Assembly: GCA_017469785.1 (NCBI GenBank)
Contig: JAFUFU010000019.1
Span: forward strand, 30,716 to 94,715
Reading direction: 5' to 3'
Source: Treponema sp.
GTDB taxonomy: Bacteria > Spirochaetota > Spirochaetia > Treponematales > Treponemataceae
DNA length: 64,000 nucleotides
Both the position numbers and the translations under genes were made by a program. The stretch's first letter is position 1, and each line of letters starts with the position of its first letter. Under the pieces are notes generated by a model. The model saw nothing but the letters and a program-made list of their open reading frames with translations, was not told the DNA's origin and ran no database searches. Shown piece by piece: positions 1-64,000 of this stretch.

Positions 1-283
1 GTACGTAGAACCGTCCAATTTTGTTACAGGAATCATACCCCACCCCATAAGAAAAAAGACTTTAAATATCTACCATTGTATTATAAATACTAGATTATTT
101 AAAGAGATTTTTTAACAGGTCATGCAACAGGAAACAAGGATAAATCTTTATCACCCATTTCCCATCACTTATTCTTTTTGATTATCGGAAAATTATAATT
201 TTTTATTAGATTCTATTTTTCCGATTGCGTTTTTTTTGCGCATTAGTTACTTTAAATCAAGAGTTAAATCTGGAGGAATACGA
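1..283. other. Intergenic region upstream of the response regulator
   Basis: I see no gene here. The stretch is AT-rich. Around 184-227 the arms ATCGGAAAAT and ATTTTTCCGAT can pair and are followed by a T-rich run, so this could be a terminator for a gene that ends to the left of the window or part of the leader of the two-component operon. No convincing promoter pair could be fixed. Confidence 0.4.
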
Positions 284-970
284 ATGAGCACAAAAATTCT
301 TGTCATTGAAGATGTTCCGGAAATGTCCGAGCTTGTCTCAATGTACCTCACAAAAGAAGGCATGGAAGTCTCAAAGGCATTATGCGCGGAAGAGGCCCTT
401 GACATCCTTAAAGAAAAAGTACCGGATCTTGTAATTCTTGACCTGAACCTGCCGGGAATGAGCGGATTCGATTTCCTCAAGAAATTCCGTGAAGAATACA
501 ACACGACGATTCCAGTAATCATCTCGTCAGCAAGGGACGGAGACGAGGATATCATCGAGGGGCTGGGGCTTGGAGCCGATGAATTCGTCACGAAGCCATT
601 CTCGCCGAGAGTCCTTGTAGCGAAAGTCAAGGCAAACCTGCGCCGAGGCTCAGAGATTTCCGCAGCAGCCGAAGAATTCTACGCTTTCGGCGACTACAAG
701 CTGCTTCTCAATTCATGCGTACTCAAAAAAGGCAGCGAAAAAATACCGCTGTCAAACAAGGAATACAAAGTCCTCGAATTTCTCACCCGTCATGAGGGCG
801 AACAGCTCTCCCCGGAAAAAATCTACAAAGGAGTCTGGGGTACTGAATACGGCGATGTAACGGCGGTCGCTGTCTACATACAGAGGCTGCGCAAAAAAAT
901 CGAAAAAAATCCCGGTGAACCGCAGTTCATAAAAACAGTTTTCGGCATGGGGTACCTCTTTGAAAATTAA
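284..970 (+). CDS. OmpR/PhoB-family response regulator
   Basis: Two-component response regulator of 228 residues. The receiver domain (about 4-118) has the acidic pair E9/D10, the phospho-acceptor D53 in ILDLNLPG and the conserved K104 in VTKPF. A winged-helix DNA-binding domain follows from about 130, with the usual ending RKKIEKNP...FIKTVFGMGYLF. I choose ATG 284 because TGGAGGAA lies just upstream; the frame is open back to 236, but that would add 16 residues that do not belong to a receiver fold. The 3' end overlaps the kinase gene by 11 bases, so the two are translationally coupled and form a cognate pair. The signal and target genes are unknown. The PhoB/KdpE-like layout is clear, the exact subfamily is not. 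Confidence 0.93.
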   Translation: MSTKILVIEDVPEMSELVSMYLTKEGMEVSKALCAEEALDILKEKVPDLVILDLNLPGMSGFDFLKKFREEYNTTIPVIISSARDGDEDIIEGLGLGADEFVTKPFSPRVLVAKVKANLRRGSEISAAAEEFYAFGDYKLLLNSCVLKKGSEKIPLSNKEYKVLEFLTRHEGEQLSPEKIYKGVWGTEYGDVTAVAVYIQRLRKKIEKNPGEPQFIKTVFGMGYLFEN

Positions 971-2324
971 GACACAGCTGCGCATTTTCCTACTGGGAGT
1001 GATTCTTGTTCCTCTCCTCGCCGTGACGGCACTCCCAGCCTACCATTATCTCACCAGGCCCGACCGTATGCTTTTCGACGGCTACAAGCAGATTCGCTCA
1101 ATGGACGAGCTTCCACTCTCCCAGCGTGACTTGCGCGTATTCAGGCAGCTCATACACACCCTTCCGCCAAATGTGGAATACATCATACTGGCGAACCACG
1201 GAACCATTCTTCATACTACCATACCGGACTTCAGCAATCTCAGCAAAATATCTATGCAGCAGCTCTTTCAGTACATGAACGAGACCAGCGACAAGTATTT
1301 TTACCAGCTGAGCTCCCCTCCCCTGGAAAATAAGGCCGATGACATCCTTTTTATCAGCAGAATCAACAGGGATACAAAACACAAGAAAGACGGTTTCACC
1401 CGGATGCTAACAAGCCTGCTGGTCTTCATCATGTTGTTCGAGTTGTTCTGCATAATTCTCATCGTAATGATTTCACAGACCATCTCGCGCTCAATTACCC
1501 TGCTCAGCAAGAACACGGAGCGGATTGCAGGTGGCGAGCTTGACGTGCCCCTGGATTTCGTAAAGAACAGCAAGAGCGACAATGAAATCACCCGGCTCAC
1601 AGAAAACCTGGACAAGATGCGCCTGACCCTCAAAGACGACGCGGAAAGGCGCACGAAATTCATCATGGGAATCAGCCACGACCTCAGGACTCCGGTTGCA
1701 GTCATAAAGGGCTACACAGAAGCCATGAGCGACGGTTTTTACGACAATCCGCTTGAGATGAAAAAATCCCTCGGAATAATAAGCTCAAAGACCGAACAGC
1801 TGGAGACGATGGTCAACACGCTGATTAATTTCGTCAAGCTAAACCAGACTGACTGGGTACAGCAGCTCAAAAAACAAAAAATTGCCCCCGTCCTCGAAGA
1901 ATTCTCCAAAACGGCAGTCACCACCGGTGGAATTTTCAAGCGCAAGGTCACGGCAGAAGTTTCCGTCAGCGAAGAACTCGAGATTCCATTTGACAAGGAA
2001 CTTATACAACGCACCCTTGAAAACCTTTTTTCAAACGCCCTGCGGTACACGAACGAGAATGACAGCATTGCAATTCGGGCCTATGAAGAGGAAGAAAAGA
2101 TTTATTTTAAAATCAAGGACTCAGGAATCGGCATTGCTCAGGAAAACCTGGAAAAAATTTTTGACATGTTCTACCGTGCAAGCTCTTCCCGCCGCGAAGA
2201 AGGAATGGGCATAGGACTCGCAACTGTAATGACAATCATAAAGGCACACGGCTGGAAAATCAGCGTGGATTCAGAACTTGGAAAAGGCTCGGAATTCATA
2301 ATTGAGATTCCACTTAAAAACTGA
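960..2324 (+). CDS. Membrane sensor histidine kinase
   Basis: Partner kinase of the upstream regulator, 454 residues, starting at a TTG inside the regulator's last codons. A transmembrane segment at about 8-27, an extracytoplasmic sensor region at about 30-148 and a second membrane segment at about 150-172 precede a HAMP linker. The HisKA motif FIMGISHDLRTP carries phospho-acceptor H240. The ATP-binding domain shows the N box (LFSNALRYT), G1 (DSGIGIAQENLEKIF) and G2 (GMGIGLATV). All catalytic boxes are intact, so autophosphorylation and transfer to D53 of the regulator are expected. The sensor region has no recognised domain name from sight, so the stimulus is unknown. No clear terminator follows; hemW converges from the other strand 21 bases away. 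Confidence 0.93.
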   Translation: MKIKTQLRIFLLGVILVPLLAVTALPAYHYLTRPDRMLFDGYKQIRSMDELPLSQRDLRVFRQLIHTLPPNVEYIILANHGTILHTTIPDFSNLSKISMQQLFQYMNETSDKYFYQLSSPPLENKADDILFISRINRDTKHKKDGFTRMLTSLLVFIMLFELFCIILIVMISQTISRSITLLSKNTERIAGGELDVPLDFVKNSKSDNEITRLTENLDKMRLTLKDDAERRTKFIMGISHDLRTPVAVIKGYTEAMSDGFYDNPLEMKKSLGIISSKTEQLETMVNTLINFVKLNQTDWVQQLKKQKIAPVLEEFSKTAVTTGGIFKRKVTAEVSVSEELEIPFDKELIQRTLENLFSNALRYTNENDSIAIRAYEEEEKIYFKIKDSGIGIAQENLEKIFDMFYRASSSRREEGMGIGLATVMTIIKAHGWKISVDSELGKGSEFIIEIPLKN

Positions 2325-2345
2325 GCCAGATTTTCCTGATGCAGA

Positions 2346-3563
2346 TTACAAAAGCTCTTCCAGGAACCTGTTCAGAAGAAGAATTCCCCTGCGGTTAAGG
2401 GCATAAACCATGTCGCCGGCGGGGGATTTTTTCTCGAGCGCAAAACGCCGGCTCTTCCATACAGAAAAAAGGCCGTCCGGCTCAGAGGCGCCTATTCTCT
2501 CCGCAAGCGAAGTGCCGAAGCGTCTTTCAAAATCTGCGCTACTTACGCCGCAAAGTTGCCTGAAGCCAAGCATGAGGAATTCAAATTCAAGGGTCTTCTC
2601 ATCAATAGTTTCGGCCTTACGCTTCAATGACGCGGGATTTTTATCTGAAGAAAAAACCTTCTCCACGCCGGCACAGTATGCAGGAATGGAAAGCGTGTTC
2701 GTCCAGCGCAGGGCGGATTTTTCAGCAAAATCATACACTGTACCGCTGGCGCCGGCTCCGACGCCAATGTAGCTTTCCTGCTTCCAGTAAACCGAATTGT
2801 GCCGCGCCTCAAATCCAGGCCGGGCGAAATTAGACACCTCATAATGAGAGAACCCCAGTTTTTCAAGGATATTCCGGCCTTTCAGCCACATCTTGTCAGC
2901 TTTTTCAGGCGAAAAACGGATTTTTCCCTCTTCAATATTTTTCCAGAGAGGAGTGTTTTCTTCGACAGTAAGCGTGTACAGGGAAACATGGTCAATTTCC
3001 GGATAAGATTTCAGGATCTCAAACTGGCTTGAAAAGGAGCTGTAAGTGTGAGACGGAAGCCCTGCGATAAAATCCACGGACAGGCGGCCCTTCCAGCATT
3101 CATGAATCATGCCAAGGGCCTTCATGATGATTTCAACGGAACTTCCGCGGTTGACGGCTTTCAAAGCCCGGTCATCAAGCGCCTGGATTCCCATGGAAAG
3201 CCGGTTCACTCCGCTAGCCCGACAAGCAGAAAGGAATTCCCCGCTCACATCATCGGGATTCATTTCAAGGGTAACTTCGGCACCCGGAGCAAGGGGGCGG
3301 ACAGATTGTATTCCGTTCAGCAATGCGGATATCTGACCCGGTGAAAGCAGGCTCGGAGTTCCCCCGCCGACATAAACCGTATTCCAGCGGGAAACGCCAT
3401 AAAAATCGGCATAAAGACTGCTCTCGGCAAGCAGGGCAGAGATGTATGAATCAGAAAGATCATTGTTTTTTCCGACACGGTCACGCTGGGCAACGCTGAA
3501 AAAATCGCAGTAATCGCATTTTTTTCTGCAGAAGGGAACGTGAATATAGAGCGATATGTCCAC
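2346..3563 (-). CDS. hemW: Radical SAM protein HemW (haem chaperone-like)
   Basis: 405 residues, in the HemW (former HemN-like coproporphyrinogen oxidase) family. The N-terminus shows the radical SAM cluster C12-x3-C16-x2-C19 in PFCRKKCDYCDFF, then a GGGTPS motif that contributes to SAM binding and the NRLSMGIQ and YEVSNFARPG motifs typical of the family. Family knowledge: true HemN has an extended N-terminus, absent here, and HemW proteins bind haem rather than oxidise coproporphyrinogen. Spirochaetes often lack full haem synthesis, which fits a chaperone role, but the function here is not proven. Start is a GTG with GGAAGA upstream. It lies 17 bases downstream of lepB on the same strand, so the two are probably co-transcribed. 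Confidence 0.9.
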   Translation of the reverse strand: MDISLYIHVPFCRKKCDYCDFFSVAQRDRVGKNNDLSDSYISALLAESSLYADFYGVSRWNTVYVGGGTPSLLSPGQISALLNGIQSVRPLAPGAEVTLEMNPDDVSGEFLSACRASGVNRLSMGIQALDDRALKAVNRGSSVEIIMKALGMIHECWKGRLSVDFIAGLPSHTYSSFSSQFEILKSYPEIDHVSLYTLTVEENTPLWKNIEEGKIRFSPEKADKMWLKGRNILEKLGFSHYEVSNFARPGFEARHNSVYWKQESYIGVGAGASGTVYDFAEKSALRWTNTLSIPAYCAGVEKVFSSDKNPASLKRKAETIDEKTLEFEFLMLGFRQLCGVSSADFERRFGTSLAERIGASEPDGLFSVWKSRRFALEKKSPAGDMVYALNRRGILLLNRFLEELL

Positions 3564-3580
3564 GAAATCTTCCGTGCGGC

Positions 3581-4279
3581 CTAAAAGAGCTTGAATTTGC
3601 TGAACGGGAAATAGAGCATGAGGACCTTGCCGATTATCTCACTTTTATTTACCGGCCCCCAGATGCGGGAATCGCTTGATGAGAGCCGGTCGTCCCCGAG
3701 AACAAAATATTCGTCAGGCCCCAGCGTAACAGGCTCGATGGAAGACTTCGCGCCAAAATCAGTGTCCCAGCCAGCCGGGGGAACAAGAATCTTCGCATTG
3801 TATTTTGACTCTGTAACTTCGAATTCCGTAAGAAAATGGCTCTGGTTCTCAGGCTTTACGAAAACCACGTATCGGTCGATATAAATAGTGTCGCCGGGAA
3901 GCCCCACCACGCGGCGGATAACGGGACGAGTACCCGAGGAGGGAGTTTCCTCAAATGGATGCCACTTACGCAGGCTTACGAACAGGGCGGCATTTTTCGC
4001 AATGCGCTTAAGTAAGGATTCCTGGGAATTTCTGTAATTGAGCATGAGAATCACGTCTCCGCGCCCCGGAGTTTTAAGTAAGGGCGTGACAAATTCACAG
4101 CTGCCGGAGGGAATGTCGGGCGCCATGGAATCCGACCTGTTGACGACAGGGAATATGATGAAAGTCATGAAAAGCGAAACAATGACAAAGAACAGAAGGA
4201 TGATTCCTGTTATAGATAAGATACGGTGATACAGTTCTTTGCGAAGTTTATATGAAATGGCGTAAATATTTTTTTCCAT
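3581..4279 (-). CDS. lepB: Signal peptidase I
   Basis: Type I leader peptidase that removes signal peptides outside the cytoplasmic membrane, 232 residues from ATG 4279. A transmembrane segment at about 19-44 is followed by the box B serine S51 in NRSDSMAP, box C (GRGDVILML), box D (RRVVGLPGD at 122-130) and box E (GDDRLSSSDSR). The frame is open 39 codons further upstream, but that extension has no family-like residues and would overlap smpB. I prefer 4279 because a promoter (-35 TTGCAA, -10 TATTCT) ends six bases before it. Odd point: in the usual box D, as in E. coli IKRAVGLPGD, the residue before the conserved Arg is the catalytic Lys; here it is Arg122 (codon CGC). See findings. Confidence 0.9.
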   Translation of the reverse strand: MEKNIYAISYKLRKELYHRILSITGIILLFFVIVSLFMTFIIFPVVNRSDSMAPDIPSGSCEFVTPLLKTPGRGDVILMLNYRNSQESLLKRIAKNAALFVSLRKWHPFEETPSSGTRPVIRRVVGLPGDTIYIDRYVVFVKPENQSHFLTEFEVTESKYNAKILVPPAGWDTDFGAKSSIEPVTLGPDEYFVLGDDRLSSSDSRIWGPVNKSEIIGKVLMLYFPFSKFKLF

Positions 4280-4285
4280 GCATAT

Positions 4286-4338
4286 AGAATAGCAGATTTC
4301 TTGAAACAGTTGCAAGTTCAGTTTGTTATGTTTATAAT
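4286..4338. promoter_or_regulatory. Divergent lepB/smpB promoters sharing one -35 hexamer
   Basis: The palindromic hexamer TTGCAA (4310-4315) can be the -35 for both strands. Rightward it stands 17 bases from TATAAT (4333-4338), eight bases before the smpB ATG. Leftward it stands 18 bases from TATTCT (plus-strand AGAATA, 4286-4291), six bases before the lepB ATG. Both transcripts would start at or within a couple of bases of the start codon. Inferred from sequence only. Confidence 0.6.
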
Positions 4339-4346
4339 CAGAGGAT

Positions 4347-4808
4347 ATGCCTGAAAATGTTAAGATTATTGCGCAGAACAAAAAGGCCCGCTTCAACTAC
4401 TTCATTGAAGAGTCATATGAATGCGGACTTGAACTTGAAGGAACGGAAGTAAAATCCGTAAAAGCCGGAAATGTGTCCTTCGCTGACTCTTTCGCCGAAA
4501 TTATAAACGGTGAGGTATGGATGCGTAATTTCCATATTTCCGAATACAAGTTCTCTTCTGTGTTCAACCATGATCCTGACAGGAAAAAACGGCTTCTTCT
4601 TCACAAGGAAGAAATAAAACGGATTCAGCGTAAAGTTGACGAAAAGGGCTTCACCCTCATTCCGCTGGATTTTTACCTAAAGCAGGGGCGCGTCAAGCTC
4701 ACTCTCGGTGTCTGCAAGGGTAAAAAACTCTATGACAAGCGAGAAAGCATAAAACAGCGTGACCTCGACAGAGATATGGCACGGGAATTCAGGAAGGACT
4801 TGTCATAA
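4347..4808 (+). CDS. smpB: SsrA-binding protein SmpB
   Basis: 153 residues, full family length. SmpB binds tmRNA and brings it to stalled ribosomes for trans-translation. The N-terminal ARFNYFIEESYECGLEL...GTEVKSVKAGNVSFADSFAEI, the central LLLHKEEI and the tail motif GRVKLTLGVCKGKKLYDKRE with a basic C-terminus are all present. GAGG precedes the ATG, but the predicted transcription start is so close that this site may not be on the mRNA. The next gene begins within this coding region's immediate surroundings (TTG 29 bases after the stop), so an operon with the secreted protein is possible. No tmRNA gene was recognised in the window. Confidence 0.96.
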   Translation: MPENVKIIAQNKKARFNYFIEESYECGLELEGTEVKSVKAGNVSFADSFAEIINGEVWMRNFHISEYKFSSVFNHDPDRKKRLLLHKEEIKRIQRKVDEKGFTLIPLDFYLKQGRVKLTLGVCKGKKLYDKRESIKQRDLDRDMAREFRKDLS

Positions 4809-4836
4809 TCCGCAGGAACGTATCGGAGAATTTATA

Positions 4837-5721
4837 TTGAAGGCACGACATCTCAAGGCGTGGTTTTTCCGCCTCACCTTTTTTCTTCTCTTCTCCTTAG
4901 CCGCCAGTGCAGACGGCGTTCTTGTCGATTATTACGGAGTCGTCTCAGCGTCAAGCGACACGAACATGCTCAAAATGGCACAGGACGTATTCTTTACCCA
5001 GCTGAAATCCATTGACGGGGTCACTGTTGACGACAAGCGCCCTGATATCTCAAAGGCCTCCTCGGCAATCCCGTCATTCATGAACACGAACGCTGGAATA
5101 TATTTCTATGCGGAGATTACAGACACAAAAAATGAGTCCGGGCAGACTGTCTGGAACTGCAGGTTCAATGCCGTCACGGCAAGCGATGGCATCACCCACT
5201 CCACCAGCGAAAACTATGAATCCTACTACAAAATCCTTGTTGGCGCAAAAAACGCCATAGAAAAGGTTCTCTCGGACCTAAAGGCACCGGCACCGGAATT
5301 CGCAGGCGCGAACAAGTCCAATCTTGCCACTGACTTCAAGACCGGAGTTGACATAGAATCTCTTGCAGGAACATGGAGCGGAGAGCCTTTCGCCGACAAA
5401 ATAATCATACTCCGCGGCGGGCGAGGCTTCGTCATCTTCAAAAACGGAGCCACCATGAACATAAAGATTTCCGTAAAAAAAGCCGTGGTGGGCGGAAAAT
5501 CAACAAACCTGGAAATCACACAGGTGGGAAAATCAAACGCATCCTTTTTCCCAGAGCTTCCCCGGGAGCAGGCCCTAGAATGCGCCTCGCAGGCAAAGCC
5601 AATCACCTGGAATTTCTCCCTTACATCCGCCGATACGCTTGAGGGAATAAAAAACACCGTCATTTCTACGAACAACGGTGTGGAACAGGGCATTTTGAAC
5701 TCAAGCTGGACCAGAAAATAA
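4837..5721 (+). CDS. Secreted protein of unknown function
   Basis: Unrecognised. I start it at TTG 4837 with GGAG upstream, which gives 294 residues; the frame is open back to 4759, inside smpB, but that would put 26 unlikely residues before the signal peptide. The N-terminus is a clear signal peptide (basic KARHLK, hydrophobic FFLLFSLAASA). The mature part has two parts: about 30-150 looks like a peptide-binding or stress-sensor-like alpha/beta domain, and from about 170 the words LAGTWSGEPFADKIIIL and FVIFKNGATMNIKISV look like a small beta-barrel, lipocalin-like, similar to the pattern of many treponemal periplasmic proteins. No catalytic motif. Downstream of smpB, probably periplasmic. 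Confidence 0.7.
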   Translation: MKARHLKAWFFRLTFFLLFSLAASADGVLVDYYGVVSASSDTNMLKMAQDVFFTQLKSIDGVTVDDKRPDISKASSAIPSFMNTNAGIYFYAEITDTKNESGQTVWNCRFNAVTASDGITHSTSENYESYYKILVGAKNAIEKVLSDLKAPAPEFAGANKSNLATDFKTGVDIESLAGTWSGEPFADKIIILRGGRGFVIFKNGATMNIKISVKKAVVGGKSTNLEITQVGKSNASFFPELPREQALECASQAKPITWNFSLTSADTLEGIKNTVISTNNGVEQGILNSSWTRK

Positions 5722-5772
5722 AGACATCCTGACCTTACATGGATTTCCTGGCTTCACTTTTCTATCATAGAT

Positions 5773-5789
5773 AGCCGACACGGCTTTTT
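5773..5789 (+). terminator. Short intrinsic terminator
   Basis: AGCCG-ACA-CGGCT followed by five T, 50 bases after the secreted-protein stop. The stem is only five pairs, so the call is tentative. It lies between convergent genes. Confidence 0.45.
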
Positions 5790-5790
5790 C

Positions 5791-6378
5791 CTAGCAGTGG
5801 ATTTCAACGGCTCCTTCACGCACGACTTTCACATTGCCGCTTTCATCAATGGCAACGATTGTCGAGGGAACTCCGCCTTTTTTATCTCCGTCGTCAATGA
5901 TAAGCTCGACGTCTTTTCCAAATTCGTCTTTTATCTGCTGTATATTGTCAAGGACAGGATGACCGCTTCTGTTTACGCTGGTTGAATAAATCGGCGCACC
6001 GCAGCGGGCAATAATTTCCCTCAGCCATTCATCCCCGGGGCAACGGAAGGCTGTCGTCTCGAAATTCCCGTCCTCGGCAAAAGTATGAACGATAATCGTA
6101 AGGGGCCCAGGCCATTTTTCAAGCAGCTCCGCAGGAATCACATCCCTGGTATATTTTTTTACATCCTCTGGCTTTGCAATAAGTTGAATAAGGTTTTTGC
6201 CTTCATCACGATTCTTTATTGCACAAATTTTCTCATATGTATGGTATGAATAATGTCGTCCGTCAACGATTCCAGAAAAACCATAAACGGTATCTGTCGG
6301 AAGAACGACAACCTTTCCCCGGCGAATATAATCAACGGCTATCTGTACAGACTCTAAATCAGATTTGCGGCAAATCAT
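5791..6378 (-). CDS. tsaC: L-threonylcarbamoyladenylate synthase (TsaC/YrdC/Sua5 family)
   Basis: 195 residues. Makes threonylcarbamoyl-AMP from threonine, bicarbonate and ATP for the t6A37 modification of ANN-decoding tRNAs. The YrdC fold shows VVVLPTDTVYGFSG near the N-terminus, KNRDEGKNLIQLI, a PGPLTIIV strand and STSVNRSGHP, all typical. It is the short TsaC form, without the Sua5 C-terminal domain. It overlaps the upstream FtsB-like gene by 20 bases on the same strand, so translation is likely coupled. The rest of the t6A machinery (TsaD, TsaB, TsaE) is not in the window. Confidence 0.92.
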   Translation of the reverse strand: MICRKSDLESVQIAVDYIRRGKVVVLPTDTVYGFSGIVDGRHYSYHTYEKICAIKNRDEGKNLIQLIAKPEDVKKYTRDVIPAELLEKWPGPLTIIVHTFAEDGNFETTAFRCPGDEWLREIIARCGAPIYSTSVNRSGHPVLDNIQQIKDEFGKDVELIIDDGDKKGGVPSTIVAIDESGNVKVVREGAVEIHC

Positions 6379-6856
6379 AGACTGGTATCCCCTTTATTTT
6401 TATTTTATTTTTCCTTGCATCATGTTCTTTCATTCTGAAATCTTTGAGCATCAAATAAAGGTATGTCACAAAAAACATCAGCAGGCCCGCGACCTTGCAG
6501 AACCATTCTGGCAGAGAATAGGGTTCTATTGATTTTATAGGCGTTCCCGTCTCAAAGTGGTACTCATCAATATTTATAAGTCCGTTAATTTTTACGATTT
6601 TTTCGCCGTCGCGGACATATCCCATTTTTCTGGCAAAGCCGGCGATGACATCCGGGTCTTTTTCCAGTGCCGTATATTCAAGGGAGAGACTGTCATTTAT
6701 TTTCTGTATTTCGTCCGCACGGGCGCTAAGGATTCGTTTCTGTTCCCGAAGCTGCTCATTCGCCCAAAGTCCGTCCGTTCCACACGTGAAAGAGACAAGA
6801 ACGTAAATTGCAGTTCCGGCCAGGGAGGCAACGAGAATCCTGAACATTTTTATCAT
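6359..6856 (-). CDS. FtsB/DivIC-like septum-formation protein
   Basis: 165 residues. A transmembrane helix at about 5-24 is followed by a coiled coil at about 32-66 (EQLREQKRILSARADEIQ...) and the DivIC family element DPDVIAGFARKMGYVRDGEKIVKI at 68-90. That is the layout of FtsB/DivIC, which bridge FtsL and FtsQ in the divisome. Unusual is the C-terminal extension with a second hydrophobic segment at about 117-137 and a basic tail, about 50 residues beyond the usual end. A promoter-like TATTCA lies seven bases before the ATG. The gene precedes tsaC in a two-gene operon. Confidence 0.75.
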   Translation of the reverse strand: MIKMFRILVASLAGTAIYVLVSFTCGTDGLWANEQLREQKRILSARADEIQKINDSLSLEYTALEKDPDVIAGFARKMGYVRDGEKIVKINGLINIDEYHFETGTPIKSIEPYSLPEWFCKVAGLLMFFVTYLYLMLKDFRMKEHDARKNKIKIKGIPVYDLPQI

Positions 6857-7046
6857 AGCCTTCTGAATATCGGCTGAAAGAGCGGAATTCTAAAATATTT
6901 TTCAACATGAAAAAAAAATTGGACTTTTACGGGCTATGTATGTTAAAATAGATAGATAAAGTGTAATTTTAGTAAGAAAAACTGCCGATACTAAAGCAAA
7001 ACTTTTCTTAATTTAAGGAAAAATTCACTTTCGCAAGGGGAACAAT
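6857..7046 (+). promoter_or_regulatory. Leader and candidate promoter of the acidic-protein operon
   Basis: No gene is visible in these 190 bases. TTGGAC (6919-6924) stands 18-19 bases from TTAAAAT (6943-6949) and may be the promoter. It would leave a leader of about 90 bases ending in the ribosome-binding site GGGGAAC just before ATG 7047. A weak AACTTTTCTTAA / TTTAAGGAAAA pairing occurs near 7000-7024. Confidence 0.4.
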
Positions 7047-9836
7047 ATGAGTGATTCAGATAAAACAAATGAACTTGACAATTACGGCGTTTGGGTCAAA
7101 AAACCGCCACGTACCGTTTCATCTGAAAATGTAGAAGAACAGACAGACAACAACTCTGATATAAGCGATTTACCTGATTTCGCAAGCATAGATGTCGTTG
7201 ACAGCCCGCTTGACGGCTCTGATCCAGATTCTGAGGACACAACTCTCTCAGCAGACGAGCTTGCAAACATCAGCGAATCAAGTTTCGCTGCAGAGCCTGC
7301 CGCATCAGATTCAACAGGCTCAGGCGAAACAGAAGAAATCTCGCTGGATGAGTTCATTGACGGAGGCGTTTTTGAAGGCGACGATGCAAATTCCGCACCG
7401 GCAACTCCGGCAGCAGAGCCGTCTTCTTCCCAGGAAGAGTCTCTTTCAGCCGATGATTTCACGGAGTCAAGCGACATTACAATATCTGATTCACCAAGCG
7501 TCTCGGATGCCCCTGTCCTTTCAGACGATGGACCAATCGACATAGATCTTTCATTTGATGATTCTGATTCACAGCCATCCATGGCTTCAAGCTCATCTTC
7601 GTCAGCCCCGGTAAAAGAGGTGTCTGGCTCGGAAGACGTGGACTTAAGCGATTTTGGCGTTGATTTCGGCGATGACTCTTCCGCATCGAGCAGCACTTCC
7701 CCTTCAGACGACGGAACAGAAAGCGTTGACCTGAGCGATTTCGGCGTTGATTTCAGCGATGACGCCTCACCGGCGCAGGAAAGCGCGCCTGCATCAGAAC
7801 CAGTCATAAACGACGACGGAACGGAAGAAATCTCCCTTGATTCATTCGGATTTGACATCAATGCCGAAGAAAGCAAGGACGAAGCTCCTGCAGAAACAGA
7901 AGCAAGCAACGAGGAATCAGTTTCTGAGGCCTCAGAAGATACTCTTTCCCTTGAAGATACCGACTCTCCGTCACTTTCTGTCGAAGCAGATGATGACGAC
8001 GCCGGAAACATTTCTATAGAAACAACTCCTGCATCTGAGCAGAGCGCATCATCCTCACAGGCCTTTACGACCCAGGACAGCGATGACTTTGACCTTGATT
8101 CAATCATGGACTCAATCGAAGACGAAAACGGTAACACAACGTCATTGAATGATGTCGCAGCAGTCAGCGAAGAGGCCGTACCTGCAGAAGAAGCAGCTCC
8201 AGCTGCCACTCAGACACCGGCAGAAGAAGACATCCCGGTTGAAGAGCCGGCTGTCAATGACATAGTTGATATGGATGAGCCTGTTTTTGAGGAGACAGCT
8301 GTAGATATTCCAGAAAGCCTGGCAGAAGGAGACAACCCCTTCTCTCTTCCTGCAGACGATGAATTCATTTCTCCGGCAGCAGAAGAAGCGACTGTCAGCG
8401 AAGCACAGGCCGATTCTCCGGTTATCGAAGAGGCAGTATTTGAAGAGCCTGTTATTGAAGAAACTGTTGTCGAGGAGCCTGCTATTGAAGAAACAGCAAT
8501 TGAGGAGCCAGTAACAGAAACACAGGTCTCATTTGATGACACGGCGGAACAGGCTCCGACTTCTTCAGAAACTCCGGCAAAAGAGGAAGCCGCTCCGGCA
8601 ACGGAAGCAAAAGCAGATACGGAAATCAGTTCTGCGGCAAACAGCATTCTTAGCCAGATTGCATCTGAGCTCTCATCTCTCAGAAACGAAATCTCAAATC
8701 TCAAGAATGAATTTGAAGAGCTCAAGAACAAGGAGCCGGCGGCCCCAGCGGCAGAAGAAACTGTTCCTGCAGCCGAAGAAGAAGAAGCTGTCTCGGAGTC
8801 CAGCGGAGGGTTCTTCGGAAGTGAGGATGAAGACGATACAATCGCCCTCTCCCTTGACGAAATGGACAACATCCTCAACACAGTGGAAATTGTCGAGGAA
8901 GAAGCACCGTCTGTTCCTGAATCAGCACTTTCAAGCACAGAAACAAGTGATGAACCTGAGCTCACAGCTGATACAATAGAAGAGCCGTCTGCAGAGGAAG
9001 TTCAGGAGAGCACAGAAGATTCCCTTGACTTCTCCAATGACACCATTGAAGAGCCTGTCCTCGACGATATCGATACAAACATCGCAGAAGAAGAGCTTCC
9101 TGAAGAAATCCTTGTTCCAAAATCAGAAGACATTCTCGTCGAATCAAGTCAGGAAAATCTCATTGATGAGATTCCTCAGGAACAGGTCAGCCTTGAGGAG
9201 ACAGAAGAAGAACTTGCAATCACAGAGCCAAGCGATGAAGTTGCTCCAGATTCAACAGAAGATATTGACTTTGAGATTGCTGAGAAGGCCGAGGATTCCA
9301 GCGAAGACTCACTCATTGACGAGCCATTCATTTTTGATGAATCAGAGCAGGCTTTGAGCGAGCTTCCTGATGAATCTGACGATAATGCGACACTCTCCGC
9401 TGACGAACTGGCAAATATTGCCGCGGTCTCTAGCAGAGAGGAAATCATCGAAGAGCCTGCCGAGAGTATTGCCGAAGAAGAAGCATCAGAAAACGAAAGC
9501 TCTATTCCATCAGTAAGCGATATTCTCGGAGATGTGGGCGGCGATGACTCTTCAGAAGAAGCAAGCGGCGTATCAATCACCGAAGGTGAGCTTGACGATC
9601 TTCTTTCATCAGAAGCGGCCCTTACCGACCAGAATCTCAAATATCTTGAGGAAGAAGAAAAATCTGAGCCAGTTCAGTCTTCTATTCCAAACAATCTTCA
9701 GAAAGAAATCAAATCGGTTCTTTCATATATGGATCAGCTTTTGGAAAATCTTCCAGAAGAAAAAATTGCTGAATTCGCACAGTCAGAACAATTTGAAACC
9801 TACAAAAAATTGTTCAAGGAACTTGGACTCGACTAA
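7047..9836 (+). CDS. Large acidic repeat protein, disordered, function unknown
   Basis: 929 residues, extremely rich in Glu, Asp, Ser and Ala, with no signal peptide or membrane segment. The N-terminus holds a short ordered element NYGVWVKKPPRT (12-23). The body carries repeated short motifs: LSADELANI at 67-75 and again at 783-791, VDLSDFGVDF at 198-207 and 227-236, EEISLD(E/S)F at 97 and 260, LSLDEMDNIL at 601-610, ITEGELDDLL at 844-853, and a VIEEPVIEET-type tandem run at about 459-489. A coiled coil sits at about 530-562, and a conserved-looking helical C-terminus (884-929) ends in FETYKKLFKELGLD. It is the first gene of a run that leads to two Maf-type proteins, so a scaffold role near flagellar or glycosylation machinery is possible, but this is inference. 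RBS GGGGAAC. Confidence 0.85.
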   Translation: MSDSDKTNELDNYGVWVKKPPRTVSSENVEEQTDNNSDISDLPDFASIDVVDSPLDGSDPDSEDTTLSADELANISESSFAAEPAASDSTGSGETEEISLDEFIDGGVFEGDDANSAPATPAAEPSSSQEESLSADDFTESSDITISDSPSVSDAPVLSDDGPIDIDLSFDDSDSQPSMASSSSSSAPVKEVSGSEDVDLSDFGVDFGDDSSASSSTSPSDDGTESVDLSDFGVDFSDDASPAQESAPASEPVINDDGTEEISLDSFGFDINAEESKDEAPAETEASNEESVSEASEDTLSLEDTDSPSLSVEADDDDAGNISIETTPASEQSASSSQAFTTQDSDDFDLDSIMDSIEDENGNTTSLNDVAAVSEEAVPAEEAAPAATQTPAEEDIPVEEPAVNDIVDMDEPVFEETAVDIPESLAEGDNPFSLPADDEFISPAAEEATVSEAQADSPVIEEAVFEEPVIEETVVEEPAIEETAIEEPVTETQVSFDDTAEQAPTSSETPAKEEAAPATEAKADTEISSAANSILSQIASELSSLRNEISNLKNEFEELKNKEPAAPAAEETVPAAEEEEAVSESSGGFFGSEDEDDTIALSLDEMDNILNTVEIVEEEAPSVPESALSSTETSDEPELTADTIEEPSAEEVQESTEDSLDFSNDTIEEPVLDDIDTNIAEEELPEEILVPKSEDILVESSQENLIDEIPQEQVSLEETEEELAITEPSDEVAPDSTEDIDFEIAEKAEDSSEDSLIDEPFIFDESEQALSELPDESDDNATLSADELANIAAVSSREEIIEEPAESIAEEEASENESSIPSVSDILGDVGGDDSSEEASGVSITEGELDDLLSSEAALTDQNLKYLEEEEKSEPVQSSIPNNLQKEIKSVLSYMDQLLENLPEEKIAEFAQSEQFETYKKLFKELGLD

Positions 9837-10720
9837 TGGAAACAGAAAATACAAAAGGCGGCTTGCTCCGCAGAGCGCAAAACGTTCTTGCGGATGTCAC
9901 CCCCACATTCACAAATTGGTCAAAACGCTCTGGCTTCATCCGGACGGCTATTCTCGCGCCATGCAGCACCGCAGAAGGAGATTTCTATTACGTTACGGAT
10001 GCCTTCGGACTGACCGGACGGGAAATGGCTCTGCTTACGGAGACTCGTGATTTCTGGATGAAAACACTCTCTAAAGCCTTTGAATGGCAGTGCTTTTCAA
10101 GAGATTTCAACGAACTCGATAAATTCGACGGGCTTTTTGAAGAGGACGTGTTCACAAATATTAATAAAATTTTCTTTCTCCCCTTCAAAGAAAAAGAGAA
10201 TCCGCTTATATTTGTACTCATTGAGCTTGATGATGACGATGACATAAATCTGGCCCCTGCCTCGGAAGTGGCGGTCATGCTGAAAAACATCGTTGAATTC
10301 AAGAATCAGCAAAGCAAAATTCTCGCAAAATTTGACAAAAACATTGACACAGGGCTTGGAATCTCGGAAAGCCGTCTGTATCTGCTTTCTCTGAAGGTCT
10401 GTATCGATGAAGAACTGTCAGGAGTCGAGCTTCCAGGCGATGAGCTAAGGAATCTGGTCATCGACTCAATCACAGGAGCCGCGCAGACAATCGTTGCACC
10501 GCTTTTCCGCGCGCCGAACTGCTCGCATATCGGTACGAAAGGCGAAATAAAGGTCGTTCTCTTTGCAAAAGATGAGGAAGACGAACAGCTGCTCGCCTAC
10601 CATGTTTCCCGAACGCTCATCTGCCTTTTAGGAACAAAAGCGACAAAGCAGATTCTACTGCTTTCTGCCGGCTTGTGTTCGAACAAAAAAGGAACCATCG
10701 CCTTCCTCTGTCAGGGCTAG
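9836..10720 (+). CDS. Conserved-looking cytoplasmic protein, unknown
   Basis: Unrecognised, 294 residues, no signal peptide or membrane segment. Its ATG shares one base with the stop of the acidic protein, so translation is coupled. The sequence is mixed alpha/beta with a strongly acidic loop (LIELDDDDDINLAP, about residues 123-136) and a C-terminal part reading LLAYHVSRTLICLLGTKATKQILLLSAGLC. No catalytic motif or metal-binding pattern is apparent. Close packing with the neighbours suggests that it works with the acidic protein and the Maf pair. Confidence 0.8.
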   Translation: METENTKGGLLRRAQNVLADVTPTFTNWSKRSGFIRTAILAPCSTAEGDFYYVTDAFGLTGREMALLTETRDFWMKTLSKAFEWQCFSRDFNELDKFDGLFEEDVFTNINKIFFLPFKEKENPLIFVLIELDDDDDINLAPASEVAVMLKNIVEFKNQQSKILAKFDKNIDTGLGISESRLYLLSLKVCIDEELSGVELPGDELRNLVIDSITGAAQTIVAPLFRAPNCSHIGTKGEIKVVLFAKDEEDEQLLAYHVSRTLICLLGTKATKQILLLSAGLCSNKKGTIAFLCQG

Positions 10721-10732
10721 CAGGCGGCGCAA

Positions 10733-12238
10733 TTGGAAGCAATTGAATCCGCTCTGAGCTTCGAGGCAAGCCGTTCTGGCGAGCTTACATGCTCATTTCA
10801 GGGGAAATATTTTCATTCAAAATACAATCCGCGCACGGAGGGAGAAAGGTTTGCCGAAAACATTCAGGCAGATTTTTCTCCTCTTTGTATTTTTGTTCTT
10901 GAGCCGGCCCTCTCCTACTGCGCTCCCTACATCAAAAAACGTTTTCCAGAGGCGCTTGTATGCGCAATCCGATTCACCAGGGCATTTTCCGACAGCGACA
11001 GGGAATGGAATCATGTTTTTTATCTTAAAGAAGGCAAAATTTCCCTAGGAGAAGAGCTTTTTTCAACACTGGGGGAAGAAAAACTGTGCGCAAGCCTTTC
11101 CTTTGATTGGCCAGCGACAAAACAGGCCTTTCCGCAAGAAAATACAGAAAGCTGGAATGAAATCAAAAAATCGATTCTCAAATCAAGGGACGTAATCGCC
11201 ACCCGCGCCTATTTTTCAAAACGCTGGCTGAAAAATTCCATCATTTTTGCATCCTGTATAAAAAAAGCCTGCATATTGGCAAAAGGAAGCGAAAGCATTG
11301 TCATAACGGCATCAGGACCAAGCCTTGGCCCCTCACTTCCCTTCATCAAGGAAAACAGAAAGAGATTTTTTCTTATAGCCCTTTCATCAAGCTATCTTCC
11401 GCTTTCCAGCTACGGCATTAAAGCCGACATGGTGATTTCAAGCGACGGCGGATATTGGGCAAAAAAACATCTTGACTTTCCCCAAAAACAGACCGAATTA
11501 TTTGCCATAGAAGCCGAGGGAGCCGTCCCAAGACACATTCTTGCGGAAGATGCGGTCATTCCCCTTGCTTATCCAGACGGGCTTGAAACCGATTTTTTGA
11601 AAGCTGTCGGCTGTCCCTTCATGATTTCAGAACGCAACGGAACGGTTGCAGGAACGGCTCTCACATTTGCGGCCACTATGACAAGCGGCCCGATATATCT
11701 GTGCGGCCTTGATCAGGCAGCAAGCCCGGCTTTTCAGCACACTCAGCCAAATGCGCTTGAAACAGACAACGCCAGAAGGGATTTCAGGCTCAAACCTGTC
11801 GAGACCCGGATAAGCGCATCCAGATTCAATTCAAGCTCAGTCCTTGAGATTTACAGGAACTGGTTCATCACAGTCTCCCCTCGGTTCTCAAAGAATGTAT
11901 TCCGCCTTTCGGATAACTATCACTACGAATACGCGCTCGGAGACATAAGGGATATAAACTGGGATGATTTTTCAAGGAAAGAATCTGGCAACAATGAAGT
12001 CCCCAAAAAAATCAAAATGTCAGAATATTCCGTATCAGGCAAAAAAGAAGAGCGCAGGGAAAAGATTCTCAAAAGCCTTGCCGAGCTCTCAAAGACTCAG
12101 AAATTCATTGATGAAGTATTTCCTATGGAGGCGATTCTAATCAAACGCGAGCTGTCCGACACAAAGGCTCAGAACCTTCGCATGAATCTGGCCGAAAAAA
12201 CAAGGAAGCTGCTTTCGGAATGTTCAAAATTGCTGTAA
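10733..12238 (+). CDS. Maf-type glycosyltransferase-like protein (DUF115), copy 1
   Basis: 501 residues from a TTG start, 12 bases after the previous stop. N-terminal motif HSKYNPRTEGERFAENI (28-44), then the MptE-like/DUF115 core with ASGPSLGPSL (193-202) and KADMVISSDGGYWAKKHL, typical of motility-associated factor (Maf) proteins, which add nonulosonic-acid type sugars to flagellin in Campylobacter and others. Family knowledge: flagellin glycosylation is reported in Treponema, which fits. The C-terminal third is helical. A paralogue follows at once, so the two may modify different sites or work as a heteromer; that is inference. Confidence 0.8.
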   Translation: MEAIESALSFEASRSGELTCSFQGKYFHSKYNPRTEGERFAENIQADFSPLCIFVLEPALSYCAPYIKKRFPEALVCAIRFTRAFSDSDREWNHVFYLKEGKISLGEELFSTLGEEKLCASLSFDWPATKQAFPQENTESWNEIKKSILKSRDVIATRAYFSKRWLKNSIIFASCIKKACILAKGSESIVITASGPSLGPSLPFIKENRKRFFLIALSSSYLPLSSYGIKADMVISSDGGYWAKKHLDFPQKQTELFAIEAEGAVPRHILAEDAVIPLAYPDGLETDFLKAVGCPFMISERNGTVAGTALTFAATMTSGPIYLCGLDQAASPAFQHTQPNALETDNARRDFRLKPVETRISASRFNSSSVLEIYRNWFITVSPRFSKNVFRLSDNYHYEYALGDIRDINWDDFSRKESGNNEVPKKIKMSEYSVSGKKEERREKILKSLAELSKTQKFIDEVFPMEAILIKRELSDTKAQNLRMNLAEKTRKLLSECSKLL

Positions 12239-12255
12239 AAAGTGCAGGACGAAGA

Positions 12256-13734
12256 ATGAGCGAAAAAACAGAATATTCACAGATTATCGAAGCAAAAGAC
12301 GGAAACCTGATTCCTCTGTGCAGGAAGCCGGGGTCAGAGCAGGAAGTCGCCCTGCATTCAAAATACAACCCAAAGCGTGAAGCAGAGGGATTTTGCAGCG
12401 GGATAGATGGAAGCTGCCTTTTCTTTATCGTCTTGGGGCTTGCCGGCGGCTATCACATAGAGAAGCTCCATGAAACAGTCCCAAAAGCAAAGATTCTCGT
12501 CGTTGAAAGCTCAGAAAATGCAATTTCTTTTCTGATGCAGATTCCGCAAGTCAGAGCCGTCTCAGAACTTCCGCAGGTTTACATCACGGACGAGGCGCGC
12601 CTGAAAGACAGCGTGCTGAGCCTTTACAAGCCTGCGATTCACGGGAACCTCACGATTCTCTCCCTGAGGCAATGGGAAGCCGTATTTCAGGACAATGAAA
12701 AAAAATGCAAGTCAATAATACAGGAAGCGATTCAATTTCTCGCAGCAGACTTCTCGGTTCAAAGTCACTTCGGGAAAATCTGGCAGAAGAACATCTTTTT
12801 AAATCTTGCCCTTGCAGGAAAAACAAAATCATTCTCCGATATAAGAGCAACAATCCCCGGAGAAAAACTGAAAAAAACAGCAGCAATCATTGCCGCCGGC
12901 CCTTCTCTCAACCAGTCACTTCAAGAACTTAAACTCCACAGAGACGAGTTTTTTGTCATAGCGACAGACACTGCTTTCTCGGCCCTTTCAAAACAGGGAC
13001 TTGCCTGCGACGCCGTTGTTTCTATCGACGGACAAATGGTTTCCCACCAGCACTATATGGAAGATATTTCAGGAAGCCCGATTTTTGTCTTTGACCTGTG
13101 CGCCAATCCCTCTGCCGTACGAAAAGTACTGGAAAGCTCATGCAGCGTCCTGTTTTCGGAATCCGGACATCCGCTAGCTCAATACGCATCCTTTTTTTCA
13201 GGAATCCGCCATTTTTTGCATCTGGAATCAGGAAGCGGGACCGTCACAATAGCGGCAGCAAGCTTCGCAAAAGCCCTGGGATTCTTAAAATTCCGCTTTT
13301 TCGGAGCCGATTTTTCTTTCATAGACGGACAGCCCTATTGCCGGGGAACATACCTTGAAACGCAATTCCACGGGAAATCAACTCGGCTATCATCCGCAGA
13401 GCAAAGCTATTCAGCCCTCATGTTCAGGACTCCCCTTACCAAAATCGCGGAAAACATAATGACAAGCGAAGTTCTCACGGCTTATAAAAACTCCCTCGAT
13501 GATTTCATGAAAAGGAAAGACGAGCCTTCACCTGAAAACACCTGGGAGCCTTTTGATATCAAGGCATTTAAAGCACAATATTGCAAGGAATTAAAGAAAG
13601 CATTCAAATCAGAGGACCAAATTGACGAAAACAGTTATGCACTCACGACCCTCCTTCCGCTGTGCGCAAAAATGGGAAAAGGGGCGGCTTTTCTTGCATA
13701 CCTTAAAACATTAAGATATACTGAATTGTTATGA
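12256..13734 (+). CDS. Maf-type glycosyltransferase-like protein (DUF115), copy 2
   Basis: 492 residues from ATG 12256, which has CAGGA six to seven bases upstream; the frame is open to an earlier ATG at 12220 that would overlap copy 1 by 19 bases. Shares with copy 1 the N-terminal HSKYNPKREAEGF and the GPSL signature (AAGPSLNQSLQEL), followed by DAVVSIDGQMVSHQHYM where copy 1 has ISSDGGYWAKKHL. The C-terminal helical regions differ. Tandem Maf genes are common in flagellated bacteria that glycosylate flagellin. The stop overlaps the next ATG by four bases. Confidence 0.8.
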   Translation: MSEKTEYSQIIEAKDGNLIPLCRKPGSEQEVALHSKYNPKREAEGFCSGIDGSCLFFIVLGLAGGYHIEKLHETVPKAKILVVESSENAISFLMQIPQVRAVSELPQVYITDEARLKDSVLSLYKPAIHGNLTILSLRQWEAVFQDNEKKCKSIIQEAIQFLAADFSVQSHFGKIWQKNIFLNLALAGKTKSFSDIRATIPGEKLKKTAAIIAAGPSLNQSLQELKLHRDEFFVIATDTAFSALSKQGLACDAVVSIDGQMVSHQHYMEDISGSPIFVFDLCANPSAVRKVLESSCSVLFSESGHPLAQYASFFSGIRHFLHLESGSGTVTIAAASFAKALGFLKFRFFGADFSFIDGQPYCRGTYLETQFHGKSTRLSSAEQSYSALMFRTPLTKIAENIMTSEVLTAYKNSLDDFMKRKDEPSPENTWEPFDIKAFKAQYCKELKKAFKSEDQIDENSYALTTLLPLCAKMGKGAAFLAYLKTLRYTELL

Positions 13735-15353
13735 AAAAACCAATTACGCTTATTTCAATAATCTGTTCCATGCTGTTTGTAATCGCGATTGCCGTATTCG
13801 CGTCAGGAATTTACATAGATAAAAAAGAAGGAAGCCAAAGAGCAGACGCCCGCTACGAAACCTTTCTTGCAAAGACCAGGGAAAATTTTTCAAAAAATCC
13901 ATTTGGCACTCCTGAGTTTTCAAATTCATTCATCCGTGACATCGGAAATATCGCAGATTTTTCATCACTCAAGCTCGAAGTAAACGGGACATTGGTCTAT
14001 TCATATCCTCCTGAAACATTTTCGCTGCCCTCGCCGGAATTGGTAAAATCATATTCAGACTCCGACATTATTTCCCAGACTCATTTTACAGTCCGTGCGT
14101 CAATCTACCTTATGACCCCAAATACCGTCTACAACCATTCGCGGGTGGCATTTCTCCTTATTCTCATCGGAACACTGCTCATCGGCATTTTCATTGTTTT
14201 CACAGGCGGAAACGACGAAGAAACATCATACGATTATCCATCAAAAAAGCGCGGGACATGCAAAGAATATTCCCGCCTCACAAAAGAAGATGATTCAGAA
14301 ATCGAAAACTCACACACAGCGCCAGCCATTCCCCAAGAAGTATGGGAAGAAGAATCGACAGAAGCACTTCATGAGAAGGAAACTGAGCTTGTTCAGGAAA
14401 ACACAACAGAAGAGCAGGCCACAGACACTCCAGAAAGCGTGACGATTTCATTCGGCGATGACTATGTACATTCAGAGCAGAAGTCAGAGCCTGAGTCGCA
14501 GAAAAAGGAAGAATCCATTTTCAATCCTGAGGATTTTGAGCAGCCTGCCGAAGAAGCAGAAGATGAAAGCAAAAGCCAGACAAAGCCGCTTTTTGAGAAA
14601 GAGTCGGTCTCCATTGATTTTCCAGACGATATGCCGGTCTTTACAGAAGTGGATGAAAAAGAATGGACCGAAAACAGCAGCGACACTGCCGGGGAAAATG
14701 CCCTGACAGCAGAGGATCCGCATCGGGATGATGAGACAGAAATCAGTGAAGATGATTTTGACATAATTGACCAGATGGAGCAGGAAAACAAGTCTTTCTC
14801 AGAGGACGATTTATTTGACGACGCGGCTGACTTTGAGGAGCCTGCAATCGAAGCCCCAGAATCCAAGGATGCGGAACGCTCACCGATTACAGACCTGTAT
14901 GTCCAGTCAGCACTTGACGGCAAGCTGGACGAAGCGATTTCCACAGAACCGGAAACAACGCTTGCCCTTATAAAAATCAGCGGTCTGGACCGCGGAAACA
15001 CAATCTCACAGAACATCATCTCAATCATAAGAAAATCTGCGGATACAAATCTTCTTTTTGAATACAAGGCAGACTCATACGCTGCGATTGTCCCAAAAGA
15101 CTTGCAGGAAAGCGTTGACTGTTTCGAGAAGATTTACAATATGATTGCCGAATATCTGAAAGACAATAACGCGGTAAACGAAGTTTCTGCAGGCATATCA
15201 TCAGCAAGCGGCCGGAAAATCACAGCAGAACGGCTTAAGCTTGAGGCTGATCAGGCCCTTGATTATGCCTCGCAGGATCCGGACTCGCCCATCGTCGCAT
15301 TCAGAGCAAATCCACAGAAATATCAGGAATATCTAGATTCAAACGAAGGCTAA
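13731..15353 (+). CDS. Two-helix membrane protein with degenerate GGDEF domain
   Basis: 540 residues. Membrane helices at about 5-26 and 139-158 enclose a roughly 110-residue extracytoplasmic region. A long acidic, disordered segment follows (about 165-385), in composition like the acidic protein that opens the operon and including EISEDDFDIIDQM. The last 155 residues align by eye with a GGDEF fold: LALIKISGLD for the metal-binding strand, EYKADSYAAIVP (about 444-455) where GGDEF should be, then VSAGISS...LEADQALDYA for the helix that usually reads ADxALYxAK. The active-site GGDEF is replaced by KADSY, so cyclase activity is very unlikely; a c-di-GMP-related sensing or structural role is possible. 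Overlaps the Maf gene by four bases. Confidence 0.75.
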   Translation: MKKPITLISIICSMLFVIAIAVFASGIYIDKKEGSQRADARYETFLAKTRENFSKNPFGTPEFSNSFIRDIGNIADFSSLKLEVNGTLVYSYPPETFSLPSPELVKSYSDSDIISQTHFTVRASIYLMTPNTVYNHSRVAFLLILIGTLLIGIFIVFTGGNDEETSYDYPSKKRGTCKEYSRLTKEDDSEIENSHTAPAIPQEVWEEESTEALHEKETELVQENTTEEQATDTPESVTISFGDDYVHSEQKSEPESQKKEESIFNPEDFEQPAEEAEDESKSQTKPLFEKESVSIDFPDDMPVFTEVDEKEWTENSSDTAGENALTAEDPHRDDETEISEDDFDIIDQMEQENKSFSEDDLFDDAADFEEPAIEAPESKDAERSPITDLYVQSALDGKLDEAISTEPETTLALIKISGLDRGNTISQNIISIIRKSADTNLLFEYKADSYAAIVPKDLQESVDCFEKIYNMIAEYLKDNNAVNEVSAGISSASGRKITAERLKLEADQALDYASQDPDSPIVAFRANPQKYQEYLDSNEG

Positions 15354-15358
15354 CGCTT

Positions 15359-16015
15359 CTAACTTGCTTTCTGATTGGAGTTTCCCTTCTCTGCTTTAGA
15401 TTCGCCTGAGACAGAGATTTTTTTGTCTGCGTCAAAATTGTCTATAGTATCAGCCAGTTGCTGGGCAAAATTTGACAGTTGCTTGTTGTCAGGAAACTTC
15501 TCTTTTAAAATAAAGAAACTGGACTCTGCGTCTTCGCTTCTCCCTACGTTCAGCAGAAGCGCGACATAACTCTCAAGAAGATTTTCATCGTAGGGATTTT
15601 CAGTGATTAAATCCTTATACTGCAAGATTGCATTATCTGTCTCACCCCTCATGGCTGTTATATAGGCGAGGCTTGCTTTCAGAACGGAATTATCTTTATC
15701 GAGCGATAGCAGATCCGAATAGCACTCAAAGGCCTTATCCCAGTTTTTTGCGAGGGCATAGGCTCTGGCAAGTTTGTAATAGGAGATAAGATAAAGCTCC
15801 TTGTTCCGCATCGCAAGGGTGTAATATTCAGCCGCCTTGTCATATTTTTTAATGTCCATATAACCTTCGGCAATGGAATAATATTCAGCAGCAATATTCT
15901 TAAAAACGATTGCTTTTTCCCCGGGAACCCTGAAACCAGATGACATGCATGAAAAAAAAGTCAAAAGGTGGAAAGCGAGAAGCAGTGAAAAACAAACATT
16001 ACGAGTTTTAGCCAT
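15359..16015 (-). CDS. Tetratricopeptide-repeat lipoprotein
   Basis: 218 residues. Signal peptide with lipobox-like LTFFSC (Cys at about 23), then three to four TPR-like helical repeats: YYSIAEGYMDIKKYDKAAEYYTLAM, YYKLARAYALAKNWDKAFECYSDLL, LAYITAMRGETDNAILQYKDLI and YVALLLNVGRSEDAESSFFIL. The tail is Ser/Lys-rich. TPR lipoproteins usually act as scaffolds in the periplasm or at the outer membrane. It is the last gene of an ileS - lipoprotein - TPR run on the minus strand and ends six bases from the convergent membrane-protein gene. Partner unknown. Confidence 0.8.
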   Translation of the reverse strand: MAKTRNVCFSLLLAFHLLTFFSCMSSGFRVPGEKAIVFKNIAAEYYSIAEGYMDIKKYDKAAEYYTLAMRNKELYLISYYKLARAYALAKNWDKAFECYSDLLSLDKDNSVLKASLAYITAMRGETDNAILQYKDLITENPYDENLLESYVALLLNVGRSEDAESSFFILKEKFPDNKQLSNFAQQLADTIDNFDADKKISVSGESKAEKGNSNQKAS

Positions 16016-16024
16016 AATGCGCGC

Positions 16025-16879
16025 CTATCTTTTTAGCATTGAAAGAAGACGTGACTTTGAAACAGGCAAGTCACTTATTGTAATCTGACGCTGCCCCGTC
16101 TGGCTTATTTTTGCAGGAACACCAAACAAAGCCGTTTTTAAAAGAGCCGTTGTGGCTTTTACGGTCCTTGCATCTGACATTGTAATGGTAAGACGAACGT
16201 TAAACTGGTCTTCCACTCCCCGATACTGAGAAAGAACGGCGACAAAGGATTCTATCGGAGTCTTTACATCGGTTTTTCCGAGCATTGATTTTATAAAAAC
16301 AGATGGAACCGACGAATACATGACGATATCCTCAGAAACGTTTTCATGAAGCAGATTATAGACAGAATCACTCAGTGTCTGTGAAAAAAGCTGTTCGGAA
16401 ATTGAAGAGTCAGAGTAAGCAACCTTATTGAACCGGTGAACCATTGGCTCGATATCATGAGCAAGAAAGGCATTTGAAGATGACGGCATGCAAAGCTGGT
16501 ATAAAGTCTGCTGATGCGTATAGACAGTCTGCTGGGCAATTACACTGGCTTTCCAGCCTTTTTTTTCGTTGAGAGCCATGCCGACAAAACTTGTTGGAAT
16601 CTTGCCGCTTGCAGAAAGTTGCGGCTCACCGTTCACACCGACAGAAACATAGGCCGTATCCAAGCGCTCGGCGATTTTTCTTGCGTCGTTTTCAGCGGCT
16701 CCAGCAAGATTCTGTATCGCTGAGACCACAAAATTCTGATGAGCCTGAACCGGAATCGTAAGATACACAGCCGCATCACCATCCAAAAGCTCGAACGGAT
16801 CGACTGGAGCAATGTCGGGAGTAGATTTACAAGAAAACAAAAGGCTTGCTCCCACCAAAGTGATGAGGGCAAGTCTCAT
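16025..16879 (-). CDS. Lipoprotein of unknown function
   Basis: 284 residues from ATG 16879. Signal peptide MRLALITLVGASLLFSC with the lipobox LLFSC (Cys17). The frame is open 45 codons upstream into ileS, but that stretch is not signal-like. The mature protein has an alternating strand/helix pattern, for example DGDAAVYLTIPVQAHQNFV and QFNVRLTITMSDARTVKATTALLKTAL, and ends in DLPVSKSRLLSMLKR. It reads like a substrate- or peptidoglycan-associated periplasmic domain, but I do not recognise a family. It begins four bases after the ileS stop, so the two are co-transcribed. Confidence 0.7.
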   Translation of the reverse strand: MRLALITLVGASLLFSCKSTPDIAPVDPFELLDGDAAVYLTIPVQAHQNFVVSAIQNLAGAAENDARKIAERLDTAYVSVGVNGEPQLSASGKIPTSFVGMALNEKKGWKASVIAQQTVYTHQQTLYQLCMPSSSNAFLAHDIEPMVHRFNKVAYSDSSISEQLFSQTLSDSVYNLLHENVSEDIVMYSSVPSVFIKSMLGKTDVKTPIESFVAVLSQYRGVEDQFNVRLTITMSDARTVKATTALLKTALFGVPAKISQTGQRQITISDLPVSKSRLLSMLKR

Positions 16880-16883
16880 AAGC

Positions 16884-19800
16884 TTAAGCTTTTTCAATAG
16901 AAATGCTCCATGTTTTGTCGTCGGCTTCAACTGAGGTCGGCTTGGTAAGCGAGTCCTTCCATTCCTGAACGGTGGCCAGTGTTTCGCCTGAGACAAAGTC
17001 CTTGAATTTGGCAAAAGCGTCCTTTAAGTCGCCGTCGCCAGAAACGAAGAGCTTGATTCGGTCGGTGACTTCAAATCCGCTCTCCTTGCGGAGGTTCTGG
17101 ATTCCGCGGATAAGGTCGCGCACATAGCCTTCTTTTTTAAGCTCGTCCGTGACTTTTGTGTCCAGACCCACAGTGAGGGTACCGTCATTAACGACCTTGA
17201 GGTCTTCTTTTTCGATTCGCTCAACGATGATTTTGTCGGTGTTCAAGTCCACGCTCTGACCGTCAACATCGAGAGTGACTTTCTTTCCGCCCAAGATGTC
17301 GGAAATAGCCTCGTTTTTAAGCTCGGTGATTTTTGCGGCGGCGGCCTTCATTTTGGCTCCCAGCTCTTTTCCGAGAACCTTGAAGTTTGCCTTTGCCTTG
17401 TACTCAACAAGTTCATCCTCTCGTTCGTGGAAGATTACTTCTTTTACATTGAGCTCTTCGCGGATTGTATCAATCATGCTCTCAAGAACCTTGCGTTCCT
17501 CGGCGTTGCGGGTGACAAGCTGGGTAGAGGCCAGAGGCTGGCGGTTTTTGAGGTTGAACTGATTTCGCAGAGAGCGTCCCATTGAGACAGCCTTCTGAAC
17601 GGTTGCCATGCGGAACTCAAGTTTTTCGTCCCGGAGGGCGGCGTTGTAAACCGGGAAATCTGCAAGGTGAACTGATTCAGCGTCATTTTCGGTGCGGAGA
17701 TTCTGCCACATGCTTTCCGTGATGAAAGGAATGAAGGGAGCGGCAACCAGAGAGAATGATTTTAATGCATAGTAAAGTGACTCGTAGGCCTCTGCCTTGT
17801 CGCTGTCGTTCTCGCTTTTCCAGAATCTTCGGCGGCTTCGGCGGATGTACCAGTTGTTGAGCTGGTCGATAAAGTTGATGAGGGGGTCAATTGCCGTGCT
17901 CAAATCGTAGTCATCGAGGGCTGTCGTGACATCCTGAATCATCTTCTGTGTGATAGAGACAATCCATGCGTCAAGGGGATTAGAAGGTTTCATTCCCTCA
18001 AAAACGCTGCCTTTTGCCGTGTAATTGTCGATATTTGCGTAAGTTACGAAGAAACTATATCCGCTCCAGAGAGGAATGAGAATGTTTTTGAGGACTTCGC
18101 GCACTCCGTTGTCGCTGTAGCGCAGGTCATCCGCCTTAACGACAGCCGAGTGAGTGAGGAAGAGACGTAGGGCATCCGCTCCGAACTGATTGATTGCCTC
18201 AACAGGGTCGGTGTAGTTTCTGAGGGACTTAGACATCTTTCGTCCGTCCTCTGCAAGGACAAGGCCATTTACGATACAGTTCTTGAAAGCGGGCTTGTCA
18301 AAAAGCTCGGCTGCAAGAATGGTAAGGGTGTAGAACCAGCCTCGAGTCTGATCCAAGCCCTCTGATATGAAGTCAGCGGGGAAATGCTTTTCAAAATGCT
18401 CTTTATTTTCAAACGGATAGTGAAGCTGGGCGTAAGGCATGCTTCCTGACTCAAACCAGCAGTCAAAGACTTCCGGGATTCGGTGCATGGTGCCGCCGCA
18501 CTTACACTTAATCGTAACTTTATCGACAAACTGCTTGTGAAGGTCTTCCAAGTCAACGCCGCTCTTTTCTTTGAGCTCGGCACGGCTTCCGATACAGATT
18601 TTTTCGCCACAGTCGTCGCACCTCCAGATTGGAATGGGGTTTCCCCAGTAGCGGTTACGGCTGATTGCCCAGTCGCGGCTTCCTGCAAGCCATTTTCCGA
18701 AACGGCCTTCCTTGATGTGGGCAGGCTGCCATTTAATCTGAGAATTTGCCTTTAAGAGGCGGTCGTGCTGGTCGGCAACCTTTACGAACCATGAGCCGAT
18801 TCCGCGGTAGATGAGTGGCGAGCCGCATCGCCAGCAGTGGGGGTACTGGTGCAGAACTGTGTCGCGCTTAACCAGCTTGCCCTCTTTCTTCAATCTGTCC
18901 ATGATGTCTTTGTCAGCGTCTTTTACGAAAATACCGGCATAATCAGAAACTTCTTTTGTAAAACGGCACTCTGCGTCCATTGGCTCCACGAAAGGAACAC
19001 CGCTTCCCGCAAAAACCTTGGAGTCGTCTTCACCAAAGGCCGGGGCGATGTGAACGATGCCGGTACCGTCTTCAGTTGAGACATAATCCGCGTTGAACAT
19101 ACGGAAAGCGCCCTTCTCACACTTCTGACCGCTCTGCTTTTCACACTCGGCGGCGTCTTTAAGATTTGCAAAGTAAGGGAAAAGAGGCTCGTATTCCGCG
19201 CCAAGGAATTCTGCACCCTTGTGGCGGTAGATGATTTCGTAGTCTTCGGGATTCTTGTAATATGAAGCAAGGCGGCTCTCTGCGAAAATGTAGTAGTCTC
19301 CGGAAGATTTGTCGAGAATCTTCACATAGTCAATCTCCGGTCCCATACAGAGGCCGAGGTTTGAGGGCAAAGTCCATGGAGTTGTCGTCCATGCAAGGAA
19401 GTAAGTCTTGCCGTTGGTCATGTCCGGGTCGCTGAAGGCGGCAGGAGCTTTTGTGACCTTGAAACGGATGGTGATTGCGGGATCCTGCTTTTCCTTGTAG
19501 CCCTGAGCCAGTTCGTGGGTAGAAAGAACGGTGGCACAGCGGGGACAATATGGAAGAATGTACTTGCCCGCGTAGATAAGGCCCTTGTCCCAGAGGGATT
19601 TTGCCACCCACCAGATTGTTTCCATGAAATCCGGGTTCATTGTCTTGTAGTCATTGTCAAAATCAACCCAGCGGCCCATGCGGGTGATGGTCTTCCGCCA
19701 TTCGCCGGTGTATTTGAGGACGGAAGCCCGGCACTTGTCGTTAAAGTTGGCCACGCCATACTCTTCGATTTCGTGCTTTGAGTTGATTCCCAGCTCTTTT

Positions 19801-20090
19801 TCGATGAGGTTCTCAACAGGCAAACCGTGGCAGTCCCAGCCGAAGCGGCGGTCAACCTTCTTGCCTTTCATGGTCTGGTAGCGGGGAATAATGTCTTTAA
19901 TCGTTGAGGGAATGAAGTGACCGAAATGCGGCAGGCCTGTGGCAAATGGAGGGCCGTCAAAGAAAATGAATTCCTCTGCCTTGCTGCGCTGCTGAACCGA
20001 CTTTTTAAAAGTGTCGTTCTTTTTCCAAAACTCTAAAACTTCTTCTTCCTGCTTAGGAAAATCAACCTTTGCATCAACTGATTTGTACAC
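16884..20090 (-). CDS. ileS: Isoleucyl-tRNA synthetase, eukaryote-like type
   Basis: 1068 residues, charges tRNA-Ile. The class I signature HIGH reads HFGH (55-58) within PPFATGLPHFGHFIPSTIKD, the KMSKS loop is GRKMSKSLRNY, and the editing (CP1) domain has GTGIVHIAPAFGEDD. The FATGLPH(F/Y)GH signature, the length above 1000 and the C-terminal region match the type 2, eukaryote-like IleRS clade, in which mupirocin resistance is common; resistance here is inference. GTG start with CGAGGA upstream. A good promoter (TTGATT, 17 bases, TATAAT) lies 46 bases before it, leaving too short a leader for a T-box. Followed after 4 bases by a lipoprotein gene. Confidence 0.97.
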   Translation of the reverse strand: MYKSVDAKVDFPKQEEEVLEFWKKNDTFKKSVQQRSKAEEFIFFDGPPFATGLPHFGHFIPSTIKDIIPRYQTMKGKKVDRRFGWDCHGLPVENLIEKELGINSKHEIEEYGVANFNDKCRASVLKYTGEWRKTITRMGRWVDFDNDYKTMNPDFMETIWWVAKSLWDKGLIYAGKYILPYCPRCATVLSTHELAQGYKEKQDPAITIRFKVTKAPAAFSDPDMTNGKTYFLAWTTTPWTLPSNLGLCMGPEIDYVKILDKSSGDYYIFAESRLASYYKNPEDYEIIYRHKGAEFLGAEYEPLFPYFANLKDAAECEKQSGQKCEKGAFRMFNADYVSTEDGTGIVHIAPAFGEDDSKVFAGSGVPFVEPMDAECRFTKEVSDYAGIFVKDADKDIMDRLKKEGKLVKRDTVLHQYPHCWRCGSPLIYRGIGSWFVKVADQHDRLLKANSQIKWQPAHIKEGRFGKWLAGSRDWAISRNRYWGNPIPIWRCDDCGEKICIGSRAELKEKSGVDLEDLHKQFVDKVTIKCKCGGTMHRIPEVFDCWFESGSMPYAQLHYPFENKEHFEKHFPADFISEGLDQTRGWFYTLTILAAELFDKPAFKNCIVNGLVLAEDGRKMSKSLRNYTDPVEAINQFGADALRLFLTHSAVVKADDLRYSDNGVREVLKNILIPLWSGYSFFVTYANIDNYTAKGSVFEGMKPSNPLDAWIVSITQKMIQDVTTALDDYDLSTAIDPLINFIDQLNNWYIRRSRRRFWKSENDSDKAEAYESLYYALKSFSLVAAPFIPFITESMWQNLRTENDAESVHLADFPVYNAALRDEKLEFRMATVQKAVSMGRSLRNQFNLKNRQPLASTQLVTRNAEERKVLESMIDTIREELNVKEVIFHEREDELVEYKAKANFKVLGKELGAKMKAAAAKITELKNEAISDILGGKKVTLDVDGQSVDLNTDKIIVERIEKEDLKVVNDGTLTVGLDTKVTDELKKEGYVRDLIRGIQNLRKESGFEVTDRIKLFVSGDGDLKDAFAKFKDFVSGETLATVQEWKDSLTKPTSVEADDKTWSISIEKA

Positions 20091-20142
20091 AATATTCCTC
20101 GTAGATGACGGAATTTTTGATTCCGAAAGATTTTTGGGGAAT

Positions 20143-20171
20143 ATTATAGTGAATTTTTAGGCTACAATCAA
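20143..20171 (-). promoter_or_regulatory. ileS promoter
   Basis: On the minus strand TTGATT (20171-20166) and TATAAT (20148-20143) are 17 bases apart. Transcription would start near 20136, giving a leader of about 46 bases with the GAGGA ribosome-binding site. Confidence 0.7.
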
Positions 20172-20209
20172 CTAATCACGCACACCCATATTAAATAACA
20201 AAAGGAAAC

Positions 20210-20255
20210 CTCAAAAAATCGCCGAAGCCGAGTTTTTCGAGGTTTTTAAGACGGC
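20210..20255. terminator. Hairpin after the small lipoprotein gene
   Basis: AAACCTC (20206-20213 region) can pair with GAGGTTT (about 20238-20246), with a smaller inner pairing. It sits between the divergent ileS promoter and the end of the 89-residue lipoprotein gene and could end the latter's transcript. Confidence 0.35.
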
Positions 20256-20256
20256 C

Positions 20257-20526
20257 TTATTTTTTAGACAAAGTATAACTCTCGTCTGATTTAATATAAA
20301 AAGTTAAAGTACCAGTTTTTACTGCGGCAGAATCAAAAATAAGTTCATATTGCGTAATTCCTGATTCTACAAGAACCCATGTTGTTCCTTTTAACGGATC
20401 GTTTTCATTTGTTGACGAAGAGATGTTTTGTTCTTCACTGTCATCGTCATCACTTGAGCATGATGCGAAACCGAACAATATTGCTGTAGCCAGCAAGACC
20501 ATAAAAAAATTTTTTAAAGCTTTCAT
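20257..20526 (-). CDS. Small lipoprotein, unknown
   Basis: 89 residues from ATG 20526 with GGAGGC seven bases upstream. Signal peptide MKALKNFFMVLLATAILFGFASC with lipobox GFASC, then an acidic/Ser-rich spacer (SSDDDDSEEQ) and a short domain KGTTWVLVESG...YELIFDSAAVKTGTLTFYI that looks like half of a lipocalin-like barrel; the protein stops at SYTLSKK, so it may be truncated. Its leader is the inverted partner of that of the lipoprotein gene at 26781. Confidence 0.7.
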   Translation of the reverse strand: MKALKNFFMVLLATAILFGFASCSSDDDDSEEQNISSSTNENDPLKGTTWVLVESGITQYELIFDSAAVKTGTLTFYIKSDESYTLSKK

Positions 20527-20542
20527 AAAAGCCTCCAACAAT

Positions 20543-20651
20543 TGATTTTTTGGGCGAAGTCGAGCGCAGCAAGACTTCGCCCAAAGGGCTTTTTCAAGTC
20601 CTTTGGCTAGTGTACACTAGCCAAATTTTTAACGAGAAAAATGTTGGAGAC
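20543..20651 (-). repeat. Three-hairpin leader element, copy A
   Basis: About 108 bases upstream of the small lipoprotein gene, near-identical in inverted orientation to 26649-26757. Read on the minus strand it holds a 22-base perfect palindrome with core TAGTGTACACTA, then a weak hairpin (AGGACT / AGCCCT), then a 13-pair stem TTTGGGCGAAGTC / GACTTCGCCCAAA. Differences from copy B in the first stem are paired (C:G here, G:C there), which indicates selection for pairing or for operator symmetry. Confidence 0.75.
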
Positions 20652-20709
20652 TTATTTGTGTAAATGTGCCGTAAAGGAAGCTCTAAAAAGTTCAGTTTTA
20701 AAGTTTTTC

Positions 20710-22281
20710 TTAAAACTTCCAGCCAACCATTCCCTTGCCCTCACTTGAAAAGACCACGCCTATTTTGAAGAGTTTTTTACCTGCCACAGCAAATCTTTCG
20801 GCATAGCCGTTTGCGTCAATTTGAGACAGAGCCTCAGTCGCAACTTCCTCAAAATTCCTGCCCCTATCCATCTTCAATTCAAAAACAAATACGCTGTCTT
20901 TCGTTGCGACGACGACATCGCTCCGCCCTGCCACAGACTGAAGCTCACTAACCACCCTGTAACCTGAGAGACGGAAAATCAAGTGCGTTACCGACTCGTA
21001 GTAGTTTTCGCACATTTCCTTTTTGACTACAGTTGGAAGATCAGCGATTGCGGCCTTAATAATAGATAGAACTTTATCGATGTCGTTGCTCCTAAGGGCC
21101 CGTTTTATGTTCGTGATTTCCATGCCCAAATCATCACAGGGGGCGGAAAGAAATTTTCCCAAAAGGACTTCCAGAAAACCTGCCTCAACTTCGCGGTTTG
21201 GAAAATCCAGCGTGTAAAGATTTTCTTCCATATCAAAGCCTTTGATTGTCAGATAACCGCTCTGATAAATGACAGGAAGCATATTTTTGCTGTCGGGGTC
21301 GTAATTCTTAATCTGATTTTCGTTTGCTTCTCGTCCGTTCACAAGATTGGAAAGCTCAACAGGCTCATTCTCCAGTGTTTTTACAAGAAAAGACGGAGTT
21401 CCGCTCTCAAACCAGTAGGAGCCGAATTTTTTCTCATAAAAACATTTTAGCAGGCAGAAGGGATTATAGACCCCCTCGCTCCCGTAGGAAAAATGATAGC
21501 CGTCGTACATCTGTGCCAATTTTTCTTTTGTTTCTGAAAGCGACAGCTTGAATTTTTTTGACAGTTCCTCAATCTCAGGCGCAAAATATTTATCAAGTTC
21601 GGATTCGGAAATTCCGCACAAGGAAGAAAAATCCTCTGCCATACTGATGTCGTTGAGCTGGTTCAGTCCGCTGAAAATGTTCACATGGCTCACTTTCGTG
21701 ATTCCCGTGATGAAGAGAAATCGAATATAGGCATCGCAATCTTTGAGCGGGCTGTAGAAATTCCGTAATTCCAGACGGTTTTTCTCCTCATCTTCTGTAT
21801 AAAGGGCATCCAAAATCGGCTTATCGTATTCATCGATTAGAATTACAACCGGCTTGCCTGTTATATTGTAAATTGAGGTGATTATAGAATTTAATCGTTC
21901 GCCCGCATCGCTGAAAGATTTTTTGATTTGAAACCTTTCCTCAAAACCTGAGACAAGCGAATCCAGCCGCTCCTTCAGCCGCTCATTCGTATCGTAAGAG
22001 CCAGCCCCGAAACTGATTTTGAGCACAGGATATTCAGTCCAGTCTTTTTCCTTGCTTTCGATTTCAAGACCGGCAAACAGCTCTTTTTTGCCAAGAAAAA
22101 AAGCCTCAAAAGTCGAAAGCAAAAGGCTCTTCCCGAAACGGCGGGGACGGCTTAAAAAGAATGGCGTTGAAAGACTCGCAAGCTCATAGACGAAGTTTGT
22201 CTTGTCAACATAGAGGTAGTTTCCTCTGCGGAGTTTCTCAAAATCCTGAATGCCAATGGGCAGTTTTCGGCTCAAATCCAT
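20710..22281 (-). CDS. AAA-ATPase-like / PD-(D/E)XK nuclease-like protein
   Basis: 523 residues from ATG 22281. The N-terminal AAA-ATPase-like domain opens with LPIGIQDFEKLRRGNYLYVDKT and carries the modified P-loop SRPRRFGKSLLLSTF and the Walker B-like VVILIDEYDKPI. The C-terminal part has the PD-(D/E)XK-like GRSDVVVATKDSVFVFELKMD. This two-part family is abundant, multi-copy and variable in gut anaerobes, Treponema included; its biological role is not settled, though mobile-element and defence links have been suggested. TACAAT lies eight bases before the ATG and no ribosome-binding site is seen. It stands between the first leader-element copy and yggS. Confidence 0.8.
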   Translation of the reverse strand: MDLSRKLPIGIQDFEKLRRGNYLYVDKTNFVYELASLSTPFFLSRPRRFGKSLLLSTFEAFFLGKKELFAGLEIESKEKDWTEYPVLKISFGAGSYDTNERLKERLDSLVSGFEERFQIKKSFSDAGERLNSIITSIYNITGKPVVILIDEYDKPILDALYTEDEEKNRLELRNFYSPLKDCDAYIRFLFITGITKVSHVNIFSGLNQLNDISMAEDFSSLCGISESELDKYFAPEIEELSKKFKLSLSETKEKLAQMYDGYHFSYGSEGVYNPFCLLKCFYEKKFGSYWFESGTPSFLVKTLENEPVELSNLVNGREANENQIKNYDPDSKNMLPVIYQSGYLTIKGFDMEENLYTLDFPNREVEAGFLEVLLGKFLSAPCDDLGMEITNIKRALRSNDIDKVLSIIKAAIADLPTVVKKEMCENYYESVTHLIFRLSGYRVVSELQSVAGRSDVVVATKDSVFVFELKMDRGRNFEEVATEALSQIDANGYAERFAVAGKKLFKIGVVFSSEGKGMVGWKF

Positions 22282-22356
22282 AATTAATGATTGTAGCATA
22301 CAATTCGCAAATTGTCATTTGAGCGTGAAAGAGAAAAAGTCACAATGAATTTGCGC

Positions 22357-23058
22357 TTATCCCCGCGAGCCGAAAATAGCCGTGCCGATTCTGACAATGG
22401 TAGCCCCCTCTTCAATGGCAATCTCAAAGTCTCCGCTCATGCCCATGGAAAGCTCCGAAAGGTCAAGGCTGGGGTATTTTTTCTGGAAAGAATCCCTGAG
22501 ATTACGCAAGGTAACGAAGGATTTTCGGATTAAGCTTTTGTCTTCGGTGAAAGGAGCCATGGTCATAAAGCCTCTGGGCGTGACATGAGGGAATTTCTGC
22601 CCGGCACAGAGCTTTATCGCATTTTCCAAGTCTTCCACACTGGTGAAGCCCGCCTTTGAGTCTTCGCCGGTGTGGACTTCAAAAAGGATTTCGATATTTT
22701 TGTTGATTTTGGCAGCCTGTTTTTCAATTTCTTCTATTAACTCAATACGATCGGCACTTTCGATACAGCTGGCAATCCTGACGGCTTCCTTAACCTTGTT
22801 GCGCTGCAAGCTCCCGATGATGTGAAGATTCGGCTCCAAGCCCCGGGCACGGATTTCGTCAAACTTCGCGGCCGCCTCCTGAACGCGGTTTTCGCCAAAG
22901 AGGAGCTGCCCCGCCTCTAAAGCCTCAATCACGCTCTCCGCCGGATGAAATTTGCTGACGGCGACGAGCTTGACGGAATTTTCATCACGGAAAGCCCGCT
23001 TTTCTACGGCACGGATTTTATTTAAAACTGATTCTAGATTTTCTGCGATTTGTGACAT
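22357..23058 (-). CDS. YggS-family PLP-binding protein
   Basis: 233 residues of the YggS/PROSC family, which binds pyridoxal phosphate and helps vitamin B6 and amino-acid balance. Key elements: LVAVSKFHP with the PLP lysine, LLFGENRVQE, HIIGSLQRNK and the end SMGMSGDFEIAIEEGATIVRIGTAIFG that binds the phosphate. No ribosome-binding site of the usual spacing: the promoter TTGAAA-18-TAAAAT ends six bases before the ATG, so the message may be leaderless. Divergent from the cassette region. Confidence 0.93.
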   Translation of the reverse strand: MSQIAENLESVLNKIRAVEKRAFRDENSVKLVAVSKFHPAESVIEALEAGQLLFGENRVQEAAAKFDEIRARGLEPNLHIIGSLQRNKVKEAVRIASCIESADRIELIEEIEKQAAKINKNIEILFEVHTGEDSKAGFTSVEDLENAIKLCAGQKFPHVTPRGFMTMAPFTEDKSLIRKSFVTLRNLRDSFQKKYPSLDLSELSMGMSGDFEIAIEEGATIVRIGTAIFGSRG

Positions 23059-23064
23059 GACCTT

Positions 23065-23094
23065 ATTTTATCGCCATCTTATTCACCTTTTCAA
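23065..23094 (-). promoter_or_regulatory. yggS promoter, six bases from the start codon
   Basis: On the minus strand TTGAAA (23094-23089) and TAAAAT (23070-23065) are 18 bases apart; the -10 ends six bases before ATG 23058. Confidence 0.6.
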
Positions 23095-23376
23095 GCCGTT
23101 CTATATTGTCCACATCTTTTTGGGAAAACAAACGAGGAAAGTCAACTGCGAGTTGACCGCAAGCCAGCGATTTTCTCATACAGTTATGATTTGTGTCTTA
23201 CTACATCAATTTTTTCTTCGCCTCGCTTTTCGGGGTGACGGCATTTTCTCTGCTCATGGGAATGATGGTGTGGCTGTTGGGGTGAAAATTGGTTATAAAG
23301 TGGCTGATAATTTTTATGGCTTTACCTCTATCAAGATAAAATTATGACAAATACCATAATTTGAGGTACACTACAA
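23095..23376. other. Gene-free stretch with a possible coding remnant
   Basis: No supported gene. On the plus strand around 23200-23278 the frame reads FFFASLFGVTAFSLLMGMMVWLLG then stops, which looks like the end of a membrane protein, but no start or upstream part is present. A frame with GYKVADNFYGFTSIKI follows. Both are too short to call. Confidence 0.3.
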
Positions 23377-23460
23377 GCATACCATATCCGCCCCTAGATT
23401 ACACTGACACATTTTGTTGTATAAATCTATTCCTGCGGATATGGTGAAATTATGTTATGT
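23377..23460 (+). repeat. attC-like site, left edge of cassette cluster (diverged)
   Basis: GCATACC (23377-23383, one base off the GCATAAC of the site at 26547) and a GTTATGT core (23454-23460) enclose an 11-base inverted repeat ACCATATCCGC / GCGGATATGGT. The sequence right after the core, GGACGCCCGC, matches what follows the core at 26606 (TGACGCCCGC). The R'' box is degenerate, so this is a weaker call than the two other sites. Confidence 0.45.
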
Positions 23461-23496
23461 GGACGCCCGCTACTTCGGGCGCTGTTAGGAAACGAA

Positions 23497-24009
23497 ATGA
23501 AATCAATTCAATTAAAAAATGATGATTACAAAGAATATGTAAACATTCTTCGGCATGCTTGTAGAGGGATTATAATAAATAATGGAAATGTTTTGTTGTG
23601 TTATGAATCAAATGAAGACAAGTACATTATTCCGGGTGGTGGACAAGAAGAAAATGAAACTCTTGAACAATGTTGTGAAAGGGAACTTTTAGAAGAAACA
23701 GGGATAATTGTAAAAACAAATCCTTGTTATCTCGAAATTGAAGAATTGTTCTCAGATTGGAGACATATTAATCATTATTTTGTTTGTGAAATCATTGAAG
23801 ATACGGGGACATTACATCTTACAGAAAATGAAAAACAGGCTGGTTATAAGACAGTTTGGATTCCATTAGATAAGGCTATAGAAATATTTGGAAACTATGA
23901 GACTTTTCATAAAACCAACATTGCAGATTATGGATTGTACAGAAGAGAATTTTTTGCATTAAACGAACTAAAAAAAATCTTACAAGATAAAAAATCAGGC
24001 CAAGCCTGA
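23497..24009 (+). CDS. Nudix hydrolase
   Basis: 170 residues. The Nudix box is complete: GGGQEENETLEQCCERELLEETGI fits Gx5Ex7REUxEExGU, so it should hydrolyse a nucleoside diphosphate linked to another moiety; the substrate cannot be told. The start ATG 23497 lies six bases after GTTAGGA (23484-23490), which gives an AGGA ribosome-binding site and also resembles an integron recombination core. The gene is AT-rich compared with the housekeeping genes. A hairpin with T-run overlaps its stop. First gene of the cassette cluster. Confidence 0.9.
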   Translation: MKSIQLKNDDYKEYVNILRHACRGIIINNGNVLLCYESNEDKYIIPGGGQEENETLEQCCERELLEETGIIVKTNPCYLEIEELFSDWRHINHYFVCEIIEDTGTLHLTENEKQAGYKTVWIPLDKAIEIFGNYETFHKTNIADYGLYRREFFALNELKKILQDKKSGQA

Positions 24010-24015
24010 TTTTTA
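23991..24015 (+). terminator. Intrinsic terminator of the Nudix gene
   Basis: AAAATCAGGC-CAA-GCCTGATTTTT: ten perfect pairs, triloop, T-run. The stop codon lies inside the right arm. Confidence 0.75.
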
Positions 24016-24043
24016 GTACGGCGGGTCAAGCCCTCCCTTTTAT

Positions 24044-24073
24044 TTGATAAAAGCGACAGCGTGTAATTATAAT
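24044..24073 (+). promoter_or_regulatory. Promoter of the brnT fragment/brnA pair
   Basis: TTGATA (24044-24049), 18 bases, TATAAT (24068-24073); ATG 24080 follows six bases later, so the mRNA is predicted to be leaderless. Confidence 0.65.
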
Positions 24074-24079
24074 ATAATT

Positions 24080-24229
24080 ATGGATGAAGACAGATTTATC
24101 ATGCTTGGATTTAGTTCCGAGTTACATATGCTGGTTGTCTGCCATTGTTACAGAGAAAATGACAGAATTAGAATTATTTCGGCCCGAAGAGCGAATACAC
24201 TTGAAGCCGCACAATATGGAGGAAAATAA
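24080..24229 (+). pseudogene. BrnT toxin, C-terminal half only
   Basis: 49 residues starting MDEDRFIMLGFSS and containing VCHCYRENDRIRIISARRA, which is the C-terminal half of BrnT-type RelE-fold RNase toxins (usual form: DEERFxxLGxS...RIISARxA). The N-terminal half (about 45 residues, with WDxxKxxxNxxKHG) is missing. A strong promoter stands directly in front of the remaining part, so it may still be expressed together with brnA. Either a pseudogene or a rebuilt small protein; the toxin activity should be lost because N-terminal catalytic residues are absent. Confidence 0.75.
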
Positions 24230-24230
24230 C

Positions 24231-24443
24231 ATGAGAGACAATTACGATTTTTCAAAAGGAATCAAAAATCCTTATGCAGACAGACTCAAAAAACAGATTA
24301 CAATTCGCCTTGACGACCAGGTAATTGAATATTTTAAGAATATGGCAGAAGAAACAGGCATGCCTTATCAGAATATAATCAATTATTATCTGCTGGACTG
24401 TGTAAAAGAAAAGAAGCATCTGGAAGTTGCGTTTAGTAAGTAA
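24231..24443 (+). CDS. brnA: BrnA-family antitoxin
   Basis: 70 residues. YDFSKGIKNPYADRLKKQITIRLDDQVIEYFKNMAEETGMPYQNIINYYL is the ribbon-helix-helix BrnA pattern: an N-terminal strand ITIRL and two helices. BrnA binds BrnT and represses its own promoter. GGAGGA lies eight bases before the ATG, one base after the stop of the BrnT fragment. It appears complete although its toxin partner is truncated, so it may persist as an orphan repressor or antitoxin. Confidence 0.85.
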   Translation: MRDNYDFSKGIKNPYADRLKKQITIRLDDQVIEYFKNMAEETGMPYQNIINYYLLDCVKEKKHLEVAFSK

Positions 24444-24447
24444 AATC

Positions 24448-24580
24448 ACATAACATGGTTTTCAAAACCGATAAAAACTTTGTCACAAAAGTTGCTTTCC
24501 GTGGCTTTACGCCACTGCAACTTTTGCGCCAATTTTGCCTGCGGCAAAACCGGTTTTACGGTTTAAAACGCTAGTTATAC
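24448..24580 (+). repeat. attC recombination site (133 bases)
   Basis: R'' ACATAAC (24448-24454) and R' GTTATAC (24574-24580) are complementary at ATAAC/GTTAT. Inside, an L''/L' pair (GGTTTTCAAAACCG against CGGTTT..AAAACG) and a long central stem-loop AAAAGTTGC / GCAACTTTT with an inner GTGG/CCAC pairing form the variable terminal structure. The layout matches the folded bottom strand used by integron integrases. It follows brnA directly, as the end of a cassette should. Confidence 0.75.
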
Positions 24581-24616
24581 GCACAGCCCACTGGGCTGGT
24601 GAAAAAGGAAGTAAAA

Positions 24617-25873
24617 ATGAAATCGGTAAGAAAAAAGGCGTTGATTGCAATCATAATTGAGTTTTTTGTCTTTTCATATGTGGGCTTTTCACTAGTGCTC
24701 ATGCTGTTTCATGCTGGAATTTTGGCATTTCCTGTAATTGCATTCATGTGGACTTTTTGGGGATTCAATGTATTAACATTTTTTTTAGGAATCGAAATAA
24801 AATTGCGCTATAAGCTTTCTTTTGCGGTCCTAAACTTTCTTGTGATATCGCTACTCCTTGCTTTTCTGATAAATTCTTCTGAGTCTATCAAAAACAATAC
24901 GGTTCATATTGTTGCCATAGTGCTTTCTGCCATTGTTGGGATTTTGTATTTGCTTGTATCAATACTTTTTGTGAAACATTATTGGAAGCCGGCGAAAAAT
25001 GAAGTTTTACGTCTTTTTGGAAAAATTCCCCCCGAGCCGACACTTGATGACTGCAAAACAAAATATCCAGTATTGCTTGTTCACGGAACGGGATTCCGTG
25101 ACAGAAAACTTTTCAATTATTGGGGGCTTATCCCCGAGATTCTTAAAGAGCATGGTGCCGCCATATTCTACAGTAAGCATGACGCCTGGGCGAATATTGA
25201 AGATGCGGCAAACCAAATTGTGATTGCTCTGAAAGAGGCTCTTGAAAAAACAGGCTCTGAAAAAGTTAATGTAATAGCCCATTCTAAAGGCGGAATAGAT
25301 GTACGGTATGCAATAGCAAAACTTGGAGTTTCAGATAAAATAGCTTCTCTTACGATGATAAGCTCTCCAAATCATGGTTTAAAAACGATGGATTCGCTCT
25401 ACTCAATTTTTGGGAAAGGATTTTTTAAATTCTGTGCTTTTTTCGTAAATATCTGGTTTAGGATTCTTGGAGATAAAAAGCCAGATTTCTTTGAGACAAG
25501 CCAGCAGTTCAGGGCTTCTTTTATGGAAAATTTCAATAAGGAAATTACTGACTCCCCTGCCATTATGTATCAGTCATTTGCTGGAAAAATGAAAAACCCG
25601 TTCAGTGATATTTTTATGTGGTTCTTGAATCTTATAATCAGATTTTCTGACGGAGCGAACGACGGGCTTGTATCGGTGGACTCTGCGAAATGGGGAAAAT
25701 TCCGTGGTACAATTGAAGGCCGGGGGTTTTTCGGGATTTCTCATCCGCATGAAGTTGACGGTTATCGCACAAATCCTAGATTAAAAGAAAGTGAAAGTCT
25801 CCCAAGTGGTTCAAAAACTATTAGAGATTTTTATATAAGTTTAGTTCGTGAATTAAAAAAAATTGGACTATGA
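24617..25873 (+). CDS. Membrane-anchored lipase/esterase (alpha/beta hydrolase)
   Basis: 418 residues from ATG 24617 (AAGGA upstream; an in-frame GTG at 24599 lies closer to the attC site). Four hydrophobic helices fill the first 110 residues (for example SLVLMLFHAGILAFPVIAFMW). The rest is an alpha/beta hydrolase: YPVLLVHGTGF oxyanion strand, nucleophile elbow IAHSKGGIDVR, the SSPNHG element and a late ISHPHEVDG with the likely catalytic His. It resembles bacterial triacylglycerol lipases (class I/EstA-like), where AHSKGG replaces GHSxGG. A lipase on an integron-type cassette is in line with the mixed metabolic cargo of chromosomal arrays. Confidence 0.85.
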   Translation: MKSVRKKALIAIIIEFFVFSYVGFSLVLMLFHAGILAFPVIAFMWTFWGFNVLTFFLGIEIKLRYKLSFAVLNFLVISLLLAFLINSSESIKNNTVHIVAIVLSAIVGILYLLVSILFVKHYWKPAKNEVLRLFGKIPPEPTLDDCKTKYPVLLVHGTGFRDRKLFNYWGLIPEILKEHGAAIFYSKHDAWANIEDAANQIVIALKEALEKTGSEKVNVIAHSKGGIDVRYAIAKLGVSDKIASLTMISSPNHGLKTMDSLYSIFGKGFFKFCAFFVNIWFRILGDKKPDFFETSQQFRASFMENFNKEITDSPAIMYQSFAGKMKNPFSDIFMWFLNLIIRFSDGANDGLVSVDSAKWGKFRGTIEGRGFFGISHPHEVDGYRTNPRLKESESLPSGSKTIRDFYISLVRELKKIGL

Positions 25874-25980
25874 CAGACATGTCAAAAAAATATTTACAGC
25901 CGATAAAAACTAAGGCATCAAAAGTTGCTCTTCGTACCTTTGCGACAACTCAGGATAATTTTAATTGACAAAAGTTAAAT
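25874..25980 (+). repeat. attC-like site, degenerate
   Basis: Ends in GTTAAAT (25974-25980, fits GTTRRRY). It shares CCGATAAAAACT and CAAAAGTTGCT with the site at 24448-24580 and keeps the AGTTG/CAACT inner pairing, but no clean R'' box is left. Position between the lipase stop and the RelB start supports a former cassette junction. Confidence 0.5.
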
Positions 25981-26012
25981 ATAGACTTATCGTGTAGTAA
26001 AAGGTGGTAAAT

Positions 26013-26270
26013 ATGACTACAATTTCTGCAAAAATCGACAATTCTGATAAAAATCTTTTTGAATCAATTTGTGATTCGATGGGCCTGAGTATTTCTTCTG
26101 CCATTAGTGCCTTTGTAAAGGCCACAATCAGGGAAAACGGAATGCCATTTGCATTGAAAGCGATGGATGACCCGTATATTTATTCCGAAGCAAACATGAA
26201 ATATCTTCGCGAAAGTATAAATCAGCTTGAAAGCGGTAACGGAAAAGTTCATGAACTTCGGGAGATTTAA
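26013..26270 (+). CDS. RelB/DinJ-family antitoxin
   Basis: 85 residues from ATG 26013 with AAAGGTGG upstream. Ribbon-helix-helix pattern: TTISAKIDNSDKNLFESICDSMGLSISSAISAFVKATIRENGMPF is typical of RelB/DinJ. The tail (ANMKYLRESINQLESGNGKVHEL) is the toxin-wrapping part. The toxin gene follows three bases later, so this is a complete type II module with autoregulation expected through the RHH domain. It lies between attC-like sites and may stabilise the cassette array. Confidence 0.9.
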   Translation: MTTISAKIDNSDKNLFESICDSMGLSISSAISAFVKATIRENGMPFALKAMDDPYIYSEANMKYLRESINQLESGNGKVHELREI

Positions 26271-26273
26271 GGA

Positions 26274-26543
26274 ATGATAAAAGTTTGGTCTGATTTGGCA
26301 TGGAACGATTATTGCGATTTTTTTGACAAACACCAGCAAAAACAAATAAAGATGATTCACGAGCTTTTAAAAGACATTGAACGAAATGGAGTTGATAAAG
26401 GTCGCGGTCAACCAGAGCAGTTAAAACATGAGCTTTCAGAATACTACAGCCGAAGAATTGATAAAATGAACCGTCTAATCTACAAAGTTATTGATGAAAA
26501 TAAATTATATATTGCTCAATGCGGTACACATTATCAAGAATAG
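26274..26543 (+). CDS. yoeB: YoeB/Txe-family mRNA interferase toxin
   Basis: 89 residues. VWSDLAWNDYCDF at the N-terminus, PEQLKHEL with the catalytic Glu48, SRRIDKMNRLIY with the Arg residues, and the C-terminal THYQE with His86/Tyr87 reproduce the YoeB ribosome-dependent RNase site. Full length, all key residues kept, so it should be active. Paired with the RelB/DinJ antitoxin just upstream; RelB/YoeB combinations of this kind are common. An attC site starts four bases after its stop. Confidence 0.92.
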   Translation: MIKVWSDLAWNDYCDFFDKHQQKQIKMIHELLKDIERNGVDKGRGQPEQLKHELSEYYSRRIDKMNRLIYKVIDENKLYIAQCGTHYQE

Positions 26544-26546
26544 AAA

Positions 26547-26612
26547 GCATAACAAGAAGTTCAAAGCCGACAAACCGGTCAAGCCAGTTTGCGATTTAAC
26601 TCATTGTTAGGT
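26547..26612 (+). repeat. attC recombination site (66 bases)
   Basis: R'' GCATAAC (26547-26553) and R' GTTAGGT (26606-26612) with complementary TAACAA/TTGTTA ends. L'' AAGTTCAAAGCC pairs with L' GATTTAACT with a bulge, and CAAAC/GTTTG closes the terminal loop. The word order TAACAA..TTCAAAGCCGAC closely resembles the aadA-type attC of mobile integrons. The clearest attC of the window. Confidence 0.8.
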
Positions 26613-26648
26613 TGACGCCCGCACTGTGCCACTTTCGGTGAAAGTAAA
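26613..26648 (+). other. Spacer after the last attC
   Basis: Begins TGACGCCCGC, similar to the bases after the left-edge site at 23461; ends at the start of leader element B. No gene. Confidence 0.4.
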
Positions 26649-26757
26649 ATCTCCAACATTTTTCTCTTTAAAAATTTGGGTAGTGTACACTACCCAAAGG
26701 ACTTGAAAGAGTCCTTTGGGCGAAGTCTTGCTTCGCTCGACTTCGCCCAAAAAATCA
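26649..26757 (+). repeat. Three-hairpin leader element, copy B
   Basis: Inverted partner of 20543-20651. Order on the plus strand: TCTCCAACATTTTTCTC, a 22-base palindrome with core TAGTGTACACTA, a six-pair hairpin AGGACT/AGTCCT, and a 13-pair stem TTTGGGCGAAGTC / GACTTCGCCCAAA, then 22 bases to the next ribosome-binding site. No U-run follows the last stem in the gene's direction, so it is not a simple terminator. Confidence 0.75.
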
Positions 26758-26780
26758 AAATTAAAATCTAGGAGGATTTT

Positions 26781-27332
26781 ATGAAACGCTTATCTAAACT
26801 CGCTGCTATTCTTGCAGCACTTGTATTGACTTGTGCATTCTTTGGATGCTCAAACGGGAATTCATCTGATGATGAATCCAACGACCAGTCAATAGCTCTT
26901 TCTGACGGAGACTATACATTAACAATAACGCAAACTTCTGATGGAATGGTCGAAGAATATGATATCAAAGCAACTGCAAGCAATGAAAGTTGGACTTTTA
27001 AGTCTGGTTCAAAAACGCAGACTGTTGACCTTACAAAACAAATGACCACAGACGAACTTGCAGCTTTTAATGAAAAGGACACTGATGCTAAAAAGGCAAT
27101 AGCTAAAGAAAATATGGGTTTTCCTGATGATGCAGAAATCTCCTTTACTGACACTGAAGTGATTGTAAAAGCAAATCTTCCTGATGCAAAGCTTGCAGAA
27201 ATGCAGGAGGGTTATAAATTATCATCAATTCCAGACGATGCCAAAATCGAAACAATTACAGATAAAACTGAGTATAAAATAACTATGTCTAAAAACGGTA
27301 AGACAATTGTATCTTATATCAAAAAAGAATGA
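26781..27332 (+). CDS. Lipoprotein, unknown
   Basis: 183 residues. Signal peptide MKRLSKLAAILAALVLTCAFFGC with lipobox AFFGC, then an acidic Ser/Asn spacer (SNGNSSDDESNDQ) and a beta-rich domain with DGDYTLTITQTSDG, EYDIKATASNESWTF and YKITMSKNGKTIVSYI. AGGAGG stands seven bases before the ATG. It shares its leader element and signal-peptide style, though not its mature sequence, with the small lipoprotein at 20257. Surface or periplasmic; function unknown. Confidence 0.8.
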   Translation: MKRLSKLAAILAALVLTCAFFGCSNGNSSDDESNDQSIALSDGDYTLTITQTSDGMVEEYDIKATASNESWTFKSGSKTQTVDLTKQMTTDELAAFNEKDTDAKKAIAKENMGFPDDAEISFTDTEVIVKANLPDAKLAEMQEGYKLSSIPDDAKIETITDKTEYKITMSKNGKTIVSYIKKE

Positions 27333-27336
27333 AAAG

Positions 27337-27365
27337 TTGACAAAAATGATATAGATATGTATATT
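27337..27365 (+). promoter_or_regulatory. Strong promoter of the antisense RNA
   Basis: TTGACA (27337-27342), exactly 17 bases, TATATT (27360-27365). It points at a region with no plus-strand gene but a minus-strand toxin. Confidence 0.75.
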
Positions 27366-27371
27366 TAAACA

Positions 27372-27461
27372 AGCGGGGACGCAAAGCAAATGAGCGACCG
27401 CCTCCGTTGAGTTTTTACTAAAAACCCGCCTAGAGTTGGAAGCTGAGGGCGGGCTTTTTTA
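27372..27461 (+). ncRNA. Antitoxin RNA of a type I toxin-antitoxin locus
   Basis: Predicted RNA of about 90 bases from the promoter above to the terminator CCCGCC / GGCGGG plus T6. It converges on the toxin gene and overlaps the 3' end of the toxin mRNA through the shared terminator, the arrangement known from txpA/RatA of Bacillus subtilis. The RNA starts AAGCGGGGACGCAAAGC. Expression is not proven; the promoter, terminator and partner gene support it. Confidence 0.65.
27425..27460. terminator. Bidirectional terminator between toxin and antisense RNA
   Basis: CCCGCC (27425-27430) pairs with GGCGGG (27448-27453); T6 follows on the plus strand and GGCGGGTTTTT reads on the minus strand. Confidence 0.75.
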
Positions 27462-27473
27462 TGCTCTTAAGTC

Positions 27474-27554
27474 CTATTTGATTAGGAAGGTGAGCAGGTC
27501 TATAACAATTGCGATGATTGCAATGACAAGCATTGCTTTTTCGTATTTTGTCAC
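27474..27554 (-). CDS. Small hydrophobic type I toxin (holin-like toxin family)
   Basis: 26 residues, GTG start, AAGGAGG six bases upstream. The peptide begins MTKYEKAMLV, continues as a single hydrophobic helix rich in Ile/Val/Ala and ends DLLTFLIK. This short N-terminal MxxYEAxxLM pattern plus one membrane helix and a charged end is that of the holin-like toxins (TxpA/Hol_Tox type) widespread in Firmicutes. A shared terminator and a convergent strong promoter complete the type I layout. Too short for usual gene calling. Membrane insertion and toxicity are inferred from the family. Confidence 0.75.
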   Translation of the reverse strand: MTKYEKAMLVIAIIAIVIDLLTFLIK

Positions 27555-27649
27555 AGACGGCCTCCTTCATTCATGCGAAATCAGAGGCAAGCCGCCGCAA
27601 TTTACTAAGCATCCCCTATGGAGTGTATAGTACATGAAATGTATAAAAT

Positions 27650-27925
27650 CTACAAGGTGTTGCAGAAAAGAGGAATCAGTTTGTTTTGGGCAAGTTTTCG
27701 GAAAGTCTCTGCCATTGTCGCCGGAGTTTCAGTGTCATAATCAAGAAGAATATGATTTCCGATATCAACGAAAATCTGAACAGCCCTCTGCAAGTTCAGA
27801 ATTATAATATCCTGCTTGTCTATGTTTTTTTCCAAATCTTCAAGGCTCAAAATCCCCTGACTTTTGACACGGTGGACGCAACGGATGAGAGCCGCAATCT
27901 TCGCTTCAAGGACTTCTTTATCCAT
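27650..27925 (-). pseudogene. HepT-like toxin (DUF86), 3'-truncated
   Basis: 91 residues. MDKEVLEAKIAALIRCVHRVK...LSLEDLEKN...LQRAVQIFVDIGNHILLDYDTETP and RKLAQNKLIP follow the HEPN/HepT pattern, but the protein ends at FCNTL before the family's catalytic RNxLVHxY motif. It normally spans about 140 residues, so roughly the last third is lost; the type I toxin locus begins just beyond. Good ribosome-binding site (AAAGAGG). Without the RX4-6H motif no RNase activity is expected. Confidence 0.75.
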
Positions 27926-28320
27926 TTATAAACCTCTTTATTTTTTGCCTGTTCATGTATTCAATCGTTGGAAGAAAATCTTCTTTAAAACAAAGAGCTT
28001 TTGTCAGATAAGGGACAAAAATGCTTTTTGAAATCTTGATTTTTATGCCTGTCGTCATAATCTGATAAAGAAAAAATGCCTTCTGCCTGAGACAAATCCG
28101 CAAGGTCGATTTCCCGCTTGCAAAGAAGAGCTAAATCTCACTGGATTTTTGAAAGTTCCTCATAGCCGAGGGAATTCTTAGAATGAAGGGCAATGTCGAT
28201 GTCACTGTGGGAATTAAAAGTGCCTTTAGCAAAGGAGCCGAACAATAAGACGGTATCTATTTCATCTTTTTGAGAAAAATAATTCTGGATTTTTTGCTTT
28301 ACCTGCTCCGCTTCATTCAT
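27918..28320 (-). pseudogene. MntA-like nucleotidyltransferase antitoxin, disrupted
   Basis: Starts at ATG 28320. The minimal nucleotidyltransferase signature GSFAKGTFNSHSDIDIAL (GSx10DxD) is intact, but the frame meets TGA at 28138 (after ELSKIQ). Reading on gives LALLCKREIDLADLSQAE, typical of the family, and then a frameshift at a T-run near 28070 continues as FFLYQIMTTGIKI...NRQKIKRF. So a stop and a frameshift split the gene. It pairs with the HepT remnant downstream (overlap 8 bases); both partners of this MNT/HepT module are broken. Confidence 0.7.
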
Positions 28321-28398
28321 TGATTTATTATAGCATAAAAAATCAATCAGATAAATATTTTGAGAATCTCTAAAACTCACCTGCAAGGAACGACAGAT

Positions 28399-29364
28399 TT
28401 ATTTTACAATCCACCTGCCATCTTTCTTGCTTCCAATTCGTTCTATAAGATTTCGTTCCTGCAAATCTTTGAGATTGCTTTGAATCGTCCGGCGTGAAAG
28501 GGAAAGCTGGCCTGCGAGCTCAATCTGAGTTATTTCCGCATTTTTTCGAATCGCATTGATGATAAGCTGTTGATTATGGGATACATTCACATCACCAGAT
28601 GATTTTTGAGCATTTTCGCCCGCAACACTGCTTTGATATAAAGGCGTTCCGTAGTCTGCTGAATAATTGTCATCAAGGGGCACAGTCGTTTTGAAAATCT
28701 CGTCTTCGAGCATTTCTGGTTCTTGTCCTGAATACAAGAACGTATATTTAAAGAGATTTCTCGTTCCGCTTCCAAGCTCATCCGCATATCCGATATTTGT
28801 AAAAAATTTTGCGATTGTAGGATTTTTAGAAACCGGTGTGAAATGTTCTGGAGAAAGCCGCATTTGCATCGTGGCTTTGCACGGATTCTCCGTATACATT
28901 TTATCTTTCTCAATCACAAGTTTTGAAACATAAGCGCTCGAAAATTCCCTGTGCATCAAAATATTAGAGATTATTTCACGAGCTATTTTATCACGGAGAT
29001 TTACCCTTTGGACTTCTTCAAGATAAAACTTATCGTTCAAGTGCTTTTTTACAAACTGCATGAGCAAGTCAAAACTCTCAATCAAATTGGTGTCAATAAT
29101 CGCCCTGTCGTCATAGCGGTCAAGGTTCACGCGACGAAGCAAAGCATCTGTTTTATATTGGGGACAGACGGAATGAATAACATCATCGCGCCCAAGAAGG
29201 AGAAGCCCCGCAAGATTCATTCCGATTTTTCCTGTTTCAAAGTCCATCTTCATAAGTCCCGCGCTCTGCAAAAGCTGCTCATTGGTCATATTCTTCCAAG
29301 GATGCTCGCTTTCGAGATTTACTGCCCGGCTCGACCGTTTCATAGACATCTTTTTCCATGCCAT
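28399..29364 (-). pseudogene. AlbA_2/Schlafen-type ATP-binding regulator, N-terminally truncated
   Basis: 321 residues. NLAGLLLLGRDDVIHSVCPQYKTDALLRRVNLDRYDDR, LRDKIAREIISNILMHREF, NPTIAKFFTNIGYADELGSGTRNLFKY and the C-terminal winged helix (QLSLSRRTIQSNLKDLQERNLIERIGSK) match the second half of AlbA_2-domain transcriptional regulators of about 480 residues. The N-terminal AlbA_2 domain (about 150 residues) is missing, and upstream sequence in the same frame does not supply it. It may still be translated from ATG 29364, but the typical protein is incomplete. Lies in a block of damaged genes. Confidence 0.7.
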
Positions 29365-29508
29365 TTCCGCAACGCTTAAAATACTTGCATTATCGGAAAA
29401 TAAAGCGCAAAAAATGATAAAAAACTGCGCTTTAAATGTGCTTTAAAAATAAAAGATTTTCAAAAGTCGCCTGCAAGTTGACCACTAAGACTTTGGCTTA
29501 GGATAAAA

Positions 29509-29690
29509 TCAAGTCATCTTCGCTTCAACAAGGGCGGTGAATTCTGAAAGAGAGAGGTCAAAATATCGCGCGACTTTGTAAAGAACGGTCAGGGAGGGGA
29601 TTTTCTTGCCGTTTTCGATTTCGGAAATGTAGACCTGATGAGAGTCAATCGCATCGGCGAATTTTTCCTGAGACACACCTTTTTTCTGTG
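29509..29690 (-). pseudogene. XRE-family helix-turn-helix fragment
   Basis: On the minus strand the frame ending at 29509 reads KKGVSQEKFADAIDSHQ, then YISEIENGKKIPSLTVL and ARYFDLSLSEFTALVEAKMT, the helix-turn-helix of XRE regulators. No start codon exists; upstream the frame runs through QRQTQ to a stop, so the first helix is missing. The break point coincides with the start of the next fragment on the other strand (about 29690), which marks a recombination junction. Such HTH genes often belong to toxin-antitoxin modules, but no partner is visible. Confidence 0.7.
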
Positions 29691-30212
29691 TCTGGCGTTG
29701 AAAATAAAAAAGTTTTTGTTGTCACAAATCGCGGAAACAAGCTGAACTACATTGAGCAGTGGGCAGACCTTGTAAAAGTAGAAACAGAAGTGGCAGGAAT
29801 CATGGAAAGAGTAGCCGGAAAATCTGTTGAAGCAACAATGAACGGCAGTGATAATGAAGATTTGCAGGAAACGTTGAATATGTATATCAATGCAAAGAAA
29901 ATCTTGTCAAATACATCTGATTTTGAGGATTTGTATTATACGGCCCTTTTTATCTTTCCGAATCGCTGCGAAAAATACTCAGGTCTTATGGAAGATATAA
30001 TGAATTTAAAACAGCGGATTTCAAGTCTGACTCGTGAAGTGAAAATAAAAATAAATACAAAAGGTGATGGTGACGGGCGAATTTATTCAAAAATAAGCAG
30101 TCTTGTAACAGATGCGGGCTTTACAATATGCAAATCCGGCGAAAACCACATTATGAGTGTGGATGTTGATATTGCAGAGCAAATTACAGGAAAAGCTCAT
30201 CAAGGCTTTTGA
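29688..30212 (+). pseudogene. Fragment of an envelope (LPP20-like) protein
   Basis: 174 residues with no signal peptide, beginning at the junction with the XRE fragment. The part from NYIEQWADLVKVETEVAGIMERV onward, with NTSDFEDLYYTALFIFPN and SSLVTDAGFTI, resembles the LPP20/lipoprotein domain that occurs in many treponemal envelope proteins. The N-terminal part with the secretion signal is missing and the end runs into the next fragment. The family link is weak. Probably not functional. Confidence 0.45.
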
Positions 30213-30816
30213 CCGACTGATGCAGAAAGAAGGTATACACTTATCCGGACAAGGGAAAAAATTCCACGACCGAGACTTTTATCTTTTTTCGACCTCTTTC
30301 GTTTCCTTCAATTTTGAAATGGTCTTTCCATGGATTTTTATGAACTCCCATTATGAGCTGAATCATCAGCCGCCCTATATTCAAGACCATCCGCTAAAAT
30401 TGTGGCTTGTTTACGGAGTGGAGCATCGCGGGCGAAAACTTGAAAACGACAAGATAGTGCCGACTCTTGAATTTACAGAAAGTGTCGCGAGCCGCGAGAA
30501 CGAGGACGACCACATCGGCACTCCGATTAACCGTGCTGGAAAATTTTATTTTGCCCACGGCTCGTCTGCCTGGCGGGAATGCCCTGTATGCGGAAGAATG
30601 ACTTTCTTTCACGGGAACAATGACTGGGGAGATTACAAATCGAAAAAACTGATTCCAAGTTTCCCAATCCCGCTGTTTGAATCTGAAAAGATTGATACAA
30701 ATGAGTTTACGGAAGAAGAAAACGATTGGCGCAATGAATTAAAATACGATTCTCTTCAATGTATGCACTGCGGCTCTGAAACGACAGCACGCATTCGCCA
30801 TTTTCGGCAAAAATAA
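30157..30816 (+). CDS. Protein with two CxxC pairs, unknown, probably 5'-truncated
   Basis: 219 residues if ATG 30157 is used; the sequence before about residue 15 lies in the preceding fragment and is probably not original. The body reads FHDRDFYLFSTSFVSFNFEMVFPWIFMNSH..., with CPVCGRM and CMHCGSE that could form a zinc ribbon. I do not recognise the family. The frame switch at about 30190-30212 relative to the previous fragment suggests a fusion junction. 110 bases without a gene follow to the end of the next gene. Confidence 0.5.
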   Translation: MWMLILQSKLQEKLIKAFDRLMQKEGIHLSGQGKKFHDRDFYLFSTSFVSFNFEMVFPWIFMNSHYELNHQPPYIQDHPLKLWLVYGVEHRGRKLENDKIVPTLEFTESVASRENEDDHIGTPINRAGKFYFAHGSSAWRECPVCGRMTFFHGNNDWGDYKSKKLIPSFPIPLFESEKIDTNEFTEEENDWRNELKYDSLQCMHCGSETTARIRHFRQK

Positions 30817-30926
30817 TGTTCGTGCATGGACAGGCGGAATTCCGCAAGTCTAAGGAAGAAAATCGCCAGTATGAATCACGGAATTAAGTTGCTCGCAAAA
30901 AAGCCTGCACAAAGCTTCATAATTAA

Positions 30927-32891
30927 CTACTTAAAAATCTTCGCGATTTCTTTCTTGTAAATCTTGCTGATTTTGTGGCGCATGAGTTCCTGCTTGGCGT
31001 TGATTTCCTTGTTCAGCTCGAAGCTCTGTTTGAGGATGGCGAATTTGAAGATTCGCTCGCAGGTTCTAAAGCCGGTCTTTGCGTTGTCCAGGGCGTCGAT
31101 TTCACTTCTGAAGAGATTCTGGATTTCGCTTGTATCAAGAAGGCTTTCGTAAGTGTCGTAGACGATGTTGTTCTCCTCAGCGTAAGTGAGGACATTGCTC
31201 TGGTCAGGAACGATGAGGGCGCCGACATATTTTTGGTCTTGGCCGACGACTACGGTTCTCTCCACATAGGGGCTGGCGTTGATTGCCTTTTCGATAACCG
31301 CAGGCTCGATGTTCTCTCCGCCCAGAAGAACGATGGTATCCTTGGCTCGTCCCACGATTTTAAGCTCATTATCGCAGGAAATCATTCCCAAGTCTCCGGT
31401 GTTAAGCCAGCCGTCCTTGTCGATTACGGCTTCGGTCAAATCCGGGCGTTTGTAATAGCCTTTCATGATCTGCCGGCCTTTTACGAGAATCAGGCCCCGC
31501 TTTCCAGGCTTCAAGGGCTTTCCGTCTACAATCTGGCCGTCTTTTTCGGCGACGATTTTAAGGTCAAAGCTGGGGAAAATCCATCCTACGTTGTTGTTTC
31601 GAGGCCGTTTTGAGTTGCGCACTGAAATTACGGGCGCAGTTTCGGTCATACCGTAACCTTCAAGAAGACGGAAGCCGATTGCGTTGAAAAAATCCTCTGT
31701 CTCTGGCTGCAAGGCACCGCCGCCGGAAATTGCCGCACGGAACTTTCCGCCGAATTTCTGCCTGATTCTTGAGAAAACCAGCTGCTCGCCCAAAAAATGA
31801 GACGGCCACAAAAGCACGAAGGGGAAAAATCCCGTTACATAATCGATGATTCTCGGATACCAGTGATAGCGGCACTTCAAGCCCAAGAATCGCGCCTTAG
31901 ACTTGTAATACCATTTTCCGAAAAGAACTGAATATTTGAAAACAAGGCGGTTGAGGGCGCTCTGCTTTTTGATTTCACGGAACAAGCCCTGGGCAACAGA
32001 TTCCCACAAGCGGGGAACGGCATTCATCCACTGGGGCTGAACCAGCTGCATATCCTGAATCATTACGGAAGCAACCGGCTTAGAGTAGGCAAAGCCTCCC
32101 TCAAGGGTGACGACCATATAAAGGAAGGCTCTCTCAAAACTGTGCCAGATTGGAAGGACGGTGAGCCACAAGTCCCCGCTCTGCATGAGACCAAGGACGC
32201 TGCGGCAGACTTCGCACTGAGCCAGATAATTGTCATGGGTAAGCTGAACGCCCTTTGGCAGGCCCGTGGTTCCAGAAGTGAAGATAATCGTGGCCACATC
32301 GCTGCGATCGATAGCTTCCATGCCCTTCTCTATTTCCTGCCATTCCTCTTTCGTGATGGCAGTTCCTTCTGATTCAAGCATTGAATAATAGATGACTTCG
32401 ATTCCCTTTGATTTCGCGTCTTCAATGGTGGCTTCATCGGCGTGGTCATAGAGAATTGCCTTTTTGAGGGTGGGTACTTCCCCTATATTCTCCAGAACTT
32501 TCTGGAGCTGACGAGCATTCTCGAAAAAAGAAACCTCAGCCTCCACATAATTCAGGATAAAGCGCATTTCAACGCCCATGGAGTCACAGCCACGGGGAAC
32601 ATCGATTGCACCCAAAGCCAGCAGGGCAAAATCAGTGATAAGCCATTCCCGGCGGTTGTCGCTCATAAGCCCCACACGGTCGCCTTTTTTGATTCCGATT
32701 TTTTTGAGCGCAGAGGCAAGCTCGATTACATGCTGATAGACCTGAGAATAGCTGTAGCGGACAAACATTCCGCTCTTGTTTTTGACCGCCTGCAAGGTAA
32801 GGTGGGGGCACTTAGCCACTTTCTGCTTAAAAAGAAGGGCAAGGTTATTTCCAAGATTTTTCTCAAATTTCGACAAGTCCATAGCAGGCAT
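30927..32891 (-). CDS. Long-chain acyl-CoA synthetase (AMP-forming)
   Basis: 654 residues of the FadD/ACSL type, activating fatty acids to acyl-CoA through acyl-AMP. The AMP-binding signature TIIFTSGTTGLPKGVQLTH, the motif LEGYGMTETAPVISV, DGWLNTGDLG and the hinge GRAKDTIVLLGGENIEP are intact. The length and the RYSYSQVYQHV / KKGDRVGLMSDNRREW N-terminus fit the ACSL group common in Treponema, which relies on host fatty acids. A start at ATG 32891 follows TGAGG; a second ATG lies three codons on. The promoter TTGACA-16-CATAAT is upstream. Confidence 0.93.
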   Translation of the reverse strand: MPAMDLSKFEKNLGNNLALLFKQKVAKCPHLTLQAVKNKSGMFVRYSYSQVYQHVIELASALKKIGIKKGDRVGLMSDNRREWLITDFALLALGAIDVPRGCDSMGVEMRFILNYVEAEVSFFENARQLQKVLENIGEVPTLKKAILYDHADEATIEDAKSKGIEVIYYSMLESEGTAITKEEWQEIEKGMEAIDRSDVATIIFTSGTTGLPKGVQLTHDNYLAQCEVCRSVLGLMQSGDLWLTVLPIWHSFERAFLYMVVTLEGGFAYSKPVASVMIQDMQLVQPQWMNAVPRLWESVAQGLFREIKKQSALNRLVFKYSVLFGKWYYKSKARFLGLKCRYHWYPRIIDYVTGFFPFVLLWPSHFLGEQLVFSRIRQKFGGKFRAAISGGGALQPETEDFFNAIGFRLLEGYGMTETAPVISVRNSKRPRNNNVGWIFPSFDLKIVAEKDGQIVDGKPLKPGKRGLILVKGRQIMKGYYKRPDLTEAVIDKDGWLNTGDLGMISCDNELKIVGRAKDTIVLLGGENIEPAVIEKAINASPYVERTVVVGQDQKYVGALIVPDQSNVLTYAEENNIVYDTYESLLDTSEIQNLFRSEIDALDNAKTGFRTCERIFKFAILKQSFELNKEINAKQELMRHKISKIYKKEIAKIFK

Positions 32892-32918
32892 ACCTCAAAC
32901 AATTTTAATGCTCTTTTC

Positions 32919-32946
32919 ATTATGACATTTTTTGTCTTTTTGTCAA
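32919..32946 (-). promoter_or_regulatory. Promoter of the acyl-CoA synthetase gene
   Basis: Minus strand TTGACA (32946-32941), 16 bases, CATAAT (32924-32919). The leader is about 20 bases with a GAGG site. Confidence 0.6.
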
Positions 32947-32986
32947 GGTAAGAAAATTGAAAACGGAAAGTTGAAAGTTGAAAACT

Positions 32987-33076
32987 GGGCGCTCCCCGCC
33001 TGCGGCGGGTCGGGTCTTTCGCCCTTCGCTCACGCTCATAGCCTGCGGCTACTTCGGGGCTACAGCCCCTAGCGCT
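32987..33076. repeat. GC-rich interspersed repeat with nested hairpins
   Basis: A GC-rich block in an AT-rich gap: CCCGCCTGCGGCGGGTCGGG, then CATAGCCTGCGGCTACTTC and GGGGCTACAGCCCCTAGCGC. Several short perfect palindromes (CCCGCC-TGC-GGCGGG, TAGCC-TGC-GGCTA, GGGGCT-ACA-AGCCCC) stand in a row. The form is that of a mobile intergenic repeat, here at the end of thiI, 6 bases from its stop. Preceded by the AT-rich direct repeat AAAGTTGAAAGTTGAAAACT. Confidence 0.6.
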
Positions 33077-33081
33077 GAATC

Positions 33082-34248
33082 CTAGACTTCGTAAAGCTTA
33101 ATCTCTCTTTTCTCAAAGGCTTCCCTCACAAGGTCGTCCACTTCAAGTTCCTTGTAAATCTTCTGGGCTTCCTCAACGCTTGAGCGCAAAACCGGGTGGC
33201 GGGGGCTGAAAAGGACGCAGCAATCCTCGTAAGGCAAAATCGATGTCTCGTAAGTGCCGATTTCCTTGGCGATTTCAACGATTTCTTCCTTGTCTGTGCC
33301 TACAAGAGGTCGCAAAAGCGGATATTCAGCCATGCTTTCGGTGCAGCTCATGTTCTCGATTGTCTGGCTTGCGACCTGACCAAGGCTCTCCCCTGTAATC
33401 AGACAGCTCGCTCCGATTCTTTCTGCCAGCATGTTTGCCGCCTTCATCATGCAGAGACGGAGCATGAGGGTCGTGTAGTTTTCCGGGGATTTTTTCTTAA
33501 TCTGCATCTGAACTTCGGTAAAGGGAATGGTGTTGATGTGGATTCTAAGTCCGTAGCCGCTCAAAATCTCTGCCAGATGCTCGACCTTTTCCCGGGCCTC
33601 ATCGCTTGTGTATGGATAGGCGTGGAAATAAACTGCGTCAATGGTCATGCCCCGGCGGAGCATACGGTAGCCTGCGACCGGGGAATCCAGGCCGCCAGAA
33701 AGAAGCAAAAGCCCCTTCCCGCTCACTCCCACCGGAAGCCCTCTCCTGCCCTTGGTGCGGTTTGAGTAGACGAAACAGCGGTCACGGACTTCAACCATAA
33801 TGACCACGTCAGGATTTTTTACATCCACGTCGAGGATTTTCTGATTGTAGGCAAGGCTTGCTCCCTCAGAGCAGATTCCGTAGTGATCATAAGGGAAAGA
33901 CTTGTCGCTTCGGCGGGATTCAAGCTTGAAAGTCTTGGCTCCGTTATCCCGCGCCTTAATAGCCTCGTTAAGGACTTCCTCTTTTATTGCCTCAATGTTC
34001 TTCTCAACGATTACGGCCTGGGCCCAGCCGGTGATTCCAATCAGGTGAGAAAGGGCAAATTCCACCCTCTCCTGAGCCTCATCGTCACACTCCACATAAA
34101 GCCGCCCCGCCATAAGGGAGACGCGCGCGTTCACGTTCTTGAGGTAAGCCTTAGTGTTCGCCACCAGCTGTTTTTCAAAAGTCTTGATATTAGAGCCTTT
34201 TAAGATAAGCTCCCCGATTTTTCCGATATAAAATTTCGTATAAGTCAT
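33082..34248 (-). CDS. thiI: tRNA 4-thiouridine synthase ThiI
   Basis: 388 residues. Transfers sulfur to U8 of tRNA and supports thiazole synthesis. N-terminal ferredoxin-like and THUMP domain (about 1-165; IGKIGELILKGSN, HLIGITGWAQAVIV), then the PP-loop adenylation motif LLLLSGGLDSPVAGYRMLRRG and LITGESLGQVASQT. The C-terminal rhodanese domain of the E. coli protein (482 residues) is absent, as in many non-enterics, so sulfur must come from another carrier. ATG 34248 has AAAAAGGAAA upstream. Confidence 0.95.
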   Translation of the reverse strand: MTYTKFYIGKIGELILKGSNIKTFEKQLVANTKAYLKNVNARVSLMAGRLYVECDDEAQERVEFALSHLIGITGWAQAVIVEKNIEAIKEEVLNEAIKARDNGAKTFKLESRRSDKSFPYDHYGICSEGASLAYNQKILDVDVKNPDVVIMVEVRDRCFVYSNRTKGRRGLPVGVSGKGLLLLSGGLDSPVAGYRMLRRGMTIDAVYFHAYPYTSDEAREKVEHLAEILSGYGLRIHINTIPFTEVQMQIKKKSPENYTTLMLRLCMMKAANMLAERIGASCLITGESLGQVASQTIENMSCTESMAEYPLLRPLVGTDKEEIVEIAKEIGTYETSILPYEDCCVLFSPRHPVLRSSVEEAQKIYKELEVDDLVREAFEKREIKLYEV

Positions 34249-34261
34249 AAGATTTCCTTTT

Positions 34262-34373
34262 TAAATTCCTCACAGAGCTTTGGAGAGCACAGAGAGTGCG
34301 ACAAAAGGGAAAGGTTCTCGCACTTTTGAAATCTCTCTGTGGTCTCTGTGCCCTCTGTGAGGGTTTCTAATTA
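34262..34373. repeat. CTCTGTG-type interspersed repeat, copy 1
   Basis: ATTCCTCACAGAGCTTTGGAG..., then a central GTGCGA/TCGCAC pairing, then CTCTCTGTGGTCTCTGTGCC and CTCTGTGAGG. It is an imperfect inverted repeat of about 110 bases; the outer arm CCTCACAGAG / CTCTGTGAGG is perfect over ten bases. A second copy lies at 49097-49190. It fills the gap between thiI and a porin-like gene, which ends in another repeat word (CTAATTACTAATTT). Confidence 0.65.
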
Positions 34374-34380
34374 CTAATTT

Positions 34381-36264
34381 TTAATAACTGTATTTCATCG
34401 ACACTGACAAATAGTGGTTCATGCAATCGTAGAGATTTGAAACCCACTGCTCTCTGGCCGCTTTTACTGCATTCTGCACGTAGTCGGATGATTTGAAATC
34501 ATCCCAAGTGTATTTTTTTGTGCCGTAAGCCGATTCTGATTCCGCATAGTAGGTCTTTCCGTCATTCTCTTCTTTTGAATAATAAGCCAATCCGCCCTTG
34601 TAAATGTGATTGTTCACTCCCGCGTTTTTCACATACTCAAAGGTGTAGCCTGCGCAAAGGGAGAAGCTTCCGGCTCTTGTGCGGGCGAAGGTGTATTCCG
34701 CGTTAAAGCCGGCCTGAGCCACGTACATTTTGTGGTCGCTGGTCATGAAGCCCAGTTTTTCCCAGGCTGAATCCACGTGCCGCCCGTGGGAAGAGTTCTC
34801 GTCAGAATACATCTGGCTCATGTAGAGGGTTCCGTTGGTGGCGTAGGTGCCGGTAGGAGCCAGCATATATTCTGCGGCCTCGTCGTCTGAAAAATCCTCA
34901 GCACCATTGGCATGGCGAATCAAATTGCCGAAAAGCGTAAGCGAGAGATTTTTTGTGGCTCGTATTTGCGCCGAAAGCGATATTTTGTCGGAATTCGGAT
35001 CCAACACAGAGCCTATGTTAATTCCTCCGTTCGTGTAGTTCTGGTAATTCCAGGTTTTTCCTGTAAAGGAGCCAGTCTGATTGTCGTCATATTCCCAATG
35101 AGCGTAGACATAAGGCATGACAACAGTATAGTTCAGTGAAATTTTTGACAGCATCGAATCGGCGGGAGAATAAATGACTCCGGTCTGGACTCCGAAGCGG
35201 TTCTTGGAATCAATGTTTCCCTTGAAAAGACTGTTCAAATCAATGTCATCTGCAAAGAAATCAGCGGCAAGCTCAAGACCGATGGCGGGTTTGTACTCAA
35301 GAAGAAGCCCCATCTGCAGATTGTCATTTGAGCCACCGATATTCTGCAAGCCCATGTAGGGAACAGGAGCAAAATAAGATAAATTGTTGTGAGGACCAAA
35401 GACGATATTCTCGTAGTATGTGGCGCTGAATTTCTTGAAAGCATGCCATTTCAGCGCGTGAAAAGCCAGATACTTGTTAGCGCCAAGCCAGCTGTCATCC
35501 GCATCCCGGCCCATGTTCCGAGTTGCGCCGATGCTCTCGTAAACCGAAGCATAGCTCCACTTTTCCCTTGTCGCATTGAAAGCGATGTTTGCCGAATGAT
35601 ATCCTCCATCGCTCAGGGCAAGACCGTCGCCATAAAAGGGTCCGAAGCCGATTCGGTTCATTCCCAGAGTTCCATATAGCGAATCAGTTCCCACAGAAGC
35701 ATTTGCGTTCCATGTGACATAATTCGTGAATGGCCCGCTCTCCGTAGGGTCAAAAATCGCGTCGGCAGGAATGTTTGTGTAAAGCGGGGAATACTCCTCA
35801 AAATCCTTTGTCTGACAGAAAAGACCGATTTTATAGGCGTAAGAGACAAGGGGATGAACAAGAGCGTCTCCGCCAATGCCAAAATTTACGATTGCGGCCT
35901 TTGTTTTTGAAGACTCAGACTCATTTTCGTATTTTTCTTTTGAGAATTTTGCCTTGCCGCTCCCCTCCGCATAAAAATTATAGGGCTTTGAGAAAATCCG
36001 CTCATAATGCTCTTTCGCCAGTTCAGAATCCCTTTCGCCTCCGTTTTCAATAACATCGTTAAGGATTCGCTCCACTGTCTTTAAGGGGTATGGGCGAAGC
36101 TGCGGCAGGGTTGAAGTGAGCCCCCGAAGTTCCCAGCCCTGAGCATCAGAATAGAAAGAATCGTTAATATCGACAGCAACTTGAGAGAAGCAAAGAGAAG
36201 TGCATGCAAAAATCAGTGCAAAAAAAATAAGAATCTTACGGCTATTGAAGATACCTGCTTTCAT
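34381..36264 (-). CDS. Wzi-like outer-membrane protein, copy 2
   Basis: 627 residues. Signal peptide at 1-27 (KILIFFALIFACTSLCFS), then VDINDSFYSDAQGWELRGL and LRPYPLKTVERILNDV. The beta-barrel part reads LYGTLGMNRIGFGPFYGDGLALSD and YLAFHALKWHAFKKFSATYYENIVFG, which follow the Wzi capsule-assembly (Caps_assemb_Wzi) pattern; it ends in aromatic YLSVSMKYSY as outer-membrane barrels do. Wzi proteins anchor surface polysaccharide. Treponemes do not have classical capsule, so the role here (surface glycan or porin) is open. Downstream of a paralogue and a glycosyltransferase in one minus-strand run. Confidence 0.7.
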   Translation of the reverse strand: MKAGIFNSRKILIFFALIFACTSLCFSQVAVDINDSFYSDAQGWELRGLTSTLPQLRPYPLKTVERILNDVIENGGERDSELAKEHYERIFSKPYNFYAEGSGKAKFSKEKYENESESSKTKAAIVNFGIGGDALVHPLVSYAYKIGLFCQTKDFEEYSPLYTNIPADAIFDPTESGPFTNYVTWNANASVGTDSLYGTLGMNRIGFGPFYGDGLALSDGGYHSANIAFNATREKWSYASVYESIGATRNMGRDADDSWLGANKYLAFHALKWHAFKKFSATYYENIVFGPHNNLSYFAPVPYMGLQNIGGSNDNLQMGLLLEYKPAIGLELAADFFADDIDLNSLFKGNIDSKNRFGVQTGVIYSPADSMLSKISLNYTVVMPYVYAHWEYDDNQTGSFTGKTWNYQNYTNGGINIGSVLDPNSDKISLSAQIRATKNLSLTLFGNLIRHANGAEDFSDDEAAEYMLAPTGTYATNGTLYMSQMYSDENSSHGRHVDSAWEKLGFMTSDHKMYVAQAGFNAEYTFARTRAGSFSLCAGYTFEYVKNAGVNNHIYKGGLAYYSKEENDGKTYYAESESAYGTKKYTWDDFKSSDYVQNAVKAAREQWVSNLYDCMNHYLSVSMKYSY

Positions 36265-36280
36265 TTAAAACTCCTGAATT

Positions 36281-38005
36281 TTACTTTGTGAGATTCGCAA
36301 TCTGCAGTTTCATGGCGAAGGCACACTCAAAACCGAATTCATTGTTGCCTCGCTCATGGACGCCAGAATCACCGGTTTTGTTCAGAATCGCGACAAATGA
36401 GGGCTGGAGCGTGAAGGAAAGGCTTTCCGTTGCCTGCCATTTTCCTCGGACAGAAAGACGATGGGTATATTTCGGCACGTCGGTCGGTGTCTCAGCATAC
36501 TGATTTATGCCGTTCTCGTTTGTAGGATATACCCAGCCGTCAGGAACAGTTGCATTAGGGAAATCCGAGTTACCGCCGATTTTCGCATTGTCATTATCCG
36601 TGGAGCTGTACCATGTTTCGCTTGTCTTATCGTAGAAAATTGATTTCTCGGCGTTGTTTCCCTGAGCCATGAAGAGATAAATCACGTCAAGCGACCATTT
36701 TCCAGGATTTTCATATCCCAGCGAAAGTTCCCCGGCGATTGTGTCCGGGCCGAAGGGAGAGCCCGTCCATTCATAGAAAATCTGATTGTCGCCGATGTTG
36801 TCCGTATAAGTGCGGAAAAACGACCAGTCCGGGCTTTGCTTGATGTATAGGGTCGGTTGGGCGTAATAGCCCTCACCCGCAATCTTTACATATCCGCCGG
36901 CTGCAGGAATCATGGCTTCAAAACCGGCCTGACCTCCAAGGGAATTCGGCGTAAGGCTGTCGGCATAGTCGCGCCTCTCATAGGGAACCTGATACTGATT
37001 CATGGCAAACATACCAAAAAAGCGAGTATACCTGAAGGGTGCCCAGTCAAGCTTGATTCCCATGAATTCGCCGTTATTAGCGTCATCATCGCTGTAATCA
37101 CGCCAAGGAGCCATTCCGTGATAAATCATAAGGGGATTAAGGTAACGCAGCTCCCAGGACGCATTCGTCAGCGTAGCTTCCATGAAACTCACCGTCAGTT
37201 TTTTGGCAATTCGTCCCTCGAAGAGATGAAAATACATGTATTTGTCAACATTGAGCTGAATCGTATCGAAGGCATATTTGAAATCAGGGGAATAAAGAGA
37301 AAGCTTTCCGAAACTCGCCCCGGTCATATAGTCAGAAAGAATTATGCTTCCGGTCTGGGTGCGGCCGACTGACTGCTCGCCCATTCCCAACTGAAAGGAG
37401 ATGCCTGTTTTTTCTGTGAATTTATAGCCTGTAGAAAGGTAGCCGTAATCCGGGAAATTCACGTCGACTTCCGTATCTTTGGTGGGTACGTTGAAATAAT
37501 TGTCATTGTGGAGCGAAGCGCCCTTGTTCTCGCCAAGATGGACTTCACTACCCAGCGACAGCCAGTCTTTTACGGAAATCGTGACCGGCAAGTCAATGAC
37601 ATTGTTTCGTGAATAACGGTCATACACCCAGTCAATATCATCGTTTGACTTGTAATATCCCTCAAGATTGACAGAAGGATCAAGGTCTATCGTTACGATA
37701 TCTGATTTGAAAGTAATATTCTCTTCTATAATGTAATCCTGAATACGCTGCCATTGTTTTTTCCCGGATTCACTCAAAGAATCATAATCAATTTCCTCAA
37801 GATATGTTTTAAGCTCGGAAATCGTAAGAGGAGCAGAGTCAGCAAAATTACGGATTCCGCCTTCAAGAGAAAGTGCCGTAAAGGCATCATAAATCCAGTG
37901 ACCGCTCCGTACGAGTTCCTGCCCTCCCCGACCATAGGCCGAAAATTGCAGGACAGTCAGCGTAAACAAAAAACATACTGCGATTTTTTTTATATCATTC
38001 TTCAT
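36281..38005 (-). CDS. Wzi-like outer-membrane protein, copy 1
   Basis: 574 residues. Signal peptide IAVCFLFTLTVLQFSAYG, then a helical start (HWIYDAFTALSLEGGIRNFADSAPLTISELKTYL) and a beta-rich barrel with GMGEQSVGRTQTGSIILSDYMTGA, WELRYLNPLMIYHGMAPWRDYSDDD and LGYENPGKWSLDVIYLF. The words RYLNPLMIYHG and DWAPFRYTRFFGMFAM fit the same Wzi/OMP group as the next gene, but the two proteins are only distantly alike. The C-terminus (FECAFAMKLQIANLTK) is less typical. It lies 16 bases after the glycosyltransferase gene, so the three form an operon for surface glycan or lipid traffic (inference). Confidence 0.65.
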   Translation of the reverse strand: MKNDIKKIAVCFLFTLTVLQFSAYGRGGQELVRSGHWIYDAFTALSLEGGIRNFADSAPLTISELKTYLEEIDYDSLSESGKKQWQRIQDYIIEENITFKSDIVTIDLDPSVNLEGYYKSNDDIDWVYDRYSRNNVIDLPVTISVKDWLSLGSEVHLGENKGASLHNDNYFNVPTKDTEVDVNFPDYGYLSTGYKFTEKTGISFQLGMGEQSVGRTQTGSIILSDYMTGASFGKLSLYSPDFKYAFDTIQLNVDKYMYFHLFEGRIAKKLTVSFMEATLTNASWELRYLNPLMIYHGMAPWRDYSDDDANNGEFMGIKLDWAPFRYTRFFGMFAMNQYQVPYERRDYADSLTPNSLGGQAGFEAMIPAAGGYVKIAGEGYYAQPTLYIKQSPDWSFFRTYTDNIGDNQIFYEWTGSPFGPDTIAGELSLGYENPGKWSLDVIYLFMAQGNNAEKSIFYDKTSETWYSSTDNDNAKIGGNSDFPNATVPDGWVYPTNENGINQYAETPTDVPKYTHRLSVRGKWQATESLSFTLQPSFVAILNKTGDSGVHERGNNEFGFECAFAMKLQIANLTK

Positions 38006-38021
38006 TTCTGATACTCCATTT

Positions 38022-39260
38022 TCAAGTAAGTTTTACAGAATCAATAGCCTTTTTCAGATCGCGATCAAAGACAGGACTCGGAAGGGGATAATGCTTGAGG
38101 ACTTCCTTATAGAAGGCAACTGTCCGAAGCCCATGCAGCCTTATGGAAAAATTCTGGGAGACTTCAAAACTCGCGTCGGCAAATTCTTTTCGCTTATGCT
38201 CGTTATCAACAAGGTCAAGAATAAATCCGTCCATTTCTTCATCAGAATCAGCAAAATAACCGTTCTTTCCGTGGAAAACCGTATCAGAAAAGCTATCGTC
38301 ACGGCGGCAGACAATGGGAAGGTGGGAAAGAAGGGCCTCAAGAGCTGTCATCGAGTGCATTTCCGACAGGGATGCGGTGACAAAAATATCGCCGATTGAA
38401 TAGTAGAGCGAAAGATTATCCCAATTGACGAATCCAGTGAAGATAATCCTGTCCTCAAGCTTGAGCCTTGCCGTTTCCGCTTCCAGAGCGTAGCTTGCCC
38501 CTCCTGAGCCGACAAATACCATCTTGATGTTTTCGCGGGCTTTAAGCACACGGACTATAACTTCAAACAGCTCCTCTACCCGCTTTTCCTCGACAACCCG
38601 TCCGACAAAAATAAGCGTTACATCTCCGTCATTGATTCCCAGACGTTTTTTTAGAAGGTTTCTGTCAGATTCAGTAATAACACGGGAAAGAAAAGCTTCG
38701 GTATCGATGGCATTGGGAATGACAACCGAGGGCGTAAAGGGCAGCATGAAAGGAGACTTGAAATAATCACGGGCTTTTTCGCTGACATTTATAAGGGCGT
38801 AGAATTTTTTATAGAGACGCTTGACGATTTTCCGTATGACTTTGACAGGAACCATGCGCCCCATAGGAAAGAGATAATACTTGTAAAAATCCTCCCACAT
38901 AGTATGGGTTGTTGCGACCACAGGGATATGGAGGGCTTTACCGGCAGATTTTGCGGCATGGGCAATGTAGAATTCAGTATGAGAATGAATAATCTGAATA
39001 TTATGCTGCTTGAGGAAATTGATTACGACTTTTTTATGGGGAAATGCAATATACTGATTGTCGCCGACCGGTGCCGGAATCGAGTAAACACGAAGCACGT
39101 CAGGATCATTGTCCTCGGAATCATCGTAACCGTTCGGACAGACCGTAACAATCACGACATGGTGGCCAAGTTCCGTAAGGATTTTCCGAAGCTGCACAAC
39201 AACAGTAACGATTCCACTTTTTGTCGGTAAATATGAATCAGAAAACAAAGCGATATTCAT
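38022..39260 (-). CDS. Glycosyltransferase family 4, diacylglycerol-glucosyltransferase-like
   Basis: 412 residues. MNIALFSDSYLPTKSGIVTVVVQL is the N-terminal Rossmann element of GT4 lipid glycosyltransferases; LTLIFVGRVVEEKRVEELFEV, EDRIIFTGFVNWDNLSLYYSIGDIFVTASLSEMHSMTALEALLSHLPIVCR give the nucleotide-sugar site with the EX7E motif (ExHSMTALE). It resembles the 1,2-diacylglycerol 3-glucosyltransferases that make glycolipids in Treponema and Mollicutes. Reaction: glucose (or similar) from UDP/NDP sugar to a membrane lipid, at the inner face of the membrane. First gene of the run with two Wzi-like proteins. Confidence 0.88.
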   Translation of the reverse strand: MNIALFSDSYLPTKSGIVTVVVQLRKILTELGHHVVIVTVCPNGYDDSEDNDPDVLRVYSIPAPVGDNQYIAFPHKKVVINFLKQHNIQIIHSHTEFYIAHAAKSAGKALHIPVVATTHTMWEDFYKYYLFPMGRMVPVKVIRKIVKRLYKKFYALINVSEKARDYFKSPFMLPFTPSVVIPNAIDTEAFLSRVITESDRNLLKKRLGINDGDVTLIFVGRVVEEKRVEELFEVIVRVLKARENIKMVFVGSGGASYALEAETARLKLEDRIIFTGFVNWDNLSLYYSIGDIFVTASLSEMHSMTALEALLSHLPIVCRRDDSFSDTVFHGKNGYFADSDEEMDGFILDLVDNEHKRKEFADASFEVSQNFSIRLHGLRTVAFYKEVLKHYPLPSPVFDRDLKKAIDSVKLT

Positions 39261-39520
39261 AAGTAAGTAATTTTACAGAAATACAGAAAATAAGTAAATG
39301 ACGGATTTTTCCTATCACCCAGAACCCGTATTAAACATAAGGCACAGGTCAAACAAGACGTTTTAATCCAAAAATAAGAATATTTTTATCTAATCCGACA
39401 TTTCATGCATCAAATTTTCATAATTTTACATTGACAAAACAGACTAAATTTGGCATCATATACTTGCGCAACCGATTGCGCAACTTATTTCGCATCTTTA
39501 TTCATAAAGTAGGAGGAAAC
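39261..39520 (+). promoter_or_regulatory. Intergenic region with LacI-type operator upstream of GH53
   Basis: The first 170 bases hold no gene. TTGACA lies at 39431-39436; its -10 is uncertain (CATCAT or TATACT at 39454-39464). TTGCGCAACCGATTGCGCAA (39464-39483) is a near-perfect palindrome of LacI/GalR operator type, placed at or just after the start of transcription, where a bound repressor would block RNA polymerase. The ribosome-binding site AGGAGG precedes ATG 39521. Confidence 0.65.
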
Positions 39521-41263
39521 ATGAAAAAAAATGTTCTCTTGTCCAGAAAATCACGGATTTTTCTGCTTGCCGTCACAGCGCTCGCTTCTCTTTACGCCAC
39601 AGGCTGCTCTGACATTGCCGGCAGCGGAAACGGGACAGAATCATCTGAACGAACCGTAACAAGCGGATACGACACGTCCCTCAGCGGCTACTATTACATT
39701 AAAAACGCTTATTCAGGCAAGTATCTTGACGTAACGAATGGAGGCTGCTCAAACGGCACGAACATCCAGCAATATGAATACAACGGAAGCACTGCCCAGC
39801 AATTCAACCTCGTTTATATCGGAAGCGGTTATTACGCAATCAAGACGGTTTGCTCAGGAAGCGCGCAGGCTCTCGACGTCTGGTCAAAAAGCACGGCCGA
39901 CGGAACAAACATTGCCACCTACGCATATTCTGGAGCAACAAACCAACAGTTCAAATTCGTCAAAAACTCCGACGGAAGCTATGGAATCCTCACTCGGATT
40001 TCAGGAGATGCTTCAGGCCTTGATGACTATGGATGGAGCACCTCAAACGGCGGAAACGTGGTTCAGTGGAATTACTGGGGAGGAACCTGCCAGAACTGGA
40101 TTCTCACGCCAGTCACTTCCTCATCTTCATCGGACGATTTCATGAGAGGCGTGGATGTATCGGCCCTCTACGCACTCGAAGAAGACGGAGCCTCATTCTA
40201 CGAGACAGACTCTTCATCTGCCGATATGCTTACAATTCTTGCCAATCACGGCGTAAACTGGGTTCGTCTCCGAGTCTGGAACACTCCGACAAACGCAAAT
40301 TATACACCGATGGAAAATTACGGCTACTGCGACATAAAAAAAGCTGCAAGCGTAGCGGCCCGGGCAAAAGCACTGGGAATGAAAGTCCTTCTCGATTTCC
40401 ATTATTCTGACACATGGGCAGATCCCAGCCTTCAGTGTACACCCAGGATGTGGGACAGCTACACATCTGCCTCAGCTCTGGCAAGCGCAGCCGCCACATG
40501 GACGAAAAACTGCCTTATCATCATGAAAAACGCCGGCGGACTGCCAGACATGGTTCAAGTGGGAAATGAAATCAACACTGGAATCATGACGACATCAAGC
40601 TCAAACGGTACGGCTTCGGTCGCATGTGCAATCACCGGCTCAAATTTCCAGACTGTAATGAGCACTATTATCAGCACAATCCGCAGCTACAATTCAGACA
40701 TTGACATCATGCTTCACCTCGCCCAGGGCGGATATGCCAGCGTCATAAGCTATGCCTACACATATCTTTCAAAACTTGACTTCGATGTTCTCGGTCTTTC
40801 ATACTACCCATTCTTTGAATCTCACAAAACCATCGCAAATCTGAAGAGCGTAGTCGAAACATACGTTGCGAAAGGAAAACGGGTTGTAGTCGCAGAAACC
40901 AGCTTCCCATGGACAGTCGAACAGTACGCAAATGACAATGTTTCAAACAGCGTTTGGTACTACAACGACGCAAATGACACAGGACTTTCGAGCGCATATA
41001 CAAACCTGAAAAGCGTTGCATCGACATACGGAATCACCACCAGCACATACAACGGCTACAATATCATCGCAGCGAGCGCGGCAAACCAAAAAGCAGTGCT
41101 TGCGGCAATAATTGACGTCGTGAAAAATGCAGGCGGCGAAGGTGTCTTCTATTGGGGAGGAGAATGGGTCGCTGGCAACAGCATCGGCTCAACATGGGAA
41201 AATCAGGCCCTCTTTGACTTGAATCACAAGGCACTTTCCGTGCTTGACGCTTTCAACGAATAG
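39521..41263 (+). CDS. Secreted GH53 endo-beta-1,4-galactanase with ricin-type lectin domain
   Basis: 580 residues from ATG 39521. Signal peptide with lipobox-like LYATGC (Cys about 28), a Ser/Gly/Thr-rich spacer, then a ricin-B-type lectin domain with three QxW-like repeats (IQQYEYNG..AQQFNL, IATYAYSG..NQQFKF, VVQWNYWGGTCQNWIL). The GH53 (beta/alpha)8 domain starts at RGVDVSALYALEEDGASFY and shows WVRLRVWNTP, LLDFHYSDTWADPSLQ, the acid/base QVGNEINTG and the nucleophile VVVAETSFPW. It cuts arabinogalactan/galactan, so plant pectin is a likely nutrient, which suits a gut treponeme. Regulated by the LacI-type operator upstream. Frame is open to 39431 but the lipoprotein signal fixes the start. 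Confidence 0.93.
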   Translation: MKKNVLLSRKSRIFLLAVTALASLYATGCSDIAGSGNGTESSERTVTSGYDTSLSGYYYIKNAYSGKYLDVTNGGCSNGTNIQQYEYNGSTAQQFNLVYIGSGYYAIKTVCSGSAQALDVWSKSTADGTNIATYAYSGATNQQFKFVKNSDGSYGILTRISGDASGLDDYGWSTSNGGNVVQWNYWGGTCQNWILTPVTSSSSSDDFMRGVDVSALYALEEDGASFYETDSSSADMLTILANHGVNWVRLRVWNTPTNANYTPMENYGYCDIKKAASVAARAKALGMKVLLDFHYSDTWADPSLQCTPRMWDSYTSASALASAAATWTKNCLIIMKNAGGLPDMVQVGNEINTGIMTTSSSNGTASVACAITGSNFQTVMSTIISTIRSYNSDIDIMLHLAQGGYASVISYAYTYLSKLDFDVLGLSYYPFFESHKTIANLKSVVETYVAKGKRVVVAETSFPWTVEQYANDNVSNSVWYYNDANDTGLSSAYTNLKSVASTYGITTSTYNGYNIIAASAANQKAVLAAIIDVVKNAGGEGVFYWGGEWVAGNSIGSTWENQALFDLNHKALSVLDAFNE

Positions 41264-41294
41264 TCAAAAATAATCAAATCTGAAAAAAGCGCGT

Positions 41295-41380
41295 GGGGCT
41301 GTCTAAAAAGAAAGGTCTTGCTGAGCTTGACTCAGCATCCGTACTGTACGGAAACCTTAGAGGACAGCCCCATTTTTTTT
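41295..41380. terminator. Cloverleaf-like terminator or MITE between GH53 and priA
   Basis: GGGGCTGTC (41295-41303) pairs perfectly with GACAGCCCC (41363-41371), T8 follows. Inside, AAGGT/ACCTT closes a junction with two hairpins GCTGA-GCTTGAC-TCAGC and CCGTA-CTG-TACGG. The ends (GGGGCTGTCTAAAAAG) resemble inverted-repeat termini of some IS families, so it may be a MITE reused as terminator of the convergent genes. Confidence 0.65.
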
Positions 41381-43517
41381 ACAAAAGCGATACCGGATCC
41401 ACGTCATACTCGATGTAGACTTCGCCGGGAGCCTTGAAATTCTCCATAAAAGTGGAAGCCATGTATTGAAGCAGGCCGATTGAAGGCCCCCGCAAAATTA
41501 TCTGCTGGCGGTAATTGGCGGCGATTTTTGAGAGAGGACACTCAGCCGGCCCTAAGATTTCTGTATGAAGGGCGGCTTCCTGCAACTTTGAGGGATTCAC
41601 CTTTGAGCCGTAAAGGATTTTCTGCAGGATGGCGGCTGCCCCGCTTGCCCCCGCCACCGCCTGATGCTCGCTGGGAGCGCGGAAAACCATGCGCAAGATT
41701 CTGGAGAAAGGAGGAAAATTCAGCATTTCACGGGTTTTGATTTCGCTCTCGTAGAATTCTTTTATCTTTCCTGCCACGGCATAGGCTACAGGCTCGCTGT
41801 CGGGGCAGTAAGTCTGGACTAAAACCTTGCCGTCCGGGAAAAAGCGCCCTGCCCGACCGGCCACCTGAGTAATCAAAGCGAAAGTGCGCTCGGCGGCGCG
41901 GAAATCCGGCATGTGCAGGCCTGTGTCAGCCAGAACCACGCCCACCAGCTTGAGATTGGGGAAATTCAAGCCCTTTGCCACCATCTGCGTTCCCAGCATG
42001 ATGTCATACTCGCCTTTTTTGAAAGCGTCTAGTTTTTCGGTCAGCTCCCCCTTGTGATTCAAGGAATCGGTGTCCACCCGGACAACTCTTGCATTGGGGA
42101 ATTTAGCCTTCACCTCCGTCTCGATGAATTCCGTACCGAAGCCAGAATAGCCCACATCCAAAGAGCCGCACTCAGGGCAGACCTGGGGCGGAGAAACAGA
42201 ATAGCCGCAATAGTGGCAGCGGAGCCGCTTTTCGGCCTTGTGGAAAGTGAGGGAAACAGAGCAGTTCTTGCATTTAAGCTCAAAGCCGCAGGAATTGCAG
42301 CGGAAAAAGTGAGTGAAGCCCCGCCTGTTCAAAAAGAGGATGGTCTGTCTTTTTTCGGCAAGGGTAGCTTCAATTTCTTTTTGCAGAACCGGGGAAATCG
42401 CTCCGTCAATGGAAAGACCGGAAAGATTCACGCACTTGATTTGAGGCATGGCTCCCCCAGCAAGCCGCTGGGTAAGCACATGCTTTTTGATTCCGCCGCT
42501 CTCCATTAAGTGCCAGGCTTCCACGCTGGGAGTGGCGCTTCCCATCAAAAGGGGGATTTTCTTTTTGCCGCAGCGGTACATGGCCACCTGACGGGCGTGA
42601 TAGCGGGGGGTGTTCCCTGACTTGTAAGAGCCGTCATGCTCCTCGTCGATTATAATCATGCCCAAGTCAGGAAGGGGGGCAAAAACCGCGCTCCTTGCTC
42701 CGATGACAATGCGGGCTTCTTTATTTAAAATCCTGCGCCACTCGCTCAATTTCTGGCTGGGGGTAAGGCCTGAGTGCAAGACGGCGGCAGTGTTCCCGAA
42801 TCTGGAAACCACGGCCTGAATCACCTGCTTTGTAAGGCCGATTTCCGGGACAAGGTAAATCACCCCCTTCCCCGCCGCCAGAAGGCTCTCGCAAACCTGC
42901 ATGAAAACCTCAGTCTTGCCGGTTCCTGTGGCCCCGTAAAGATAGTGAAGATTTTTTTGGCTACCAGGGGGCGTTGCGGGGTTTCCCCCCGCAGAGGGGG
43001 TAGGCGTAAACGGCTTAGCCGTTGCAGCCGAGGGGGAGACTTCCCCCTCCCTGTTGCTAATTCCTAATTCCTCACTCCTAATTCCTAGAATCTCTTCCAC
43101 CGCTTTTTTCTGCTCGTCGCTTAAAGTTCGCGCCTTGGTCTCAGGGCTTTCTTCAAGGAAGGAAAAGCCACCGGCATCGCTCTCACGCTTACCGCCGGGC
43201 AGCATGGCGCTGATTGCCTCGCCCACTGAGCAAAGGTAGTAGCGGGAAACCCATTTACTAAGCTCTATGATTTCTTCGTTAAAAAGAGGCTCCTCATCCA
43301 AAATGCGGAGAATGGGGCGGATTTTGCTTTCCTCAACCGGACAATCTGCGGGCAGGGAATCGCTTTCGCCCACGACAAAGCCCGTCATGCGCCTGTTTCC
43401 GAATTTCAAGTCCGCGCGGAAGCCAGTCCGGCTTTTATTCTCAGGATTTTCGCAGTCCAGGTAAGTGAAGGCCTGATTGAGAGGAATGTTCAATACGATT
43501 TGAAGGAATTTTTTCAT
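41379..43517 (-). CDS. priA: Primosomal replication-restart helicase PriA
   Basis: 712 residues. The N-terminal DNA-binding domain (about 1-110) is followed by LSDEQKKAVEEI, Walker A GATGTGKTEVF, DEEHDGSYKSG (DEAH), GSATPS, eight zinc-binding Cys (CNSCGFELKCKNC, CHYCG, CPECGS) and the C-terminal helicase motifs MLGTQMVAKGLNFP and QVAGRAGR. Restarts stalled forks. Odd feature: residues about 144-188, right before Walker A, are a low-complexity insert (GIRSEELGISN..., TPTPSAGGNPATPPGSQ) encoded by two interspersed repeats, in frame; E. coli has only about 12 residues there. The start overlaps the udg stop by four bases. Confidence 0.95.
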   Translation of the reverse strand: MKKFLQIVLNIPLNQAFTYLDCENPENKSRTGFRADLKFGNRRMTGFVVGESDSLPADCPVEESKIRPILRILDEEPLFNEEIIELSKWVSRYYLCSVGEAISAMLPGGKRESDAGGFSFLEESPETKARTLSDEQKKAVEEILGIRSEELGISNREGEVSPSAATAKPFTPTPSAGGNPATPPGSQKNLHYLYGATGTGKTEVFMQVCESLLAAGKGVIYLVPEIGLTKQVIQAVVSRFGNTAAVLHSGLTPSQKLSEWRRILNKEARIVIGARSAVFAPLPDLGMIIIDEEHDGSYKSGNTPRYHARQVAMYRCGKKKIPLLMGSATPSVEAWHLMESGGIKKHVLTQRLAGGAMPQIKCVNLSGLSIDGAISPVLQKEIEATLAEKRQTILFLNRRGFTHFFRCNSCGFELKCKNCSVSLTFHKAEKRLRCHYCGYSVSPPQVCPECGSLDVGYSGFGTEFIETEVKAKFPNARVVRVDTDSLNHKGELTEKLDAFKKGEYDIMLGTQMVAKGLNFPNLKLVGVVLADTGLHMPDFRAAERTFALITQVAGRAGRFFPDGKVLVQTYCPDSEPVAYAVAGKIKEFYESEIKTREMLNFPPFSRILRMVFRAPSEHQAVAGASGAAAILQKILYGSKVNPSKLQEAALHTEILGPAECPLSKIAANYRQQIILRGPSIGLLQYMASTFMENFKAPGEVYIEYDVDPVSLL
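42968..43087. repeat. Composite repeat inserted within priA
   Basis: Read on the minus strand: CTAGGAATTAGGAGTGAGG and AATTAGGAATTAGCAA (AT-rich part), then GGGGGAAGTCTCCCCC, CTACCCCCTCTGCGGGG and CCGCAACGCC (GC-rich part). The same words occur in the recO-deoC gap at 56612-56720 in the same strand sense. It keeps the priA frame open over about 40 codons. Confidence 0.75.
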
Positions 43518-44272
43518 TTATCGTAGTCAGGCACGATTCCAAGAAGAAGGCTCTTGAAGACTTTCAAATCTTCCCAGGCAGGGCGCTTGTTCTCTGGGGC
43601 GCGTAAAAGCGCGCTTGGATGCCAGGTGGTCACCACAGGAATTCCCTTGTAGTCGAGTATTTTTCCGTGCAGCTTCATTACGCCCTCATCGCTGTGAAAA
43701 AGATTCTTTACGGCGACGCTTCCCGCACACAAAATCGCCTTGGGTTTAAGGGCCGCAATCTGGGCGTCAAGGAAAGGACGGCAGGCATCCGCTTCCTCTG
43801 GCAGGGGATTTCTGTTCATAGGAGGCCGGCACTTTACGATATTGGCGATGTAACAGTTTTTGTCCCGGTAAAGATTGATTGCGGAGAGCATTTTGTCCAA
43901 AAGCTGACCGGCAGGCCCAACAAAAGGCTTTCCCTGCTTGTCCTCTTCCTCGCCGGGGCCCTCGCCAATCACAAGTGCAAGAGGCTTTTCAACGCCCATT
44001 CCCGGAACCACATTAAGACGCCCAGCGCAAAGAGAGCACCGCTTGCACTCGGCGATTTTTTTATTGATACGAGAAATAGCAGAATCAGAAGAAGAATCGG
44101 CTTGTGACTTTCCATCCCCCGAATTGCTAATTGCTATCTGCTCATTGCTAATTTCAACATCATCTTGGAATTCCGGCATTTCTCCCGCAAAATCAGGAGA
44201 GGCATAGCCGCAAAGAGAGTCTGAGGCAGTTTTGAGAAGATTATAGATTTTGATTTTATCGTCTTTTGTCAT
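43514..44272 (-). CDS. udg: Uracil-DNA glycosylase, family 4 (iron-sulfur)
   Basis: 252 residues. Removes uracil from DNA. The iron-sulfur ligands start with CKRCSLCAGR, then ALVIGEGPGEEEDKQGKPFVGPAGQLLDKML (GEGPG active-site motif with the uracil-binding loop), NIVKCRPPMNRNPLPEEADAC and the C-terminal VTTWHPSALLR; all typical of family 4. The region 38-55 (VEISNEQIAISNSGD) between the N-terminal helix and the cluster is encoded by an AT-rich repeat word (44121-44155). Overlaps priA and truA by four bases each, so the three are translated together. Confidence 0.93.
   Translation of the reverse strand: MTKDDKIKIYNLLKTASDSLCGYASPDFAGEMPEFQDDVEISNEQIAISNSGDGKSQADSSSDSAISRINKKIAECKRCSLCAGRLNVVPGMGVEKPLALVIGEGPGEEEDKQGKPFVGPAGQLLDKMLSAINLYRDKNCYIANIVKCRPPMNRNPLPEEADACRPFLDAQIAALKPKAILCAGSVAVKNLFHSDEGVMKLHGKILDYKGIPVVTTWHPSALLRAPENKRPAWEDLKVFKSLLLGIVPDYDK
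44121..44155. repeat. AT-rich repeat word within udg
   Basis: GAATTGCTAATTGCTATCTG then CTCATTGCTAATTTC; the minus strand reads ATTAGCAATGAGCAGATAGC. The same word (GCTCATTGCTAATTATC) lies at 52651-52668 before recJ, and variants occur in priA and in the recO-deoC gap. Confidence 0.65.
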
Positions 44273-45051
44273 ACATGCCTCCTCTCGCCCTCAAAACTCA
44301 CATCGTACAAGAACAATCCTGTGGGCGGAGCCGTGGGGCCGGCCTTGCTCCGGTCTTTTGACTCCAGCACTTCCTTAAAATAGGCGGCGTCCTTTCCGCT
44401 CTTCTCAAAGAAAATCAGGCTTCCGGTGAGGCTTCTGACCATCTTCCATAAAAAAGCATTGGCGCAAATCTCAAAGACAATCACGTCGCTGTCCTTTTCG
44501 TCACGGAAAAAGCGCGCGCCCTCAATGTAGCGGCAGGTGGAAAGGCTCTGGTCTCCGGCGGCGGCAAAAGCAGCGCAGTCAAGCTCGCCCCGTAAATGCG
44601 AGGCCATTTCGTTCAGGACTTGAAGATTCGGCTCATGGTGAATCGGCCAGACATAGCGCATTTGGGAAGCGAAGGGATTTTTGGTATGGATAAAATATCT
44701 GTAAGTCCGGCTTGTGGCAGAAAACCGGGATGAGAAATCCTCCCCAACCTCTTTTGAGGCGACAATGCGGATATCCGGGGGCAAAAAAGCGTTTATCGCG
44801 GGAACATATCTTTCCACGGGAATAGAATCAATGGGAGAAAAGAAATTCGCCGCCTGACGGAAGGCATGAACCCCGGAATCTGTGCGGCCGCTCCCGGTGA
44901 GGGCAATGTGAGTCTTGTGGATTTTCTCCAAGGCAGATTCTATTTCGCCCTGCACGGTGCGTACAGGCTTTCCGCCGTCGCTTTTGTCCTGCCGTTGCCA
45001 GCCGCAAAAATCAGTGCCGTCATAAGAAAGGGTAAGAAGAATATTTCTCAC
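44269..45051 (-). CDS. truA: tRNA pseudouridine synthase TruA
   Basis: 260 residues, full length. Converts U38-40 of tRNAs. LSYDGTDFCGWQRQ at the N-terminus, the catalytic aspartate in GSGRTDSGVHAFRQAANF, TYRYFIHT and FLWKMVRSLTGSLI are present. It overlaps udg by four bases and follows the DUF2225 gene after 12 bases, within the operon that runs from cdaA to priA. Confidence 0.96.
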   Translation of the reverse strand: MRNILLTLSYDGTDFCGWQRQDKSDGGKPVRTVQGEIESALEKIHKTHIALTGSGRTDSGVHAFRQAANFFSPIDSIPVERYVPAINAFLPPDIRIVASKEVGEDFSSRFSATSRTYRYFIHTKNPFASQMRYVWPIHHEPNLQVLNEMASHLRGELDCAAFAAAGDQSLSTCRYIEGARFFRDEKDSDVIVFEICANAFLWKMVRSLTGSLIFFEKSGKDAAYFKEVLESKDRSKAGPTAPPTGLFLYDVSFEGERRHV

Positions 45052-45063
45052 GACAATTTCCGC

Positions 45064-45981
45064 CTACTCTTCTTCTTCGTCATCATCTGAGAAATCAATG
45101 GAATTCGCTTCCTTTATCAAGTCGGTAATTTTGTCATAGAGATTTCTCGCATTCTCAAGGAGCGGTCCCGGCTTTGCCTTTGAAGATTTACCAAGACCGA
45201 ATCCCCGGGCAATGGCACGTTTGGCCGCGTCCAGTTTTTTGTAGCGGAGAGGAAGATCGTCAGTCTGACCGTATTTGTATTCCAGAAGGCCAATCAGATA
45301 AATCATACCGTCATAGCCATAATTCTTGTCGATGTCAGGGCCGAAATTGCTTACAGGCGCAAATGTTTCAATCCGGCTGGTCTCGTTAATCATCGTCTGC
45401 TCGTAGAAGAAAGTGGCTTTCTGATAAAAAAGCTTTGCGACATAGTCATAATTATAGCCGGGAATAGTCTCGTTCAGATGATTGCAAAGCCATGCAAGTC
45501 GAAGGGAAATCATGGCCCGCTTGAAAGTCGGAGCATATCCCAAGTCCACTTTCTCGTATGAAAGCAAGGCAAGATAATACATGGCGGCTCCGTCAAGCAA
45601 ATTTCGCTCCCGTGTGAGATCATAGTGAGGGAAAATCTCCGAAACCTTTCGCTTGCGGTTTTCATCATCGTCCCGGAGCGCACTAATTGAGGCAGAATCA
45701 TTAATATCCTCAAAATCTTTCCAGAAAAAAGCCACATGGCAGCGCGGGCAGGCACCTACGGCGTAAATGAGCGGATAGACAGCACCGTATTTTTCTGAAG
45801 GAATATAATTTCTGTGAAGCTCGTCAGTCAAATCACCGGCATTCATTCGTCCGCTGCCAGTGAGCATCTCTTCCTTGTCAAAGTCACGCTTACAGACCGG
45901 ACAACAGCACTTGGTTTTTGACCAGTATGATAATTTTGGCTTTTTATCAGAGTCGTCTTCTTTTTTTGTTTTTTTATACAT
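45064..45981 (-). CDS. DUF2225 protein with zinc-ribbon-like Cys pairs
   Basis: 305 residues. Two CxxC pairs, CCPVCKRDFDKEEM near 28 and CPRCHVAFFWKDF near 80, may bind one metal. Then a helical TPR-like domain: RNLLDGAAMYYLALLSYEKVDLGYAPTFKRAMISLRLAWLCNHL, YLIGLLEYKYG and LDAAKRAIARGF. The tail is acidic (DDDEEEE). DUF2225 proteins are found in spirochaetes and Firmicutes; the role is unknown. Overlaps acpS by 8 bases. Confidence 0.85.
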   Translation of the reverse strand: MYKKTKKEDDSDKKPKLSYWSKTKCCCPVCKRDFDKEEMLTGSGRMNAGDLTDELHRNYIPSEKYGAVYPLIYAVGACPRCHVAFFWKDFEDINDSASISALRDDDENRKRKVSEIFPHYDLTRERNLLDGAAMYYLALLSYEKVDLGYAPTFKRAMISLRLAWLCNHLNETIPGYNYDYVAKLFYQKATFFYEQTMINETSRIETFAPVSNFGPDIDKNYGYDGMIYLIGLLEYKYGQTDDLPLRYKKLDAAKRAIARGFGLGKSSKAKPGPLLENARNLYDKITDLIKEANSIDFSDDDEEEE

Positions 45982-46390
45982 ACTGCACTCCCTTATGATT
46001 CTCTATCACTACAAATGATACAGCAAATTCTTTCTCATGTGAAATGGAAATATGAATTTCCGCATCTTTTCCACAGATTTTTTCGATTATACCACGGGTT
46101 TTCTCTCCGAAATAAAATTCCGGCTTTCCGCTCTCATTTTTTTTTATTCCGAAGTCTGAAAGCTCAAGCCCCGTAAAACCTGTCCCAAGAGCTTTTGCGA
46201 ACGCTTCCTTAGCCGCAAATCGCGAGGCATAATGCTCGCACAAGAATCGCATCCTTTTTTCGCGGTCAGAGTCATCACAAAGAGCGACAATCTCACACTC
46301 ATTAAAAAAACGGTCAATCAACTCTTGATTTCTGACCCACTTTTCAAACCGAGAGACTTTCGCAATATCCGTTCCGATTCCAAAAATCAT
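45974..46390 (-). CDS. acpS: Holo-[acyl-carrier-protein] synthase
   Basis: 138 residues from ATG 46390. Attaches 4'-phosphopantetheine to ACP. GIGTDIAKVSRFEKW carries the metal-binding Asp, ASRFAAKEAFAKALG the second acidic site, and HISISHEKEFAVSFVV the end of the fold; all as in AcpS trimers. The frame is open 16 codons upstream, but the residues there are basic and unlike the family. Operon with cdaR upstream and DUF2225 downstream. Confidence 0.94.
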   Translation of the reverse strand: MIFGIGTDIAKVSRFEKWVRNQELIDRFFNECEIVALCDDSDREKRMRFLCEHYASRFAAKEAFAKALGTGFTGLELSDFGIKKNESGKPEFYFGEKTRGIIEKICGKDAEIHISISHEKEFAVSFVVIENHKGVQYV

Positions 46391-46412
46391 CGCTTTTTCT
46401 TGCCCCGCTTCC

Positions 46413-47417
46413 CTACGGATTTTCAGAGACTTTCTCAATCACCTTTTCCTCTTCCACTGACGCATCTGCCGGAGAAGCCTGTTTCAAAGTAAAGGTCACA
46501 GGGATATTTTTTGTGTATCCGTCTGCGAGGGTAAACCTTTTCGGAAGAGCGTAGGAAAGCGGAATGTAAAAAGTTCCCGATGACTCAATGTGGGAAACAT
46601 CAGCCGTGACGAATGCATCCCCTGGTTTGTAGGCATCAAGGGAAGCCAGTGAACCGACAAGCGTGACGGTGACATCAGTAGTCATGGCACGAATCTCAAG
46701 CTCCGGCGCAAGGTTCACTATTTTTACAGGAAGATTCGCAAACTGCTTGCTTCCTTCCAGCTCTTCGATTTCAACGGTAACCGCCACATCAATATCTTCA
46801 TGTTTGATGAAGAGACCTTTCTGCTCGACTTTTGTCTTGGAAGTAAAACTCCTCTTTGCGCCGCTTGTCGTAACATTCAGAGTCTGCAAGGACTTGCAAT
46901 TTTCAATCATGGTCTTTGGACCTGTGATGGCAATCTGATCCGGCGAGACCGTGATATTTTTGACCCCATATCCATAGCCGGGATTTCCGCTCACCAGAGG
47001 GACAATATCTATATATGAAGTTATTTCCTCCTCAACCCTGAGGCTCACGATTTCCGGGGTGACTTTCAGTTCCAGGGGATTCAGGACGCTTGCAGAATCG
47101 GAAAGCGTAATGAGGACAGGGAAATCGTAGGTGCCGTCCTTGGAAACATAATTCAAGTCAAGATAAGCTTTTAAATCAGAATCACGAACCTGGGCCAATT
47201 CCTCGGATTTTCCACGCGCGGAAACGGCGACAGTACGCGGATGAGGCGCAATCGAAACGAATCCATTTTTTGACTCAACCGTAAGCGGCACGGAAAAGAC
47301 ACGGGTATCGACGCCCTGCGCCCTGTAGCTCATATAGAGAAAAAGCGCGATGACAAAACAAATCGCCTTGATGTGCCAGTTCTCGATAATTTTATCAAAC
47401 ACTTGCTTTGCTTTCAT
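46413..47417 (-). CDS. cdaR: YbbR-domain protein, CdaR-type regulator
   Basis: 334 residues from ATG 47417 (GAGGA upstream); it overlaps the cdaA end by 23 bases. A transmembrane anchor near 15-32 (IKAICFVIALFLYMSYRA) is followed by repeated YbbR domains seen as FSVPLTVESKNGFVSIAP, ...VSLRVEEEITSYIDIVPLV, ITGPKTMIENCKSLQT and LPVKIVNLAPELEI...VTVTLVGSL. CdaR is the extracytoplasmic partner that modulates CdaA in Firmicutes. The tail is Glu-rich (VEEEKVIEKVSENP). Position right after cdaA supports the name. Confidence 0.88.
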   Translation of the reverse strand: MKAKQVFDKIIENWHIKAICFVIALFLYMSYRAQGVDTRVFSVPLTVESKNGFVSIAPHPRTVAVSARGKSEELAQVRDSDLKAYLDLNYVSKDGTYDFPVLITLSDSASVLNPLELKVTPEIVSLRVEEEITSYIDIVPLVSGNPGYGYGVKNITVSPDQIAITGPKTMIENCKSLQTLNVTTSGAKRSFTSKTKVEQKGLFIKHEDIDVAVTVEIEELEGSKQFANLPVKIVNLAPELEIRAMTTDVTVTLVGSLASLDAYKPGDAFVTADVSHIESSGTFYIPLSYALPKRFTLADGYTKNIPVTFTLKQASPADASVEEEKVIEKVSENP

Positions 47418-48210
47418 CGATTGTATCCTCAATTGTTTTTTGCGCCGCTGAAACTTCAAGCAGATTCTCAAGCATTTTCGTGACTTGAAGAGGTTTCAAG
47501 TCATAGTGAAGCTTGGAATCGTAGGCAAGGCTGATGGCCCCCGTCTCCTCAGAAACGACCAGCACGACCGCATCCGTTGTCTCGCAGAGACCAAGCGCAG
47601 CGCGATGCCGGGTTCCGAAGGTTTTCTTGATATCATACTGCTCGCTCAAAGGCAAAAAACAGCCGGCAGCAAGTACTTTTCCATTCTGGACAATACAAGC
47701 CGCATCATGAAGAGGCGTCTCATGCCCGAAAATCGTGACAAGCAGAGCCGAAGAGATGTCCGCGTTGAGCTTCGTACCTGTCTCAATGATGTCATCAAGC
47801 CGCGTGTGCCTTGTAAATACGACGAGCATACCTTTTTTGAGTTTTGACAGTGTCTCAGCCGCCACAACGGCAGTATCGACATAAGTGTGCCGGGATCTGT
47901 TTCCGAAAGTGAAGAATTCATTCTGGCCGATACGCAGGAATACTTTTCGCAATTCCGGCTGGAAGATGATTGCAAAGGCAATGGCGAAACCGGGAGCAAG
48001 TTTGTTCAAAATCCATAGGAGCGTGGACAACTTGAGCAGGAAAGCGACCGCATAAAAAAGGGCCACAACGATTCCTGCCCGGATAATCTGCATGGCGTTA
48101 GTCTTAACGATAATCTGATAAGCCTTGTACAAGAGGAATGTCATGATTCCCACATCAATTACAGGGCGAATACAATTCCAAACAGTCACTAATCCGTCAA
48201 ACGCGTTCAA
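47395..48210 (-). CDS. cdaA: Diadenylate cyclase CdaA
   Basis: 271 residues. Three membrane helices in the first 85 residues, then the DisA_N/DAC domain: FQPELRKVFLRIG, ETPLHDAACIVQNGKVLAAGCFLPLS and FGTRHRAALGLCE. It makes c-di-AMP from two ATP. The RHR motif (201-203) is intact. The DGA motif reads D169-A170-A171, so the glycine is replaced by alanine (codon GCG); see findings. Upstream gene is folP on the same strand, 64 bases away; cdaR and acpS follow, the usual spirochaete/Firmicute order except for glmM. Confidence 0.95.
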   Translation of the reverse strand: MNAFDGLVTVWNCIRPVIDVGIMTFLLYKAYQIIVKTNAMQIIRAGIVVALFYAVAFLLKLSTLLWILNKLAPGFAIAFAIIFQPELRKVFLRIGQNEFFTFGNRSRHTYVDTAVVAAETLSKLKKGMLVVFTRHTRLDDIIETGTKLNADISSALLVTIFGHETPLHDAACIVQNGKVLAAGCFLPLSEQYDIKKTFGTRHRAALGLCETTDAVVLVVSEETGAISLAYDSKLHYDLKPLQVTKMLENLLEVSAAQKTIEDTIDESKASV

Positions 48211-48274
48211 AATAAGACTCCGAAAACAGTATAAACGATTTTACTAAATTTATCCACAGATTATTTTGCCATGA

Positions 48275-49096
48275 TTATTTTTCGAAGAATGCCTTCATCA
48301 CTTTTAAGGAATCAACCGCTTCTTTTACGTCATGAACGCGAATCATTGAGGAACCGTGAAGCACGGAAAGCATGTCAGCCGCAAGGGTCCCTGAAAGGCG
48401 CTCAGAAACATCCCTTCCAGTAGCTTCTCCGATGCATGTCTTCCGGGACAACGCCATGAGCACAGGATATTTTCCATCGAGAATTTCACCAGACCGGCGC
48501 ATAAGCTCAAAATTATCCCTCATGCTCTTTCCGAAGCCGATTCCAACATCAAGCCAGATTTTGTCTCCTGCAATTCCGGCAGCTTCAGCGAACTCCACCC
48601 GGGACTTCAAGTATTCATTAACCTCGTCAAAGACATTCTCATAAACCGTGTTTTTCTGCATGGTGGAAGGATTTCCCCGCTTGTGCATGAGAATCACGGG
48701 AATTTTCATCTCGGCACAGAAAGGTGCCAGCCGGCTGTCATCCTCAAGGGCTGAAATATCGTTTAAAATATCCGCGCCAGCCTCAAAAGCCACCTTCATC
48801 ACCTCGTATTTTCGGGTATCCACAGAAATAGGAATATCAGAATGTCGGCGCACCCCTTCTATTACGGGAATCACACGGCGGATTTCTTCATCAGCGTTCA
48901 CATATTCACTCCCAGGTCTGGTAGACTCTCCTCCGATGTCAAGGATATCAGCCCCCTCGTCAACAAGGCGCAAAGCATCCTCCGCGCCCCCCCTGCTCTT
49001 GTCAAAAAAAGAATCAGGCGTGGCGTTCACGATTCCCATCACAAAAGAGGGAAGATTAGTTGAGATTGTGCGATTTGAAAGATGCAGTGTTTTCAT
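48275..49096 (-). CDS. folP: Dihydropteroate synthase
   Basis: 273 residues from ATG 49096. Condenses p-aminobenzoate with the pterin diphosphate in folate synthesis; sulfonamide target. VMGIVNATPDSFFDKSRGG, DILDIGGESTRPGSE, PISVDTRKYEV, ILMHKRG, DVGIGFGKSM and the end SMIRVHDV are all present. The frame is open for 11 more codons, but these come from the CTCTGTG repeat; the ribosome-binding site GAGGA is itself part of that repeat. Lies between cdaA and dxs. Confidence 0.95.
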   Translation of the reverse strand: MKTLHLSNRTISTNLPSFVMGIVNATPDSFFDKSRGGAEDALRLVDEGADILDIGGESTRPGSEYVNADEEIRRVIPVIEGVRRHSDIPISVDTRKYEVMKVAFEAGADILNDISALEDDSRLAPFCAEMKIPVILMHKRGNPSTMQKNTVYENVFDEVNEYLKSRVEFAEAAGIAGDKIWLDVGIGFGKSMRDNFELMRRSGEILDGKYPVLMALSRKTCIGEATGRDVSERLSGTLAADMLSVLHGSSMIRVHDVKEAVDSLKVMKAFFEK

Positions 49097-49190
49097 AAAT
49101 TCCTCACAGAGTTCACAGAGTAATTTCAAAAATGCGAAAAGCGTTCCTACTCATCATGCTCTCTGTGTACTCTTTAGCTCTGTGAGTAGT
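49097..49190. repeat. CTCTGTG-type interspersed repeat, copy 2
   Basis: ATTCCTCACAGAGTTCACAGAG, a central AATGCGAAAAGCG, then GCTCTCTGTGTACTC and AGCTCTGTGAGTAG. Same outer arms as copy 1 at 34262-34373. It supplies folP with its ribosome-binding site and, from 49154 on, the last codons of dxs. Confidence 0.65.
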
Positions 49191-51130
49191 TTTTTGGAAA
49201 TTTCCCGCGCGGAAAGACCGGCTTCTTCAAGAATCTGCGCCCTTGTTCCCTGAGCGAAAAATTTTTCGGGGAAAGCAAAGACGCTCACATTCTTAAAGTC
49301 ATGCTCAGACAGAAGGTTTTCAAGGTACTCACCAACTCCACCAGTCTTTACACCGTCCTCGATCACCGCCACTTTGTCGTATTTTTTTGCCAGCGAAAGA
49401 AAATATTCTTCGTCAAAAGGCTTGATAAAACGAAGGGAATAGATGTCGGTATTTTTTCCTTTCTGAAGAAGGATTCGCGCCGTCACCAGAGTCTCGTCAA
49501 GAATGCCGCCGGTGCATACAAGCAGGATTTTTTCGGCCGAACGTGAGAGTTTTTTCTCAGCGTCAGAAATCGCAAGCTCCGAATCAAAATCCACGCTGAG
49601 ATTCGGGGCAAATTCAGCATTCTTCAAAAGAACGCCCCGGCCTTCAATGAATTTTTCCTCGAATGACGGCAACTCGCTGGGACAGGAAAGCTTCGGATAG
49701 CGGATTGCCACAGGTCGTCTTGCATTCACAGCCCACATAAGGCACAAAGTCAAGTCAAGGGCAGTTGCCGGGGAAAGAATCGTCATATTTGGAACCGGGC
49801 GCAGCAAAGCAATATCAAAAATTCCCTGATGTGTTTCGCCGTCCTGAGGAACAGCCCCGGCGCGATCAAGGCAGAAAATCACCGGGAAACAGGAAATGGC
49901 CACATCATGGATAATCTGGTCAATCGCCCGCTGGATGAAAGTGGAATAAATCGCAACCACGGGAATCATTCCGCCGGAAGCAAGCCCAGAAGCGAAGGTA
50001 ACAGCGTGCTCTTCTGCAATCCCCACATCAAAAAAACGCTCGGGATAATGCCGCGCAAAGGTATCAAGACCGGTTCCCTTTGACATGGCCGCCGTAATCG
50101 CCATGATTTTCGTGTTTTTTTCGGCAAGAGCCATAACAGTGTGGTTAAAAGCCTCGGTAAAACTCAGGCTGTCAAATTTCTCCATCTTGCCGTCTGAAAT
50201 CTGGAAGGGACCAACCCCGTGGAAACTTGCAGGATCATTTTCGGCCGGAGAATAGCCCTTTCCTTTCTTGGTGTGTATGTGCACGATAACCGGCTTTGGA
50301 AGACGACGCACGCGACGGAGATTCTCTTCAAGCTCCCTGATATTGTGGCCATCAAGGGGACCAACATACTCAAAGCCTAAATCAGAGAAAAAATTGCCGG
50401 TCAAAAACATTCCCTTGACGGCCCGCTTGAGACGGTAAATGAATTTTCCTATGTGATGCTTTGAGTTAGGGATTTTATCAACGATTCCGTCAACAAAATA
50501 CCTGAAACGCTGGTAAATTCCAGTCATCGTAAGGGAACTCAAATAGCGTGAAATCGCGCCATTATTGGGGGAAATGGACATCTGGTTGTCATTCAGTATT
50601 ACGATAAGATTTTTTGAGAGCTGTCCCGCATGTGCAAGGGCCTCATAGGCAAGGCCACCTGTCAGAGCACCATCACCGATAACGACGACAACTTTGCGGG
50701 AACGGGGATTCCGGCCGGCCTCGCGCTGCTCCTTTTCAATCTTGTCCCAGGCAGTCAAAAGCCCCAACCCCTGAGAAATGGAAGTCGATGAATGGCCGTT
50801 ATCAAAGAAATCATGGGGACTCTCAGAGCGGCGGGTAAAACCTGAAATACCACCCTGTTTTCGAAGAGAAGAAAAATCTGAGAACCTTCCGGTCAGAAGC
50901 TTGTGCGCGTAGCATTGATGGCTCACATCAAAAACAATCGCATCCTCAGGACTGTCGAACACACGATGAAGGGCAACAGTAAGCTCCACCACACCGAGGT
51001 TGCTTGCCAAATGGCCGCCGTTTTTCGCCACCGTTTCGATGATACGCTTTCTGATTTCAGCGCACAGCTCATCAAGCTCTTTTTCTGATATTTTTTTTAC
51101 ATCTGCCGGAGAATGAATCTTTGAAAGAAT
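49154..51130 (-). CDS. dxs: 1-deoxy-D-xylulose-5-phosphate synthase
   Basis: First enzyme of the MEP isoprenoid pathway, thiamine-dependent. GGHLASNLGVVELTVALH, FDVSHQCYAHK, VIGDGALTGGLAYEAL (ThDP site), LNDNQMSISPN, IAEEHAVTFASGLA and DRAGAVPQDGETHQG are intact. The first canonical start in frame is GTG 51031 (625 residues), yet the 33 codons before it encode ILSKIHSPADVKKISEKELD-type sequence that matches the normal Dxs N-terminus, and a stop (TAG) stands just before AGGGAGA. So the start is probably a non-AUG codon: ATT at 51130 (658 residues), or ACG/GTT next to it. The last ten residues (LLTELKSTQRA) come from a repeat. Confidence 0.93.
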   Translation of the reverse strand: MLSKIHSPADVKKISEKELDELCAEIRKRIIETVAKNGGHLASNLGVVELTVALHRVFDSPEDAIVFDVSHQCYAHKLLTGRFSDFSSLRKQGGISGFTRRSESPHDFFDNGHSSTSISQGLGLLTAWDKIEKEQREAGRNPRSRKVVVVIGDGALTGGLAYEALAHAGQLSKNLIVILNDNQMSISPNNGAISRYLSSLTMTGIYQRFRYFVDGIVDKIPNSKHHIGKFIYRLKRAVKGMFLTGNFFSDLGFEYVGPLDGHNIRELEENLRRVRRLPKPVIVHIHTKKGKGYSPAENDPASFHGVGPFQISDGKMEKFDSLSFTEAFNHTVMALAEKNTKIMAITAAMSKGTGLDTFARHYPERFFDVGIAEEHAVTFASGLASGGMIPVVAIYSTFIQRAIDQIIHDVAISCFPVIFCLDRAGAVPQDGETHQGIFDIALLRPVPNMTILSPATALDLTLCLMWAVNARRPVAIRYPKLSCPSELPSFEEKFIEGRGVLLKNAEFAPNLSVDFDSELAISDAEKKLSRSAEKILLVCTGGILDETLVTARILLQKGKNTDIYSLRFIKPFDEEYFLSLAKKYDKVAVIEDGVKTGGVGEYLENLLSEHDFKNVSVFAFPEKFFAQGTRAQILEEAGLSAREISKKLLTELKSTQRA

Positions 51131-51150
51131 CGTAACGAAGTCTCCCTAAT

Positions 51151-51193
51151 AAAAAAAAGACCGCTAAAAGTTGCTTTGAACTTTGGCGGTCTC
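51151..51193 (-). terminator. Terminator between the 29-residue ribosomal gene and dxs
   Basis: GACCGC (51159-51164) pairs with GCGGTC (51186-51191), extended inside by AAAGTT/AACTTT; eight T on the minus strand follow. It ends about 20 bases before the dxs start. Confidence 0.75.
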
Positions 51194-51239
51194 TGTTGAC
51201 AAAGACGAATAGCTGAACGTCCTTCAGGCAGTCCTGCTA

Positions 51240-51329
51240 TTACTTACTCTTATGTCGATTTCGTCTAAGCATCTTCTTTCGCTTATGTGTCGCAATCTTC
51301 TGACGCTTTCGTTTTTTTCCACAAGGCAC
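51240..51329 (-). CDS. Tiny basic ribosomal-type protein (AURKAIP1/COX24-like, bTHX-like)
   Basis: 29 residues, GTG start with AAGGAG seven bases upstream. It begins MPCGKKRKRQKIATHKRKKM and ends RRNRHKSK, more than half Lys/Arg/His. This is the pattern of the short AURKAIP1/COX24-domain proteins of spirochaetes and Bacteroidetes, related to mitochondrial small-subunit protein mS38 and akin to bTHX; a role on the 30S subunit is likely. It is too short for normal gene calling but has its own promoter, ribosome-binding site and terminator. Confidence 0.8.
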   Translation of the reverse strand: MPCGKKRKRQKIATHKRKKMLRRNRHKSK

Positions 51330-51359
51330 GATGGCACTCCTTAGTCACAAGTTGTATTT

Positions 51360-51388
51360 ATTATCAATAAAAGCCGCCCTTTCGTCAA
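51360..51388 (-). promoter_or_regulatory. Promoter of the 29-residue protein gene
   Basis: Minus strand TTGACG (51388-51383), 17 bases, GATAAT (51365-51360). Confidence 0.65.
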
Positions 51389-51406
51389 GAGTGACTTTTT
51401 ATGTCC

Positions 51407-51604
51407 TTATTTATCTTCAATCCGTCGGTACTGAACTTCTGAATTGAAAAGTTGTTTTGCAGCAAGAGAAACGACTTTTCCGTCATTTTCCTCAATCTGC
51501 TCGTCTTTAATCATAGCCAGCTGATATGCACGGTGACTTGCCGCGACTGTGGCTTCATAGATATTGCCGTTAAATTTTACGGTTTTTTCCAAAGGAAAAA
51601 TCAT
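51407..51604 (-). CDS. rpoZ: RNA polymerase omega subunit (probable)
   Basis: 65 residues. NIYEATVAASHRAYQLAMIKDEQI aligns with the RpoZ core (N-x-YELVxxAxxRARQL), and DGKVVSLAAKQLFNSEVQYR with the second helix (K-x-V-xxAxxEI-xxG-x-V). It is a short spirochaetal form. Omega helps assemble beta' and is not essential in most bacteria. Own promoter upstream (TTGACA-17-TAGAAT). Between the ribosomal-type gene and an MBL gene. Confidence 0.75.
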   Translation of the reverse strand: MIFPLEKTVKFNGNIYEATVAASHRAYQLAMIKDEQIEENDGKVVSLAAKQLFNSEVQYRRIEDK

Positions 51605-51635
51605 TAGTCTGCTATCCCCTAAAAGTGATTATATA

Positions 51636-51664
51636 ATTCTATACGAAGGTAGATTTTATGTCAA
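51636..51664 (-). promoter_or_regulatory. rpoZ promoter
   Basis: Minus strand TTGACA (51664-51659), 17 bases, TAGAAT (51641-51636). Confidence 0.7.
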
Positions 51665-51680
51665 GAAATCATCTTCTAAA

Positions 51681-52631
51681 TCATGAGATTTTCCGCCAAA
51701 GCATCCTGTTCGCTTCCATTGTATGCTCAATACGCCCGCTTTCGTACAGACCGGTCAGATAAGAGCGCAGCGTGCTTCCGATGAGGCAGAACTGACTGGT
51801 CTTTAAAGTAATTCCACTGCGGTCAGCCACGGCCTTCAGAAGCTCCTCGCTGCTTTTCGGAGACCTCAGCTCGTCTACAATCATGTCCTCTGTCTCAAGG
51901 ATTGCAAGCAGGTTCAGTTCAGCAATTCCTTCAATATTATCCACGATGTCACCGTGGCCGGGGATATAAAAATCCGCCTCAACAGTCTGGATTTTAAGCA
52001 AGGATTCCTTTGTTTTCGTCTCGTCCAGAAGGTACTGGATCCAATGCTTTTTAATTGAATTCCGTCCTGAAAGCACATCGCCTGCAAACATGACCCGTTT
52101 TCCGTCCGTATCCGTAAGGAGAAATCCAACCTGATCCACATAATGCCCCGGAAGAGAAATCACCTTGAGCCGAATCTCGCCGTTTTCGCAGGAAAGAGAA
52201 ATTTCTTCCTCGCCGTCAAAAACCCTCTGAACCTGACAAGCCTCTGCAAGCAGGTATTTTGAGCGCAAGTCATGAATGGGAGTTCCGCCCCAAATAAGCT
52301 GAGTTTCAATCGTAGGATATTCCATAAGATAAGCCTCTCCCTTTGAGGCCCAGACTTCGCAGCCTGTCTCCCGCACGAGGTAGGAATTTCCCCCGCAATG
52401 GTCGGCATGGGAGTGGGTGTTAATAATCGCCTTAAGGGTCGCATCAGGAAAATTCGCCTTGATAAAATCAAGGATTCTGGCTCCTGTAGTCTCGTCGTTT
52501 CCTGAATCAATGAGGTAGACGCAGTCTTTCCCCGCCCCGTCAAAAAAGCGGATAAAGCCGATGTTCGTCGGCATGGAAAGATAAGAAATATGCTCGCTCA
52601 AAGTCACCAGTTGCTCGGTAGTAACAGACAA
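51681..52631 (-). CDS. Metallo-beta-lactamase-fold hydrolase
   Basis: 316 residues from TTG 52631. The metal site HSHADH (73-78), further GEAYLM, SLPGHYVDQVGF and FAGDVLSG, and IPGHGDIV give the MBL-fold dinuclear centre. The C-terminal 80 residues (SPKSSEELLKAVADRSGITL...LTGLYESGRIEHT) form a winged-helix-like end as in the LACTB2-like/hydrolase subgroup. Substrate unknown. Its ribosome-binding site TAGGAG comes from the AT-rich repeat at 52632-52668. Confidence 0.88.
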   Translation of the reverse strand: MSVTTEQLVTLSEHISYLSMPTNIGFIRFFDGAGKDCVYLIDSGNDETTGARILDFIKANFPDATLKAIINTHSHADHCGGNSYLVRETGCEVWASKGEAYLMEYPTIETQLIWGGTPIHDLRSKYLLAEACQVQRVFDGEEEISLSCENGEIRLKVISLPGHYVDQVGFLLTDTDGKRVMFAGDVLSGRNSIKKHWIQYLLDETKTKESLLKIQTVEADFYIPGHGDIVDNIEGIAELNLLAILETEDMIVDELRSPKSSEELLKAVADRSGITLKTSQFCLIGSTLRSYLTGLYESGRIEHTMEANRMLWRKIS

Positions 52632-52668
52632 ATTTTAACTCCTAATCGATAATCGCTCATTGCTAATT
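52632..52668. repeat. AT-rich interspersed repeat between recJ and the MBL gene
   Basis: AACTCCTAATCGATAATCGC followed by TCATTGCTAATTATC. Related to words in udg, priA and the recO-deoC gap. It fills the whole gap and supplies the next gene's ribosome-binding site. Confidence 0.6.
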
Positions 52669-52669
52669 A

Positions 52670-54820
52670 TCAAAAACTCTTCCGAATGTCCGTGATAATC
52701 AGCTGGGGAGTCTCAACGCCGTTGAAAGTGTTTCGGCTCACCTGATAAAGCAGGTCTACCGTGTCACCCTTGTCAAAATCCCGGCCAAGACTTTCAGCTC
52801 CGCCCCAGAACATGGCAGGCCACTTAGTCCGCCCCAAATCAAAGGTAAGTTTCAAGTGTTGCCGCTCGGTCTTTCCGATAATCATGGCATCTGAAATGCG
52901 GAGATTTTTGCTCATGAAGGTAAGCTCACGGTTTTCCTCACCGTAAGGCTCAAAATCATCCACAATGGCAAGCAAATCCGGCTTCAAATAATCCTGGGGA
53001 ATTTCCGCATCCACATTAATCTGCTCGGACTCCGAAGAAGAAAGCTGGATTTCAGGGGCGAATTTGTCCAAAGCGGCAAGAAATTCATGGAGGCGCTCTT
53101 TTTTGAAGGTAAAGCCCGCCGCATAAGCGTGACCGCCGTAACTTACGAACAAATCCGCCATCTTATCAAGCAGAGAAAGAACCTCAAATCCCCGGCAGCT
53201 CCGCATGGAGCCTATGGCATTTTCGTCAACAAAGGTAATCGCCATGGCAGGTATATCGTAAATATTCACGAGTTTTCCCGCAATCGTTCCTGAGACCCCC
53301 CGGTTAATCCTCTGCTCACCTGAATCATCGATAATCACGCAGAGTTTTCCCCCGTATTTTTCGATGCTTTGCCTGGCTTGCGTGGCGGCAAAATTCCAGC
53401 CCTCGTTGCCAAGTTCCTTGCGCCGGTTATTCATCTCGATGATTTTCTGGGCGATTTCAGTCCTCTTTGAAGGATCCTTTTCAAGGAAAAGCTCAAGGCC
53501 TATTTCTGGCTGACCAAGCCGGCCTGTCGCGTTCAAAGCGGGATTTATGTTCCATGACAAATCGGTCGCCGTAATCCTCTTCCCCAGCAAATTCTGCATC
53601 GAAAGAAGTTCCTTTAAGCCATCCCTTGCCCTACCCTTGTTCATTGACTCGACGCCGTGACGGATAAAGATTCGGTTCTCGTTTTTAAGCGGCATGATGT
53701 CGGCAAGAGCCGCAAGAGCCACCAGCTGCAAATCCCGTTCGTTGGCTTTTTCGTTCTGGGGAAACTGCCTTGCAAGCTGGGCATTCATAAAGGTGACGAA
53801 AATATTGTAAAAAGCGTTGATTTCTGAATTCTGAGAAGGATTGTAGCGGGCAAGTTTTGACTTTGATTTTAAGAGTGAAAGGCTGGCATTTGCCATAGAG
53901 GGAATGAGTTTTGCCACTTCAGGGCGGATATCGAGGAAGTTGAATTCCGCGCCATTTCCGAAAACCTGAGCTAAAAGAGAAGCCGTAGATTTTTCATCCC
54001 AGACAAAAATCTGCTGGCCGCGCAAAAAATCAATCAGTTTGGTAGAAGAAAGGGAAGTTCCCGCCATGACAGTCTCAGTAAGAGAGCCTTTTTCGACTAA
54101 ATTCTGCAATTTAAGGACTTCAATCTTACATTCTTCGCTGTTTTCAGACAAAGAAGCCGTAAGAAGGGCGATTTCATTCTTGTAAAGTTCGCTTGCCGCA
54201 AAGCGGAGGGCTGTCACCACCTTGTAAACCACGGCACAGCCAGAAATATCTTTGAAAGGATAGCCGCTGTCCTCGCATTTGGGATTTACGATAATGGCAG
54301 GGCTGGGAAGAACTTCCGGCGGCGTGTGATGGTCAAGCACGATTACATCCATGCCCTTTGAGGCAGCATAAGCGATTTCTTCCACATTGGAGATTCCGCA
54401 GTCCACCGTAATGACCAGGGAACCGTAGTTTTTCTCAAAATCATCCACGGCATTTTTGTTGAGACCGTAGGGGTCTGTTCCGCCGGGAAGGCGCCATGAG
54501 ACATCAATTCCGATAGAAGTAAGATAGTCGTAAAGAACAGTGGTAGCCGTAATTCCGTCAACATCCCGGTCACCAAAAATCAGGACTTTTTCGCCCTCGT
54601 CTTTGGCCTGCAATATTCGGTCAACGGCATCTTCCATATTATTGAAAAGAAAGGGATTGTGGAGGAAACGCAAATCGTACTCAAGAAAGAACTGCACATC
54701 CTTTCCTTCAGTGATGCCCCGCCGTGCGAGGATTGAAGCCGTAAGGGCATTCACCCCAAAACGGTCATACAAATCCCCCACATCAGCGCGGCTTATATGT
54801 TTTTTAATCCAATTTTTCAT
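52670..54820 (-). CDS. recJ: Single-strand exonuclease RecJ
   Basis: 716 residues. 5'-3' exonuclease of RecF-pathway and mismatch repair. DHH motifs are clear: FGDRDVDGITATTVLYDYL, VITVDCGIS, IVLDHHTPPE and SGCAVVYKV; the DHHA1 part has YGGHAYAAGFTF. It is longer than E. coli RecJ (577) because of an insertion around 210-340 (from ALLTASLSENSEECKIEVL to PSMANASLSLLKSK), seen in other spirochaetal RecJ. No ribosome-binding site before ATG 54820; a repeat (ACAGATT) borders it. Confidence 0.95.
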   Translation of the reverse strand: MKNWIKKHISRADVGDLYDRFGVNALTASILARRGITEGKDVQFFLEYDLRFLHNPFLFNNMEDAVDRILQAKDEGEKVLIFGDRDVDGITATTVLYDYLTSIGIDVSWRLPGGTDPYGLNKNAVDDFEKNYGSLVITVDCGISNVEEIAYAASKGMDVIVLDHHTPPEVLPSPAIIVNPKCEDSGYPFKDISGCAVVYKVVTALRFAASELYKNEIALLTASLSENSEECKIEVLKLQNLVEKGSLTETVMAGTSLSSTKLIDFLRGQQIFVWDEKSTASLLAQVFGNGAEFNFLDIRPEVAKLIPSMANASLSLLKSKSKLARYNPSQNSEINAFYNIFVTFMNAQLARQFPQNEKANERDLQLVALAALADIMPLKNENRIFIRHGVESMNKGRARDGLKELLSMQNLLGKRITATDLSWNINPALNATGRLGQPEIGLELFLEKDPSKRTEIAQKIIEMNNRRKELGNEGWNFAATQARQSIEKYGGKLCVIIDDSGEQRINRGVSGTIAGKLVNIYDIPAMAITFVDENAIGSMRSCRGFEVLSLLDKMADLFVSYGGHAYAAGFTFKKERLHEFLAALDKFAPEIQLSSSESEQINVDAEIPQDYLKPDLLAIVDDFEPYGEENRELTFMSKNLRISDAMIIGKTERQHLKLTFDLGRTKWPAMFWGGAESLGRDFDKGDTVDLLYQVSRNTFNGVETPQLIITDIRKSF

Positions 54821-54821
54821 T

Positions 54822-54965
54822 ATTTATCCACAGATTAACACAGATTTTCACAGATAGGATAACACAAAACGAAAAAAGGATAAACATATATTTTAGAGTA
54901 GAAGACTCCCGAAGAGCTGTGCGCGCATGGCCGCATGATTTTATCCGCGTCCATCTGTGTCCAGC
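54822..54965. repeat. ACAGATT-type repeats in the recJ-udp gap
   Basis: No gene. TTATCCACAGATTAACACAG, TTTTCACAGATAGG and later CCATCTGTGTCCAGCCGC are members of an AATCTGTG/CACAGATT word family that recurs at 48248-48262, 56590-56602, 57457-57507 and 57800-57815. Confidence 0.55.
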
Positions 54966-54970
54966 CGCGC

Positions 54971-55759
54971 TTAAATCTTTCCGTCAGCCTTGTCTTTCAA
55001 AATCAGGCTGCGAAGGGCCTCTACCGCGACAGTTATCGCCGCCTCGGTGTCGTGAGCCTGCTTGTTGGGAAGACCTTTCTTTGCCCGCTCCTGATTTGCC
55101 ACCACGAGGAAACATGAGCCGACCCGCACCCTGAGGAAAAGACCGGCAATAAAGAGAGCCGCGCTTTCCATTTCGCTTGCAAGGCAGCCCATGCGGAGCC
55201 AGGCCTGCCATTTATTCTCAAGCTCGTAGCTCACAGGCATAATCTCAGGCTCGTGCTGCCCGAAAAAAGAATCCTTGCACTGAACCACGCCCACATGATT
55301 CGGAATGTTAAGCTTTTTTGCGGCTGCGGTAAGGGCGTTCACGCAGTCGATGTTGGCCACGGCAGGGTACTCAATGGGAGCGAATTCCCGGCTGGTGCCT
55401 TCCATACGGACAGCCCCGGTGGCAATCACGATGTCGCCGCCCATTACATCTTCCTGCATACCGCCGCAAGTTCCCACCCGAAGGAAAGTGTGGGCGCCGC
55501 ATTTGGCAAGCTCGTCAATGGCGATGGAAGCCGAAGGGCCGCCGATTCCCGTTGAAGTGACAGAAACAGGCACTCCCTCAAGAGTTCCGGTATAAGTGAC
55601 ATATTCCCGCACATCAGCCACAAGTTTTGCGTTGTCAAAATGCTCGGCAATCTTGGCGCATCTTTTCGGGTCTCCGGGCATAATAACATACTTTCCGATG
55701 TCAGCCGGCCCCACTCCCGTGTGATACTGTTTTCCTGAACCTTCTGTGTAATCAACCAT
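54971..55759 (-). CDS. udp: Uridine phosphorylase-type nucleoside phosphorylase
   Basis: 262 residues. Phosphorolysis of uridine to uracil and ribose-1-phosphate. [59 protein letters not shown] and [11 protein letters not shown] with the catalytic Glu pair reproduce the NP-I family; the closest subgroup by eye is Udp. AAGGAGG six bases before the ATG. With deoC downstream in the same direction it points to nucleoside salvage. Confidence 0.93.
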
Positions 55760-55813
55760 AATTTCCTCCTTTTTTTCGTTTTCTCGCAGAGCAAGCAGAG
55801 TTCCGCAAGAAAT

Positions 55814-56590
55814 CTATAAAATCCCTACGCCGCTTTCAAGAGACTTGAGCTTAGTTCCGCAAGCCTGCTCAATAAGGGAGTATGAAAGAGCCTTCATCTC
55901 AAGGAATGCAGACTGAGAGATGACGATTTCCCTTACCGCCTTGGGGCTAAGGCTCGTCACCGCCTCAAGGTAAGTCAAGGCCGCCTTTGAGAGCGTGAAA
56001 TCCGCCTTTCTATCTCCCGAAGCGCAATCCGGGCAGAAAAAGCCGTTCTCCAATCTGGAAAAACTGTATCTCCATGATAAGGCATCATCCGTGAATTTTC
56101 CAGCATGAAGCGAAGAGCCGCAGGAAAGACAATTCGCCGTGTCGGGCTTTACCCCCAAAAGAGAAAGATAACGCCACAAAAAGCGCACCAGCCCCAGCCT
56201 TGACTCCTCTTCCCCGGAAAGCTCGATTCCGTCCAGAAATCCGTTGAGGATTTTCCAGCTTTCGGCGGGAGAGCCGGCGCACTTGGTCTTAATCAGGATT
56301 TCCGTGGCAAAAGAAGCGGCATAAGTCTTAAAAAGATTCTCCCTGAATGAAAGATGATAATTCTTAACATCGAAGTCAGTGATTTTCGTCTGATTTTTCA
56401 CTTCGTCCCGGTAGAGATACAGAATCCCCGAATTCATGGGGGAAACAAGGGAACGGAGTTTGGATTTAGGCCCGCCGTAAAGCGTCGCAAAGAAAATCCC
56501 CTCCTCCGGCGAAAAAATCGTAACCCGCCGGTTATTTTCCCCGCTCATGGCCACCGAGAGAATCAAAGCTGGTGTAGAAAAATTCCTCAT
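55814..56590 (-). CDS. recO: DNA repair protein RecO
   Basis: 258 residues. N-terminal OB fold (ALILSVAMSGENNRRVTIFSPEEGIFFATLYGGPKSKLRS), then the helical part with WKILNGFLDGIEL and the zinc-type Cys motifs NCLSCGSSL and FFCPDCASG. RecO loads RecA with RecF/RecR. The length is normal. The 115-base gap upstream, to deoC, holds the composite repeat. Confidence 0.92.
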   Translation of the reverse strand: MRNFSTPALILSVAMSGENNRRVTIFSPEEGIFFATLYGGPKSKLRSLVSPMNSGILYLYRDEVKNQTKITDFDVKNYHLSFRENLFKTYAASFATEILIKTKCAGSPAESWKILNGFLDGIELSGEEESRLGLVRFLWRYLSLLGVKPDTANCLSCGSSLHAGKFTDDALSWRYSFSRLENGFFCPDCASGDRKADFTLSKAALTYLEAVTSLSPKAVREIVISQSAFLEMKALSYSLIEQACGTKLKSLESGVGIL

Positions 56591-56611
56591 AAACCGAAAC
56601 CACAGATTTTA

Positions 56612-56720
56612 GAACAAGCAGGCGTTGCGGGCGGCGATTGAACCCGCAGAGGGGGTAGCGACCAACGAAGTGGGCGCGGGGGGGAGACTTCCCCCACCCC
56701 AATTCCTAATTGCTAATTAT
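56612..56720. repeat. Composite repeat, copy in the recO-deoC gap
   Basis: Minus strand: ATAATTAGCAATTAGGAATT, GGGGGAAGTCTCCCCCCC, GCTACCCCCTCTGCGGG and CCCGCAACGCCTGC. It shares its order of blocks with the insert in priA (42968-43087) and reaches the last deoC codons. Confidence 0.75.
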
Positions 56721-57425
56721 CTGAACTCCCGCGCTGGCTCCGATCCGGCTGGCACCAGAGTCTACCATGGCCACGGCCTCTTCCCAGTTATGGATTCCTC
56801 CGCTTGCCTTTACGCCCAGACGCCCGCCCACAGTCTTTCGCATGAGGGAAACAGCGTGAGTCGTCGCTCCGTTGGGCAGAAGTTTTCCGTCAGGGCCTTT
56901 TAGAATCGCAAAGCCCGTTGAAGTCTTGACGAAATCAGCCCCGGCTTTTTCGGCACATTCGCAGCATTTAATTATTTCTTCATCAGAAAGATAGCAGGTC
57001 TCAAGAATCACTTTGAGGATGATTTTCGGGTCTCCGGGAATCATCACATCGTTTACCGCACAGCGCACGGCATAAATCTCTTCAAAAACGTCGTCCCATT
57101 GTCCGTCCTTGACAAGCCCCAGGTTGACGACCATATCCACTTCCCGCGCCCCGTCATAGACTGTCACTCCGGCCTGAGCCGCCTTGTCGTCAATAGTGTT
57201 CGCCCCCAGGGGAAAGCCCACAACCGTGCAGACTTTCACATCGCTTCCGGCCAAAAGCTCAGAAGCCAGAGGCACATAAGAAGGATTCACGCAGACAGAG
57301 GCAAAGCCGTATTCCTTAGCCTCAGCGCAAAGTTTTTCAATATCGGCCTTTCTCGCACAGGGATTCAAATTAGTGTGGTCAATCATAGCCGCAATTTTCG
57401 CAATATTCTCAGAGTTCTTTTCCAT
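56706..57425 (-). CDS. deoC: Deoxyribose-phosphate aldolase
   Basis: 239 residues. Splits deoxyribose-5-phosphate to acetaldehyde and glyceraldehyde-3-phosphate. ASVCVNPSYVPLA, KVCTVVGFPLGA, EVDMVVNLGLVKDGQW, ILKVILETCYLSDEEI (Schiff-base Lys region) and ADFVKTSTGF with the catalytic Lys, VGVKASGGIHNWEEA. The last codons (QIISN) touch the composite repeat. The -10 TAAAAT lies seven bases before the ATG, with no ribosome-binding site: a possible leaderless message. Fits nucleoside salvage with udp. Confidence 0.96.
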   Translation of the reverse strand: MEKNSENIAKIAAMIDHTNLNPCARKADIEKLCAEAKEYGFASVCVNPSYVPLASELLAGSDVKVCTVVGFPLGANTIDDKAAQAGVTVYDGAREVDMVVNLGLVKDGQWDDVFEEIYAVRCAVNDVMIPGDPKIILKVILETCYLSDEEIIKCCECAEKAGADFVKTSTGFAILKGPDGKLLPNGATTHAVSLMRKTVGGRLGVKASGGIHNWEEAVAMVDSGASRIGASAGVQIISN

Positions 57426-57456
57426 AAGAAAGATTTTAGCACGGGTGGATTTTTTT

Positions 57457-57625
57457 TTAAACCACAGATTACACAGATAAAAATTAATCTGTGTTGACCC
57501 GTGGATACTAGTTAGCCTTGTCTAATTCGTTCGTTAGCTTAACCTAATTCGTTCTCCAAACCCTTGTTTTTCATATTTTCCGATATTACAATGACATCAT
57601 AAACCATTTTTAAGAGGTACAAATT
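57457..57625 (+). promoter_or_regulatory. ACAGATT repeat and ferredoxin promoter
   Basis: Contains an inverted repeat CCACAGATTACACAGAT / ATCTGTGTTGACCCGTGG (57460-57507) and then TTGTTT (57564-57569), 17 bases, TACAAT (57587-57592). The promoter points to the ferredoxin gene; the leader carries AAGAGG before ATG 57626. Confidence 0.6.
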
Positions 57626-57799
57626 ATGGCAATGAAAATCGATCCAAGCGTTTGCGTAAACTGTGGAACTTGTGAGCCGGACTGCCCGGTCGGAGCAATC
57701 TCAGAGAACGGCGGACACCGCGAAATCGACGCTGGAAAATGCGTAAGCTGCGGAACATGCGCTTCTGAGTGCCCGGCTTCAGCAATTTCTGAGGCGTAA
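57626..57799 (+). CDS. 2[4Fe-4S] ferredoxin
   Basis: 57 residues. Two CxxCxxCxxxCP clusters: CVNCGTCEPDCPVGAI and CVSCGTCASECPASAI. Classic clostridial-type electron carrier, suited to an anaerobic metabolism with ferredoxin-dependent enzymes such as pyruvate:ferredoxin oxidoreductase. ATG with AAGAGG nine bases upstream; monocistronic with its own promoter. Confidence 0.95.
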   Translation: MAMKIDPSVCVNCGTCEPDCPVGAISENGGHREIDAGKCVSCGTCASECPASAISEA

Positions 57800-57889
57800 T
57801 CTCACACATTCGCACAGATTATCATTTTTTATATAAAGGCTGCCTGGTGCAGTCTTTTTTTTTTCACACAATTGTTTTATACTCTTTCC

Positions 57890-58246
57890 ATGGTCATATT
57901 ATTGCTTGCTCTGTGCGCATTACTAAGCACATTTCTGATAATTCCTGTTTTCTATTTCGCCACAAGCTTTTCTTCAATCTACTCCTGCACAGTGTCAGCA
58001 ATCCTTGTTTTCTTTATCCTTCTCTTCGCCATAAAACGACTCAAAAAAGCAGGCGTCTTTCCCTCAATCCGATTTTTCATCAAATTCATAATAATTGCGG
58101 CAGGAAGTTTCCTGACATTTTTTCTTGTGATTTCAGGGGCGAGAATCGCAGCATTTGTCAGCCTCGCGCTCACGATAGCCACATATCTCCTGGCTTCCCG
58201 CATATTGAGGCGAAGAATAAATGAGCTCGCCGCAGAACAGTCATGA
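57890..58246 (+). CDS. Small membrane protein, three helices, unknown
   Basis: 118 residues from ATG 57890. Three to four hydrophobic helices (VILLLALCALLSTFLIIPVF, SAILVFFILLFAI, FIIIAAGSFLTFFLVISG, AAFVSLALTIATYLLA) and a basic end SRILRRRINELA. A -10 box TATACT ends six bases before the ATG; an alternative TTG start at 57872 overlaps that box and is less likely. Its end overlaps the M23 peptidase start by four bases, so the two are coupled; an anchoring role is possible. Confidence 0.65.
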   Translation: MVILLLALCALLSTFLIIPVFYFATSFSSIYSCTVSAILVFFILLFAIKRLKKAGVFPSIRFFIKFIIIAAGSFLTFFLVISGARIAAFVSLALTIATYLLASRILRRRINELAAEQS

Positions 58247-59298
58247 AGATTCCTGTTTTTTTCCTGAGCGTAACGTTCATCGCAGGAATGTTATCCGCCT
58301 ATCCCCAGGCAGCCAGGGAGCCTTCAGGCCCAGAAGAAGAATCAATTCCAAACGAGCCACTGTTCGTCAGCAAAAGCTCACTTCCCCGCATAGAGTCTCC
58401 TAAATTCGTTTCCCCAAGAAATGCAGAATCAGATGAGGAACAAGCCAGAATCAAAAGCGAAAATGAGATTTGGCAGCAGTATCAGAAAGATTTGGAACGC
58501 TACCAGAAAGTCAAAAATCTGCCAAAAAACTTCCCGGTAGAAAAAATCCGTGAAAAGCCTGTCTCCCTCTTCTACGTATACCGCGTCACGGCCGACAAGG
58601 AAAAATATCTGGACACTTTCAACGGACTGTACGCACGTTTTCAAACAGGACAAGGTTCCCTTGCGACAATAAACAGGCTTGCCTCCCCTGATTCAGTCAA
58701 AGCAGGCATGGAAATGATTTTTCCGATTCCCCAGGGTCTTTACATTCCAAAAAAAGCAGGTACAGCGCTTGAAATCCTTCTCCAAAAAGAATATGCAGGA
58801 CTTATTAACGAACAAACAAGGGTTTATGACATAGACGGCACAGAATTCTTTTTTCTGCCCGGACAGACTTTTTCCCCAACACAGCTCGCTTTTTTCCATG
58901 ACAGGGGCATGCAGCTTCCCCTGAGCAAGAAAATAGTCACATCAGATTTCGGATACAGGACAAGCCCCATATCAGGCACATGGAAATTTCACGCAGGAAT
59001 CGACCTCGCAGCTCCGGTCGGAACGGACGTCCACGCATGCAAGCACGGCACAGTCGTTGCGGTCGAACAAAACCATCCGCTCTATGGAAAATACATCGAC
59101 ATAAAGCATAATGGAAATACCACGAGCCGGTATGCCCATCTTTCAAAAACACTGGTCACAAGAGGACAGTCTGTGCAGACAGGAGAGACCATCGGACTTG
59201 TAGGCACTAGTGGAGCTTCCACAGGGCCTCACCTGCACTTCGAAGTCCGGGAAAACGGAACTCCGACAGACCCGGCCAAACAGATTCGCAACTTCTGA
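58243..59298 (+). CDS. M23-family (LytM-like) cell-wall peptidase
   Basis: 351 residues. Signal peptide (FFLSVTFIAGMLSA), a charged linker with a coiled-coil (IKSENEIWQQYQKDLERYQKV), a LysM-like or helical region ending at about 200, then the M23 domain: SDFGYRTSPISGTWKFHAGIDLAAP with the zinc His/Asp and GPHLHFEVRENG with HxH. All metal ligands are present, so an active peptidoglycan DD-endopeptidase is likely. Overlaps the upstream membrane-protein gene by four bases. The next two genes also concern envelope growth. Confidence 0.92.
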   Translation: MKIPVFFLSVTFIAGMLSAYPQAAREPSGPEEESIPNEPLFVSKSSLPRIESPKFVSPRNAESDEEQARIKSENEIWQQYQKDLERYQKVKNLPKNFPVEKIREKPVSLFYVYRVTADKEKYLDTFNGLYARFQTGQGSLATINRLASPDSVKAGMEMIFPIPQGLYIPKKAGTALEILLQKEYAGLINEQTRVYDIDGTEFFFLPGQTFSPTQLAFFHDRGMQLPLSKKIVTSDFGYRTSPISGTWKFHAGIDLAAPVGTDVHACKHGTVVAVEQNHPLYGKYIDIKHNGNTTSRYAHLSKTLVTRGQSVQTGETIGLVGTSGASTGPHLHFEVRENGTPTDPAKQIRNF

Positions 59299-59384
59299 TT
59301 TTTTCAATTAAATTTCAGAATTTCCCCGCATTTTCATAGAAAAAGAATAAGGCATGCTGTATACTAAATGTGAGCGTCAGTCTT

Positions 59385-60404
59385 ATGAGAGCAATCGGTC
59401 ATATTCCAATTTCTGGTATTTCAAAGAAATTCGCAGTCTTCTCACTCATATTCCTCGCAGGGCTGTCGGCTTTTTCCGAGAATTTTCGAGTCCGAAAGCT
59501 TATCCCCATGGAGTTCACCGAAATTACCGAAAAAATCACTGTCGAATCAGGTATAAATGACGCTGTCTGGATTACCCTTCCCCCTGACCTGACTTACATA
59601 AGCGGCGTCGAACTACAGCTTAAGGTTCCCGAAGAAATCGTCACTTGGCGCGACTCCGTGGCTTACATGCTCTATGAAAAGATTGAGCCACTTCCGACAG
59701 TGAAAAACAAGAACTACTACGGAGAGCGCGTCTATCTCAACACAATTCCTGGGAATTTTTCCCTCACGCTCTACATTCCGATTTCAGACGATTTCTCCAT
59801 CAAAGACAATCCCTACTCCGTAAAGCTTCCCATTTCAGAGAGCTACAAGGACAAGGACTTTTCAAAATCAGGCATTTTCCTTCGCTTCATGATGGTCATG
59901 AAAGGAGTTCCAGAATCCCTTGAAGACGCAATCCTCAAAATAAGCGCGAAACCAGTCCTCAATGGCAAGGGAGCCTTGAATCTTACGACGACCCCTCCAG
60001 CCAGCGATGAAAAAAAATACTCCGTTTTCATCGATGACCTTCCCGCATCAGACTATGGCAATAAAATTCTCAGCGTCGGCGAACACCACCTGTCAGTTGT
60101 AAGCGACTCCTATCGGAACGAATTGAGAACATTCCGCATAGATCAGGCCAAAACAACGGTGCTGTCAGTCCGGCTTCGAGGCATCGAACCGCTTTTAAGG
60201 ATAATCTGCCCCCGCGACACAAACGTCTTTCTTGACGATTCCAGCCTGAAAGTCACGTCTGAGCCGATTGTCATTACACAGGGAGAACATTCCGTCAAAT
60301 TCATCCTCGGCGACTATGAAGTAGTCAAAACAGTCTCCGCACAAAACGGCAGGACATATTCCGTCAGCCTCAACGTCGATGCGACAGTTTCTGAGGAAGA
60401 ATAA
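59385..60404 (+). CDS. Secreted protein with beta-sandwich repeats, unknown
   Basis: 339 residues from ATG 59385; an in-frame GTG 59370 overlaps the region where transcription should begin (TATACT at 59360-59365). Signal peptide FAVFSLIFLAGLSAFS. The mature part has a large N-terminal domain (ITVESGINDAVWITLPPDLTYISGVELQL) and a C-terminal PEGA-like pair of segments: YSVFIDDLPASDYGNKILSVGEHHLSVVSD and DTNVFLDDSSLKVTSEPIVITQGEHSVKFILG. PEGA-like domains occur in spirochaete surface and cell-wall proteins. The context (M23 peptidase before, PBP after) suggests an envelope role. Followed by a hairpin. Confidence 0.75.
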   Translation: MRAIGHIPISGISKKFAVFSLIFLAGLSAFSENFRVRKLIPMEFTEITEKITVESGINDAVWITLPPDLTYISGVELQLKVPEEIVTWRDSVAYMLYEKIEPLPTVKNKNYYGERVYLNTIPGNFSLTLYIPISDDFSIKDNPYSVKLPISESYKDKDFSKSGIFLRFMMVMKGVPESLEDAILKISAKPVLNGKGALNLTTTPPASDEKKYSVFIDDLPASDYGNKILSVGEHHLSVVSDSYRNELRTFRIDQAKTTVLSVRLRGIEPLLRIICPRDTNVFLDDSSLKVTSEPIVITQGEHSVKFILGDYEVVKTVSAQNGRTYSVSLNVDATVSEEE

Positions 60405-60408
60405 CAAA

Positions 60409-60447
60409 GTGGAAAAGCGCAACCTTAAAAAGGTTTCTCTTTTCCAC
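60409..60447 (+). terminator. Hairpin after the secreted-protein gene
   Basis: GTGGAAAAG (60409-60417) pairs with CTTTTCCAC (60439-60447) and the inner AACCTT / AGGTT adds five pairs. The following bases are T-rich but not a clean T-run. Confidence 0.55.
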
Positions 60448-60538
60448 ACCTTTTCTTTTCCAAATTTTAAAAGCAAAACATTTCAAATTCTTTCCCAAAT
60501 ACACTAAAGATTTCCACGATTTATAGCGATAATATAAG

Positions 60539-60625
60539 AGTCGGGCACGCAATTATCCCCTCCCACCCATTGGTGCCCGACTTGCCTGATGGGCAATTGG
60601 GCTGTCGCAAGACAGCCCTTTTCTT
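60539..60625 (+). ncRNA. Candidate small RNA with a C-rich loop
   Basis: Three stems in a row: AGTCGGGCAC (60539-60548) with GTGCCCGACT (60573-60582), extended by CAAT/ATTG to leave the loop TATCCCCTCCCACCC (60554-60568); TTGCC/GGCAA (60582-60596); and a terminator GGGCTGTC-GCAA-GACAGCCC (60599-60618) with T-rich tail. A weak -10 (GATAATAT) lies at 60528-60535. The loop is complementary to GGAGGGG-type ribosome-binding sites. RNA not shown to exist. Confidence 0.6.
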
Positions 60626-60640
60626 TTATAAGACAGTGTC

Positions 60641-60669
60641 TTTACAGAACTTTTCAGAAATTGTATTCT
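60641..60669 (+). promoter_or_regulatory. Promoter of the penicillin-binding protein gene
   Basis: TTTACA (60641-60646), 17 bases, TATTCT (60664-60669); the -10 ends six bases before the ATG and no ribosome-binding site lies between, so a leaderless message is predicted. Confidence 0.65.
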
Positions 60670-60675
60670 ATATAA

Positions 60676-63216
60676 ATGAAAAAAACGAGCAAGTTTACCA
60701 TTCTAATGCTTTCAGGGCTTTTTTTCTGCGCGGCTCTTTTCGGCGCTGCGCTCGGTCTCGCCCTTTCCAATACAAAATACATTATTGACAACGAAAATTT
60801 TAAAGAGTTCGACACGGCTCTTCCTACCCGCATACTTGACATAAACGGCGAACTTATCACGGAGCTAGCAAGCGAGGAAAAGCGCGAAATCATCAGCATC
60901 AACCGTCTTCCTCAGCACATGATTGACGCCCTTGTATCCCGAGAAGACCGCATCTTCTATACACATCACGGTTTCAGCCTGAAGGCTCTTTTCAGAGCTG
61001 TACTGGGACAAGCCCTCCACCTCTCTTTGGGTGGTGGCTCAACGCTTACCCAGCAGATTGCAGGAACCCTCTATGCAGACCGGCGGGACATGTCATACAT
61101 GAGAAAGCTCAAGGAACTCTGGTGGGCCATCCAGATGGAACGCCGTTTCTCAAAGAACGAGATTCTTGAGCTTTACCTCAACAAAATCTATTTTGGCGGC
61201 GGAACATACGGCGTAAACGCGGCCAGCAAATACTATTTCGGCCACGACGCAACGGAAATCACCCCTGCAGAAGCAGCCATTCTCGTCGTACAGCTTTCAA
61301 ATCCAGCCCATTACAATCCTTTTGAATATCCGAACCGGGCAATGGACAGGCAGAAATACGTCCTTTCAGCCATGGTAGAGTCTGGACTGATAACACAGGA
61401 AGAATCCGACTCTTCATTTGAAGAATACTGGGCGAATTTCGATTATACAAGAACAGGAAACACAGCTATCCGAAGCAGGGATGACAATGCACCATGGTTT
61501 TCAGAATATGTCCGTCGCGAACTATCAGACATGATTTATGGAACAGATGATATTTATTCATCAGGCTTCACCGTAAACACGACACTGAACCTCAAAAATC
61601 AAATTGCGGCCCAAAGTTCTATGGAACGATACATTTCCTATGCTAACAGAAGTTACCAGCGCTCGAGCTCAGAACGGCAGAATGAAGCCTTCAAGATTTA
61701 CACGCCCCTTACAGAGCTGCTCACACTTACACTCAATCTCAGCGAATTAAAAGTCTCACAGCAAAGAAACGAGACTCTTGCCCTTTCCACATATACAAAA
61801 ACAATAAATCCAGTTGTCGATGTGCTTTCCATTGTATGTGGCATTGATTCGCTCAAAGTCGGAATAGCCAATAAAGCAAATGCAATCGCAAAATCGAATG
61901 TCGGAAAAAACGTAATTGAAGGAACAATGATTGCCGTTGAAAATTCAACAGGATATATTACGGCACTAGTCGGCGGAAGCAAATTCGATGGAGAAAACCA
62001 GTTCATTCGGGCTATTCAGGCAAAATTACAGCCAGGATCCTCATTCAAACCTCTCTACTACAGTGCGGCAATAGATTCCAGGCAATTCACACCGAGCACG
62101 ATTATTTCCGACACTCCAATTGTATTCCATACGGCAGACGGTAAACCATACATCCCACAAAACTTCCGTGGAGAATGGAAAGGCGATGTAGAACTTTGGT
62201 ACGCGCTGGCTCACTCTATGAATGTTCCATCGCTTAAGATTCTTGACGGAATCGGTTTTGACACAGCAATAAACAGGGCGATTGAGTTATTGGGCATTTC
62301 AGCAGATGAAGTTCCCTACCGTGGATTTGTACCGGGCTATCCGATTGGTCTTGGAGTTTGTTCCGTAAGACCGATTGAGCTGGCCCACGCATACGCATGT
62401 TTTGCAAACGGTGGTAAAGAAGTAATTCCAATCGCAATCAGAAATGTAGAAGACAAAAATGGAAACGTATTCCTCAATCCAGAAAAAGACGTCCGACAGA
62501 GACAACAGGAAAAAGGCAGCGCGTCCCAGATTATCTCGCCCCAAACTGCCTATGTAATGACCAAGCTGCTTGAAAACACAGTAAAATCAGGAACATTGGC
62601 CGCTCCGACTGGAAATGGCTCGAAATTCACATATAGAGACGAAAAAGGCAGAAAATACACAATACCAGCGGCAGGAAAAACAGGAACCACGCAAAACTGG
62701 GCGGATGCATGGACAGCTTGTTTCACTCCATATTACACATCAATCTTCTGGTTCGGCTTTGATAAGCCAGGCCAATCATTAGGTCTACAACTCACAGGTT
62801 CAACACTTGCAGGTTATGCGATGGCAAGTTTCATGCAGAAAGCACATGAAGGGCTTCCCTACAAAGACTTCACAAAACCATCAAACGGCACCGCAGAAAT
62901 ATCAGTCTGTTCAGTTTCAGGAGGGCTTCCGACAGAAGACTGCCCAAAAATTACATTAACATATTTAGACGGAACCCAACCAACGGAACTCTGTACAATA
63001 CACTCCGGAAGCTCAGTTGCCCGCTTGCTGGGTATACAACGCCTCGAGCAAGAACTTTACAAAGCAGGATTTGCAAGTGACCTTATCATTAAGGACTCAC
63101 CTTTGGTTCCAGGCTTATCAGGAGAACTTCCTCAGACTGTAACATCAGCTCAAGAATTCCTGCAAGAAGAAGATGAATTCGGCAACGCTCCGGACTATAA
63201 CTTCTTCCTTGAATAA
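60676..63216 (+). CDS. Class A penicillin-binding protein (PBP1a-type)
   Basis: 846 residues. Membrane anchor at about 7-30, then the GT51 transglycosylase domain: EDRIFYTHHGFSLKALFRAV with the catalytic Glu, GGSTLTQQIAGTLY, RKLKELWWAIQMERRFSKNEILELYLNKIYFGGGTYGV. The transpeptidase domain has SxxK in PGSSFKPL, SMN in HSMNVPSL and KTG in AGKTGTTQNWADAW. An insert in the linker region (about 330-400, SSERQNEAFKIY...VSQQRNETLALSTY) is long. C-terminal tail acidic. It builds peptidoglycan and binds beta-lactams. Envelope cluster with the M23 peptidase. Confidence 0.96.
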   Translation: MKKTSKFTILMLSGLFFCAALFGAALGLALSNTKYIIDNENFKEFDTALPTRILDINGELITELASEEKREIISINRLPQHMIDALVSREDRIFYTHHGFSLKALFRAVLGQALHLSLGGGSTLTQQIAGTLYADRRDMSYMRKLKELWWAIQMERRFSKNEILELYLNKIYFGGGTYGVNAASKYYFGHDATEITPAEAAILVVQLSNPAHYNPFEYPNRAMDRQKYVLSAMVESGLITQEESDSSFEEYWANFDYTRTGNTAIRSRDDNAPWFSEYVRRELSDMIYGTDDIYSSGFTVNTTLNLKNQIAAQSSMERYISYANRSYQRSSSERQNEAFKIYTPLTELLTLTLNLSELKVSQQRNETLALSTYTKTINPVVDVLSIVCGIDSLKVGIANKANAIAKSNVGKNVIEGTMIAVENSTGYITALVGGSKFDGENQFIRAIQAKLQPGSSFKPLYYSAAIDSRQFTPSTIISDTPIVFHTADGKPYIPQNFRGEWKGDVELWYALAHSMNVPSLKILDGIGFDTAINRAIELLGISADEVPYRGFVPGYPIGLGVCSVRPIELAHAYACFANGGKEVIPIAIRNVEDKNGNVFLNPEKDVRQRQQEKGSASQIISPQTAYVMTKLLENTVKSGTLAAPTGNGSKFTYRDEKGRKYTIPAAGKTGTTQNWADAWTACFTPYYTSIFWFGFDKPGQSLGLQLTGSTLAGYAMASFMQKAHEGLPYKDFTKPSNGTAEISVCSVSGGLPTEDCPKITLTYLDGTQPTELCTIHSGSSVARLLGIQRLEQELYKAGFASDLIIKDSPLVPGLSGELPQTVTSAQEFLQEEDEFGNAPDYNFFLE

Positions 63217-63731
63217 AATTTACAAAAAGGATTCCCTGTTTTTTGGAATAAGAATAAACAAAACAACAGGCAAATTCATGACTGATAGAAATTCTCGCGA
63301 TACTGAGACTGGATATGGTCTAATCTCTGCATATCGATAGCCGCTGTATTCTCAGAAGATTCAGACCGCACATAACCTTCACATCTCATTTTCCAGCCCT
63401 TCTATCACAAATTATGAAAACATTCTGTAAATTACAGTCAAGGGCTAATGACTCTCAAATCATAAAGCTTATGTAAAAATCTAATAGAGCAAATTATCGA
63501 ACCAGAAGCAACGGAAAGATATTAGCCGGATAAAAAAGTCAACGTAGGTTGCCGTTCACTGCATGTGTATTCAACGGTACGAGCAAATCGCTTGGACAAA
63601 CGCCATTACAGTTGATCTCACGGGCCCGGCGTCCGCCGCATCCAGGCTGAGGAACCCGAGCCGGGAAAAGCCGCCCGCAGGCCCGCGGGGGAAAAAAATC
63701 CGCCCCCCGGGGGAACGGAACAAAAAAAAGA
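63217..63731. other. Gene-free stretch before the rRNA genes
   Basis: No gene seen. The first 370 bases are AT-rich and unstructured. From about 63620 the sequence becomes very GC-rich (blocks such as CCGCCCGCAGGCCCGCGGGG and CCGCCCCCCGGGGG), which differs from the rest of the window. Confidence 0.5.
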
Positions 63732-63840
63732 GCCGACGGCGCCCTACTTTCCCCCGGTCAGGAGTATCATCGGCGCAGGGGAGCTTGACTTCCGTGTTCG
63801 GAACGGGAACGGGTATTGCCTCCCCGCCATGGCCGCCGGC
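63732..63840 (-). rRNA. 5S ribosomal RNA
   Basis: On the minus strand it starts GCCGGCGGCCATGGCGGGGAGG and contains CCCGTTCCGAACACGGAAGT and AAGCTCCCCTGCGCCGATGA, the universal 5S core. The ends GCCGGCGGC and GCCGTCGGC pair over nine bases as helix I. Length about 109. It follows the 23S gene in the usual 23S-5S order. Confidence 0.9.
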
Positions 63841-63934
63841 ACATGACTATCGGATCAGGCGGGCGCCGAGAGCGGCGCCCCGGGAAGCGCGTGCGGGGGA
63901 AGGAATCCGGCCTCCGGCCGGGAACGAAGATATG

Positions 63935-64000
63935 GCCAGGGCTCACGGCCTATTAGTACCGCTCGGCTGTGCGCGTCGCCGCGCCTGCACCTGCGGCCTA
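63935..64000 (-). rRNA. 23S ribosomal RNA, 3' end (partial)
   Basis: The minus strand reads TAGGCCGCAGGTGCAGGCGC and then GAGCGGTACTAATAGGCCGT, the last helix region of 23S rRNA. The gene continues beyond the window. Exact 3' end uncertain by a few bases; the spacer to 5S is about 95 bases with a CCGGCC/GGCCGG hairpin. Confidence 0.85.

Follow-up and report, generated by a model that had tools for sequence, protein, structure and literature searches.

The locus reported here is very probably the remnant of a chromosomal integron of Treponema, in which an attI, two cassettes and the start of a third lie between yggS and fadD without an intI. It stands in the window, the whole stretch of 64,000 nucleotides that was analyzed. 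Judging from their sequences, the attC and attI of the window are of Treponema type. The cassette layout is a Nudix gene with a truncated BrnT and a BrnA gene, then a lipase-like gene fused with RelB-YoeB, then the start of a third cassette. As the attI was kept, the locus would be an integrase-less integron and not a plain CALIN.

Recombination sites and chromosomal setting

Two attC sites were detected on the + strand, a long one of 133 bp (24448..24580) and a short one of 66 bp (26547..26612), both with R and L boxes. They were matched by the covariance models R2 and R3, which were built from relatives with the rows of the own genome excluded. The long site reached 156.6 bits with R3 (E 1.3e-37) and also 40.3 bits with R2, and the short site 70.6 bits with R2 (E 6e-16). 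These matches agree to the base with two attC proposed in a preliminary description of this DNA. Both window sites escaped a hand-written attC finder that demanded strict pairing, and the covariance models were used instead. Matches to the long attC, many of them partial, were present in 62 of 200 Treponema genomes, the own genome included.

The preliminary description had also read 23377-23460 and 25874-25980 as diverged attC, neither of which is reported by R2 or R3 at E <= 1. The former is actually attI (23335..23461, + strand): this segment is homologous to DNA downstream of intI in relatives, as indicated by a profile of the attI of eight relatives (E 3e-12) and by blastn. The latter is indeed derived from an attC but is not a full site. 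Pairwise alignment placed there the 5' half of a long attC (25893..25962, + strand), whose 3' half and R' are lost, and blastn aligned about 50-69 bp at 74-82% to the long attC of other arrays. All recombination sites of the window are on the + strand, in the single orientation that had been claimed. Among the words said to be shared by the sites, CCGATAAAAACT and CAAAAGTTGCT do form part of the long attC and of its broken copy; GACGCCCGC is the 5' arm of the cassette-start hairpin described below, whose stem is of a different type at the cassette start at 24574.

The attI match begins at profile position 10, spans 127 bp and ends at the crossover GTT. Its score of 43.8 bits is below those of all eight attI used to build the profile (63-112 bits), yet above those of attI located beside an intact intI in some relatives (L028 40.2, L023 31.3, L018 29.7 and L025 26.7 bits). 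A possible cassette promoter Pc, ATGACA-17-TACACT (23344..23372, + strand), is a 9/12 consensus match. Pc-like sites numbered 16 in the region versus 12.2 +/- 3.5 in shuffles, which is not clearly above. The Pc is a weak match at the expected place.

The left chromosomal flank is yggS (Ala_racemase_N by Pfam; 22357..23058, - strand) and the right one a fadD-like gene for an AMP-binding enzyme (PF00501; 30927..32891, - strand). The gap between them in the window is a 7.9-kb insert, whereas the two genes adjoin, 8-269 bp apart, in the six relatives where both are visible. The yggS-fadD junction is an empty site in these six relatives. These relatives lack the insert itself, not just the attC, and do not carry the same genes in conserved order devoid of attC.

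Cassette cargo and probable loss of the integrase

The first cassette contains a Nudix hydrolase gene (23488..24009, + strand; PF00293, E 1e-14), the C-terminal part of a BrnT toxin gene (24080..24229, + strand; positions 39-77 of 77 of PF04365) and a BrnA antitoxin gene (24231..24443, + strand; PF14384, E 3e-7). Relative to L078, roughly 0.13 kb of BrnT is missing. In the second cassette, the lipase/esterase-like gene (24617..25873, + strand; alpha/beta-hydrolase matches PF02089/PF00561, just below cut-off) is joined to a relB antitoxin gene (26013..26270, + strand; PF04221, E 1.5e-10) and a yoeB toxin gene (26274..26543, + strand; PF06769, E 4e-22). Ahead of relB lies a promoter-like TTGACA-17-TATCGT (25965..25993, + strand), a consensus match only. 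Pfam thus recovered the cargo announced earlier for Nudix, the BrnT C-terminal fragment, BrnA, RelB and YoeB, but not over cut-off for the lipase. A leader at 26640..26850 (+ strand), matched within array stretches of G001, G042 and G190, starts a further cassette, whose own attC was not found. A small protein with a lipoprotein-like start, as judged by eye, and no Pfam family (26781..27332, + strand) probably belongs to this cassette 3.

Nudix-BrnTA and the lipase gene are also cassettes in other Treponema arrays. The Nudix-BrnTA DNA identity is 93-94% in G199 (94% for the Nudix gene), a genome assigned to T. succinifaciens only via intI coordinates matching PMC3607928. The lipase cassette is found at 80-94% in other arrays, and the lipase-like protein has an 86.5% identical counterpart in the array of G095. 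The surroundings of some lipase homologues show neither a hairpin nor an attC match (e.g., Treponema zioleckii L199). G199 also contains an 87% DNA match to the small-protein gene, located at 519 kb and not in the intI array of that genome.

The absence of IntI first noticed in the window extends to the whole assembly (97.12% complete), where no integron integrase scored over cut-off (best TIGR02249 match 71 bits versus a cut-off of 265). With an IntI protein as query, the own genome yielded nothing beyond weakly matching tyrosine recombinases of other kinds, and the examined array regions of this genome showed no IntI trace (best E 0.04). Across the genus, IntI was found in 43 of 118 genomes (E <= 1e-30). 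Among 28 selected attC-bearing genomes, 17 had IntI, several of them only C-terminal pieces of it.

Because the assembly is incomplete and in 63 contigs, an intI could lie elsewhere in the genome, in an unassembled part from which it would still shuffle the window array in trans. In many relatives intI is indeed close to a contig end. However, the same genome has 2 further attI without intI, all three attI have contiguous upstream sequence lacking this gene, and the small window array is partly degraded, so that we regard an active hidden integrase as improbable. It is somewhat less probable still that IntI placed the cassettes at a secondary site where attI was never present: such a plain CALIN would agree with the lack of intI in cis, and IntegronFinder, which in the portions consulted of PMC9024848 seeks no attI outside class 1, would presumably call one here, but the 127-bp attI match argues against it. 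The cassettes are orphans of an integrase, as was proposed under the term CALIN-like; the retained attI instead points to the stump of a platform.

For the integron stump that we favor, a Treponema-type IntI would have assembled the cassettes through recombination of attC with attI, and intI would then have been lost, an event that seems to have recurred in the genus. Loss of the 3' half of the intervening attC may have fused the lipase cassette with that of RelB-YoeB. The small array is probably static now, unless IntI acts in trans, and its expression probably comes from a promoter at attI and from those of the toxin-antitoxin cassettes. The window attI shows no trace of intI, and attI and cassettes could also have arrived without it. 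Integrase-less arrays carry attI in several relatives as well as three times in a single genome, which suggests that Treponema platforms multiply and lose intI repeatedly. Thus, attI can help to trace such losses in arrays that are usually filed as attC clusters.

A hairpin at the start of cassettes

Captured genes in Treponemataceae often appear to start with a small paired hairpin. It was predicted 3 nt after R' in 111 of 133 attC (20 loci), with a covarying stem, a C-ACT-G loop and a bulged A. Outside the training loci it was recovered in 4/4 and 11/14 cases, and it occurred in 51 of 392 Spirochaetota genomes, every one in a single family, Treponemataceae. The hairpin is not universal: 22 of the 133 attC lack it, and in the intI-bearing G120 and G137 no R1 match reached E <= 1e-4. 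In the out-of-family integrase region of a Gemmatirosa plasmid, no R1 match had an E below 0.85 and a crude finder detected only two doubtful attC, which makes this control uninformative. Two of the five covariation measures were not above shuffles, namely pairs with two-sided change (reached by 319 of 500) and further pair types (72 of 500). Rfam at gathering thresholds returned nothing for the hairpin, a 5S rRNA being the only match in the whole window. At E <= 1, the sole match between 23300 and 27700 was to a microRNA family (26688-26727) and fell far short of the cut-off. No description of a hairpin at the 5' end of cassettes was found in the titles, abstract starts and passages of open-licence literature searched.

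In the window, three such hairpins are predicted on the + strand. The first (23454..23486; R1 25.5 bits, E 4e-4) has a variant loop and is not a row of A1; its fold of -11.9 kcal/mol has a z of only -1.09. The second, a row in A1, is canonical (24574..24602; R1 36.4 bits; -13.3 kcal/mol, z -3.07). The third, also a row in A1 (26606..26635; R1 28.6 bits), has mismatched arms; the expected stem is absent from its fold, and it resembles a hybrid between two stem types.

We hypothesize, at about even chances, that the covarying 5' hairpin of many Treponemataceae cassettes (R' plus 3 nt, bulged A, C-ACT-G triloop) makes them plug-in expression units, by shielding the ribosome-binding site from the upstream attC or by marking the cassette for IntI, and is a third structural element beside attI and attC. 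The hairpin most likely works in the mRNA leader. An in silico comparison of ribosome-binding site insulation between 46 sites with the hairpin (54 of the 111 given) and 11 without (21 of the 22 given) revealed no significant difference (p 0.24 for spread, 0.88 for accessibility). Alternatively, the hairpin may act as single-stranded DNA and serve IntI as an accessory to the folded attC; this would account for the fixed 3-nt distance to the R' box and for a bulged base beside the recombination site. This role is possible but rather doubtful, as the longest ORF is forward in 97 of the 99 cassettes that lie between consecutive hairpins, at a median of 19 nt downstream. Reverse-gene cassettes for an RNA-versus-DNA orientation comparison were not present, and a wobble strand test counted 21 G-T versus 15 A-C cells, which favors neither role.

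Hairpin-templated repair would tend to eliminate bulges. It could also make the stem covary by copying arm onto arm, without selection for function, and by eye four hairpins look like hybrids with a breakpoint at the CACTG loop (window 26606, L077:5159, L042:3966, L076:13128); this origin is nevertheless unlikely, since the bulged A is kept in 115 and an optional bulged purine in 62 of 133 hairpins, which were chosen by pairing alone and about a dozen of which lie inside long attC. If the cassette-start hairpin is functional, it could explain how genes of many sources are expressed behind any neighbor, and it would provide a simple marker for cassette starts.

Comparison with known integrons

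Vibrio VCRs were considered for a similar hairpin after R'. This likeness was dropped, as the primer and motif words in the portions at hand of PMC1382264 read as the L'/R' end of attC itself. For class 1 integrons, the sections consulted of PMC8876359 describe attC hairpins and leader structures, likewise structured RNA between cassettes that affects translation. In contrast, the hairpin in Treponema follows R' as an element of its own, common to many cassettes with different genes.

A close counterpart is T. succinifaciens, with attC of 132-133 bp that are 91-95% identical over their full length to the long attC of the window, a homologous attI and the same Nudix-BrnTA cassette and hairpins. 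It differs by the presence of intI and a long array, and a short attC closes its Nudix-BrnTA cassette, in place of the long one in the window. In T. phagedenis, attC and cassettes also exist without intI (PMC3607928). According to the parts consulted of that paper, however, this array is at a locus syntenic with other Treponema integrons and retention of attI is not among the reported features, whereas the window keeps its attI. Finally, the CALIN of IntegronFinder, as defined in the portions consulted of PMC9024848, comprises at least two attC with no intI nearby; with Treponema-trained models the window has both features, but it adds an attI.

attC and attI sites

Two covariance models trained on relatives only, R2 for short attC (47 rows) and R3 for long attC (23 rows), recovered the long attC at 24448-24580 (R3, 156.6 bits) and the short attC at 26547-26612 (R2, 70.6 bits) at the same coordinates as the preliminary description. 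The two other attC proposed there, at 23377-23460 and 25874-25980, gave no report with either model at E ≤ 1. The relatives compared were same-genus genomes, and the own assembly comprised 3.24 Mb in 63 contigs (completeness 97.12%; window on contig C23, 30716-94715). DNA matches of the long attC, with the best four places at most scored per genome, were found in 62 of 200 genus genomes, own included, many of them partial. Its full-length relatives reached 97% identity among these 200 genomes, and at least three further copies were present on own contig C38.

The region 23365-23500 matches DNA located 3' of intI in several relatives. A profile of 8 relatives' attI sites, own genome left out (7 behind an intI over cut-off, about 0.7 kb behind in G025, and one behind an intI fragment in G018), gave a match at 23335-23461 in the window (E = 3e-12), with further matches on own contigs C46 (5.7e-10) and C34 (8.9e-8). 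On own contig C57 the match was limited to the first 43 bases, and C38 seems to have retained only a duplicated attI 3' end; the C38 array begins with this apparent duplication (L077, 7223-7268), after an ATPase gene. attI copies without an intI detected within 700 bp upstream occur in other genomes, e.g., G089, G075 and G063. In G081 (L105, 3500-6900), two adjacent attI sites each have a broken intI ahead, pointing to a local duplication of the platform. Between yggS and the window attI, a 54-bp stretch (23131-23184) has 92-96% identical copies in G149 and G047.

Integrase loss and chromosomal locus

The absence of a visible IntI, reported earlier for the window, held for the whole assembly: the integron integrase model TIGR02249 gave nothing over cut-off (best 71 of 265 bits), and the 14 control genomes likewise had matches below the cut-off. 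The IntI protein of G199 gave only weak partial matches, all to other tyrosine recombinases of the own genome, which we infer to be Xer-type or phage-type. Also, the examined array regions of this genome showed no trace of IntI (best E 0.04). Within the genus, IntI was matched at E ≤ 1e-30 in 43 of 118 genomes (over cut-off in 34), and among 28 attC-bearing genomes selected from the long-attC match set, 17 had a match (12 over cut-off) and 11 had none. Several of the relatives' IntI matches cover just a C-terminal piece or are interrupted by stops, so intI loss looks common in the genus. In G018 (L084, 17455-18050), intI is reduced to its last 139 codons with attI and hairpin still adjoining, a snapshot of integrase loss.

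The distance from yggS to fadD is 7868 bp in the window versus 8-269 bp in the 6 relatives with both genes visible (G133, G022, G084, G051, G125, G086), at whose loci neither attI (E ≤ 0.01) nor hairpin (E ≤ 0.05) was found; the insert is thus specific to the window's lineage among the relatives examined. In G038 and G020, yggS was seen and fadD was absent from the 12 kb examined, and the most similar relative, G023, ends inside yggS. An AAA-ATPase/PD-(D/E)XK gene (20710-22299) between ileS and yggS looks like a second insertion nearby, since this interval lacks such a gene in G125, G051 and G084. A dispersed repeat at 27332-27671 has roughly 73-94% identical copies in many genus genomes, including G199 (841 kb), and on own contig C63; it has no Rfam match, and its 64-aa ORF has no Pfam match. 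The HepT-like and nucleotidyltransferase genes at 27650-28386, probably a toxin-antitoxin pair, are 97% identical in DNA in G022 and G149 and likely arrived recently in the insert.

A hairpin at the cassette start

The word GACGCCCGC of the preliminary description sits directly after the R' box, where a covarying stem with a bulged A and a C-ACT-G loop begins the cassette. In 20 loci, hairpins with 5 paired bases numbered 133 on the array strand (about a dozen within long attC), 5 on the opposite strand and 6-16 in shuffles; the CACTG loop occurred in 95 of the 133 and in none of the opposite-strand ones. Among 299 candidates chosen by L'/R' words alone, false ones included, 125 formed 5/5 pairs, versus 7 with shuffled tails. 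The alignment A1 was drawn from 116 rows chosen by A at the tenth base and a loop word, pairing not used; an extra word rule removed 10, leaving 106 (2 from the window, 5 from C38). Pairing reached 92.8% of 740 cells versus 31-48% after sliding by 1-3 columns, with two-sided changes in 6 of 7 pairs (136 cells in total). The covariation score, cells paired and cells with two-sided change were each reached by 0 of 500 shuffles; pairs with two-sided change and further pair types were reached by 319 and 72. The top 5 mutual-information column pairs were all hairpin pairs, including the outer pair spanning the bulged A. In the window, hairpin 24574 is canonical (fold z -3.07), 23454 has a variant loop (fold z only -1.09), and 26606 has mismatched arms. 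By eye, 26606-26635, L077 5159-5188, L042 3966-3995 and L076 13128-13157 look like hybrids of two stem types, one per arm, meeting at the CACTG loop.

A covariance model of the hairpin (R1, E ≤ 0.01) placed it exactly at the R' GTT for 111 of 133 attC (R2, E ≤ 1e-4) in the same 20 loci, which also gave training rows (73 of 143 R1 matches are A1 rows); 22 attC had no hairpin and none had one on the opposite strand. Another 32 hairpins lacked an upstream R2 match, several of them following attI or long attC. Outside the training set, the hairpin was found at 4/4 attC on own contigs C46 and C57 (R2, E ≤ 1e-4) and at 11/14 in named loci, L192 being excluded as part of the same contig as L042. The own genome has 18 R1 sites over five contigs (E ≤ 0.1). 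At E ≤ 1e-4, R1 matched at least 51 of 392 Spirochaetota genomes. The window's genus accounted for at least 34, counting the own genome, and ten further genera from its family for at least 17; none of the matches listed fell outside the family (strict filters, best 18 candidates at most per genome). Spirochaetes of other families may have no integrons, so their lack of R1 matches does not equate to absence of the hairpin from other integrons. G120 and G137 have intI yet no R1 match at E ≤ 1e-4, which speaks against universality in intI-bearing genomes.

In 99 cassettes of 250-1800 bp bounded by consecutive hairpins, the longest ORF was forward in 97 and reverse in none, 2 having no 70-aa ORF. 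The first possible start codon followed the hairpin at a median distance of 19 nt, which was 14-22 nt for 46 of the 97 and >200 nt for 15. With start codons usually near and genes forward, the sequences suggest an mRNA-leader element as the most likely role. An action in DNA, beside R', is a less likely alternative, as is a mutational origin of the pairing. The strand test did not separate RNA from DNA roles, and a small folding test of hairpin insulation showed no effect.

Cassette cargo and known integrons

The lipase and RelB-YoeB form one cassette, since all that is left of the attC that separated them is 25893-25962. Downstream of this remnant lies a promoter-like TTGACA-17-TATCGT. Lipase cassettes with 80-94% identical DNA, each begun by a hairpin match, occur in other arrays (L190, L191, L192 on the G095 contig, L193). 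The 19 named lipase-relative loci are Treponema records except 2 named only to Spirochaetaceae or Spirochaetales; one is from an isolate genome (T. zioleckii), the others from MAGs or uncultured sources, several from rumen samples according to record titles. As 10 of the 19 (L195-L200, L202, L204-L206) had no R1 (E ≤ 0.01) or R2 (E ≤ 0.001) match, the lipase gene is also present outside detectable arrays.

Passages of PMC8876359, PMC4670013, PMC4909258, PMC6557892, PMC1382264 and PMC8352920 do not mention the cassette-start hairpin, and attI outside class 1 goes undetected according to an excerpt of PMC9024848. According to PMC3607928, T. phagedenis has attC but no intI, and the attC length in T. 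succinifaciens is 132 bp. We take G199 to be T. succinifaciens, its intI match (716338-717285) lying within the intI coordinates given there. Nudix-BrnTA is also a cassette in G199 (94% and 93% DNA identity). The window BrnT lacks roughly 0.13 kb at its start, and relatives have longer copies. The G199 cassette ends with a short attC, whereas the window copy ends with a long one.
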